A stretch of DNA of 64,000 nt. Source: Branchiostoma floridae. Lineage: Eukaryota; Chordata; Leptocardii; Amphioxiformes; Branchiostomatidae. The DNA is taken from NCBI RefSeq assembly GCF_000003815.2, contig NC_049987.1:11335049-11399048 (forward strand). Direction: 5' to 3'. The notes beneath the pieces were generated by a model. The model saw nothing but the letters and a program-made list of their open reading frames with translations. It did no database searches and was not told where the DNA came from. The translations under genes and the position numbers were made by a program. Positions within the stretch are counted from its first letter, which is position 1. Each line of letters opens with the position of its first letter. Below are positions 1-64,000 of this stretch, piece after piece.

Positions 1-740
1 GCACTTTATATTGTGTACGGATATAAAGTTTAAAATTGTAAGATAAAGTTGACTACCGTCACAGATAAACTTACATTCGACCTCGACCTCGAATGTACTT
101 TAGGGTCACCAGGCACACACACCCCAACCCAACCATCGACCTGAACACAACAAACTACTTACCACTACACTTCCGGTTAACTGCAGATAAAAGCATAAAG
201 GCCGCAGTGCCAAGAACGGGAAATTACAAGAGCTTCTTATTCTGAACATGCCCTATTGCTGCGTCAGTACTGCCCCTCTAATTGAATGAGACATACAATT
301 AAAGTAGTAGCGGCAATTAAAAGTTCTATATAGAGTAGCAGGGTGAGGATATAGAGATGTTTAAGCCCCAAGGAGATCTTCGGCTAGACTGCAGTTTCCC
401 TGAGCCATTCGACCTTGACAGACGTCCACGTTGAACTTGTTCAAGCTGGGTACAAACCTGAGCATGGCTGGGTTAAAAGAAGCTTGCTAGGGCCCCCGGA
501 TATTTGTTGTTTAGTGTTCGGTTTAGTTCCGATAGTGTTTTGGTCCCGAAAAACAATGGGGGGTGGGGGGGTCGTTAGTCAATATAACAGGGTGACATAG
601 CTTTCAGCAAAAATTGGTGGGTCTGTTTATAATTATATCACTTCTCTATCGCATCAGAGACCATTTAAGCATGTTAGAAAATGAGAATATTCTACAACAT
701 TTATCACCAAGGTATCAAATGAAGCATTTTGTGTAATATG
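1..740. other. No gene seen
   Basis: I see no coding exon, RNA gene or clear repeat boundary here. A 61-codon open stretch near 415-600 has no recognisable motif and is treated as chance. The right edge is the 8-bp target-site duplication (GTAATATG, 733-740) of the MITE that follows. Confidence 0.5.
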
Positions 741-1173
741 TAGGGCTGGGTATCGGTACAGCGTACCGGTACAAAACCGGTTTTTCTTATTGGACCGGTC
801 CAGAAAAACCGGACCTGAAAAAATTAGGTAGACCGGATGTTGGACCGATTAGAAAATTAGCAGATTATTTTATCACACATTCACACGTTTTGGCGCTTGC
901 AGGTGGAAGAAAATAACAAGAGTGAAGTAGAGTAGAGTTTGTAGTAATTTCTACCAAGTTTTACAGCCAATCGTACAGGTGCAGTTAGCGTTGTAGGATT
1001 TTAAAACGCCAGTGTAAGTCTAATACACCACCAAACAGATTTCTTTGTATTGAAATGGACCATTGGTATGAGTCATACTGTATCAGGTCCAGGTTCAGGT
1101 CCGGACCTGGACCTGATCCTTTGGACCTGAACCGGACCTGGACCTGAATTTTCTGTACCGGTACCCAGCCCTA
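741..1173. mobile_element. hAT-type MITE, copy 1 (433 bp)
   Basis: The element starts TAGGGCTGGGTA and ends TACCCAGCCCTA, so its termini are inverted repeats. It is flanked on both sides by GTAATATG (733-740 and 1174-1181), an exact 8-bp target-site duplication. An 8-bp duplication with a TAGGG terminus is the hAT signature (family knowledge). The interior is full of GGTCC/GGACC palindromic motifs and has no open frame, so it is non-autonomous. A second copy lies in the opposite orientation at 49694-50151. Confidence 0.85.
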
Positions 1174-1942
1174 GTAATATGTTATCGATCCACCCAGGTC
1201 ACGTGTGACACGGTATGAAAGATCATGGGACCGAAGAAGCTGATACCGATGCCGTGTCATTGTCGCACTTTAACAAACGTCCAGAAATAACCAGATAGTT
1301 GTGGTCAAGCAAATACTGTAATAGAGAGTAAGTGGTTTTCCTCGCTGGTAAGAGCAAAGGACCAAACGTTTTATTATACCATATACACCACGGGACGGAT
1401 CATCAACCCTTAATTATGTTAGTGACCCAACATATTACGCCGATGGAACTGTATTATCTTATCAAAATAATATATGTACATGTGTATATGTGTATACCCT
1501 GTGTGTATGTAAAATGTATTAAGTCTATGTGACCCGAACCAACATCGTATTCCATACCCCAAACCACACGACTATTACGAACCATCACCTGTTGGATATT
1601 TGCTTTGTGGCATACCATTATACGTACCCCTTTGACACAAGAAAGGCTGTTTACTATACATGAAACTCCCCTAATGTCCATTACTATATATAATGGAGGT
1701 CGCTACAGGTGCAATGTTACACCAAATGATCATTCATCTTTTCTGACACACCTGAGAGTTGTTATATACCTCATATTACAGAAATGTCAAGGACATTGAC
1801 AATGGCAATGAAGTTTATTGCATATTCATGTCCCAAAGGGGCTAAATGCAGTAAATTGCATTCAAAGAGAATGGCAAGGAAACTATAATATACCTACTTA
1901 TATCTCTATTTCAAGTGCTTCTTCTCTATTCTTGAAACATGT

Positions 1943-3045
1943 GTGAACGAACTGACAGAAGCTTCCCGTTTCGTCGTAGTGGTCACATCGTTGCTACAAG
2001 AAATGGGACAAGACGTGGAAACATTTTTTGTGGTGCTTCTGAAGAGGCTGAAGAAACCTGTGGACTGCAAGCTGCTAGAAGAGCAAGCTGGGTTTCGTAG
2101 TAACCGCTCTTGCACAGAACAAATCTTCACAATCCGTAACATCATTGATCAATGTCTTGAATACCAAACACCACTAGTACTGAACTTCATAGACTTTAAA
2201 AAGGCTTTTGGCAGTATTCATAGAACATCTCTCTGGAATATCACTCTTTCATATGTAATACCAACAGTAACGTATTTTTTCATACGCAAACTCAAGGTGC
2301 GGTGTCAGGACAGAGGGAAGAACAACAGATTCCCTTGACATTGTCACGGGCGTCAGACAAGTTGCTGTTTCTGTTGGCCATCGACTTTGTCTTGAAGAAG
2401 ACTACAGAAGATGGTATAGAGGGGGTGAGATGGAACGGGTTGGAGAGACTGGCAAACCTTGACTTCGCAGACGACCTAGTCCTACTGTCTGAGAGCAACC
2501 AGAACCTAGACAGAACCTGACAACAAAACTGGAACAGTTCTCTGGGAAGGTTGGGCTGCAGGTGAGTACAGAGAAGACCAAGGCAATGGAAGAGGGATCA
2601 GTGCAAACAACAGCCAGGTTGAAACAGTGGACCAGTTTATCTACATTGGCAGTGCGGTCAGCAACAGCGGGGATGTAGAGCCGGATATCAGCTGCAGAAT
2701 CGGCAAGGCGGCAGCGGTATTCTGGAGGATGCGCACCGTCTGTTCAACAAGTACCATCGACCTGGACACAAAGCTCCGCCTGTACAACAGCATAGTCCTA
2801 CCCACAGCACTACATGCTAGTGACACTTGGAAGTGTTTAGCTAGACTGAACAAAAGTTGGATGTGTTCCACTAGAGGAATTTGAGAAGAATCTTGAAAAT
2901 CAGATGGCAGCACATAACCAACGAAGAAATCTTCAGCAGGGCCAAGTTCCAACCATTATGCAACATCATTACAGGAAACAGAATGCAGCTGGCAGGACAC
3001 ATTCTGCAACTACCAAGCCAGAGGCATTCCAGGAAAGTCATGACT
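1943..3045 (+). mobile_element. Degenerate non-LTR retrotransposon, reverse-transcriptase part of ORF2
   Basis: Translations in successive frames give ordered pieces of a LINE reverse transcriptase. First comes EQAGFRSNRSCTEQIF with a motif-A-like FIDFKKAFGSIHR at about 2085-2235. Then comes the catalytic box LDFADDLVLLSES at about 2457-2500, and after it the post-RT region (IYIGSAVSNSGD, then RIGKAAAVFWRM) at about 2638-2740. Frameshifts separate the pieces, sequence between motif A and the FADD box is garbled, and the usual KAFDS is KAFGS, so it cannot be active. No endonuclease or ORF1 is visible upstream. The clade is not assigned. Confidence 0.85.
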
Positions 3046-3231
3046 TAATCGGATTCTTAGAAACCATAGCTGTTTCGGACTCCTGTACCACTAAAGTTGA
3101 AGGTATTGCACAGACAATTCATAATCTTTAATGTCAGAGTTCCATATCATATTGTGAAAAAATAACAACATATAACAACTCGCGACATGGTCATTCATGC
3201 TTTGCTCGCAAACTCCACCTTTCTTAAAATA

Positions 3232-3723
3232 CAGTAAAATCCGCCTAATTGCACGGCCTATTTGTCAGTGAATTTCGTGCAATTATCCGGCTGGTGCAAT
3301 GATGCGAAATTATCTAGCTGGACCACACCGGTTTGGGATTTTGGGATTCCGTGCAGTTAGCAAAAGTGTGCGTTAATCCGTTATCCAATTAACTTACTCT
3401 CCAAGCAGAGGTTAGGCTCTGGCTATTTTCTTAACGTTTTTTTTAGTCGTTTTTATCGGGATTTCTATTTTGTCATTTTTCTTCAAGTACGCCAGCCAAA
3501 CTCTCCAAGCAGATGTTAGGCTCCGGCTATTTTTTAACGTTTTTTTAGTCGTTTTTATCGGGATTTCTATTTCGTTATTTTTCTTCAAGTACGCCAGCCA
3601 GGTTTTGACACAGCAAGGTATAAAAAAAATAGAAAGCCCGATAAAAACGACCAAAAAAAACGTTTAAAAAAACAGCCGGAGCCTAACCTCTGCTTGGAGA
3701 ATACAATTAACTGGCTTCTACTG
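3232..3723. mobile_element. pogo/Tigger-like MITE with internal inverted duplication
   Basis: The left end CAGTAAAATCCGCC and the reverse complement of the right end, CAGTAGAAGCCAG, are similar terminal inverted repeats. A TA dinucleotide lies on each side (3230-3231, 3724-3725). The CAGTA(A/G)AA start with a TA target is typical of pogo/Tigger members of the Tc1/mariner superfamily. Inside, a unit of roughly 100 bp beginning CTCCAAGCAGA is present twice in direct order (from about 3400 and 3503) and once inverted, ending near 3700. Long T and A runs make this a strong potential hairpin. Confidence 0.6.
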
Positions 3724-6700
3724 TACAAGGTGTCACGAATAGGAGTTGGAGGTCAGTGTTTCTATGGAATATGTATGTGTCTATGTATGTATGTAGGGTA
3801 TCTACAAGGCCACACCAACAGCATTTAGCTTTGATATCCTTATCTTCCCTAATCCCGAGTAATGAATTGGTTTTTCCCGTAATCTCTCCTGATTACCCCC
3901 GTACTTAATATGGTGGTCCCCTCCATTCATGTGTCACAGGCTGTGATTGCTATCTTTTATAGTACAGATATTCAATCTTGTCTCACATGTTGTACATGCA
4001 TTCTAAATTCACCAGTTCCTTACAGTCAAATCGATAGCTCGGTAACAACGCTTTTGAAACCTGAAATGTTGTTTCAGTCGGGAAAGTTATTAGTTACTAC
4101 GGAAGTCAGAGGCAGCTTCCTGTCATTAGACATGGTCTATATGAGAACACTTTGACCATAGCATGGCTTCTGTGGTATCACAATACACAACTTATCTCAA
4201 GAATGTTGTGTTTCGTAACGTTTAACACTAGATGTTCATTCTTCATTGCAAACTGTTACGTATCATGTTTCTTTGTTTGTTTGTTAGAAAAATGTGTCAC
4301 TCAAATGTATGTGTTTGACTTCCGATATGTAGAAGCCATCAAGTAGCAAAGTAGACAGTCAAGGCCGTAGAAATATTATCTATATACCCAAATCATCCCC
4401 TATCCATCACGAACATCTCATGCCGTCCTCTGGAGCATACGTTTTGGGTATTTCCGAAAATTGAACTGGGGCACTAGAACGTGAGAATGCATTTGATTTC
4501 CCAATATGATAGTAAAAAGAGTGTGATACCTATTCAAGATTGCAACACCGCCCACGAAACCATACGTCTAATGTCTACCAAACCTACAATTTTTTTTGTC
4601 ATTTCAACCTAAGCTAATACATTTCAGTGCTAGATGTAGAAGAGGTGACAAAAGATGATGTTTCAGGAATGAAAATTATTTACTTACCTTCTACTCCATT
4701 GGCAATACCAAGCTACAGACACTCAACGCATTTCTGTCATTCAGGGCTGGCAACTGTACGCGTGCGCCCCCTGGTGATTTACTGTAAGAAATGCAAGTAC
4801 GCTGTCGTCTTCACAAGTTCACAGGATAACACACTAATCAGTTAACGATTACTTTTTCTTACTTTGTGAGCACGTAGTCCTAACGTTATTTCTAGAGTGT
4901 TTATTTACTTACATGCTGTGGTAATGTTCCCTTTCAGTCGACTATGAACGATCTCCTAGTAACTGCTTACGTACGAGCTCGTACAGGTCACCAAGGGTCG
5001 GCAGGACCTGCCAAACAACATAACAACATGTATGGATTGCAACTGCGCTCAAACAGTCGAACCAAACGTTGTTTTAATTACATTTAGTTTTGCCAATTTG
5101 TACGGCCTTCTACCTCAGGTTCCCCAGACCATGATTCTTGCTATGTGAAAACACAGAGGGGACATTGCCAAAGGAAACGACTATGGCCAACACGGCGGCA
5201 TTACTGTGAAGTTTAACCAACATAAGAACGTTCATGCATGCCATGTAAACATGGCAAAATCCACACAAAACCAAGCTTAAACATTCGGCGACCATCACTG
5301 TTTGCTGCAGTAGGAAAAGAAAACCTACTAGATTCAACCTTTTTCCTCATTCCAATTTCAGCCTACCTATTTAAAACGCCATAATGGCATAAATGCGCCA
5401 TTTGTATCTCATTCACCTGCATTGTCAATTTACTCGATAAATAGTAAGTTCAAAGGCATACAAAGGGTTACATTCCCCCTGCCCTGGCTAATAAGGGCAC
5501 CCATGCTTTGATCTGAGCCACCTGTCCTTTAATTCAACCTTTCACTTCAACATTGCATATCACCACTTCGATTTCGTGTCATTGCTGTATATGACAATGT
5601 CCAGCTATGTATCTGTAAAACGCTACGCCACTACAGCCCTCCGATGTCCGCATAATACGCGACTGAAGTATAAAAAGTTATATGCTTTGAAGAAAAACTA
5701 CAACCTATCATGACAGGTGGTCTATTTGAGTGTATTTGCCTACATGACCAAGGTCTATTTAGACTGCTAGTGAATGCCCTAACAAATCTCTTTGTATGCA
5801 GCTTTACGCGCAATCTGTCCTGTCGCTAATTACATTAGAGGGCACAGCACATTACGCAAGGAGGAACATAAACCGGTCTATTCAAAAGCGAAATCGTTAA
5901 GGTCTGTACCAACGTACATTCTGCTAGTCGTTGCTCTACTGTCAAAATGCTAATAATATCATAGTTACAAGTTATATGACAGTTAAACATGTTGTGTGGG
6001 TTCTATCATATGGAGATTGTGAGATTATGGCATGCAAAATTATCGACACCTCATCATTTCTTAATTGGCCATTTCTGAACTGTATGGTATGGGGCAGTGT
6101 CTGCTGAACTTGTACTTTGGACTATAATGTTCGCAAGAAGGATGTGTGGATAAAGAGAGGATTTGAACATGGCGTCCATTTCCCCACATAAATCGGCCCA
6201 GGACATACTGCCAAATCCTGACGAATTGATTTGGCACTTCTGTTGGCTTAAACGCAGGAACAGAGGTATTTTGTCGGACTGCATTATCGGTGACATCTAG
6301 TCACATCGCGCCGCCACACGCATCGCAAGGCGCCACCGGTACAAGCCACTCTGACACTACAAGGACATAATGAGGTCGACAACACAGTTTGGGACATTTA
6401 GATATAGAAGTGTGACAGCAAGAGGCATTGTAACCGCCAATATCATGTTTCTGGGCCACCATATCAGACTCACATCATTAATCCTGAAAAATAGCGTGAT
6501 GGAAAATATGTAATGGAAACACTAAAAAAATAGACAAAATGCCACGTTCGGAGTCGCAAACTACACAATTACCCTAAAAACAATGCTTTCCTGTAAACCT
6601 TCTTTGGACTGTGTGTCAATGTCTGATTGAGAACCAGTTCTATTAACTCTGAACTGTGATTCCTGTCACTCCAGCACGTCTGGTGCCCTTTCCGGGCATC

Positions 6701-8265
6701 TTTCCACTCATTTAATGATAATAACTTCGGACACACATCAACGTAAACAAACATACCGAAAACATAGACTCCATACAGTAGTCAACTACTACTTTCTTAC
6801 TAATGGTCACTATAGATTAAAGTAAGGAGTTAACCCTTGCATGACCCTTACTTCCCTGTGTACATATTGGGTGATAGGAATCATCCTAAAGAAAATATCG
6901 GACACTTTTAAGGCTGGAAAGATGGTTGTTTGACAGGCTTGACTGACGGTAGCATTACGAAAGACAGTCTTGATAACCATTTCAAACACTACGACAATTT
7001 CCAGTAGGACAGTCAGACATAGCCCACGGTACGGATGTTGCAAGTATTCGATCGACAGAGATAGATAGCGCATGGAGCGTTTTTGCGGGGGACACACAGC
7101 ACAAACACTTTCGGAAGAAAATAAACTTTGTCTTTTTATATCTTTATCGATGGCAAACAAATTATCCATTACCGGTCCTTGGGGACCACAAACCAGACAG
7201 CCACTGAGACATACAACAGTGTCTTTATAGAGCAAAGGCTTACAGAAGATCGTAGGCCAGACATTTTTGATACATCACAAAAGTGGAATGGCTTGTTAAG
7301 CGCTTCTAAGACAAGCATATGACGAACTCACGTGTATCGACTTACAAAGCTATAGGTTCTGCAAGTAAAAGGCAGGATTACATACCAGTCGATGTTAAGT
7401 AAGGATGCTTCCGAAGATAGCGAAACAAAGAAATACACGGTGATACGTTAACGTTGTGTCATTTTGAAAAAAAAAAAACGCTTTCGTATACGAGAATTAC
7501 TAAAATTACAGATTATTACAGAAAAGAACAAATTCATATTTGGATAGAAAATAACTACGCACAAATCATTTCTTTCTAAGAACTGAAGTCAGGCATGTCA
7601 AAAATGTTACCTCTCAAAAAGACTTTGTGAAGGCTTATCTACCACTCTTCAATAACAATGCGAGAAACCTGCCTGTCCTGAAGCCTGTTAAGCCAGACTA
7701 AGCTCTATATTATTCCTTTTGGCGCATTTCAATTGTGTCTACGGGGTGTCTTGAATGTTGGGTCACCCAAATGGTTCGGTTCAGTTCAACTATTCGATGC
7801 ACAGTAGAAAAGAAACGTCGACGATGTAATTCTAAACGTACGAATCACGCAAAAGGAATTTGTACAGCATAACGCAATGACGTAAACTAAAGTCTTTGAA
7901 CAGTTCATCATGTAGTAAAAACATGCTTATCATTGTTCCTTGTCTTGTGTGTCGAAATAATTGATGATTTCCATATCAATGCATCTAGCCTTGTATACAG
8001 CGTCCGCTGCAATACTGTACTACGATCATTATGACATAACGATGGAATGTGTCAGTCTTGTTTCGCGAGACTTGATTAAACTGTCACTTCGAATTCTTTC
8101 GTCACGCACGTATTACAGAAAGTTATTTATTTCTCAACAGTAGAAAACGCTTGGCATCCCAAAACACGTACGTGTGAACCCATTCTGTTGTGTGTGTGTG
8201 GCCCATGGCCACTGGGCCTTGGATTACAGCCAGCCAGGTGGGACACCACGAGCCCTCGCCAAATA
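3724..8265. other. No gene seen
   Basis: About 4.5 kb of AT-rich DNA. Open frames reach at most 141 codons (minus strand, 6810-7235), and none shows a recognisable domain or convincing splice context. A poly-A run is present near 7467. Unannotated repeats or distal regulatory DNA may be present, but nothing specific can be supported. Confidence 0.4.
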
Positions 8266-8530
8266 GCAGTTACTCAAGCAACTGCATATGATTTTGGATA
8301 CGTTTCAGGTAGCACCCACCATCTCTCTTCAATGACACCGAAGAGAACTTGTTGATCTGTTGTAGGGATGGGAGGGAGGGAGAGGTAAGATCCCGGGCTA
8401 GGGCGGGCAGACCTCCAGCCTGGCAGGGAACGACCCAACTGTGGGGGCTGTCACCAGCTAGCGTGTCAGGCAGGGCTTTCCACTCCGGTATTGTGCGGGG
8501 AAAACTGAATGCTTACAATATGTATCGGTT
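8266..8530 (-). mobile_element. 3' terminal fragment of a CR1/L2-type LINE
   Basis: On the minus strand about 8530-8350 reads as a decayed version of the reverse-transcriptase C-terminus found better preserved at 26508-26647 (here KHSVFPAQYRSGKPCL versus EYSFFPRTIPELNSLP), followed by a similar GC-rich stretch. Next to it, at 8271-8306, is the TTACTCAAGCAACTG motif that also forms the 10925-11042 hairpin. The fragment is frameshifted and inactive. Confidence 0.5.
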
Positions 8531-10924
8531 TTAGTAGGGTATAAGTTGTTGGAATTTGTGTTGGTGGCTCCCCCGGGTGTGCCCCTGCCCCTGGGCTGGT
8601 TTAAGTAAACTGGCGGTATCTGAATATTGATGTGACTGTTAATAACTACTTTATAAAATGTGGTGAGGCGGGCATTCCTCCTCATTTCAGAGAGAGGGGA
8701 CCACAGCAGATCAATCACCCATTTGTGACAAGGCTACCTGTTGCAAAGTACATGTAGTTGAAATAATTACAACGTCACAAAACAATCATTGGCTGGCGAT
8801 GCCTTTCTTTTGTTGTCATTCCGATTTGTTTATTCTTTCATTCGTGCAACAGGTGTATCAAAGCTCAGGTGGTACGTTGAGTGGCTAAGACAGGGGCAAC
8901 GCGCCTTAAATATACTATAACGATAACAACAACGCAGGTATGCAAACCTTGTTACAGGTGTGTGAAACTGCTGTACATCCCCTACCCCCTGCTCCAAATG
9001 CACATGCCAAGTGCAATATCCGATATACAACTCTTTTGAACAGCACACCTCTGTTCGTCATATACAATAATTATTCTGAGAAGCACGTCTCTCTCAACCT
9101 GATCAATGCATGCTGTCATTTACGCTCAGAGAAGATATACTAGTATAAGAAGTGTAGCAGAAAAAGGAAACTCACGATTGTAACTTGTACCACGAGAAGT
9201 CGTCAGGAAGTAGGTAGCGACTGGCTGCCATCCAGAACTCAGGTAAGGATCATTAACACAGAATGTGGAGGGACAGAGGTGGTGCTTATCTTTTAAAACC
9301 TAACAGGTCCATCGGTCATCATAAAAGTACAAACGAACGGACGTAATCCAAAATAGGGTCAGCACAGGTAGTCTGCGGACGGTACGTGTGGCCATACCTT
9401 CCAGTCAGGTCCATGCGAGTCAAATCGAGAAATGGGCCGATCAACACAGGAAGTGACGTAGGAGGGCGTGATTTACGGGCGCGGGAATTCCGTACTACAC
9501 CCGTACCCTGGTCGCACCTGGCAATATGTCTGTAAATGACTACCACGAAGGAGGTTAAAAAAAACTCCTTGCTATAACAGGCTAAAAAAAGAGCAATTCT
9601 TTTACCACTTTTAATGTTGGAAGGACAGATGCCTTCTAGTCATATTCCAAGTGTGAGTTGCCACACAGTAATTTCAGACACTTTGGGAGTTACATTCTAC
9701 GACCATGATATCGGTCAACTGCATAAGTGTCTGTCTTGTTTTCATTATATAACTACTAGCTACTCATATGGCAACTTTCAGTTTTCCGTCTGGAACAAGT
9801 TACCAAGTAAGGCACGTGATACACGTAAAAGTTTTGCGGACTAGCCCTGTGCAGTATCTTTTACGCCACCTAGCGATCCATTCGATTAAGTCAAAACTGT
9901 AGACTTGAGACATCCTGATCGGCAAGTATTGCCAAGCATACCTTTCCGCTTACCAGTGTTACGTGTTATCTGTCTAATCCGCGATGAATGCGTCACCAAA
10001 AACCATGACAGAAAAAAACAACACTTGTGTATGTCCTTAATATTAGTTAGTAAATGCTTCGTCTTATCACGGGTACAACTAAAGTTTGAGCATTTCGTCT
10101 TTAACAAAGCTAGGAAAATTAACCATTTAGTTTTGTATTAGGATAGGCTGTTTCTCAATATCTTTACATGGGACAACCTGTTGTCTACTTCAAAATGTGT
10201 CACCATGGCATTGGTGTTTTATCTGCTTTTTGTTGTTGTTTTTCCACTGCTCTAGCTTCTTTAATTTGAAGCAAACATTATTTACCGACAAGAGTGGAAG
10301 AACTGGAACTTCCACATGTTCGCGAGTGACCTTTGACCCTTTAACCTTCGACCCTAACAATAGGGATCAGAGCGCTGTCCCAAAGTGATCCTGACAGGTA
10401 GACATGGTTTTGACCCAGGTGAAAAAGAACGCAGCTGTTCGATGGTCACTGCTGTTTCTGGACGGACAGTCGTTGGGACAACACCTGTAACAACACCTGT
10501 CACGTGACGTAAACAATCGGTGCGTGTTTTCGAAAAGTTTTTAAGTCACACACAGGAAGCGTAATTGTAGCTGTCGAGTACCGCCTCGTTCAATTGAAGT
10601 GTACGAATTTTTGCTTTTTTTGCATGCCAATGTTTAATGCAACAGTACCTTACGCTCCCGTCCGAAAGTAATGCAGGTGACAATACTCGCCCTAGGGACA
10701 AATTTGTATATTGTTGAATCGCAAAGGGTATGATGGACGTTCAATTGACCCTATAAATGACCTTTCATGTATCGTTTTAGTCAATCGATGTGATAACTGT
10801 AACAAACAAGTGGTGGTGAGGAGGCCTCCCAAACGTCAATGTAGCTTTGCGACAAGTTACGATCAGTGGCATTCCATTCCTTACATTACGTCGATGTAGG
10901 TTAGACATCCAGGTAATAAGATAC
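8531..10924. other. No gene seen; small hairpin and possible LINE debris
   Basis: No supported exon. A short hairpin (AAGGAGGTT, A-run, AACTCCTT) lies at about 9547-9571. It is followed by an open stretch (9614-9844) containing FSVWNKLPSKAR, loosely like the WNxLP motif near the C-terminus of LINE reverse transcriptases. This is too weak to call an element. Confidence 0.3.
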
Positions 10925-11042
10925 GCCAAAAATAGTTACTCAAGCAACTGGATATGGTTTTGGAAACGGTCAGTGGATTCTATCCGAAACGTCTGACCGT
11001 TTCCAAAACCATATCTAGTTGCTTGAGTAACTATTTTTTGGC
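10925..11042. repeat. Near-perfect 49-bp hairpin with 19-nt loop
   Basis: The left arm (10925-10973) and right arm (10993-11042) are almost exact reverse complements. Both contain ACTCAAGCAACTGGATATGG or its near complement, with two or three mismatches or indels, around the loop at 10974-10992. The TTACTCAAGCAA core recurs at 8271 and, inverted, near 21748-21771, so the hairpin seems to be made from a dispersed repeat, possibly a LINE 3' region. Confidence 0.8.
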
Positions 11043-11412
11043 ATTCCTTACATTGCGTCAAGATTACAGATAGCAGACCAGCCTGAGGTCCAACCTTGGG
11101 CAGTCCCCAGGTGTGACAACACTGCTTGACTTGTCTTTCTTCTGAGACAAAAGCATATCGTCCTCGCGTGTGTTTTGACTTGAGGCAAGGCACTGACGCC
11201 ACAAAGTGGGCCCTAACTTGTTGGACCACGTGTCGCCCGAGGCGGCATGCCCATAGAGACCTTCATATCACGTGTTATTCGTCTATTGACAGGATTTCAC
11301 CTGGAAGAGAAATGTACCTGACGTAATAGCATCAGAGACCTTGAGGGACGTGTGGCACCATCATCGTCAGACAAAAGAACACAACGCACAAGTGCCAAAC
11401 GTGTCCGACACG

Positions 11413-14400
11413 ATGCAGGCGAGACTAACAGCAGCATCAACACAGTTAAACGACGGAGGGGAGGAGGCGAGAGAATTCCCCGAAAAAGACGACTCAAAGT
11501 GTAAGTACATACTATTAGGCAGTACTATGATTGGCGAAATATTTTCGATTATATCTTCAACAGGTATGTTCCTTGTTAATTAATCAGTAGAAAGTTTACC
11601 ACTATTCACGGTAACTTATTGACCGTTTCATTGAGTGGCTATTTTCAACGTGGTGATAAGACTGTGCTGAAGCCAATCAATTGTACTGCAGTGTGTAACG
11701 ACGTTCAAAATGACATACAAATACTGACAGTAACTCCCCCCCCCCTCCAGACAGGACCCAAGGACAGTAAATGTTGGTTGATCTCCCAGGGTCGCTTGCA
11801 AATTAGTTCGCCAACTAGCGCAAACCAGGTGTTGTTCAACAGTACACAAAAGCCTTTAAGGCTTGGGTCAATTCTTTAATACTTAGCCTGCGTGCAAAAA
11901 TTATTTCACCTTGACATTAATACACGTTACAAAAACTGTGGCGCTGGAACTTCGCGTGATGAACTATAGTTCATCACGTGAAGTTCCAGCGCCACAAAGA
12001 AAGGGGCACACAAAGAAAAACAACCCCGCGAAGCTGACCTTTGAATTGGCTTAAGGCGTTCGTACTGTTTGCTTATTAGGTGGGCGGTATCACTTCAGCA
12101 TTGTACAAATGGGATGAATGAACTCAAGTAGGAAAATAATCATGCGACACATCGGGGTCATATGGAAGGGCACATGGCTTTCACTATTCTCTTAATATTT
12201 GGTGCACAGTTAGACTATCTTCGGGCATTGACGAGATCTAAACGCACATAGTTATTGTCAAGGCCAGTGCTCGTACTGTAGTGTGCAGGGATTTAGGCCC
12301 TTTCATCTGGAGATAACAAGATAAATATATAAATAACATAGCTTTCTGCAGACCACTGGTGTGTATGATAGTCAGTGGCCATTACAAGTTCTTCTTGTAC
12401 TCGTACAATTGGATTTCTGTAATGAACAAAATGAAGTGTCTCTTACTTTGGTTGGATAGATGATAGATCAATGGGCTAGTGTAAAACAAGACTGGGAGTC
12501 TTTTCGCTACGTTTGTTTTCAGAATCTATCTTACGTATGCAGTGATACTCTCTAACTTACCTTACTCTTTACTCTTTAACTTAACCTACCGCACCGAACT
12601 GAACCGAACTTAACTGTGCTACTTCATTTCCTAATCCTACTTTGTGTATTCCTGAGGTAGTGAAGTCTCTGGGTAACGCCCTCCGGACGGGGTGGTCGCG
12701 CCAGTCCAGCCGCACGAGGCGGTCCAAGCCCCCGGCGGGAGTGACGGGCCTCCTGCCGCAGATCGTCACCCACGGGCTGACGGACCCCGGCCGGGCTGAC
12801 CGCAGGGTCCGCATCAACATCAGCGGGATGAAGTTCGACACCAGGGAGAGGGTGCTTCTCAGGTACGGTACCGCGTGATAACGTGTGTCATTATAAGCAG
12901 GACCGATTCTCTGCAAGGGCCCGTTCATACTTTGAAGGTGGGTTCACACGTGTGTCCGTTTCAAGTCCGTTTGAGGTCGCATGGAAGTTTAAACCTCTAC
13001 CAGGCTCCACAGACGGTCGCCTGAAAAATAATAGAAATTTGACAAATACAGACAGGTAACATGCCATAGGAGTTAGCTGGTTGCAAACCGCAATTCTCGA
13101 ACAGCTAATTTGTCCAATTTCTACTATTTTTCTAGCGACCTAGTAAAAGCTAAGAATTCCATACGGACCTCCTACGCACGTGTGAACGGGCCCGTGCACA
13201 TAATAGGTCCTGCTTTACGTAATTTCAAGTCCGACCGCGCGTTCCGATCCGTTGACATTTTTTTTGTCTTAGGTAAAAGGCGGGCGAAGTAGTCTTTTTT
13301 TTCAGCTCGATAACCATGCTGCACAACAGTCGTTTATAGTATGGGCGATGCTATTATTTCTCCGTAACTCCGTAAAAGTAATTTCAACTCTCATATTTCT
13401 TTACAAGAATATCCCAGAACGTTAATACCTTAACACTGGTTTCATTTGCAAACGTTAACGTTTTATCATTTCCCACCCAGGTATCCCCAAACCCTCCTCG
13501 GCGACGTTGTCCGGCGGCAGCGGTTCTACGTCCCGGAGGAAGAGGAATACTTCTTCGACCGACACCGACCGAGCTTCGAGGGGATCTTCCGCTACTACCA
13601 AACGGGCAAGATCGAACGGCCGCGCAACGTTCCACAGGACGTTTTCGCGGCAGAACTGGCATATTTCGACATGGGGAAACTTGTCATCAACAAATTTCTT
13701 AAAGACGAAGGGTACGATGTATCGGAGAACGTCTTACCCGAAAAAGAACCCCAGAGAACGGTATGGATTCTTTTCGAAAGCCATGATGGTATTTTGGCCA
13801 AATTCGTCGGCCTAGTTACGGTTTTGTTTATCCTACTGTCGGTGGGGACGTCTTGTGCAGAGACACTACCCCGCTTCCGTAACCTCACAGACCAGACGTT
13901 CGCTCATGTAGGTGACGTCAAAGTGAACCTTAACATCGCCTTCAGTAACATCTTCTTTCAGATTGAAACAGCGTGTATCGTCTGGTTCTGCATTGAACTC
14001 GCCATGCGTTTTTATGCAAGCCCAAGAAAAAGACGGTTTGTTAAGGACATCATGAATATTCTGGATTTCGTGGTGATCTTGCCTTACTTCATCGATCTCA
14101 TCTTGATTGTGGCGAACGTTGACCCCACGGGGTCTAACATCATCCCTGCTACGATAGTACGCGTGCTGCGATTGGTCCGTGTCTTCAGAATCTTCAAGCT
14201 ATCAAGACATATGAGGTAAGAGTTAAGATGTCTAAGTAGTATCCCTCGGAAACGTAAGAGCAGGAAGTTCTAAATAGTAGCCTACGAAAGTCATTGTTCT
14301 TTTTGTTGCGTCAATAGTTTCTCTGATACCCTCACCCCACTGATACCTCCTAGAGCGCTTCAGATGCTGGCCGCCACCCTGAGAGCCAGCGCTCCTCAGC

Positions 14401-15345
14401 TCATCATGTTGATCTTCTTCATGGCCATCCTGGTTGTTCTGTACTCCAGTATCATCTACTTCATGGAGATGGACCATCCTGACCACTTCTTCCCAAGTAT
14501 ACCAGGTCAGTGGACATTTTGGACGATACTAATGTCCGTCAGACGGAATACAACCGCGTACCCAGGTTATTCAATGCCTGTCAGACAATCTTGCACCCAG
14601 GCTATAATGTGGTCAGGAAGCAGATACGAGATCATCAGCGCCATACTTGGTGTTTTAGAGGGATGTTTTTTTTTGTGCTAAAAAAGGGGATTTTCTCTCT
14701 CAAAATAATATGGCGTGTATGCCTGCCCAAAGTATCCCTTTGTATACGCACATAGCAAAGTGCGTCTTGGCAAATGTGTAGCTAGTGCCGTTAGACGTTC
14801 AATAAACATGTCAACGATGTGACAATGGACATTCTACTTTCCACTCTCAATGCTGTAAAATATCTTTACATTCTTAGACAAGGAGCCTCGGTAATTAACT
14901 ACACAACGCGGATGCGTAACGTAACGTAATCCTATTATCCTGCCGGTGGTACTAGTGAATAGGCATATTATAAGCCCCAAAATGTGTTTCAGCGGCGTTC
15001 TGGTGGGCGATCATCACCCTCACCACGGTAGGCTATGGCGACATCTACCCAAAAACACCCTGGGGCAAGGCCTTCGCCTGTATCTGCGTCATCAGCGGTA
15101 TCCTGGTCATCGCCATGCCAATGCCTATCATCACAAAGAACTTTGAAAAATTCTACAAAAAGAACGGGAACAACCCGTTTAAAGCCCTGCCACTGAACAA
15201 CGGGCACGAGGAAAGAGATGACAACAATTCAGAACACAGAAAGCGAACATATGCCGTACGGCTGACTGACATCGAGACAGAGGAACATGAAAGCTTTTTG
15301 AAAGATGAGGATGAGAGTAGTTCTGGATTTCTATCATCCGTATAG
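11413..15345 (+). CDS. Shaker-like (Kv1-type) voltage-gated potassium channel
   Basis: Pore-forming alpha subunit of a tetrameric plasma-membrane K+ channel. Exons: 11413-11500 (tentative), 12661-12862, 13481-14215, 14354-14505 and 14993-15345; phases agree, giving about 509 residues. Visible in order: T1 tetramerisation domain ([29 protein letters not shown]) without the zinc-binding HX5CX20CC of Shaw/Shab/Shal channels; S1; an S1-S2 glycosylation site (NLT); S2; S3; S4 with basic residues every third position ([17 protein letters not shown]); S5; selectivity filter TTVGYGD; and S6 with PMP where Kv1 channels have PVP. The C-terminus LSSV fits a class I PDZ ligand. Exon 1 is inferred from an ATG, a perfect GTAAGT donor at 11501 and phase; without it the start is unknown. 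Intron 1 holds a 60-bp palindrome, intron 2 an inverted-repeat element. Confidence 0.88.
11937..11996. repeat. 60-bp near-perfect loop-less palindrome
   Basis: Two 30-bp arms meet directly at GAACTATAGTTC with only one mismatched pair. The arms begin TGTGGCGCTGGAACTTC. There is no spacer. It lies in the proposed first intron of the K+ channel. It could be a minimal foldback element or an assembly artefact of a hairpin. Confidence 0.9.
12896..13214. mobile_element. Inverted-repeat element in K+ channel intron 2
   Basis: AGCAGGACC at the left end is mirrored by GGTCCTGCT at the right end. Inward, GGGCCCGTTCA is mirrored by TGAACGGGCCC, giving imperfect inverted termini of about 40 bp over 319 bp. 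The interior has no open frame. A target-site duplication is not obvious, so the superfamily is not assigned. Confidence 0.55.
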
Positions 15346-15401
15346 AGTTTCAGTAACTGTCAAAGTCGTTTTCAACTCCTCTGAGCATAGATGGGTATAA
15401 C

Positions 15402-15426
15402 ATATATATATACACACATCTATACA

Positions 15427-15456
<30 letters not shown>
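15402..15456. repeat. (TA)n microsatellite
   Basis: Interrupted AT/TA dinucleotide tract about 57 nt after the K+ channel stop codon, in its presumed 3' UTR. Confidence 0.9.
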
Positions 15457-15457
<1 letters not shown>

Positions 15458-15773
15458 CCCTTTAAAGCAACAGTACCTCGTCGAAATATCACGTATCATG
15501 TAAACATTCTCAGGAAAGAAGTTTCCTTTCCCGTTTTTTTTACAACCTTGTGAAACTGCTTTTCTGTTTAAATTCCCAAGTTAAAAAGTGACTTTTAATG
15601 ATATTTTGCTCATTTGAATTTACAATTTGCATTTGCAATGTATAAATTTTAGTCATTTTTGGAAAATGGTGTTGATCTCGGTATGTTTGTCATTTTGGGG
15701 TAAAAAAACGATCATGCTAAAATATTTTCATCATCGTTCTTGCATCTACTTGTCTAAGTCTACTTGTACAGAA

Positions 15774-15819
15774 AATAAATTACAAGAATCCCATCATACT
15801 GATCTATGTGGTCTTTATT
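15774..15819. promoter_or_regulatory. Paired poly(A) signals of the convergent K+ channel and YARS genes
   Basis: AATAAA is at 15774-15779 on the plus strand (downstream of the K+ channel stop at 15345) and at 15819-15814 on the minus strand (downstream of the YARS stop at 16716). The cleavage sites expected 10-30 nt further on would nearly coincide. The assignment is inferred from position; AT-rich sequence gives such hexamers by chance. Confidence 0.35.
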
Positions 15820-16715
15820 TGCAGTTTCCGAGTCATTCTCTTACAAGGAAAGAACTCATACATGTGTTTTGTCAGTGCAGCATGAAAATATACTTCTTAC
15901 TTTAAATTTTCAGTGAATGATAAGCAATATCAATAGAGCAACAAACCTTTGTTCCAATTTGAAGCACATGATTTCCAAAAATATGTGCAAATCACAAACT
16001 TATGTAGATTCTGAACAATACATTGGTACAAAGCTTTGAAGCTATGTCTGAAACATATGAATATCTTATAAGGGCCAAAATAATATTTAATTTCAATGGC
16101 CTTTTTGTAGTTCTCACAAACAAGTATGAACAATTTTTTAATATCCGATAATATTACATTAAATATATGTATACAAGAACTGTGACAAAACAAAGACATA
16201 AAGCTGTATGACAGAGGCATGGCAAGGTAGACATCGATGTCATTCACGTGACTTACAACGTACATGTTTAAATCATTTTAAATACTGAAACAACTCTGAA
16301 TTAAAACAGTCATCATAGCTTGACATAAGCAGATAAGCTTCTATCTGCCTTCTGTTCAGGTACATGTATCTACTAACAGTTTGATAGGAATCAAGGCAGA
16401 TACATGTAATTTGTTGCAACTCTTATTGTTTAAGACATGTACTAGGAACAGTTAATCATAACTAATTGGTAAAAAATCTTGTAAGCAAGAGATTGGAAAT
16501 TTTTGAAACCCGAGATTTTGAAATGTCTTCTTAGTCCAGAGTCACTTTCAAGCAAAGGTGTTGCCCAAAGGCAAGGTAATGTCTATCTATTAACAATTGA
16601 CAGTTTACCATTTGTGCAATTGGGATTCTGACAAAAAAGGCTTAAGTTACACTCATCACTTATAGTCTGCTTGTGATGCACATATTTTTTAATTTTGGAT
16701 TTTTTCATTGGCTAT
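15820..16715 (-). other. Presumed YARS 3' UTR
   Basis: About 900 bp of AT-rich sequence after the YARS stop codon with no recognisable coding motif. A 111-codon minus-strand open frame (15930-16265) has no recognisable domain. If the signal at 15819-15814 is used, this is the 3' UTR. Confidence 0.35.
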
Positions 16716-25192
<8,477 letters not shown>

Positions 25193-25560
25193 GGCTGTGA
25201 TATGGTGAAAAGCAAAATTTAATTATCTTTTAATATTCTATAATAAATTACAATATATATTACTTTATGATTAAATTCTAGACCTATTTTTGGTTTTATT
25301 TTTGTTGTTTTGCTGAAAAAGAAAAATGCGTTCTGTATTGACTTATATTCTCTTTCTTTACTCTAGTCGTTATCAAAGAAAGCATGCTCCCTTATGAATT
25401 TATAACGTATCAAAGCTTGAGGTGGGAGGGGGGCAACACATGTACAAGATCCTACTAAGCCACGTTGCGTTTATAATACCGCTGCGAACATTTTCGGCTA
25501 CTCTCTACATAACTATGCGGACCTTTCAGGCACTCTAGACAAAGAAATAATGTATCTTAC

Positions 25561-25690
25561 CTGTGGTATTGTTTTTAGCTCTAACGGTGGCAGTTATTTT
25601 AGTTTGGAAATTTTTCTTTCCCGTATCCGGCTAGCGGCTGTTCGCATCACACGGTGTGAGCCTTGCGTCAGCTATTACCGCAAACAAGAC
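25561..25690 (-). promoter_or_regulatory. Probable noncoding first exon and promoter region of YARS
   Basis: The YARS ATG at 25192 is preceded on the minus strand by an acceptor-like ATATCACAG directly before CCATGG. Upstream, ACCACAG|GTAAGAT at about 25561 is a strong donor, so a noncoding exon ending there is likely. The start site is not determined. The stretch lies between the divergent YARS and acyltransferase genes. Confidence 0.45.
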
Positions 25691-26489
25691 TCGCTGTCGT
25701 AAAACCCGTTAGCTAAAATCTTAGCGTTTTTACTTTTAGATCATTCGCATTAGATAAACGCTATATTATTTAGATCAGCCTAATTATGTGCTGAATACCA
25801 TTAACTATGGATTCGTGTTAGATTCCCTGGTGAGGGAAAGTAGCACGACATTATGGACATTTTTCGGCACTAATTTTTCGCTCCAGAAGGTTGATGACCT
25901 TTGCACTTTCTGAAGATACCCTTTTCCTCGCCTTGGTGTGTTTCGTTCCTTTACCACTGACGTGTACGTCTCCAGCTTGACCTGAGGTTTAAAGGTGTAC
26001 AGATCTATCTGGTAAGTTTCTAGAAACGTCCATACGTAAGACAGGCGCGTGACCTTCACAATGTAAATAAAACAAGGTGGTGTGATACGGGTGGGAGGGG
26101 GGCAGGTCATTTTTGGTTCGAGGGGCGTGGGTTTTTATTGAGGTACACGTGTGCTTAACGTACTGCCAAGGTGTTGCGTCTTCTACATCTATAACTGCAA
26201 TTGTTGACACTGCATGTTCACATCTGTTCACTAGCTAATTGAATATTGATATAGAATAAGATATGCAACCATATGTTGTTGTCATCTCCTAGATTCTTGC
26301 CAGTCAAATAATTTTTTGAAAAGCTGTGGGTCTTTGTGATTCAGTGATAGGGAATACACCATGTTGTAACTTGTATTCTCTCTCTCTATATATATATTGA
26401 ACGTTAGATCATAAAGGAGTAAAAAAATTGGTATGTTATGACGGTGTACCCAAGGGAGCCACCAACTCAAACTACAGCCCATATCAGCA

Positions 26490-26690
26490 CGAATAGACAC
26501 ATAAGAATATTCCTTTTTTCCCCGAACCATACCAGAGTTGAACTCCCTGCCTGGCACTGTCGTGACAGCCCACACGGATCATTCCTTGCCAGGCTGGAGG
26601 ATTGCCCGCCTTAACCCGGGACCTCAACTCCCCCTACTTTGTCCCTGATGGGGTTATCTGGGGGTAGTGTAATGTAGATGTAGATGTGTA
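26490..26690 (+). mobile_element. 3' end of a CR1/L2-type LINE
   Basis: From 26508 the frame reads SFFPRTIPELNSLPGTVVTA and ends at a stop near 26647. The FxPRTIxxxNSLP motif is characteristic of the last part of CR1/L2/Jockey-type reverse-transcriptase proteins. It is followed by an ATGTAG-rich tail (about 26672-26690) like a LINE 3' microsatellite tail. It lies 5' of the acyltransferase start codon, in the shared intergenic region. Confidence 0.65.
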
Positions 26691-26729
26691 GATTTAACTT
26701 GTTTCCTACTTGACCCAGCAGGAGTCACC

Positions 26730-29700
26730 ATGGGGCTGGTGTCAGCGTTGAAGCAGTTTGTGGTGGTTCACATCCTCATCGCGTACGTGTTCATCGTGAG
26801 CGGGATCATCTGTAACATCTTCCAGGCTGCAGGGTACCTGCTTCTCCGACCTATCTCCCTCACAGCCTACAGGAAACTGGCAGCGTTCTTCACTAACATG
26901 CACTGGAGCCGTGAGTTGGTTTTACAAGATTCTTGGTCTGCAAGCCATTTCATGATATGAGAAACCAAATTTGGATTTGTGTAGCCCTTAACTTCATACT
27001 AGTAGCTGGAATGATGCAAGAAAAAGGTGTTGTTTTATATGAAATTTGTTTCCTATTACTAGTATTAGGAAACTGTCAATGGTTGCTGAGCATCCATTCA
27101 ACAGTGGAAGCCTCTATTTGAAAGGGGGTGTTAGTCAATAAGCCCTTTCACAGAGATCAGGATGCATGTATGGTGACAGGGATTCTAGGTAATTTGTGAA
27201 AGGTAAAGGCCTAGAAAAAGAAAATAAAACCCGTCTGGACATTGTCATGCAAATCGATACAATGGTCGAAACAAGGACTGTTTTCATTTTGGGGCCTTAC
27301 CTTTGACATATTACCTAGAATTCCTGTCGCTGCACATGCATTCTGATCTCTGTGAAGGGCTTATTAATAATGCATTGTCCAAAGAGCAACTGTTAGTGTT
27401 ATATCTACATTCTATCATTACGTATGTAGTACACCAACATTGCAAGTCAGAAATCAGGTTATGAGAACTTATGTCTGATGTCCTACATGTATCTACTGTG
27501 TTAAGAGTTTCATCATCTAGACCATGTTTGGTTATTATACATTTGAAAATGAACATTGTAATTTATTTGATGAGTTTTTTTTTCCATGGGCCATCTTGTC
27601 ATCACTTAAGTTCCAAAACCAAGCTTGTTTTTAGCATGATGTCATGGTTGTTGCCTTGGTCTTAGACTTACTAGTACTTTGTTGATTGTATTAGCCAGTA
27701 CACGTTTATTGAACCAACAAGAAAGTAGTTTTTTTGCAGTTTGTCCTTTTTTTCCCATGCTTGTCCCTTTTTTCCCATGCACGCTCCTCACAGAAGTGGT
27801 TTTCCTGAACGAATGGTGGGCAGGGTCAGAAGTTACAGTTTATTCTAGTGATGAGCAGTGGCAGGAACACTTTGGGAAGGAGAAGGCTGTTATAGTGATG
27901 AACCACCATTATGAGGTGGATTTTCTGCATGGCTGGACCTTATGTGAAAGGTTGCAGGTGTTAGGGGTAAGTTAGTCAGTCAGGCCGTGTGCTAACTCAC
28001 GCATGTTAGTCTTATGTAGATGTATGCATACTACAAAGTTACTGGGTTGTTTGTGATAAACAAAAACATCATGACCTCATGTGCCCTATTTAGACATTCA
28101 CATTTGTTTACACTCGGCTGGTGTGTATCTATTTATACCAAAAGAAAATAAAGGGACCTTGGTTCAAGGTATTTTTATCCTTGCTGTTTGTTACATGCCA
28201 GAATATTGAAATCATAAACTTTGATATGATAAAGCAATAAATGCCAAGAAGAAGGCTTACGATGTAGATTTAAAGATTTTCAAAGCTTTTTTTCTTCAAA
28301 TTATTTTCAGTTTTGCCTCCAAAATCTTACATTGAATCTTAATTTTGCTTGAGTTGAACTACACTTTGAAATAGGGTGCATGGGTCTGTGATGATTCCTG
28401 TGAAGTCACACCCAACCTCACTGTCCTTGCTAACGCTGTGTGTGATATCTGTTCCTCCTGACTACATCCATACTATCATTCCACGCTTCGCTGTTTAGAA
28501 CTGGTATTTCTGAACGAGTGGTGGGCAGGCTCCACCATTAACATGTATGGTACGGACGCTGACATTGGACGCATCGGGAAAGAGAACGCGGTCCTGTTGA
28601 TGAATCATAAGTATGAGACGGACATGATCAGTGGCTGGACCGTGTGCGAGCGGTTCGGATGTCTCGGGGTGAGTTAGTCGTATTATCACATATGGTCTGA
28701 CTGTCATGTCATAAAGAAGCCTCAGAAGGTCACCCCAAATGGAACGACCAATATGTCTTTCTTTCAATATGGGAAAAGTTTCCTTATAGACCTGTAACCT
28801 TTGCTTTGCTTGCTTGAATTGTAATATAGTGGACCAGAAATTCTGGTCACTCTAAAACGGTCACAGCTTGACCTCTTCATAAACTTTTGTCACCCCTCTC
28901 TATGATTTCAACCTCACTGATTCTTACATTTAATGTAGTTATTTGGGCATGTACATAAAATACCTGTAAGCATATACAGATTCTCATAGCTAACCTTTGT
29001 GTACCAGTGTTTCTGTTAATCTATTTTTATTCCAGAGGCAGGTGTGTGTTGTTGTTTTCTCATTGATAGTAGATTTACCAGGCAACTACATAATTATGCA
29101 AATATATATGAGCTACATTTTTTAAGCAAACTTCATGAAAACTTTAAATAGAGAACTATATCCTAATGTTTTTAGCTTGTGCTACATGATAGAAATGATT
29201 TCCTTTTCAGAACTCTAGGACACCAAAACAGATAGTTACAACAATGCAAAGTGTTGTTTAAACTGAAGGGTGCATAATTCACTGCATATTGTGGGAAAAA
29301 AATTCTCTACTAGATAGGTAACATGTGTAAGCAAATGCAACATATTTCAACCATCTCCCACCTATGCAAAAATGGACTGTTCCAAAAGTGAATTTAAAAA
29401 AAAATTACCTATGGTATGGTTGAAATATAACAACTCATACTTGACTTGTAAGTTGTACACACATAGAAATATGAATACGTGAGATGCAACTTAGTATTTG
29501 TAGCTAGATACTATCATATTGTAGTCTGTCAAACTTGGTTAACACGTAATCACAGTATTCCTGTGTATTTGTAAGCCTGGAAAATCTTTAAAGACTAAGA
29601 CTAGCCTACTGTTTTCAGACATCCCGAGCCCTTATAAAAGAATCAGTCAAGTACCTGCCTGTTGTTGGCTGGACCATGTTCTTCATCGAGTTCCTCTTCC

Positions 29701-32555
29701 TGAAACGTGACTATGAGGAGGACAAGAGAACCATCGTCAAACAGCTGAAGGAACTACAGAACTATCCAGACAACTTCTGGGTAGGGTTTTATGTTTGCAA
29801 GATTAAAATCATTGTGTTGTTTAAGAAATAGAACCGGTAATGCTTGCTTTTTCAGAGATAAGGAAAACCTGCCCAAGAAGACCATTTAAGGAACCAATTT
29901 TAGACCACCTTTGAATGGTGCCGACTTTAGACAGGATTGTTAATGATTGTGTCAATAGGAAAGCTTATCAAAGGGACTTCCAAAAAGAGTTCATATCGGT
30001 TAGGTGTTCCTTATGCCAAGGTGGTCACTTGTACAGAGTTGGCTGAACAAGTATGTTACATAGACAATAATGTCAATTTGGTCTGACTTGTTATTTAAAG
30101 TTTTAGGATATGTGTTATAATGTGGTTTTCATGTTGAATCATTCTGATAAATGATTTATGAAAATGGCCGTCCCATCCAGCTCCTACTGTTCTGTGAGGG
30201 CACACGCTTTACTGCAGAGAAGCATGAGAAGTCCATGGAGGTGGCCAGGAAGAAGGGTGTGCCTGAGCTGAAACATCACCTGCTGCCTCGTACCAGGGGC
30301 TTCCTACTCTGTGCACAGGGCATCAGGGAGTACAGTAAGTGTTAAACTGAGTCCTAATCCCTCCTTACTCGGAAATACGACAAGTAAACTCCCGGACACA
30401 CACATACACAGAACAACGTGTGTATGAGACTCTCCATTCAGACTGGGCTGTTCCATTCGTGAAGGGGGGGGGACTAACCTATTATAAGTACAGTAAGATG
30501 TTCTTGATGTGTTTCTATTTGTCATGATATTAATCAAATACTCCACTGTATCTATAGAATTCTTTACAGTCTGTTTTTTGTTGTATGATAATAGCATGAT
30601 CACAGCATGTTGTTTAAATTTGATTATAACTTAAACCGAAATATGCATTGTTTATATATGTATACATATATATATATGTGATGAATTGAATGTGTCGCTG
30701 TATTGCAAATAAAATATAGAGTTTAAGAGGACATTTAATTATGAAGCAGAAACATTGTTTATAGACACATGAACATGAAGGTTATTTAAAGCTTAAGACA
30801 GTGAATTCCTTTGGTCAGATAGAGACTGTGATGTAATCATGAATCTTGTCTAATACATACCCATACTTCAGTTCCAGCCTTCTATGATGTAGAAATTCAC
30901 TTTCCCAATGGCAGTGCAGAGCCAACATTAATGGGTCTGCTGAAGGGAGAGGCACAGCATGCCCACATCTATGTCAGGTAATTATAAGGTTTCTGTGGTC
31001 TGTTTATTATCAAAAAAAACTAGAGACAACAGACAACAGTAGCAGATATATTCTACTCCAGCTTATGCATACACATGTATGTTGAAACCAATCAAATTTA
31101 TTTATGTCATGTCTGATTAGATAATCCTGTCTGAAAATATGATTTGATTTTTTTACAGGAGGATCCCTACAGAGGAGGTACCAGAAGATGAGGATGCCTG
31201 TGCTGAGTACTGCCATGAACTGTATAGGATAAAGGTTGGTAGGTCTCCAAGCCATATGATAAAGTAGAGAGAAATGTCTGTTCAACTTCAAGAACAGAAA
31301 ATGTACCAATATGTCTTGTGTTAGTGCCATGACTAAGTAGTTTAATGATATATTTATTTATCTATTTTCAGTTTTTTATTAGGATAAATTTTGGGTTCAT
31401 ATATTACCAGCTGTAACAGCACCATTAAGATTTATATTTCCTAATACATGTATGTGGAAAATATCACTGTCATCAAAAATCTTGCCATATGTTTTAGCCA
31501 CTGTCTTCACTTTTTGTTTGTTTTATCCACCGGACAGGAATTTAGAGTATTTTTTAGCAAAAGATCCATAATAAGTGAAGAAAATATCACTGTCATCGGA
31601 AAGGTTGTGAAATTTGCTTGGAAAAGTTGTGAAATTTGCCATGTCTTTTATTCACTGTCTTTACTTTGTATTGGTTTGTTTGATCCACAGGACAGAAATT
31701 TTGAGTACTTTGAGCAGAATGGTCGGTTCCCGGACAAGGTTCGCGAGATCCCTCGGAGGCCGTACACACTGATCATCATCATCTTCTGGTCCGTCCTGCT
31801 GGTGGTGCCCCTCATCAAGTACCTGGTGGGCGTGGTCATGTCAGGATCCACCCTCATGATTGCTGGAGTCATCATGGGCGGGGTCCTAGGTAAGGTTCTT
31901 AAAAATTACAACTAACAGATTCAAACAGTCTGATTCCCTACATGACTTGGTTCTTTTAAGAACAGTACAATTATAGTCAAACTCATGCACAGTGATTTTG
32001 GCGGTAATTGATGGCGATAGATGCAATTGGCTGCTATGTGCTTGGTACAATTAAGTGAATGAATAAACCTTTCATTATCATTATTATAACTAGTTGTGCC
32101 TTGCTTTGGGGTCATTTTATTGACATGCAATTGCAGATAAATTCAATGTAAGTACATAGAGTCACAGCTGTGATTCATACATTTTGTATTGCATTGTGGC
32201 CATCCTAGCTTATGCTTGGGTCAAATTTCTAATTCCCTGCCAGGCAGTTTTGGTACGAAAAGTATGGTACAACATAGGACAAAAATCACAGAATGTACCA
32301 AAATCATTACAGAGCATAATTTGTGCATATATATTGCTATACACTTAAAATTTTCATTTCTGCAATCAGTCCATCCTTGCCCAGGCTAAGAAATGTGACC
32401 CTAGCACCATACAATATTGAACCAAATCAAATTAGATCAATAAATGCTTTTCTGTTGCAGTTTCACTGTTGCTGCAGAAGATGATGGAAGTAACCCAGAT
32501 CTCCAAAGGCTCCAGCTATGGACACACCAAGGGGAATGATAAGAAAAAGGAGTAG
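26730..32555 (+). CDS. 1-acylglycerol-3-phosphate acyltransferase, AGPAT3/4-like
   Basis: ER-membrane enzyme converting lysophosphatidic acid plus acyl-CoA to phosphatidic acid. Exons: 26730-26910, then either 27794-27966 (2a) or 28499-28668 (2b), 29619-29780, 30181-30334, 30872-30977, 31159-31234, 31691-31889, 32461-32555. Product is 381 (2a) or 380 (2b) residues; human AGPAT3/4 are 376-378. Features: N-terminal membrane segment (about residues 10-38); catalytic NHX4D box (NHHYEVD in 2a, NHKYETD in 2b, about 96-103); LFCEGTRF substrate-binding motif (about 175-182); LLPRTRGF; C-terminal hydrophobic segments (IIIIFWSVLLVVPLIKYLVG and beyond); and a terminal KKKE, a dilysine ER-retrieval signal also present in human AGPAT3. 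The ATG is in a strong CACCATGG context just after a 5'-UTR acceptor. The AGPAT3-versus-4 split is not resolvable here. Confidence 0.96.
27141..27361. mobile_element. 221-bp MITE with TA duplication, acyltransferase intron 1
   Basis: Left end AGCCCTTTCACAGAGATCAG and right end (reverse complement AGCCCTTCACAGAGATCAG) are long inverted repeats that continue inward for about 65 bp with mismatches. TA flanks both sides (27139-27140, 27362-27363), as for Tc1/mariner-type insertions. No coding capacity. Confidence 0.75.
27794..27966 (+). other. Acyltransferase alternative exon 2a
   Basis: Bounded by CCTCACAG and GTAAGT. 173 nt, entering in phase 1 and leaving in phase 0. Encodes the segment with NHHYEVD, the catalytic His/Asp box. 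It is homologous to exon 2b at 28499-28668, sharing VFLNEWWAGS, GWT and CER. Part of the coding region at 26730-32555. Confidence 0.9.
28499..28668 (+). other. Acyltransferase alternative exon 2b
   Basis: Bounded by GCTGTTTAG and GTGAGT. 170 nt, same entry and exit phases as exon 2a but one codon shorter. Encodes the NHKYETD catalytic box. If spliced after exon 2a, the frame would shift and read AAC TGG TAT TTC TGA, an immediate stop, so only one of the two can be used in a productive mRNA. Confidence 0.9.
31457..31690 (+). repeat. Decayed tandem duplication upstream of acyltransferase exon 7
   Basis: GAAAATATCACTGTCATC occurs at about 31457 and again at about 31580. Each copy is followed by a similar CACTGTCTTCACTTT / CACTGTCTTTACTTT polypyrimidine stretch. 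The first then runs into GGACAGGAATTTAGAGTATT, resembling the true exon 7 start GGACAGAAATTTTGAGTACT at 31690. The first copy has lost the reading frame (EFRVFFSKR instead of NFEYFEQNG) and looks like a dead exon fragment. Confidence 0.65.
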
Positions 32556-34496
32556 CCTGCAGTGGACAATGGTAATCACCTTTCATATGAAAACTGTTAC
32601 AGTAATAGAAGAATAAGAGTGATGGTATGGTCGTTCACAGTCCAGACATGTGTACTAATGGTCCTGTTTAATATAAACATGTCATATACATGTAAGTACA
32701 TTCTTATGTAGTATCACAACAAGTGCTTCCTAAAAAATCATCTGGAAATGTGTGCAGCTAACAATACAGATTTTGTCTTGCATGGAAAGCTATGTAATAG
32801 ACTAGGTACATGAAAAACATGAATACTCAATATGTGACTTTTAAAGAGCCGTGGCCCTGTTTTAGTTTTTATGTGTTTTCTTTTTACCATAGGTAAATGC
32901 AAGGAAGTATCTGTACGACATACTGTAATAGTATACTGTACTAGTTTGTTTGACTCATTGTTGTGGCTATAAAGTCACTTGAAGTCAGAAAAAAGATATG
33001 ATGCTTGATCCTTTCCAAGTGTATTGAATAAGTGAGAACTTATTCCATGTAATTATGATATTGTGCTCTTACAATTGAACACAGCCTTATACATAGATGT
33101 ATTGTGATTATCATTAAGGCATTCTTTGTTGATATTTGCAGTGCTTTGATTTATCAAAAGAAGATGAGACTTATAAGATGCACTGCACTGTAGGTTATAT
33201 AATATCTAATGTGTGTTGTTCCAGTGCCTAACCTGTGATTGTGATAAATATTATCTACCATGCAAATAGATGCTGAAGTGGTATAAAAGTATAACTGCAA
33301 GGTAAAATTTGATAACTGATTATCAAGTGACATCTAAATAGTTGAGCTGTGGCATCGGATAAAACTCTTGAAGGTGACGGCAAAAAAGAAAGCTGTATTG
33401 CTGTATTAACAGGATGTAAATGATAGTATGATCTCGTATTATCTTGGACGTAGAATCATGGTTGTCAGTTAAAAGGACATATCTCTTCTTATCATTACTT
33501 TCACATAGTGCAGGTTGAGCTGTAGTTTTCTTTTCTATAAGCTTGTTTCCTTGTTGTCTCACACATTGATGTCTTTAGTTACTTCTCAAAGTACATAGTT
33601 TTCTGCTGATCATGAACTGGTAGCAATTGACCAAAAGTGAAAATATGTTTTACATGCAGGTTGAGATTCTTTTTGGTTTTGATTTACTACTTTTTTCTTT
33701 ATCATAAGTTTCTTTATTGCAGTAAGTTACTTTTAAAGGGTCTGACGAAGATACAGCAACTGTTTATTGTATTGTGCATGTGGCCAAATTTTGTGATGTT
33801 TGTTCTTGTGAATTTGCTGTTATGTAACGTATTTATTTTCACCATGATTTTATGTAACTGATGAGTTATTTTAGAAATATTGTATTTTCCACATGTACAC
33901 AGTACCTTCTTAAATGCCATACTAAATCATGTCTCAGGATAATGGATTTGCTATGTGAATCTAACTATATTTTAATTTTTTGCGTGCAATAATTTGTAGC
34001 AGAAGACTAGAACGCAAATATGATGAAAAATGCTAACAGAGTGCTGACTTATGCAATTTCTTTGTGGGTATGTGTGTGTGCATGTTAGTGTGCATGTGTA
34101 TAATAGTGTGCCTTTGTGTGCGTAAAAAATCCATAACAATACAAATTTTGTAGTTATTGTTAACATGCTCATAAACTGATAACTTGGATTATGATCTTTC
34201 CATTTAAATAGTGCATGGAAATTTAGATATTATTTGCATATTGAATATAGAGGCAGCAACCTTTCTGTTAATTATACAGGTTTTGCAAAATGGCAGGGGT
34301 TATAAGACTGGGTGGTAGTTGTAAAAAAGGATCGAGGGTTAGGATGGAATGTTTGCAAAAATATGTTTGAACAGTTAGCATTTCTGTCCCACTGTATATA
34401 CTAGAACACATTATTTGAAAGTCCATTGAAATCAGTTATCAAAAAATAATTTGACACAGGTAGTTAGTGGCTGGGGAAAATCAACATAACATACAT
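32556..34496 (+). other. Presumed acyltransferase 3' UTR and intergenic DNA
   Basis: AT-rich sequence without recognisable exons. I could not fix the transcript end. A GT-rich stretch occurs near 34065-34125. No repeat boundary was identified. Confidence 0.35.
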
Positions 34497-34845
34497 ACTC
34501 TTGGTGCTGTACACCTTCCACATGCCTGTCCTTAGTGCTGAACAACATCCACAACATAGAATTATATATGTACCTGTCTCGTGCTAAACACGGGACAAAC
34601 ATACCTGTCCTTGGTGCTGAACATTATTCACACACGGGGCAAACATACCTGTCCTTGGTGCTGAACATAATTCACACACAGGGCAAACATACCTGTCCTT
34701 GGTGCTGAACAAGATCCACATACATAGAGAAACACATCTATTCCTGGTGCTGAACAACATGGACATACACCTGTCTCGATCCTGAACATCATCCACACTC
34801 GAGGCAAACATGCCTGTCCTTGGTGCTGAACGAGGTCAACGCACA
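34497..34845. repeat. Minisatellite, about 44-bp unit
   Basis: The core CCTGTCCTTGGTGCTGAAC followed by a CACA-rich spacer recurs at 34604, 34648 and 34692 (44-bp period), with more diverged copies on both sides (about 34525, 34573, 34737, 34770, 34813). About eight copies. On the minus strand the repeat stays open for some distance (repeated VNNVQHQG-like peptides), but this is judged not to be a gene. Confidence 0.85.
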
Positions 34846-35315
34846 CACACAAACTATACTTGCTGTTCGAATTCATGCTAAACATAATGCTCATATGCGC
34901 GCGCACAAACACACGCACAGACACACAAATTACGAAGCATGAGGAGAGATTGCGATACTGGGTTCAATTGAAAGGTAAGAGATACCTGCCTCCCACCAAG
35001 ACTGTTTTTATTTTCATCAGCTTTATAGACTATTAGGGACAAATGCTACATACGACTCACGTGTAACTGGAGGTTTCACATAGTCCAGACTGATCAGTCG
35101 ACATCCATGCAAGTAAATGTCATCAATGGCAATACAAGAACTGTTAAGCTTTTTTGCTAAGATCAGGTTATAGGCTTAGCACCAGTGTCATCTTTGTAGA
35201 ATATGATCGGTTCTTATTGTTGTAAGGAGTATAATTCTACATGCAACACATCATAACTCAAAGTTTCGAACAAGTCAAGACTGTTTTCACACAGCTGAAT
35301 TTTGCAGAGCGGAAT

Positions 35316-36877
35316 TTACGTCAGGAACGTGTACGCTCCCACTCCCGCTATCAGCACACCAACCACAGCCAGCACGATGGCTCGGGCCTTCTTGATACGT
35401 TTGATGACCCGGTGCTTTCTCTCGCGACTCTTCATGCTGTCGGTCAGCACGGCATCCAGGTACAGATTCAAATCTGTGGTGTTCACCATTCGTACATTGT
35501 CCATAGAGGTAGTGCCCGTTTTGTCGATGTCACCGCTGGCTTTCCTCTCAAGTGAAGAGTTCGGTTTGAGCTCAAGCTGGGTCATGTTAGCGGCGGGGCT
35601 GTCGTAGGTCTCTGGAGAGGAGTCGTCGGGTATATTTGACACAGGGCGGCGAACCCTCACGGTGCTGCGGTGGTTATCTTCGGCCGTGAAGCCCCAGTTC
35701 TCGTATACATCCCACTCTTCACCTCCAAGCTGTGGCTCCCCCGTTGGGACCTGAGTGTGATCGTTAGCCGTGGGAAACTCCTGAACGCGGAAACTTTTCC
35801 AGCCCTCGGACTCGAGAGTCTCCGTCTGCTCAGGAACTTTGGCATTCTTCATGTCACCTGTCGGAGGGGTCGTGGACTTGGGATCAAACAATGGAGGGGC
35901 ATCACTCGATCTCATGGCGTCGGGAACGCGATGATCTGGAGAGTCGTCTTCAGCAAAGTCGCGCTTCGCCCGGACACTATCCCATCCGCTCTGCCCGGAT
36001 CCTGAGAAGCCTTCGGGATCTGCGGCACCAGCTGGGAAGTCTTCCCAGCTTTGGTGCGAGGGATCATTGGTGGCATTCCCATCGGTGACATTCACATTGG
36101 TGGCATTCACATCGGTGTTGTAGCTGGATGGCACCGTGATACTAGTAGTCACAGCAGCTACCTACAAACAAAACACGTTCAATCTCATTACATACATGGA
36201 CGGATTAAGGACAATTGTGTGATGTCAAAATCAGGGCTTCTTGACTTGGAAACTTATTAGTTTTCTATCAAACGGTTGTCTAGATTTCACCAAGCTTTCA
36301 AATGGTGGATGAATCATGCAATGTATTATAAGGAAGACAGGCAGCAAGAGCTTACATTATCACTATCTGCTCGGTAGTCTCCCCAGCTTCGATACAGGGG
36401 AAAGTTGGTGGCAGACACATCTACATCGGTTCTGGAGAAGGACTGTACTGTGAACGTCATGGCAGCTACCTATAAAAACATTCATTCAATCAGAATAATA
36501 ATCCATGGTTTCTTGACTCGGCCACTTCGAATCACTTTTGTAACATATTGGGTAAACTTTCTCAACTCAATTGAAAAGAACATATCGGATTAAGGTAAGA
36601 AAGACAGGCAACGATACCCTACCAAGCCTGCTCTACATGTTCGCCATTGTCTCTGGATTCCGTAGTGTACTAAAGGTACTACTGTTTTAAGTTGTGAAAT
36701 GATAAACTGTTGTTGTAGAAAACTTACCGATGTCACAGCAAAGAGTAGCATCACAGCTACTTTGAGGTACCGCTGACGTCCATCTTTCTTGTCAGCTTGA
36801 CTGTCTGAGGGAACAAAGGACGGAAAGGTGACCGCCCGGGCCCGCCGGTGTCTCCGTCTGCCGCGTCTTCTGGACAT
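35316..36877 (-). CDS. Unrecognised membrane protein with repeated Trp motifs
   Basis: Exons 36877-36728, 36469-36356 and 36161-35316, all phase 0 with GT-AG borders; 369 residues. I do not recognise the family. Visible: a very basic start (MSRRRGRRRHRRARA); a first hydrophobic segment spanning exons 1-2 (about residues 38-54, YLKVAVMLLFAVTS then VAA); three sequons in NATNVNVTDGNAT (about 107-119); an acidic Pro/Ser/Thr-rich middle; short motifs each centred on Trp (SWGDY, SWEDF, GWDSV, GWKSF, EWDVY, NWGF; W at about 79, 127, 148, 209, 238, 244); a possible furin-type RAKR; and a C-terminal hydrophobic segment (AIVLAVVGVLIAGVGAYTFL) after a basic patch. Exons 2 and 3 both begin VAA and end the shared part with an SW motif, suggesting exon duplication. 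Exon 2 is skippable in frame. Confidence 0.8.
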
Positions 36878-37544
36878 ATCGTCAGGAGTCTAAACTAAGC
36901 ACCAGAGGAACTGAAATGTACGTCCGTCTCTTCGAACGGCTAGTCGCAACTGTAAACAAGTTACGTCGAACTCCGTTGCTAGTCTAGAACACAGGGATTT
37001 TGTAGTTCTGGAACAACTTTTCGAACGGCAATTCGTAGTAATCGCCCAGATTGGCAGGTCAGTATTGTAGTGTTTTAGTGAGCATGTTATGGTGCTAAAA
37101 GTGTTACGTGATGATCATTTCTGGTTTCTAGTTGCGCATTCAAGTCTGGGGGGTTGGAGATGGGTTAACGTCATACCATGGTTCAAAAGGCTAAGCGTCA
37201 AATAGTGACTCGCCTACAATGTCCTATAGCTGAAGTTCCACATTCCTTGGGGTCATCTAAGGACACATGGGCAGTAGTGCGATTGGATGTACGTTCTATC
37301 ATTTCTTGTGACGTTATTTCTTTATTTATTGACCTGTGACGTTGAGTCTTAGGTTGTGAACAGAATATGTACACCATACCTAAAACATCATAAGTTTGTT
37401 TCCAGTCCCCTGTCTGACGACAAAACTGTTCAGGTAAGAACCTTACTTTTTGCTTTGCCTATTTTATTCATCTAGTATAATTGACACTTACTTCAAAGGA
37501 CATATCTCTGTTGCTCTCCATGCGCACTTGTCGTCGCGTTGGGT
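36878..37544. other. Upstream region of the membrane-protein gene; no gene seen
   Basis: Presumed promoter side of the minus-strand gene that starts at 36877. No TATA-like element at a convincing distance and no other exon recognised. Confidence 0.35.
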
Positions 37545-37815
37545 ACGTTAGGGTGTTTCGCACAGAGCCTAGAGGCCCTGGGTTCGAATTTCTGGTGTGC
37601 ACCAACGTTGTGCCTTTGGGAGAGGCACTTCACGTGTCAGGTAAAACGGTAAGTATCTAGCATTGTGCTAACTTCTGACTTCCCTCAGATAGGACGTTAG
37701 ATGTATATGCCCCGTTCGTGTCTGAGAACTGCACGTAAAAAGAAAGTAGGGGTCCTTCACTGTGTGAGTGGCTCAAATGAACCCGTCCGGATACTAGTAC
37801 GCACATCGTCCTATA
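37545..37815 (+). mobile_element. tRNA-derived SINE
   Basis: GGGTTCGAATTTC (about 37580-37592) is a Pol III B-box match (GGTTCGAANCC type). The sequence around it (ACAGAGCCTAGAGGCCCTGG) does not fold as a real tRNA. It is followed by a SINE body (CCTCAGATAGGACGTTAGA, later AGTAGGGGTCCTTCACTGTG) shared with 17045-17250. Ends are approximate and no target-site duplication was found. Confidence 0.55.
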
Positions 37816-40237
37816 ATTCCGATGATCCCATGATTCCCTGGCAAGTGACCACAATTTCTTTCTTTTTCCTTCCTGTATGTTGCACTATACTATAAAAATG
37901 TTACTACATTCTTGTTTAAATCTCTCACAACAGTTGCACTAAGCATACATGCAGTGCCGGTCACTCAAATGCCAGGACCGACTAGACCCAATTGCGTAGG
38001 GCTATTTATACCAATTTACTTGACATTTGATCATACATTTGTACGCTTAACACATTTTGTCTAGATTCGAATCATGAACACTGATATGTACAGTAACAAA
38101 GGTGTGATGATAGTATAGTCTCTATATACCGTAACAGTTACGTAACGTGCCATGTCTTGTGAAAAGCTAACGTCTGACGTACGGGGCATGGTCAAAGTTC
38201 TATTTTCTGTTGTCTCTACTCGTAGCGTCAGCGAAAATTCTAAATCATACCGTCAGTTTTCTTCATGAGTGCACATATATGTAGTCATATCTAAGTTTTA
38301 CAGTTGCCATCAAAGTCCTGTTTGTTGTGTATTGTTTGTGCTTCCATTAGTTGACCTGCCACACGCCAGGCCAACGTGTGCGGTAAGTAGCGTTACTTAT
38401 CAGACATGCCAGCGTCACACGCGCGCTTCATAGCAACGTTGAGATTATCAGATGGACATTAGGGTCTTAGAGCAGCTAGTGTAGCAGATCATGTGTCTGT
38501 TCGTTTGCTACTGTGAACTACTGTTTGATAGATCGCCATAACAATATATCACGACACCCTGTCAAGTAAACTAAGCACTTATATACACTTGGGACGGATT
38601 AGTGGATTATATAAATCAACCACAAGGTATTTTCATCTGCTTAAATGATTAAATGATGCATTTAGGCAGGTAGGTAAATGATTATTAATGGCAAACGTTC
38701 GCTTGTTGTTATTCTCGTGAGATGAAGTTGATAAATCAATCAACTTCTCAAGTTGAGAAAATAATTGTGCTTGTCACACCAGCGAACTCTAGGTCGCTCG
38801 GACAGATGTGTGTAGAGTATATGTGGACAACATTGAAGATAAACAAATAAGTTCTACATATACGGAACCCGTACTTGTATAAGTATACCAGAATAATTCA
38901 TCGTCCACGCGTCCTATAAGCGGTTGTGCTCTTTTGTATTATGTTGTAACAGAACTAATAAGACGCAAACGCTTGTACCCGTAACAACAGTACGTTAATT
39001 GGACGTTCCGTACTACCAGGCGCTACCAAATGGCAGTATTGTGCAGCCTGGAAACGCTTTCAACAAAACGCTTTGTGGGCGTCAAAAGACCAGGGTGTTT
39101 TCATTTCAATAAGTAAGTTGAAGAACCCATGATGAGTGTGGACAGCGGCGAGAGAAGGGCCCTTTCGGTGTGAAGGCCTTTTCTGTAGTGTTGATATTGT
39201 TACCTGGTTACATCAATGGCGCAGTGACTCGGTACATGTTCCTCAATGAGTGTCTAGTTACCTGGGCACAGAATGGACGGCGGCGATTGGTCCCTGGTGG
39301 CCCCTATGGAGAAAATGGAGGCCTGTGGTTGGTCGAAAAAACAGGTGAGCGTAAAGCCTTCGGGCCTTTGAACGATTCCACTTCAACTGCTTCATGCCAG
39401 GTAGCTATGCAACATTCATCTGTATAAACAGCTTTGAACGCTTAGGTTTGTCCATCAAACTACAGTTTGTATTGATAAACATTACAATGATTGAGGTTCC
39501 ATGTGCGTAAACAAGGTAAGAAGGCCAGCTCTTGGATGTATGTTTTGAAACCTACGTTGATCACCCCTACTAGATATTTGGAATAGTCAGATGACCTCCC
39601 GGCACGAGGTCAGGTTCTATCCTACCAGACCGCTTACCAGTGGGCGGGGGTGGCAGCATAAAAGTGATCCTAACACAAACATACGGCCACAAAAGGTGAC
39701 AAATCCAAGGCAACGGACTTGCCATGGAGTCACCGAGACCGCTTTGGCTGGTCTTGCAACTGGGGACCGCTGTCATATGCTAACCTGGCCGATATAATCC
39801 TCGACCCCACCGGCTTGATCGATTTTTCTCGGCGCCGCTACCCCCACTTCACTGAAACAAGTTGTGACACTGTTTCCACGTTCACGCAAATATTTGCCGG
39901 TCCGCCAGCCGCAGGTATCGATCGCTGAGCCGTAAGTACACGTCCTTCTTTGTTGGTCTAATTGTTGTACAGTCGGGGCTCCGCCAACCTGAGGATTAGA
40001 CGCCCCGGTTTCGAGAGGTTTTTCTCACGATCTCCAACTGATCCTTGCATATATGAGACTCCGGAAGGAAAATCTTACAGTCAGTCCCACTTTCTTGGGT
40101 ACGTCACATTTCTATTAAGATTTCACATCTCACTCTTACTATTAACGTCAAGGGCTCAACGATGCCATAGCCATACAGAGGGAAAAGGCAGGTGAGAATC
40201 CCGTATGGTTTAACCACAGGTGTTAACAGTGACTCTC
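37816..40237. other. No gene supported
   Basis: Open frames around 39122-39424 and 39591-39928 are short, lack an ATG in context or a known motif, and do not join by phase into a recognisable protein. A GTG-initiated frame at 39170 looks superficially like a signal peptide, but its frame continues upstream to a stop at 39119 without an ATG. Confidence 0.35.
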
Positions 40238-41074
40238 GCACAGTGCACGGGGAGGTCGGATTGTCAATGGGTTGGTAACGTAATTATGTAAGATTTGTGT
40301 CGGATTTTCACATTCAGATTTTCCGATGTTGGATCCGACAGAAATCCAGAAATCAGGCCAAATCAATGGCGCCCGCCCATTGTTTTTCCGTCAGTCTTCC
40401 GATGCGTTCCCAATAGATGTTGGAAATGTGTCGGTTTTAACGCACCGACTGGAGGTCACTTGAGGTCATGACAGGCGTCAGGCCCCGATTAACAGGATAA
40501 TGTAGGAATATCTCGATATGAATAAACGAGCTACAGAGTTGATACTGTTTTGTTGATTACATATTTCCTTTTATGTTACATTTTTTAACTAGGGTAATTT
40601 AACAATTTTTTTAGGATGCCCAATTTTTGAAACCACTGTCACTTTCGGTGGCTAGTTGACCAGTGCATTATGTTGATCATGACTAATGTCGTGTATTCCC
40701 ATTCTGCAGGTTTGTCAATACCGTCAAAGTTTGAGGATGGAGATGTGCTGTCACGGAAGAACCGATTTATCTTATATTATCTATTGATTTATCCGTTTTG
40801 TTCCTGTTGAGTTTGATTTCCTGTTGATTTATTAATGTTTCACTGTTTTTCTCAAAAGTTTGTTTTGTCACTTTAACACTAACTCTCTAATACTAACACT
40901 AATCTAGGAACTAACACGTTTCGAAAGTTAACATGAACTCAGCCAAAGACAGTCCACACAGACTATAGTTATTAACAAGATAATAGACTGGATATTATCA
41001 CTTGATAAAAAAGACAAAGTCAAGCATTGGCCAGACCATACGAGTAGAAGACGGATCAACCTGACATCGCTATG

Positions 41075-41362
41075 GAATAAGCTTCCTCGGACTTGCTTCC
41101 CCATGGGTACAATCTGAAACTGTTTAAGACGTTCGGACTACCGGTGGCTGACTTGGTAACGGTGTACTGTGGATTTATCAGTCCTATTCTGGAATATTGT
41201 GCACCAGTGTACCACAACAGTCTTACAAGCAAACAGACCGCAACCTTGGAACTTGTACAGAGACGCGCCTGCCGAACAATCCTCGGGCGTAACTACACTG
41301 ACTACTCATCAGCCCTGCAACAGTGCGGACTTGAAACACTGGCGGAAAGAAGAACAAAATGA
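41075..41362 (+). mobile_element. CR1/L2-type LINE reverse-transcriptase C-terminal fragment
   Basis: The reading frame from about 41093 gives LFKTFGLPVADLVTVYCGFI, then SPILEYCAPVYHNSLTSKQ, then LVQRRACRTILGRNYTDYSS, then LETLAERR. This ordered set (Y..ILEY..P..H..L...Q...LE.VQ.RA.R.ILG..Y..Y) is typical of the region after the RT domain in CR1/L2/Jockey-type LINEs. Only this part is present and it ends in a stop at about 41362. Confidence 0.8.
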
Positions 41363-42303
41363 CACAATGTTTATGAACTGTAAACTATGTATGCTTTTAT
41401 TCATGTTAAGTGAACTATCCACTTAAACAGCAATTCTCTCCGAGATCATTTGTTTTAAAGTGCAATCACGTGCTAGAAATTGATTGTGTATGTTAATTAT
41501 ATTAAGTAAGCAGAGATTTTAATGTACAACAAGTCACAATTCAGCCCCTGGCTGCCAGTACTTTGTTTTACTAATAAACCATTTTTGATTGTTTGATTGA
41601 TTAAGTCAAGGGTTAACAGACATCTTTCACAATACAGTATTATAACCCAAAACGTTTGAGTGGCTCCATGAGCCTTTGCGGTGAATCCTATATATATATG
41701 GCCTCCTTCGGTCATATGGCCTCCTCCCCCCCCCCCCCCCCATCTACCCAGGTGAATCCTAAGTAAATAAAAAAAAGATAACCACTGTCCGATAATTGGT
41801 AGTATTTTTTCTGAATCACCGTAGTTTAAAAATACTGTGCGTCGAAATGGGTCCATGAAAGCCATGAAGATATTTTCACGCAAGTGGATGCCATAACGAT
41901 TTTATAAAAGATGTGTCATCGGTAACGGCCATGAAATGCGCTTCAAGTTTCTGCCGACGTTTTGCATCTTCCGCAATACGTCCTGCAATCTTCCGCAGAA
42001 TTAGAACACGTAACGTTAAAAAAAAAATTCTGGACGTCCCGCAATCATCTGCAAAAATTGTATGAAAGACGCCAGAAGGTTTCCGCATACGCAAGAGATA
42101 TGTTGCACATGTACATAGTACAATAGTAGTTGAAGGTAGGAGGTCCATAACAGATCAGTCAGAAAACATTTTTATTTCCCAAACAAAGGTGCTTTAATCA
42201 AGAAAGTGTGGTATTCATTTTTTGGTCCATCTATCTATGATAAGCAACTGGGTTGACGGCTCAGCAATAGAAAATGCTCATTTACTGGACCTCATTAACA
42301 TAA
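41363..42303. other. No gene seen; poly-C tract
   Basis: AT-rich sequence with a C homopolymer of about 15 nt near 41727-41742 and a short TATATATATG tract near 41690. No supported exon. Confidence 0.4.
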
Positions 42304-42589
42304 NNNNNNNNNNNNNNNNNNNNNNNNNNNNNNNNNNNNNNNNNNNNNNNNNNNNNNNNNNNNNNNNNNNNNNNNNNNNNNNNNNNNNNNNNNNNNNNNN
42401 NNNNNNNNNNNNNNNNNNNNNNNNNNNNNNNNNNNNNNNNNNNNNNNNNNNNNNNNNNNNNNNNNNNNNNNNNNNNNNNNNNNNNNNNNNNNNNNNNNNN
42501 NNNNNNNNNNNNNNNNNNNNNNNNNNNNNNNNNNNNNNNNNNNNNNNNNNNNNNNNNNNNNNNNNNNNNNNNNNNNNNNNNNNNNNNNN
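42304..42589. other. Assembly gap, 286 N
   Basis: Run of ambiguous bases; the non-round length suggests a size estimated during scaffolding. No flanking gene is interrupted as far as I can see. Confidence 0.95.
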
Positions 42590-44553
42590 CTGACCTCGCA
42601 CTATGTGCGCCGGATTGACGCACCATGAAATAAACGCGATTGTTCTTGGCAAAATCACTTAAATCAGTTTCTTTATTAACAGTTTTGTGAAAAATACATA
42701 ATGTGGCCATTTTATAAACCACATTCTAAAGTATGCGAGCATAGACAACTCTCTGCATGAATTTTGTGTTCAACATTACCTGGGCCAGCGCATAGTGTTA
42801 ACAGTCATTCACGCTGATGAAGTTAATATGAAGCGTGATGTTTGCTCTATCTTGGCAGGATCGCCACTCTGCTAGGGGAAGCCTTCGGGCCTACCCTATA
42901 TACCTTTCGGGGAGCTGTCCAGCTTATCTTCAGACTGACTCTAGAATTTGTTTTGTTTGTCTACCCCAACAAAAAGGGAGTCAAAACAAACTCCTTTGTC
43001 AAACCAATGTGTTTTGCCCTTCGGGAAAACATTAAAAAATAATGTCGCATCAAGGGGTCGAACCCACATTTTCTGGGTTCAAAGTGATCGTCTGAAGTTA
43101 CCTTTTTTCTTTAATTATTCATATTCTTAACGCCACAGCTGAGAAAACAAAACAAATCGCGACGATCACGGATGTCAATCATTCAGTAGCCATGGTAACC
43201 AATAAAGAAGCTATTCGTCACTCAGTGGCGTTGCCATGGCCACATCCAAGCGGGGAAATCCCATCTGCCACGTTTGTTAACTTGTTGTCTAGGTGACCTG
43301 CACCGGAACTCTGTAGGAAAAAAAAACCGACATGAAACCATTAACTGTCGTCGGAAGGCCATCAGATTAATGTCGGAAGTTAAAAGTCCATCGGATAAGT
43401 GCCGTTATATCATTGGAAAATCGACATTGGAATACGGTTTTCCTACGAAAATCCAAAGGGCAAGACGGATCACCGTAAATTCCGACGAAAAACCATCATA
43501 TTCCCACATGCACGCGCCGATGTTTTTCCGACATTTTTCTTGGGTAAACCCCACCTCCCCGTGCACTGTGCTCTACCCTTAGTATTCTTTATATATGAGA
43601 TGATGTCAGATGAACAGTATACTATACTGTATAGACAGTGAGCTTGTGTGCATGTATGCAGACAGGGCTTTAATACAATCTAGTGTTGTTGTTGCCTCAA
43701 TATGTCATCTGTCAATCATGTTTCAATAACATATTGTGCTGAGTACACAACCTAGATGAGACAGAAGGATGACTATAGGAACACAACCTGGTACTAAAAC
43801 ATAGGATCAAGTCAGCATATACCTGTATGATCTACTCCTCACAGTGATTGACCTTTATGACATAAGCATAATATTCGGTGCAGAATTCCTATGGCTGATA
43901 TCAAGTACTGTATTGTTAGGATGAGCGCTGGTTCATTGACTCTTACCAGCACCACGGCACACCAAACAAAATTTGCACACACTTTATGTTTCCAAAATAT
44001 TAGCGGCCCACTTGAACTGCTTGGTATGTATGGTAAATATCCGGTGCTGGGCACAAGAGTTTATGATTCTGACTTTCCGTAGGGGAAATTTGTTCTGGTG
44101 GAACAGCTATCCTCAATAAAGGACAGAGAAAATATTGCACAATAGCTGTAATATTGTAAGAAACAAAAACTTAGCTCAATACTAGTAATTATTCATCAAT
44201 TTTTACTTTTTAGTTTAAGGACTGCCTTAGCTTTACAATTTTTCATTGACAAGTTGTTTTAAGGTCATTCATTTGAATTTCAACCCATGAAAACTTTGAC
44301 AACTTCCTTTCGAAATTGACAAATGTCATCCTTGGCTAAGAGTAAGACATACCTGTAGACCATCTAAATGTCAAGTATAAACAACCTGAAGGTAAAGGTA
44401 GTCACTACAAAGTTATGTGTGAGCTGGGTCACTGCATATTCTATTTTTCAAGTATGCACTTTTTGTTGTGAAAACTTATTCTAACAACCCATATTAAGTT
44501 GCAATTGTTTTTTAATTGAAGACTCTACAGAATGAAGTTTCTTTTTCTCTTTA
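42590..44553. other. No gene seen; repeat debris
   Basis: Contains a small hairpin (AAAGGGAGTC ... AACTCCTTT, about 42976-43001) like those near LINE ends elsewhere in the window, and a GGGGTCGAACCC match (about 43053-43064) whose reverse complement resembles a Pol III B box. The right part, to 43571, is TCGGA-rich and belongs to the possible element starting at 40238. The remainder to 44553 is AT-rich without recognised exons. Confidence 0.35.
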
Positions 44554-44920
44554 GGCCACACCAATTTAATTTCTTGGTTCACGGATTTTTTCATGAAAAA
44601 TATGGAGCGAGAGGGCGAAATAAAAATAAAAATAAAAATTGTAAAATGCTTGGGGTAAAGGTAACGGCTAATCCAAAACATAAAGAAAAAAAGTTTTCAG
44701 CTTGAAAAAAGTACAAAAACACTCTTATTGTACAGTAACAGCACCCGTATGCACACTTTAAGGAGCTTATAATATAAAGGCCAATTTGCTACCCCAGAAA
44801 GTTGGTGAATGGTTTCAATAATGGTGAAAATTTGCTGAGTGGTAATTTTTATTTTTATTTTTTTTTCCAAAAAATAGGAGCGAGCGAATCCGTGAACCAA
44901 GACATTAAATTGGTGTGGCC
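44554..44920. mobile_element. Harbinger-type MITE (367 bp)
   Basis: GGCCACACCAATTTAAT at the left end is mirrored by ATTAAATTGGTGTGGCC at the right, and the similarity continues inward for about 35 bp (TCTTGGTTCACGGATT). A 3-bp TTA duplication flanks it (44551-44553 and 44921-44923). A TWA target and GG(C/G)C termini are the PIF/Harbinger pattern. AAATA/TATTT-rich interior, no coding capacity. Confidence 0.8.
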
Positions 44921-45717
44921 TTATATGCACAGTATGGCTTCCTGTATCCAACTACAGTCTTCCTGAATAGATACTTCAGAAAGCTCGAGTATCCGCTATA
45001 CTGATTGATGGAGATTAATTCTGGTCTACGTGACTACCAAACATGCTTGAAACTTAATACATCCACCAATACAACCACTTTTGGATTGCTCTTCAAACAG
45101 TGTCATTACTTCTCCGTTGGTAGAGAAAATAACTGAATTCTTACCTACTTCTCTCTACTGTAAAAGTGTAATACATGTATAGTGAAGAATATCAGGGCAG
45201 ACAGTGATTTCGGGCCTCTTCACAACATCACGTAGTGATGTCACACAATAGCAACTTAACTTATTACAACAGCCCTTCAAACCCTCAGGTAAAGGAGATG
45301 ACGTAGAAGAGAGAAACTTAAGACTTATGTTAAGGTAGCAATGTTTTGTTTCCATTTCATACTTACTTCACAGCTATGTGCTCAGCCAGTGGATATAACA
45401 TTTCAGTGTTTCTTAGGATTAAGGAAGGGTAGGTAAGAATTCAGTTATTTTTCAAATGCTAACTTAAAGGTAAACCGCTGATCCCTGATAACTGCAGCCT
45501 CCATAGGTTCACAGTCTGTGGGATTTGTAAACTCATTTCTAGATGTTAAGATTACATGAAGAGTGATATGGCCCACTTGAACCTTGTAATGTTCACATGT
45601 ACGTCCGGTCCAGGTCTAACGATCTCCTACTGTAAGCAAAGGCAGACGTCAGGTAAATATTACGTCATCACACACCTGTCAAAGTCTGACCCTCCCACCA
45701 TGTATCAGGTTTTGTTC
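44921..45717. other. No gene seen
   Basis: Mixed AT-rich sequence between the Harbinger-type MITE and the satellite region. No recognisable coding motif or repeat boundary. Confidence 0.4.
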
Positions 45718-45904
45718 CAGGGTTGGACAAGTTTTCGAAAATCGACTTGTCCTATTGGCACGGCACGAAAAACGGTATTTAAGGACGCTGAAACCATGCG
45801 TAATGTTGACGTATTTTCCTCCTTTACGGATCTATACACCACTTATACGAGTACGTAAATATTGCCTTTAAGTGGTCTTTCTGTAGGTCCGTGTTAGTCC
45901 TTAT

Positions 45905-46870
45905 TTTCCGGTTTTCCCGTTGTCTTTCAGCAGCTTAAAGATGTCGTAAATGATTTTTAAAACCCCCTTAAAACTTGTTTAAAGTTCACGTTTATTTGAT
46001 CTAAAGCCTCTTTACGTCTCATATACAATTGCATTAAGTGGATTATAACGTGTGTTTTAGTGCCTTTTCAGCAGCTTAAAGTTGCCATAAATACTTATTA
46101 AAACGCCCTTAAGATATGTTTAAACTTCACGTTTATTTGATCTAAAGCCTCTTTACGTCTCATATACGTGTACAATAAGAGGATTATAACGTGTGTTTAG
46201 GTGCCTTTTCAGCAGTTTAAAGTTGCCATAAATACTTATTAAAACGCCCTTAAGATATGTTTAAACTTCACGTTTATTTGATCTAAAGCCTCTTTACGTC
46301 TCATATACGTGTACATTAAGAGGATTATAACGTGTGTTTAGGTGCCTTTTCAGCAGTTTAAAGTTGCCATAAATACTTATTAAAACGCCCTTAAGACATG
46401 TTTAAACTTCACGTATATTTGATCTAAAGCCTGTTTACGTCTCATATACGTGTGCATTAAGTGGATTATAACGTGTGTTTAGCTGCCTTTTCAGCAGCTA
46501 AAATTTGCCATAAATACCTATTATAACACCCTTAAGACTTGTTTAAACTTCACGTTTATTTGATCTAAAGCCTGTTTACGTCTCATATACGTGTTCATTA
46601 AGTGGATTATAACGTGTGTTTAGGTGCCTTTTCAGCAGCTTAAATTTGCCATAAATACTTATTAAAACGCCCTTAATACATGTTTAAACTTCACGTTTAT
46701 TTGATCTAAAGCCTATTTACGTCTCATATACGTGTGAATTAAGAGGATTTAATGTGTCTATATTTTTCTTTTTAGCAGCTTAAAGTTGTCATAAATACGT
46801 ACCAAAACACCCTTAAGACATGTTTAAAGTTCCCTCTGTACGTCTCATATACGTGTGCATTAAGGTGTGG
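45905..46870. repeat. Satellite array, 141-bp unit, about 6.7 copies
   Basis: The marker CAGCAG(C/T)TTAAA starts units at 45928, 46069, 46210, 46351, 46492 and 46633, an exact 141-bp spacing; the next copy (TAGCAGCTTAAAG, 46773) is 140 bp on and partial. Shared blocks include TTTATTTGATCTAAAGCC and TTTACGTCTCATATACGTGT. Inner copies are most alike and outer ones diverged, as in arrays growing by unequal exchange. Confidence 0.95.
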
Positions 46871-46879
46871 ATAAGTGCC

Positions 46880-48040
46880 ATTTTAGGAGAATAATCATTG
46901 GCACATTTCAAAGCAAGAAAATACAATGGGTGAAACCTTAAAATTTTATTGAATTACGAGAAAATATTACATGGAAAAGTAAAAAAAAACCTACAGCCTA
47001 CTAGGTATTTGTGGCCTTTCATTCTGATGTAGTCGGCAGTTGAAACAATCACAACGGTTGCGCAATTCCGTGCAGCAGTCCACAGTCCCATTTCCAGTGT
47101 CGGGTGAAGCGTCTCGGCGTAAGTTAAAAAGAGCACACATGTACAGTTCCATCTGGTCACCACAGGAATAAGAATCCGGTAAGATCTAGAGGATCCTAGA
47201 GTAGTGGCCGATATGACTCGTGTTGTTGGGTGGTCCTGGATTCTGTGAACGCGAAACATGTTCAGCTTGCAGTGTCGGCTTCTATAATCCGGGTGGTGCA
47301 AGGGCCGTGATTTCCATTCTGTGTCGATTTCCAACAACAACAGCTTGTACAGAATGATAGCCACCTCGTATCTTTGGGTCAAATTCCGTCACCGGGGGTC
47401 CTAGGCGGTAAAAGAGGTGTCGCGGCCACAACTTGCGGGCTAGAGCAGGCCCAAACTTTCTTCAATACTTCTCTTCAAAAATGAACGCCTGGAAAATAAC
47501 CGCTCCTTGTCGTACGTATGGCCCGTAAATTTGAACCCCCCACTCTTTTCTGCCATTGGATACATCCTATCACATGACACAGCTGTGCCACAGACGGACC
47601 AAGGAAGTTCAACCTCCTTGGACGGACGGAGACGTGCGCCCCATGGCGAGTACGAAATAACGCTGAATAAATTTACATCTTGCCTGCCCAAACAAACACG
47701 AGCAACACGAGAAGACACCGCCTGTGTGCACAAACTGTTCTTTCTCGACGCTTGCTTGTAGATAAAGAAATAAACATATTTCGTACATTTACCTGTAGTA
47801 AGAACTGCTTGCCGTTTTATAGAGAAAACACAACTGACTGCACAAAACGGTATACCTACTACATCCTTATTCTTCAAGCAGAGGTTGAGTCTCGGAGATA
47901 TTCATAGCAGTAGTCGGGATTTCTACCGTCTCTTAGCTCGAGTGTCAACATGCCACAAAGAAAACCTCACCCTGATTTAGACCCTGGAATTTCAGAACAT
48001 ATATGCGGTATAAAAAAAAAAGGAAAGGGTCTCCTCCTGT
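46880..48040. other. Unassigned segment between two satellite arrays
   Basis: Contains two minus-strand open frames of 142 and 145 codons (47382-46954, 47877-47440). Neither has a recognisable domain, and an 84-codon open frame overlaps the second on the other strand. A short palindrome AAGGAAGTTCAACCTCCTT lies near 47601. It could be the body of a larger element carrying the flanking satellites; I cannot name a product. Confidence 0.3.
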
Positions 48041-48044
48041 TCGC

Positions 48045-48760
48045 ATAAACTGCGCTTCAAACATGCCGTATGTTCAGCAGAAAAAGGCACCGTTTCATAA
48101 AACCTTTGAGACGGTATTAGCTAATAGATAAAACGGGGGTAGTACCCCCAAGTTTGCTTAAGCTACGCGGATTCAAAGATTAAACATGTCGTATGTTCAA
48201 CAGAAATACGCAACATTTCACATACGTCTTGGCAACATATAAGCTAAACGGGGTAGGTGTCCCCTAGTTCGCTTAAACTGCGCGGATTCAAAGATTAAAC
48301 TTGTTGTATGTTTTACAGAAATACGCAACATTTCATATACGTTTTGGCAGCATATAAGCCACGGGGGAGGTCTCCCCTAGTTCGCTTAAACTGTGCGAAT
48401 TCAAATATTAAACATGTCGTATGTTCAAAAGAAATACGCAACATTTCATATACGTTTTGGCAACATATAAGCTAAACAGGGGAGGTCTCCCCTAGTTCGC
48501 TTAAACTGCGCGGATTCAAAAATTAAACATGTCGTATGTTCAAATGAAATACGCAACATTTCATATACGGCTTACCAAATATATTAACGGGGGAGGTCTT
48601 CCCTTCTTTGCGTAAATGATGGTTCGAAATAAATTATATATATGGCATGCATTCTTCGGTCAATATTGACCATGGTATACGCAACATCTCATATAATGTA
48701 AAATAGCGCATATAAGCTAACCATGAGAGGTTCTCCCCTGTTCGAATTAAACCTTGCGCA
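48045..48760. repeat. Satellite array, about 115-bp unit, about 6 copies
   Basis: The marker CATGTCGTATGTTC or a close variant occurs at 48062, 48185, 48300, 48413 and 48528, spaced 123, 115, 113 and 115 bp, with a degenerate further copy. Units share TACGCAACATTTCATATACG and CCCCTAGTTCGCTTAAACTG. The unit is unrelated to the 141-bp array 1.2 kb upstream except for a short TCATATACG motif. Confidence 0.92.
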
Positions 48761-49183
48761 CAGAATGTTTGAATACGTCAAATGCTTTCGGAATAGCTAA
48801 AAAACACAGAAGATTATTTTATTTGACTTTGTATTGTATTGTATTTGTATTTGCTGAGGTATAAACATAACATTTTGTACCAGAAAGCGCAATGATTTTC
48901 AGTTTTGACTGTTATAAAACAGATGACGCAATGTTTTATCTAACACCAGACAAAGGCTTATTACATTTGACTTAGCCGGTTAACATGTATTTTGTAACAG
49001 ATCTAGAGAAACGGTATTTGTCCGTTTTGACAGAAAATATTTTTGAGACATTTAAGTTGTCTCTTCGGCATACTAAAATACATGTAAAATTCACGTAAAG
49101 AAACACAACAGATTAAGTTAGATATACAAACGCTGAAATCTTCCGTAAATGCCAAATGTATGTTTCCGATGCCTTTCATATAT

Positions 49184-49245
49184 TTTAAAATCTGCTGAAA
49201 TATTTCTCCGCCTTTAAGGGCTTTATACGTATCTCTGAAACTTTG
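49184..49245 (-). repeat. Conserved about 60-bp dispersed block, copy 1
   Basis: Reverse complement reads AGTTTCAGAGATACGTATAA and onward, and matches 60033-60092 with four differences in about 61 bp. In one frame both copies read FRDTYKA(L/I)KG then EIFQQIL, with mostly conservative changes. It lies in a 129-codon open frame (49392-49003, minus) that I cannot otherwise identify. Confidence 0.7.
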
Positions 49246-49693
49246 CTTAAAAAGTTGTTTTCGTGCTGTGTGGGCAAGACAGTACACAAAAAATTTACTT
49301 CCCCAAACCAACTTTTCACTTGCCCAAAATTCAGAATTAGCAGTGAACTGGGGAAAAACAATGAAAAGATCAGCACATGCAACCAGTGACAAATTTACTT
49401 AGTACTAGTTGGGAGTGAGGGGGGCGCACCTCAGGAAAAATCTGTCCGATCGGTCAAGTGGGATAAGTTTGTCCGAGCGGTACTTTCACTTGCCCTGGAC
49501 TTGTCCAAACCCGTGTCCCAATCAATAATTGAAAACTATATTTGAAAGGTAATCCAGCATTTTTGGGGACACAAAGCCTTGCAGTCCATAGGATTTTGTA
49601 AATTCTGTCCCTCTGTTCATTAGAGTATCAAAAGAGCGTCAGATTCTTAGTTCCCTTGTGTACATCGCATAGTAATTGTCCTAATGTTGGGAC

Positions 49694-50151
49694 TAGGGCT
49701 GGGTACCGGTACAGAAAATTCAGGTCCAGGTCCGGTTCAGGTCCAAAGGATCAGGTCCAGGTCCGGACCTGAACCTGGACCTGATGCAGTATGACTCATA
49801 GTCATACCAATGGTCCATTTCACTACCAAGAAATCTGTTTGGTGGAGTATTAGACTTACACTGACGTTTTAAAATCCTACAACGCTAACTGCACCTGTAC
49901 GATTGACTGTAAACCTTGATAGAAATTACTATAAACTTTACTCTACTTCACTCATGTTATTTTCTTCCACCGGCAAGCGCCAAAACATGTGAACGCCTGA
50001 TAAAAGAATCTGTTAATTTTCTAATCGGTCCAACATCCGGTCCACCTAATTTTTTCAGGTCCGGTTTTTCTGGACCGGTCCGGTTTTTCTGGACCGGTCC
50101 AATAAGAAAAACCGGTTTTGTACCGGTACGCTGTACCGATACCCAGCCCTA
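49694..50151. mobile_element. hAT-type MITE, copy 2 (458 bp)
   Basis: Inverted relative to the 741-1173 copy, with the same TAGGGCTGGGTA termini and the same internal CAGGTCCAGGTCCGG blocks. Flanked by GTTGGGAC on both sides (49686-49693 and 50152-50159), a perfect 8-bp target-site duplication distinct from that of copy 1. The internal TCCGGTTTTTCTGGACCGG is duplicated here, accounting for part of the extra length. Confidence 0.88.
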
Positions 50152-50159
50152 GTTGGGAC

Positions 50160-52777
50160 CAGTGTGATGTTTTAGCTTCCTATCACCTAACATCTAATCT
50201 GGATCAAGATGCCTTTCAGTTCACATTTGTAACAAATCTATGGTACTTAACAATTTCAGTATGTGTTCAGTATGTGCCTGTGTATAACTATAAGGCACCA
50301 GAGAAACTAAAGGTATCCTTTTGATTTGCTCAGCAGCTAATAATGAACTAACTGATAAATGCTAAAGTATGAGTCGACAAAACATCAATTATAATGGTGG
50401 AGACTATTTTACTATTTATTAAAAAGTCAAAGGATTAATCTGCCAAGCCAATTCAAACATTAGTCTTATCAAGAACGTTATATATACATTATTATATCTT
50501 ATTTGTATAATGTCCTTGGCCATATCTATCAAAGTCTGACACATGTTTACAAAATACACTCGGTCAGCAGAACAAGTTGTGGTATCATACTAGCATTGTA
50601 AAATACTTGGACTTTTTCCAGTGATCCTTCTGTCAGCACAAGATTAACCATTCTTTAAAAACTGCACGCAGCCCTCTATAGAGGTGACAGTGTGTGAATA
50701 ATCCTGGTCTATGCTGACATTCCACCTGTTTGGGGTGAACAGTAGAAGAACAAATACGCATGGTGTTGCCATGACAACGATCGGTATGCTGTCAATCTGA
50801 ATTGTTTCCACTAACGTTCGGCTGAACTAGTTACGTAAAGCGTATTCAAGCAGCGAGACGTTGTAGGGTAATCAAATTGACACTCTTTGTAGTTGAAGTC
50901 ATTAGTTTTCCGGAGTAAACTGCGTCACCATTGCTAATCTTTACAAAAGAATTTAATGAGAGACACAAAAGCACAGACATAACATTTTGTCTAACTGTAA
51001 CTGAAGTTTTTTTTTAAGTTTACAAAAAATTTTCATCACAAATATATAAGACAAGTTTTAGGCATTTGAAATGCTATTGTAGAAAAAGGTAGAAAACTTG
51101 TATTGGATGAAAACAGAATGTCAAACAACAAGGATTTTACCGCCATGAAAAGGTTCCTCTGTTGTTTGTGATGTAATATTAGAGTTGCGGCTAGTACCCA
51201 CACAAAAAGTCATTGAGCTTGAGAAGTGACCACAACCTGACATTGCAGTAGTCTACTTTGTTGTTACACTAATGCCTGGCAATGGTTCAAAGGGTCTATT
51301 TAGAATCGATAGAAAAGTCAACCTTATCATTGAAAATCTTTTTTCAAGAGTTTCACAGACTAGCAGACACTTAAAGGTTGTGTCATGATCAGGGTCTTGG
51401 TAATATTAGATTATGTGCAAAAATCATAGCAATTGTCTATCTTGTAGTGGGAGATGAAAATTAGAACATACAATCACAAGTGCAAAGCTGAAAGTGAAAA
51501 ATTCTATAATCTGACATAATGATAAACAGTAAACACTGGCCACCTGTTGGAGTGTAAAGAAATACACCTTGCAGAATTTTTTCATTAGCCGCTTTTAATT
51601 TCATTAAGGGCATACCCCCTCCCACATCTTGTTACAGATCCCACCTCCCATTGTGTGGGATAGTCTTGGCTATAAAGCTGGGTTCGTTCTGGCATGTGCA
51701 GTCCTATAGAATGATGTGAATGTGACAGACAATACGGTATCCTAGCAACACGACCTGTCCGGCTGTGTGCCACTTTCCAGTCCACCTAGCCTGTGTGTAC
51801 AGTGAAGTGACCAAAGCAACTTCAACACAGTCTTTAAAACAGTCTGGTTTCCCTGTCACTGGTACTAAAGGTTACCAACGAATGTCTTGCCAAGTGTTTC
51901 TTGAGGAAACAAAACAGTGTGTGTTGCATAAGCCGGTCTGTTATGCTCAAGTTACATGCCACAATTGCTACCTTCTATTATTAGTGTCCAGTGTGACCCT
52001 TACTATTGTTACACATACAAAGCTGGGCCACACTAGATGTACCGGTACCCGTTAGTGACCACAATGGATAACTGCGGCCACATATATAAGAATACTTTGA
52101 TTAGAGCTTTATAAATTTTGTGGTGAGGATAAGCCAGAGGAAAACTTCTTTTTACAACAGCTGCAGGTGAGGCCATTAGTTGTGTTTGTACAGGTACGAC
52201 AGAAGTTCTGTCATGCAACATTGGGTTTTTCTCAGGTGGAACAGGCCAGACAAGTGCAGTAGGAAAAGACTTCACCACACTTTTGTAGGATTCAAATGCA
52301 TGATCGTCCAGTGCTCAATTTTGCAAAGTCAAGTCTAGCAATTGCAATGAAAGTAGCACGAAAATGTGATTACAAACATTTGTTGTCAAGCTAAAGGTTT
52401 CTTGCATGACTTGTAATTTGTGATGTTAGATAAACACTTGAGAGGAGATTACCAGGTCTTTGCAGCTACTAGTAGCTACATTTGTACTACTAGTAGTAGA
52501 TTGCCTGAGGACAGTGAAGTCTTGTGACCCCCAACCACTTAAATGGACACCTTATGAAAGCTGAAACAGTTTCTGAATTATACATAATCTTTGATAAGAA
52601 ATTGTGTGCTTTAAGGGCCAGTAAATCCAGTGATTTTTTTTTCAAATGGACAATAGTGTGTTCGTCATCAACCTGGATAAGCACCTATTGCTGTGACAAG
52701 AAGAATTTAACTCTATCTTAAAGTTTTCTTCTAAAAAGTTGAGATAAGTTCTTACACTGTGTCTTGCTTTGTTGCAG
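50160..52777. other. Upstream region of TTLL2; no other gene seen
   Basis: AT-rich sequence ending in a good acceptor (TTGTTGCAG at 52770-52778) for the TTLL2 leader exon, so at least part is probably 5' intron. No recognised exon, RNA gene or repeat boundary in about 2.6 kb. The TTLL2 promoter and first exon were not located. Confidence 0.4.
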
Positions 52778-52784
52778 GTTCAGT

Positions 52785-52902
52785 ATGAAGGAAGAGGAGC
52801 AGCATCTATCTGCTGTAGATCCAGCTACAAAAGTCTCCCCAACATGACTCAAAAGTCATGAAGCTGACGTGTGGAAGGCCACAAGGCCACAAGACTATGT
52901 GA
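52785..52902 (+). promoter_or_regulatory. Chain of three overlapping uORFs in the TTLL2 leader
   Basis: uORF1 52785-52847 (20 codons plus stop), uORF2 52844-52861 (5 codons plus stop) and uORF3 52858-52902 (14 codons plus stop). Each downstream ATG overlaps the previous stop as ATGA. All end before the main ATG at 52957. Such a chain would be expected to lower main-frame translation or impose reinitiation (inference). Confidence 0.6.
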
Positions 52903-52956
52903 AGACAAAAACTTTGACATTTTTCCCTTATTCCGTCCATTTCCTAAGCTATAGAA

Positions 52957-55317
52957 ATGTCCTCTCAAGGTGAAGATAGAGCGCTGATATTCCGCCTGTC
53001 CGATAACGTGCCAGAGGTGGTCCGACAGGTTCTCCTGGAGCGCTCGTGGCAGGAGTGGGACGAAGACTTACACGAGGAGTACGACTGGAATCTACACTGG
53101 CGTACCACAAGGTTCCGGGTCTCCGACTATAACCAGACAATGTCGTGGCAACGGCTCAACCACTACCCAAAGACGGACGCCATCACCAAGAAGGATTGTC
53201 TTGCCCGGAACCTGCGGCGAATGAGAGGAGTGTTTGGCCCCACCGTGTACAGCTTTAGTCCACAAGCGTTCAACCTTCCTAACGACTACACAAAGTTTGT
53301 AGCAGAGTACACAAAACTGAAGCAAGCAGAACCCGATAAACCGCACTTCTGGATATGTAAACCTGCGGACATGTCTCGCGGACGTGGAATCTTCATCTTC
53401 CGTGATCTAGGGGAGCTGACGTATGACTGTCAAGCTGTCGTGCAGAGATACATGACAAACCCACTGCTTATATCTGGTTACAAGTTCGACCTCCGTATCT
53501 ACGTCTGCGTCCCAAGTTTCCATCCCTTGACAGTGTACATCTACCAGGAGGGTATTGTTCGCTTTAGTACAGAGAAGTTCGACCTGTCCACCATTGACAA
53601 TGTCTTCTCCCATCTCACCAACACAAGCATCAACAAGTTCAGTCCTTCCTACTCCACAGACAAGGAGCGCGTTGGGCCGGGGTGCAAGTGGACCTTGTCG
53701 CAGCTGCGGACCTATTTCCACCAATCCAACCTTGACGACCGAATGCTGTGGCAGCGGATCAGCAATATCGTGACCTTGACCCTGTTGTGTCAGGTGCCGA
53801 CTGTTCCGAAGGCTCCGTACTGCTGCGAGTTGTTTGGGTTTGACATACTGATCGATGAGAACATGAAGCCGTGGCTGCTGGAGGTCAACTTCAGCCCTGC
53901 CCTGAGCGTGGACTGCCAGGCTGACTTGCTTGTTAAGAAACCCATGCTGCACGACTTTGTCGAAATCATGAACTTTAAGGAGTCGGACTGTGAACGGGGA
54001 GGCCAGGAGTTCCGTGCTAGTAAAATCAACGCGTCATACAGTGCCACCTCACCTCGATACAGTAGGACTCTTAGACGTAGGAGTAGCTTTAATTCTAAGC
54101 CTTCACCAAGGGGAAGCATGCTTTCAACAGGGAATGGGAAAGGTTTGAAGCAGGGATCGTCCCGCACCAGTCCGACGTTGCCGCCTCTGTCACCGCGCCG
54201 TGGCTCCACCACCAGCCTGGGGAGCAGTACCAGCAGTCAGAGTCCCAGCCTCAGCGGAGATGATGCAGCTGGGGAGGAGGAGGGAGACGGTTTCCATGGA
54301 GACAGCAACCATGGTGAAGGGGAGGACGAGAGTCGTCTAGAACCCATCAAGGAGGGACATAGAACTGATTACACCTCCCCGAGGACAACGCCGGTTCAGA
54401 ACCTGAGTCGGAGGTTGTCGCTTCCCGAGGTTCAAAGTCAAACTCCTGGTCAGAGGAGGAAGTTATCGTTCCAAGTAAGGAGGGAGAAAAGCAAGAGCCA
54501 TAAAATCACTACAGCAGCTGCCGCTCGCAGGGCACAGATGATAGAGGAGCAACGAATCAAAACTAAGTCTGCACCAACCACAGACCAGCTGACCAATCAC
54601 AGCAGTGCCTCTCCTAAGTCAGCCAACCAGCAGGCAGTTTCAAATGAGGAACAGGGCAGTGCATCAACCAATGATGACAAGTCTTCTGATAAAGAAGAAA
54701 ATGAAAATAGAGAAGAGAGCAATGCAGGAAACAAAGATGTCTGTACTGAAGAAGATATCTCAACACCGACAAACAATAATAACTCTACCCAAGCAAGGGT
54801 ATCAACTAGTAAACCTAAAGAGGTGCAGACCCCAAGGAGAAGATACTCCTATCCCTTAAACCGACAATCCAACCCATCTGCTCAGGTGGGAAACCCAGGA
54901 GTGAACAGAACTGAGACCAGTAGGAGGGTCAGTGTGTCCGGTACCCCCACATCCATGACAAGCAGCAGGCCACGCAGGCCGCTGTACCAGAGAACTACCA
55001 ATCCCACTCAGGACTCCGACAACAAGAGCAGGGCTCAGGGCCCGCTGCCCCGGGTAGGAGATTTCATTCTCACGTATCCGTTCAACGAGGCCACGAAGAA
55101 GGCGTCGTGGCCGAACGTGGACCAGCGCTCCATCATCCGTGAGCTGCAGAGGCAGCTGAGACAGACGCTGAAACACGTGCAGACCTGCAAGACTCAGCGC
55201 ACCACGCAGGACATCATCACCGGGGGTAACATGATGACCAGCATCTATGGGCAGGGCCAGGTGGAGGACAGCGTGAGGTGGGGCCCTGTTGCCTTGACAA
55301 CCATGGGTCATGGATAA
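52957..55317 (+). CDS. TTLL2: Tubulin polyglutamylase, TTLL2-like
   Basis: ATP-dependent ligase of the tubulin-tyrosine-ligase-like family, expected to add glutamate side chains to axonemal or cytoplasmic tubulin. One uninterrupted 786-codon frame. An in-frame TAA at 52945 sits four codons before the ATG and fixes the start. The TTL domain covers about residues 10-345: FWICKPADMSRGRGIFIF (131-148, nucleotide binding), KFDLRIYVCV (176-185), HLTNTSINK (219-227), ELFGFDILID (291-300) and PWLLEVNFSPAL (305-316, acidic and Asn metal ligands). The similarity to vertebrate TTLL2 covers the whole domain, including VFRLxxxxPEVV-like and DWNLxWR-like segments. The rest is Ser/Thr/Glu-rich and probably disordered, with a conserved-looking GDFILTYPFNEAT tail near 705. 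The intronless frame suggests an old retrocopy or intron loss, but the UTRs are spliced. Confidence 0.95.
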   Translation: MSSQGEDRALIFRLSDNVPEVVRQVLLERSWQEWDEDLHEEYDWNLHWRTTRFRVSDYNQTMSWQRLNHYPKTDAITKKDCLARNLRRMRGVFGPTVYSFSPQAFNLPNDYTKFVAEYTKLKQAEPDKPHFWICKPADMSRGRGIFIFRDLGELTYDCQAVVQRYMTNPLLISGYKFDLRIYVCVPSFHPLTVYIYQEGIVRFSTEKFDLSTIDNVFSHLTNTSINKFSPSYSTDKERVGPGCKWTLSQLRTYFHQSNLDDRMLWQRISNIVTLTLLCQVPTVPKAPYCCELFGFDILIDENMKPWLLEVNFSPALSVDCQADLLVKKPMLHDFVEIMNFKESDCERGGQEFRASKINASYSATSPRYSRTLRRRSSFNSKPSPRGSMLSTGNGKGLKQGSSRTSPTLPPLSPRRGSTTSLGSSTSSQSPSLSGDDAAGEEEGDGFHGDSNHGEGEDESRLEPIKEGHRTDYTSPRTTPVQNLSRRLSLPEVQSQTPGQRRKLSFQVRREKSKSHKITTAAAARRAQMIEEQRIKTKSAPTTDQLTNHSSASPKSANQQAVSNEEQGSASTNDDKSSDKEENENREESNAGNKDVCTEEDISTPTNNNNSTQARVSTSKPKEVQTPRRRYSYPLNRQSNPSAQVGNPGVNRTETSRRVSVSGTPTSMTSSRPRRPLYQRTTNPTQDSDNKSRAQGPLPRVGDFILTYPFNEATKKASWPNVDQRSIIRELQRQLRQTLKHVQTCKTQRTTQDIITGGNMMTSIYGQGQVEDSVRWGPVALTTMGHG

Positions 55318-58300
55318 ACTGCAGGTAAGATGCCGACACCACAAGTATGCTCCGTAAATAGTTTCATCAGGTTGGTAGATCAATTGAACAAAGTCTTCTT
55401 CGTTACACAACCTTCTTTTAATTCTTCCGTAAACGTTTTGACGACAATCCATTACCTTCATCAGTTGCTTTCATCAGTACTTCATTTTGTAGAAAGAATT
55501 AAAGGGAGGTTGTGTAACGGAAAAGACTTTGTTCAAACCACAAGTATGCTGTTTTGTGCTGCATTCCCGCAAAGCACTAAGATACACACCTTAGTCTGGG
55601 TACATTCAAGTTGCCATGGGGAGACTGTGGCAAAGTGGTGCTGCTTTCTTACAGATTTGTACTGATTTGTATAGCTTAGTGGATAGCTTAGTAGGTGTCA
55701 GTGAGATTGGGACCTCCTAAGAGAGACATACTATTCGGTAATGCTCGTTTTTTGTGTCATTGTTAAAACTCATCCTCTATAGTGTTGAAACCATGGCAAA
55801 AATCTCTTAAACCACCTGACCTTCTACAAAACATACCAGAGCATGACACCTGGCAGCTCATTTAGTGCAAGTTGAGTGCTTTCACATAGCATAACACACT
55901 GCTCACAGATAAAAAGGACATGTAATCATCTGGGAAGTACCTTTGTGGCATTCTGAGCTGATAACATTCCAACTATTCAATGGCTGCTCAATAATCAATT
56001 AAGTAGGTCAGTGTTTTAAATGTCGTTAGAAATCAAAAGACATATTTTTACTAATTGCCTGACATCTGATTCAGTAATTCAACATTTATTATCATTCCTC
56101 AAAAGTACATAGGCAGGGGGAGCTATACAAGCCTCCCTGAATTGGGTACAATATGTACAATAAGTTTGCTAAACAATCATAGTCAAAACGTTAAAACATA
56201 CACGCTATGTGCTATGCAGCATTGTTATACAGTCTGAGGGCACAGTGCACGAAAGACTGCTTCAGTCTTTTCGTTCTGGCAAATGGCACTGAGATGTGCT
56301 GACTGTTTCTTAGTGTCCTTCCAGTAGCTGACAGTCTCTGGGCAGGCACCAGGTCGTGTAGAGGGTGTTCAGGGTGCAGCATTGCCTTGAACAGGGAAAC
56401 AGCAGGAAATTACAAGGAAATGTTCACATTTATATATAGGCATTGTTACAAAGTAAACATACATCTAACAAGAACACAAAGTTCTTCATCTCTGCTACCA
56501 GCCTGATTTTTGCATCCCTTTTAATGCACCTTAAAAACTGAGTTAGTCATATCTTTTGTTGTTGTGATAGGCCCCTCTTCTATTCAGCCTGTGTGGATAT
56601 AACCAGTTAAGTCTCCTGAAGGTAAAGGAAGGATTTACATGCTAAACAGGCTTTCTGCCCCAGTCTTTCCAATGCATAGGTTCCATGCGTTTTAGTAGTA
56701 GACTACTTGTTTTCATCCAACATGACCCAAACAAAATCCCAATTTTAAGGTCACTAGTTTTTGCCTCAGTGGGAGGCTAGCGTTGTTGCTCCAGTTCAGC
56801 TGTTGTATTTATAGCATATAAAGCAAGAACAACATTGTGCTCTTTCATCTACTACTGGGGCTATTTAAGCTTACCCACTGAATCGTAATATGCATTTAAT
56901 TTTTGGGGTCCTCCTTTTGAAGGACATTTTTCTGCTCTCTGTTTGATTAAGAGACAGTAGATACAGCATAGAATATGTAGAATTTATGCCCAACACAACT
57001 TTCAAATCTTCTTTCTACTATTCTTTAAGTCAATGGAAGGTAGTAAATCACATTGCAATGCCTTGAAAATGTTGACATTTGAAACCCACGTCATTGACCT
57101 GAAATCTCTGATTGTCTAAATCCCCATTTTTTTAAACCAACGAATCTAGGTTACCCCACGGATTAAGGTGAACTAGTGTTTTGTCAATTGTCATTGTAAT
57201 TATGTTATATTTATTGTAAAGCTACTAACACATATCTGATCTTTGAATTTTCCTTTTTTTTCAGGTTTTTTCACTTTGAGTACAAGTTTCAAGGTTAACT
57301 TGGAGAAGATGGTTACCAGGGTAATGTGTTTCCATGACAATATACCTTGCAATAACAATACCAAGCTGCTGCTGAGGAGGAAGATGGAATAAGTTCATGT
57401 ACAATACAAGACATGAGTTTCAGTGCTATATTTTGTAGCTGACTCATATGAAAAGTACTTTTCATGGCATTTAGGCAAGGATAAGTTCATCACAATACGT
57501 CCTTAATGTGTGTATATATCGTAATGATTATAGAGTTTGCTGCCAAGGGACATGTTGACATTCACGTTTGAAAGTTTCGCAACATTTGTGCCTTGTGTGG
57601 CAGGGGTTAAAATGATTTGGGTTGTTAACCAGAGAATTGCAGAACTGATGTTTTATACAGCTGGGCAGCTGTATTCATGTGAAGTCAGCACCTGTTTCAG
57701 GTGTCTCTGATGTACATGAACAAGCATTGACAAAATTGTTGTGACTGACAATCCGTCCAGAAATACTGCTCTGTAAGAAGGTTTTAGTGTGTTTCACTTT
57801 AAATACTCATGTTTTACATAATATGTTAAAATTCCCATAAATTAATTAATGATATTGATATTGCTGGCAGGGTTTGTAGAGGGGTTGTAACTTATGGAAG
57901 ATACTAAAATTCTATGTTTTGGCAAGGGTTTTTCAATCTTAAAGGGAAAATTCTGATATGGCAAATATGTTCAGTCTTTCATGCTGAATTTAAAGATATA
58001 TGATTGTGTGTTGAAGTGTTCACTGTATGAAATATAATATTATATAAACATTTGAAGTCTTACCATATAAAAAAAGGTACATGTAGTTTACTGGTTATGC
58101 AGCACTTTGATACACATGAGCTAATGTGAAAAACAAAGCATTGTTGGTGAAATTGCAGTTGCCTGCATGTCTACAATGGGAAGGGGAGAATGACAATATT
58201 TGGTCTTTTTTTAATGCCGTAAAGATGCAATTTTGATGTACATGTAATATCCATTCACAAGGCATGTTAGCAGCTCTAAAGAAGACCACTATGATAAACA

Positions 58301-58826
58301 CACTATATGCATTTTCTGAATGTTCTTGGTTCGTGTAACCATTGTTCTTGTGAACACAGTGCCCAGTAAGCTATTGGTGCAGTGTTGGATTTTCTGCCAA
58401 TTTGAAAATTGTTAGTGTGAAGCTTTTACTATTAATTAAAACTTGCAGTTTTGAATTTCCATCATAATATTGACGTATGGTTAAAAGGTTCATTACTGAA
58501 CATAATATGTGAATCCGTCCAGTGCTTCAAAATAATAATTTAGTTTTCGGTATTAGAAATGAGGCCAAAAAGTTACTCTTTTTTCAAATCATTTTTGAAC
58601 AGATTTTACTGAATTATTTTTGTATAGACTATATAAAAGAGTAACCAAAGACTTGTGTAGGTCAATTTTCTACTTGTTGGCTCTGTGTGTGCTTTGGTCA
58701 AATGCATATTGGTCAATTTCTGTATGGCTCTAACTAAGGACCTTGCTTGCTGTGATTTAACATACTAGCTATGCAATGCTAATGTCCTTGTCATTGTTGA
58801 AATAAAACATAACTCACTGTGAAGGA
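55318..58826 (+). other. TTLL2 3' UTR with intron and poly(A) signal
   Basis: Nine nucleotides after the TAA, CTGCAG|GTAAGA gives a strong donor (intron from 55327). TTTTTTTTCAG at about 57254-57264 is a strong acceptor. AATAAA at 58801-58806 is a plausible polyadenylation signal. The intron is too close to the stop to be expected to trigger nonsense-mediated decay. Within this stretch I see only repeat material (hairpin at 55384-55536) and AT-rich DNA. Confidence 0.55.
55384..55536. repeat. Inverted repeat in TTLL2 3' UTR intron
   Basis: Left arm 55384-55427 (TTGAACAAAGTCTTCTTCG and onward) pairs with right arm 55493-55536 (ending GACTTTGTTCAA), about 44-bp arms with a few mismatches and a 65-nt loop. 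Just upstream, AATAGTTTCATCAGGTTGG (55358-55377) recurs at 24137-24156 in YARS intron 1, indicating a dispersed repeat. Confidence 0.8.
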
Positions 58827-60370
58827 CCATATATTCTTGCTGGCTTTGTGTTGTCTTTTCACTTGATGTAAGAGAAGTGGATATGATTTGATATAGCTGG
58901 TAGCCGAAGTTCGTAAATTATAATAGAAATAATCCATGAGCTTTGGAATGATTCAAAACTTATTGGAGGATGTAAAGAACTAAGGGCAGTCAACATTGAA
59001 AAACACAAACGTCTAGTAAATAAAGTGATACAAATAGTTTTTATAATCTATTGCGTACATTTGAATTTATGATCGTATTGAATTGGCTATTTTATTAACT
59101 GTTCACTGCAAAAAAATGTGCTTAAGCGACACTGGGAGTTGGATGTAAATACTAACCTTCGATGGGAAAACGCTATTCGTGACGTCAGATATAGAACCTG
59201 TCAAACAAAGATCAATCCAGGGGCATTATTTGCCCATTCACATATGTCGAAATCCGCGAGTTAGAAATCGCTCGGTTTTATATAGCGAGATAAAGTCGTA
59301 TTTCTCACTTTAGAACTTATGTAATGTATAAATATGAATTTAGATGGTGTCCAATTAGGCTAGCTCTCTTGGGGTTTACAATCTGTACTTAATAGATGTG
59401 CAAATATTGGTTTTGCCAGACTAGTTACATTACGTGTCCATGTCGTTGTCATTCTCGTGAATTTCCTATATATAGGTAGACTGGTAGGGACATGGGGAGT
59501 GAGATACCTTCAGTACCCATGTTAACAGCCTAGTGACCATGATATTTAAGCCATAGAACTAGCCATCCAGACTGGTTAGTAATATATGTCAGAAATAAAT
59601 CGCCTAGCTGCTGTTGTTCCAAGAAACTGATGGACAACATACTCAAACAGTTGGTGCATTTGCAATAATTAGGACTCAACGAGTTTTATTTGTGCTTCAT
59701 TTTATTTCACAGCAAGAAAAACAAAAATCAAGTTTGTCAGCAGTTTCGACATTCTAAATAGCCACAGCCAATCAGTTGCACAAAAATATGGTTACTAGCA
59801 CATACTCCTTTGTAACACAATTTATATATTGCAAATTCCAGTGATACGGCTATTTTACAAGCTAACCATTTCACAAAATGTGTGGCGTTTGGATGGACGT
59901 TTCATCAAGCACGGTGCAGTGCCTCGAGCTCCAAGGCAACTATATCTATAATCTTAAAGCAAAAAGGCCTGGTATAATTTCATGCTCATTTTCAAAGATC
60001 TATCACTAGCACGAAAACTAATATTTCAGTTTAGTTTCAGAGATACGTACAAAGCCATTAAAGGCAGAGAAATATTTCAGCAGATTTTAAGATTGGTTAA
60101 AGGTAACTTAAACACAAATATGACCTTTCCGTAGGGTTTCGGCATTCGTAAATATACCTTATATGCCATGTTACTTTATGTTAACTTAACATTGATTGAT
60201 TGATACATGTATTGGAGTATGCAGAATAAAAGCGTTTTTCGTGAAGTGTATATATATTCCCAAAACGTGACATAAGCTTGAATCGTCCACGAAACTCTTA
60301 CTGAAGATCTTAAGATTGGACAGGAGGAGGATCACCAACGTCCATGAGACCTTGATTAACGACCAGATGA
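58827..60370. other. Convergent intergenic region between TTLL2 and the discoidin gene
   Basis: No exon seen. Minus-strand AATAAA hexamers at 59690-59685 and 59706-59701 could end the discoidin transcript. A 60-bp dispersed block lies at 60033-60092. Confidence 0.4.
60033..60092 (+). repeat. Conserved about 60-bp dispersed block, copy 2
   Basis: Same sequence as 49245-49184 (minus strand) with about 93% identity; see that entry. Here it lies in the presumed 3' flank of the discoidin gene and has no surrounding open frame of note. Confidence 0.7.
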
Positions 60371-63300
60371 TTATGATGATGATATTCCGACACTATAGCA
60401 TCCCAGGACCTCCAGCCTCATGCAGATATGTTGGTGCCAGGTCAGCACCACCACGCGGATGTACCTGGTACTGACTGGCGGGTGAAGGACGTGAAGAACG
60501 GGGGACGTCGTGTCACTGTTACCTGTGAACACCTGGGCCATGGGCAAAAAATAAGATGGCGGGTGAAGAAAGCATAATGGAAACCATGGACTGTTTACAA
60601 TCAAGACGTTTACTTTAATTATTACAAGCATCTATAACTTAAAGGGAATTTTCTAGACTATACTTAGTTTAGTACTTGATTGACTTCGAAAATGGCCACT
60701 GCATGTCTTTGCACCAAAATAAATATACCGATGTGCATTTAACGTTACCACGTCTAGCACTGTTATCTATATGGAAAAGCACCATCCATTTCTTAATTCC
60801 TCTCTTATATATCATTTATTCTTTTATCAATTTTATCTTCACATACATAGATAGAATATTTAGGTAGTACTTGCAACAGAAATCCTTTGTCCCTTAAGTT
60901 ATTTCTAACTTTTACGAAAATAACGTCTGACTCAGTCTACCTTATACGAGCCGTCCCTGTCCTTGCATGTTGTCCAGGATTCTCCGTCTTTGCTGAAGAG
61001 GAGCTTGTATGATGTCACATATTGGGGTGTATGCCCTTGAAGGTCACGACCTCGCGTTATGACTCCAGAAACCCTAGCAAAGCCAAGGTCAACCTAAATC
61101 CAGAACAGTCCTCTTAATACCCCCTTCACATGTAGCGAAAATCAATCGGACGACGAGTCTGCGAGCTCTAAATTACAAGGAGGCATGACTCGCCGTCCGA
61201 TTGATTTTCGCCTAATGTGACGGGGGTATTAATATATCAACATTCAAAAGACTTATACATTGTATTGTTTTATACGGAGACGGCTATTCCAGCCACAATT
61301 TTTACTTTTCTTAAGAATATTACATAAAACATGCAGCTATCTTTAGCCACTAATCAGCTGTGCTTTTGTTACAAATGTAAACATGGGCGTCACGATACCT
61401 TTACCCTTACAATTTCATTGTATTTTGTACTAAACAGTAAATTATCTGCATTTCTAAATGTGTTATTCAATACATACCTGAGTCATTTTAGGTTACAACG
61501 CATTTTTATGTAGACAAAATACACATCAGGCCAACGCCGGAATTTGCGGGGGCTAAACAGAATACGTCATCTTGAATGAGGTAGATAAGATGATATGATA
61601 TTTGTATCTCCATGAAAAATTGAGATATCGTTTTGGGTGCCCCCCTAGCAACTTTCTTTGGAACTGCAGGGGCATTTTGGACAAGCTATAAGAAGAATAA
61701 CACACCAAGGGAGCGACAGACTTCTATGATATTTGTTGTACCTGTATCCACTCGCCAGCATTTTGGTTCCCGGCGCACCAGGCCATATTAACCGCTTGGT
61801 TCAGCCTGCCGTGAGCCTTCTTGCACCTAACATCTACACCTTCAGACGATGCTGTGATGCTGCCGTCCAGGATGTGTCCAGACTCCATCCCCAGCGGGGA
61901 TCGGCAACCTTTCATAATGTTAATTAGGATGTTACGCTTTACTCTATACTTCTATTTTGTACTGTATGTAATAGCTGTTGCCATACATTGTTCTGTGTAC
62001 AATTATTATAAGTTCTCATAAGAGCCATATTCAGAACACACTGTAGAACAATGGCAGGAACATCAGAGCGAAAATTGATTTGACGCAGATGAACGTTACT
62101 ATATATAGCTGCTATTCTTGATAACTACGGAAATCTACGCCTGATAGTAGTCGAGCTACTAGTTATGACGTACGGTCATATTCAACTCCTTCCTTTTATT
62201 TTGCAAACTTCTTTAGCATAGCATACCATACCAAAAGTTCATGAAAAAAATATATCAAGGGTTTCATAAATTGAAAGGACTTACCAGTATCCATACAGCC
62301 CAGGATTTCCACTCGCAGGGATTGACGTCTGTGCCAGGTCTGCACAACGAAGCGGATGTATCTGGTAGAAGCTGGCGGCCGGAGGATGTTAGCTACCTCA
62401 GTGTGCCAGTTCTTGTTCCCTGTGAAAACCTGATTTCAACAACATATCTGTCATTTTGGGGCCCATTCAGAATTCTGTATGTGTTGTTGCACATTTTGCA
62501 GCAGTCGGGTCGCAAACGATACGTTTGGTGCCGAATTCTTCACATATCAGTAGCGACACTTAGCGGCATCATGAATGAGATAGAATCCGTCAGTTTTGCC
62601 CTGAGTAAGATGACAGGCGCTCACCGAAACGTTGGCTGTGTACAGACAATTGGTTAGGTGCAAAGGACTTTGTTACCGATACCTCCTACTGATAAGGACT
62701 TGTAAATGGTAAGCCACAAGGGACTGTACGTCCAGGTACTAAATTTTTGTAACAAAAAAAATCTGTTAATGAAAAATTTACACTTAGCACACTCTTTGCG
62801 CAATAGAATCAGACCAGACATCAGTACCTTATCTGACCCATCAGAGTCCTTGTAGGTTGTCCAGGAGCTTCCGTCCCAGCTGAACTGCAGCTTGTATGAC
62901 TCCACCCACTGGTTATGACCCGCCCTGCCCTCAGTGATAACGCCCTGTACCTTCGCTGCACCGCCCAAGTCAACCTGTACAGGAACATTGGTCACATTCA
63001 ACTTTCTTTTTCTTTTCAGCAATGCAATTAAAAACAAATATGCAAATGTATAAATACATACTTGTAAGATACTGTAAATGCAGAAATGTTCGCGGTGGAT
63101 TAATGTTCGCGGTTTTCGCGGCGGCCGCTTCAACGCGAATTAAAAACCACCGCGAACAATTTTCCATAACAGTAAGAGACTACAGTGCATGGTGCTACCG
63201 CGAAATTAAACCACCGCGAAAAGTCCATTTTCCCGCTATCGCGAAATTAAATCCCCGCGAACTTAGATGCATCTACAGTATCATTTTCATCTTTTTTCAA

Positions 63301-63476
63301 GACCTTCCATACCTGGAGCCACTGGCCTGCGGCATTAACTCCTGTGAGCCAACCTCCATACCCTATGTTTGTGTTGAGCCGGGGGTGTTTGGAATGGGCA
63401 TTGACATAGAATGACGAATATGTGATACTGCTATCCTTTATGTCTCCATTCTCCATCCCCAGTGGCTTTAGACAAC
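60371..63476 (-). CDS. Tandem discoidin (F5/8 type C) domain protein, 3' part
   Basis: Probably a secreted or cell-surface adhesion or ligand-binding protein; the N-terminus lies beyond the exons seen. Exons in transcript order: 63476-63313, 62974-62828, 62429-62285 (domain A) and 61908-61742, 61093-60941, 60532-60371 (domain B, ending in TAA). Each domain starts GC(L/R)xPLGME(N/S)G, continues with the SIT(Y/A)SS strand, then WLQ or WIQ | VDLG at an exon border, SYKL(Q/L)FS.DG.SWTT and VFTGN, and ends TRYIR(F/V)VV.TWH....(R/L)(V/L)E(I/V)LGC. These are the standard discoidin motifs, with the paired terminal cysteines. After domain B only eight residues (YSVGISSS) remain. Exon phases are 1-0-0-1 in both modules. 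Two MITEs lie in introns. The number of upstream domains is unknown. Confidence 0.9.
61118..61228. mobile_element. 111-bp MITE with TTAA target site
   Basis: TACCCCCTTCACATGTAGCG at the left end is mirrored at the right (GTGACGGGGGTA), with a further perfectly paired CGAAAATCAATCGGACG inside. TTAA flanks both ends (61114-61117, 61229-61232). TTAA targeting is the piggyBac hallmark. Most of the element is its own inverted repeat, so it is a foldback MITE. It lies in the intron between discoidin exons 61908-61742 and 61093-60941. Confidence 0.8.
63072..63278. mobile_element. 207-bp CGCG-rich MITE with TA duplication
   Basis: Left end CTGTAAATGCAGAAATGTTC and right end (reverse complement CTGTAGATGCATCTAAGTTC) form inverted repeats. 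TA flanks both sides (63070-63071, 63279-63280). The interior repeats TTCGCGG/CCGCGAA about nine times, unusually CpG-rich against its AT-rich surroundings. It lies in the discoidin intron between 63313 and 62974. Confidence 0.8.
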
Positions 63477-64000
63477 CTTAGGATGAAGAACAACAGTCAG
63501 TACATGTGAATAATTTAAACATTTTTACTCTTAATGATAAAGCTTCGATAGTCCCAAAGCCTCTGATAAAATCTTCTAATTCTTAAGCAAGAAACGGCGT
63601 TATTACGACATGCATTTACTAAGTACGCTTTCTTTGTTTCAATCATCAAAGTCATGAATATGTATTAGTATTTCATCTCTCTCCAGTAGTTTTCCTGACA
63701 CTATCTTCACTGTGCGCTCATTGGTTGATCCTGAATCACATGATTCTCACAACCATATAAGTACAAGGGATGATCACCCTACTGCCTCTTGTTGGATTCA
63801 TCCGCAACGCCGAGGTCGCCTGGCGATGGACGACCAGGTCTCCGCCGCTTGCGGTTCCACGACCACGTTTCTCGCCGCCGGGCGGGTTTTGTGCCGGAGG
63901 AGCACACAGTGTTGCAGCCTAGACTCCGGATTACCAGTGGGAGGAAGACAACTTCGGAGGTTCGGCTGTGCAGCAAAGATTTGCCGCTATTGAATGTATG
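63477..64000. other. Upstream of the first visible discoidin exon; unassigned
   Basis: Presumed intron of the discoidin gene. 63779-63993 is GC-richer than its surroundings and open on both strands (93 codons plus, 65 codons minus), but I recognise no domain and no convincing splice sites. It may be an exon or a repeat continuing past the window edge. Confidence 0.3.

Follow-up and report, generated by a model that had tools for sequence, protein, structure and literature searches.

The exchange of part of an enzyme's active region by mutually exclusive exons is already known, and it is an AGPAT case of this kind that looks new. According to PMC7434440 it is rare for one splice event at the catalytic core to bring about a clear change of enzyme specificity; CYP4F3 is given there as another enzyme case and few others are said to exist. 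The subject of that paper, COQ-2 of helminths, annelids and molluscs, has exclusive exons 6a and 6e that remodel the enzyme core near the active site, which is the likeness it bears to the AGPAT pair described here. The human acyl-CoA synthetases ACSL6 and ACSL1 are close in another respect, as they have exclusive exons and make acyl-CoA, the donor used by AGPATs; what is swapped in them is a short fatty-acid gate motif with a Phe/Tyr gate residue and not a catalytic box (PMC1543647). In ACSL6/ACSL1 the exchange has been seen in transcripts (PMC1543647) and in COQ-2 the substrate switch is backed by genetic evidence and by its occurrence in a range of species (PMC7434440), whereas for the AGPAT pair both the exchange and any functional effect are predicted from sequence.

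Two further enzymes have an exchanged region that holds ligand-binding or catalytic residues. Human ACOX1 (acyl-CoA oxidase 1) is, like the AGPAT, a lipid enzyme with a tandem duplicated exon, its exchanged region being 55 aa long with 28 conserved, and all five predicted FAD-binding residues are reported in both forms (PMC9741552), just as the AGPAT pair keeps the catalytic His and Asp of motif I, although ACOX1 is of another family and catalyses another reaction. In ketohexokinase (KHK) the catalytic Arg108 falls within the exchanged region and both isoforms keep it (PMC9741552), which again resembles the AGPAT pair, although KHK, a sugar kinase, belongs to a different class of enzyme. The AGPAT3 and AGPAT4 of vertebrates have the N/H/D of motif I in common with the present gene, as well as FxxR and EGTR, but they are two separate genes, and the parts of the two source papers drawn on here mention no alternative motif-I exon (PMC6688108, PMC8753187). 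This exon switch in an AGPAT was not reported in the titles or abstract openings of open-licence PMC papers among the matches listed, and no word beginning with AGPAT or acyltransferase occurs in the main text of either PMC9741552 or PMC5740500.

The window is a stretch of 64,000 nucleotides from the amphioxus Branchiostoma floridae, and within it an AGPAT-type gene is found on the plus strand, with coding exons that span 26730-32555 according to a splice model and its translation (Table 1). All of its coding introns are GT-AG. By its sequence the gene product is a member of the PlsC/AGPAT acyltransferase family, with Pfam Acyltransferase (PF01553) matched at 49.0 bits by the isoform containing exon 2a and at 45.2 by that containing exon 2b (curated cut-off 23), and Acyltransf_C (PF16076) at 84.8 and 84.7 bits respectively (cut-off 26.5). 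Motif II (FLKR) and motif III (CEGTRFT) were read by eye in the translations of exons 3 and 4, and in an alignment of 36 rows, made up of 2a, 2b and 34 bacterial relatives, every row has the N, H and D of motif I. As motif I lies in exon 2, motif II in exon 3 and motif III in exon 4, it is motif I that would be exchanged, with motifs II and III, and IV by position, held constant.

Table 1. Coding exons of the AGPAT-type gene and the intron between the two copies of exon 2 (positions are those of the window)
Feature	Position	Strand	Content	Basis
Coding exon 1	26730-26910	+	ATG; N-terminal hydrophobic segment (by eye); ends in phase 1	Splice model, translation
Exon 2a	27794-27966	+	173 nt; motif I NHHYEVD	GT-AG, open frame, homologous to 2b
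Intron 2a-2b	27967-28498	+	532 nt	
Exon 2b	28499-28668	+	170 nt; motif I NHKYETD	GT-AG, open frame, homologous to 2a
Exon 3	29619-29780	+	Motif II region, FLKR	Splice model, translation
Exon 4	30181-30334	+	Motif III EGTR; motif IV region by position only	Splice model
Exon 5	30872-30977	+		Splice model, translation
Exon 6	31159-31234	+		Splice model, translation
Exon 7	31691-31889	+	C-terminal hydrophobic segments (by eye)	Splice model
Exon 8	32461-32555	+	Stop codon TAG	Splice model

The gene is presumably of the AGPAT3/4 type, an assignment that we base on human sequences and on the Pfam domains, which are general to acyltransferases. Compared with one segment of each human protein, 2a is identical at 32 of 57 residues to AGPAT3 and 27 of 57 to AGPAT4, and 2b at 28 of 57 to AGPAT3 and 29 of 55 to AGPAT4. 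Scans of viral and genome collections confirmed no animal relative, the second genome scan giving 53 loci, all with bacterial titles, and among solved structures there was one weak match, to the T. maritima PlsC 5kym.

Other genes appear to lie in the window. Class I tRNA synthetase exons (Pfam tRNA-synt_1b; by eye a tyrosyl-tRNA synthetase) are present on the minus strand at 23026-23220 and 23741-23938, with an apparent start near 25190 by eye, which would place this gene head-to-head with the AGPAT gene. On the plus strand BTB_2 and Ion_trans domains are encoded in an open frame at 13434-14216, by eye a piece of a voltage-gated potassium channel, and there is an unbroken open frame of 789 codons with a tubulin-tyrosine ligase domain at 52948-55314. 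The minus strand has an open frame of 281 codons at 35319-36161, which lacks a Pfam match and by eye is hydrophobic at its C-terminal end, and another at 62657-63139 in which part of an F5/8 type C domain is recognised.

The reading preferred for the AGPAT gene is that exons 2a and 2b are a mutually exclusive pair that swaps motif I and its surroundings whilst the other motifs stay constant, and a probability of about 0.8 is given to this reading of the sequence. The initial annotation had proposed such a pair, and the splice model reproduces exactly the coordinates it gave for the two tandem homologous exons. Its claim of proper splice sites with identical phases is also borne out, as the acceptor reads CTCACAG at 2a and TGTTTAG at 2b, the donors read GTAAGT and GTGAGT respectively, and both exons are entered in phase 1, a lone C closing exon 1, and left in phase 0. 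A complete NHX4D motif is found in the translation of each, as had been proposed. Exclusive exons have elsewhere been recognised as neighbouring internal exons with lengths within 20 aa of each other (PMC3228551); 2a and 2b are adjacent, internal and differ by far less than this in length. They also agree in reading frame and phases, lack an in-frame stop and encode homologous peptides, and just 90 of 16180 non-exclusive exons on the Drosophila X share features of this kind with a neighbour (PMC3228551).

When the four exon combinations are compared the reading frame is open only with exactly one of the two exons, being 381 aa long through 2a and 380 aa through 2b with a common stop. Exactly one is needed because neither length is a multiple of three. 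Skipping both leads to a stop at codon 91, and inclusion of both shifts the frame and gives a peptide ending in NWYF, with the stop at codon 123, which is the fifth codon of 2b as originally described. The further statement that splicing must choose one exon is right as far as a usable reading frame is concerned, but not as a mechanism that would prevent the two exons being spliced together. The stop in the joint form lies 852 nt upstream of the last junction, thus nonsense-mediated decay of this form would be expected. It could be supposed from these stops that both exons are used with no purpose at the level of the protein, the joint and skipped transcripts acting as decoys for nonsense-mediated decay that set the amount of enzyme. 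The early stops of both transcripts and the distance of the joint stop from the last junction are in keeping with this, but decoys do not need a second exon of coding quality and the selection on the protein that is set out below would be left unexplained, and this reading is considered very improbable.

The two exons are clearly related. Their peptides are identical at 32 of 57 aligned residues (56%), and a tblastn search with 2a finds 2b, and the reverse, at an E-value of about 9e-20; no third copy of exon 2 was found in the window, where the next match of either exon has an E-value of at least 0.36. At the nucleotide level 64 of 171 bases differ, 20, 12 and 32 of them at first, second and third codon positions, and 16 of the 32 identical residues are encoded by different codons in 2a and 2b. 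The flanking introns are not recognisably related, as the similarity of the 300-nt flanks is no better than that of shuffled sequences (185 and 34 of 300 reach the observed score), and an extension of the tblastn match at 2a, by about 76 nt into the upstream intron, is of low identity and was taken as chance. Tandem duplication of the gene was considered and rejected, as tblastn searches with both whole isoforms (E-values up to 0.1) show only exon 2 to be repeated, with exons 1 and 3-8 each found once in the window.

That the two copies are alleles of one exon placed in tandem by an assembly error or uncollapsed haplotype would also account for a duplicated exon, and the window does contain two runs of N (20495-20594 and 42304-42589), a mark of imperfect assembly, which lie at least 7 kb from the duplicated exons. 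Yet the copies are unlike at 25 of 57 residues and at 64 of 171 bases, far beyond what is seen between alleles, the introns around the copies are unrelated and the neighbouring exons are single. On these grounds an artefact was rejected and is given almost no weight. The initial annotation had named an assembly or haplotype duplication as something that would refute it, and no sign of this was seen. Judged from the letters of the window, 2a and 2b are a real and old tandem duplication of coding exon 2, the copies together bearing the mark of selection at the protein level. The bacterial relatives match 2a 70 times and 2b 84 times over the differing columns up to GWT, and so give no decision as to which copy is the ancestral one.

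The evidence for selection comes from the way in which the copies have diverged. By the NG86 method dN is 0.38 and dS 1.66, the latter near saturation, giving a dN/dS of about 0.23. Neutral drift was simulated with one copy wholly free to drift from the other until the observed number of base changes was reached, in 5000 trials for each direction. From either exon none of the 5000 trials kept 32 identical residues, the average being about 20 of 57 and the maximum 29, and only 385 and 687 of 5000 trials from the two starting exons were free of stops, although such neutral tests are blind to a copy that was silenced only recently.

Alignment of 2a with 2b shows 26 of 58 columns to differ, and these are unevenly placed. 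Half of them (13) are in the linker, residues 73-88 of the 2a isoform, with 3 in GKExAVxxM, 2 of the 7 columns of NHX4D, 7 of the 15 in the segment directly after the motif I Asp and 1 of the 12 in QxVFLNEWWAGS. The suggestion that the differing residues surround the catalytic His and Asp is therefore only partly right; it stands for the 2 residues within NHX4D and the 7 after the Asp, but not for the half that lie in the linker. Directly after the Asp 2a has FLH and 2b has MIS. A folded model of a bacterial relative (L017, pLDDT 91.6, pTM 0.89) was used to stand in for the spliced isoforms, and exon 2 corresponds to about residues 51-113 of this protein, an approximate alignment with gaps after motif I. 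On the model the exon would start where the second helix is ending and supply the strand that leads to motif I, the catalytic loop and then a further helix.

The residue preceding the catalytic Asp is Val in 2a and Thr in 2b. Among sixty LPA acyltransferases this position is reported to be almost always hydrophobic (PMC6688108), so that the Val of 2a conforms and the polar Thr of 2b is the sole departure from a stated family rule. A departure of this sort might be expected if the duplication is real but a single copy is spliced into the mRNA, the other being retired or silent, and the lower third-position GC of 2a (0.53, against 0.70 in 2b) could be taken as a similar hint about the other exon. 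However, Thr is also present at this place in 4 of the 34 bacterial relatives, neither exon has a stop, a frameshift or the loss of a splice site, and both the dN/dS and the failure of every one-copy-neutral simulation to retain the observed identity speak against a silent copy. Decay of one exon copy thus appears unlikely from its sequence, and the use of only one exon is regarded as improbable.

Both exon copies look capable of catalysis by sequence. With 2a and 2b read as an exclusive pair, the isoforms would retain the catalytic His and Asp together with motifs II-IV, and would differ in the Val or Thr before the Asp, in the FLH or MIS after it and in the linker before the catalytic strand. 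Such differences may be expected to shift substrate preference or rate and not to abolish activity, and we infer that exon choice may tune the substrate used; an effect on localisation had also been suggested in the initial annotation. Ligand-binding residues are for the most part avoided by the exchanged regions of human genes, which make up 14% of the sequence and contain 10.7% of these residues, but when such residues are included 80.6% of them are kept compared to 53.1% of others (PMC9741552). The pair, 56% identical and with its N, H and D kept, fits this pattern of retention. The tendency to avoid ligand-binding residues, together with the 13 differences in the linker, counts against a role in substrate choice, and the chance that the 2a and 2b isoforms really differ in function is considered to be even.

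Mechanisms that could restrict the spliceosome to one exon were looked for in the sequence. The donors of 2a and 2b score alike on donor-site frequencies, at 5.3 and 5.2 the second and third highest of the gene's eight. Branch-point-like matches were sought within 130 nt of each acceptor, and before 2b there are two. The A of CTAAC is at 28433, 466 nt from the 2a donor, and that of CTGAC at 28461, 494 nt from it, and both matches lie within a 93-nt stretch free of AG upstream of 2b. Given this distance and the AG-free stretch a steric block is not expected, and steric exclusion was rejected. Incompatibility of U2 and U12 sites was also rejected, all sites being GT-AG and of U2 type by eye.

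Competing RNA structures were rejected too, as nothing rose clearly above dinucleotide shuffles, although these are weak tests made on one sequence. Duplexes between introns were no better than many shuffles (11 and 6 of 24 were as good), and the best intron helices were equalled by 180, 30 and 192 of 200 dinucleotide shuffles. The strongest in comparison with its shuffles, reached by 30 of the 200, joins the 2a donor region (to 27991) with the sequence from 28689 on. A 20-nt pair, 90% complementary, at 28269-28288 and 29573-29592 would loop out 2b, but is not the top-scoring helix and is not distinguished from chance. Two other repeats were noted in this part of the gene. Just 5' of the 2a acceptor there is a tandem repeat of 20 nt at 27741-27780 (two copies, 95% alike) with T-rich tracts, which may have strengthened the acceptor, and intron 1 has an inverted repeat whose 73-nt arms, at 27144-27216 and 27287-27359, are 82% complementary and stand 70 nt apart; it may be a small mobile element.

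As nothing was found that would block splicing of 2a to 2b, regulation by a splicing factor becomes the default view. It is proposed that the spliceosome would place one of 2a and 2b between exons 1 and 3, with the choice set by a trans-acting regulator rather than by steric hindrance or RNA pairing. Transcripts that include both exons or neither would meet an early stop and probably be removed by nonsense-mediated decay.

It can be suggested, though this is doubtful, that one invertebrate AGPAT3/4-type gene makes by exon choice two enzymes that differ in their preference for acyl donor or lysophospholipid, where vertebrates use the two genes AGPAT3 and AGPAT4. If true, a glycerolipid acyltransferase would have its NHX4D catalytic box altered by an exon switch, and the polar Thr before the Asp in 2b would mark the altered form. 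If both forms are made the gene would provide a natural two-state experiment, in which one enzyme body with constant motifs II-IV is fitted with two motif-I modules, and a comparison of 26 columns could serve to map the residues behind the acyl or acceptor preference of AGPATs. The composition of membrane lipids could then be set for each tissue without duplication of the gene.
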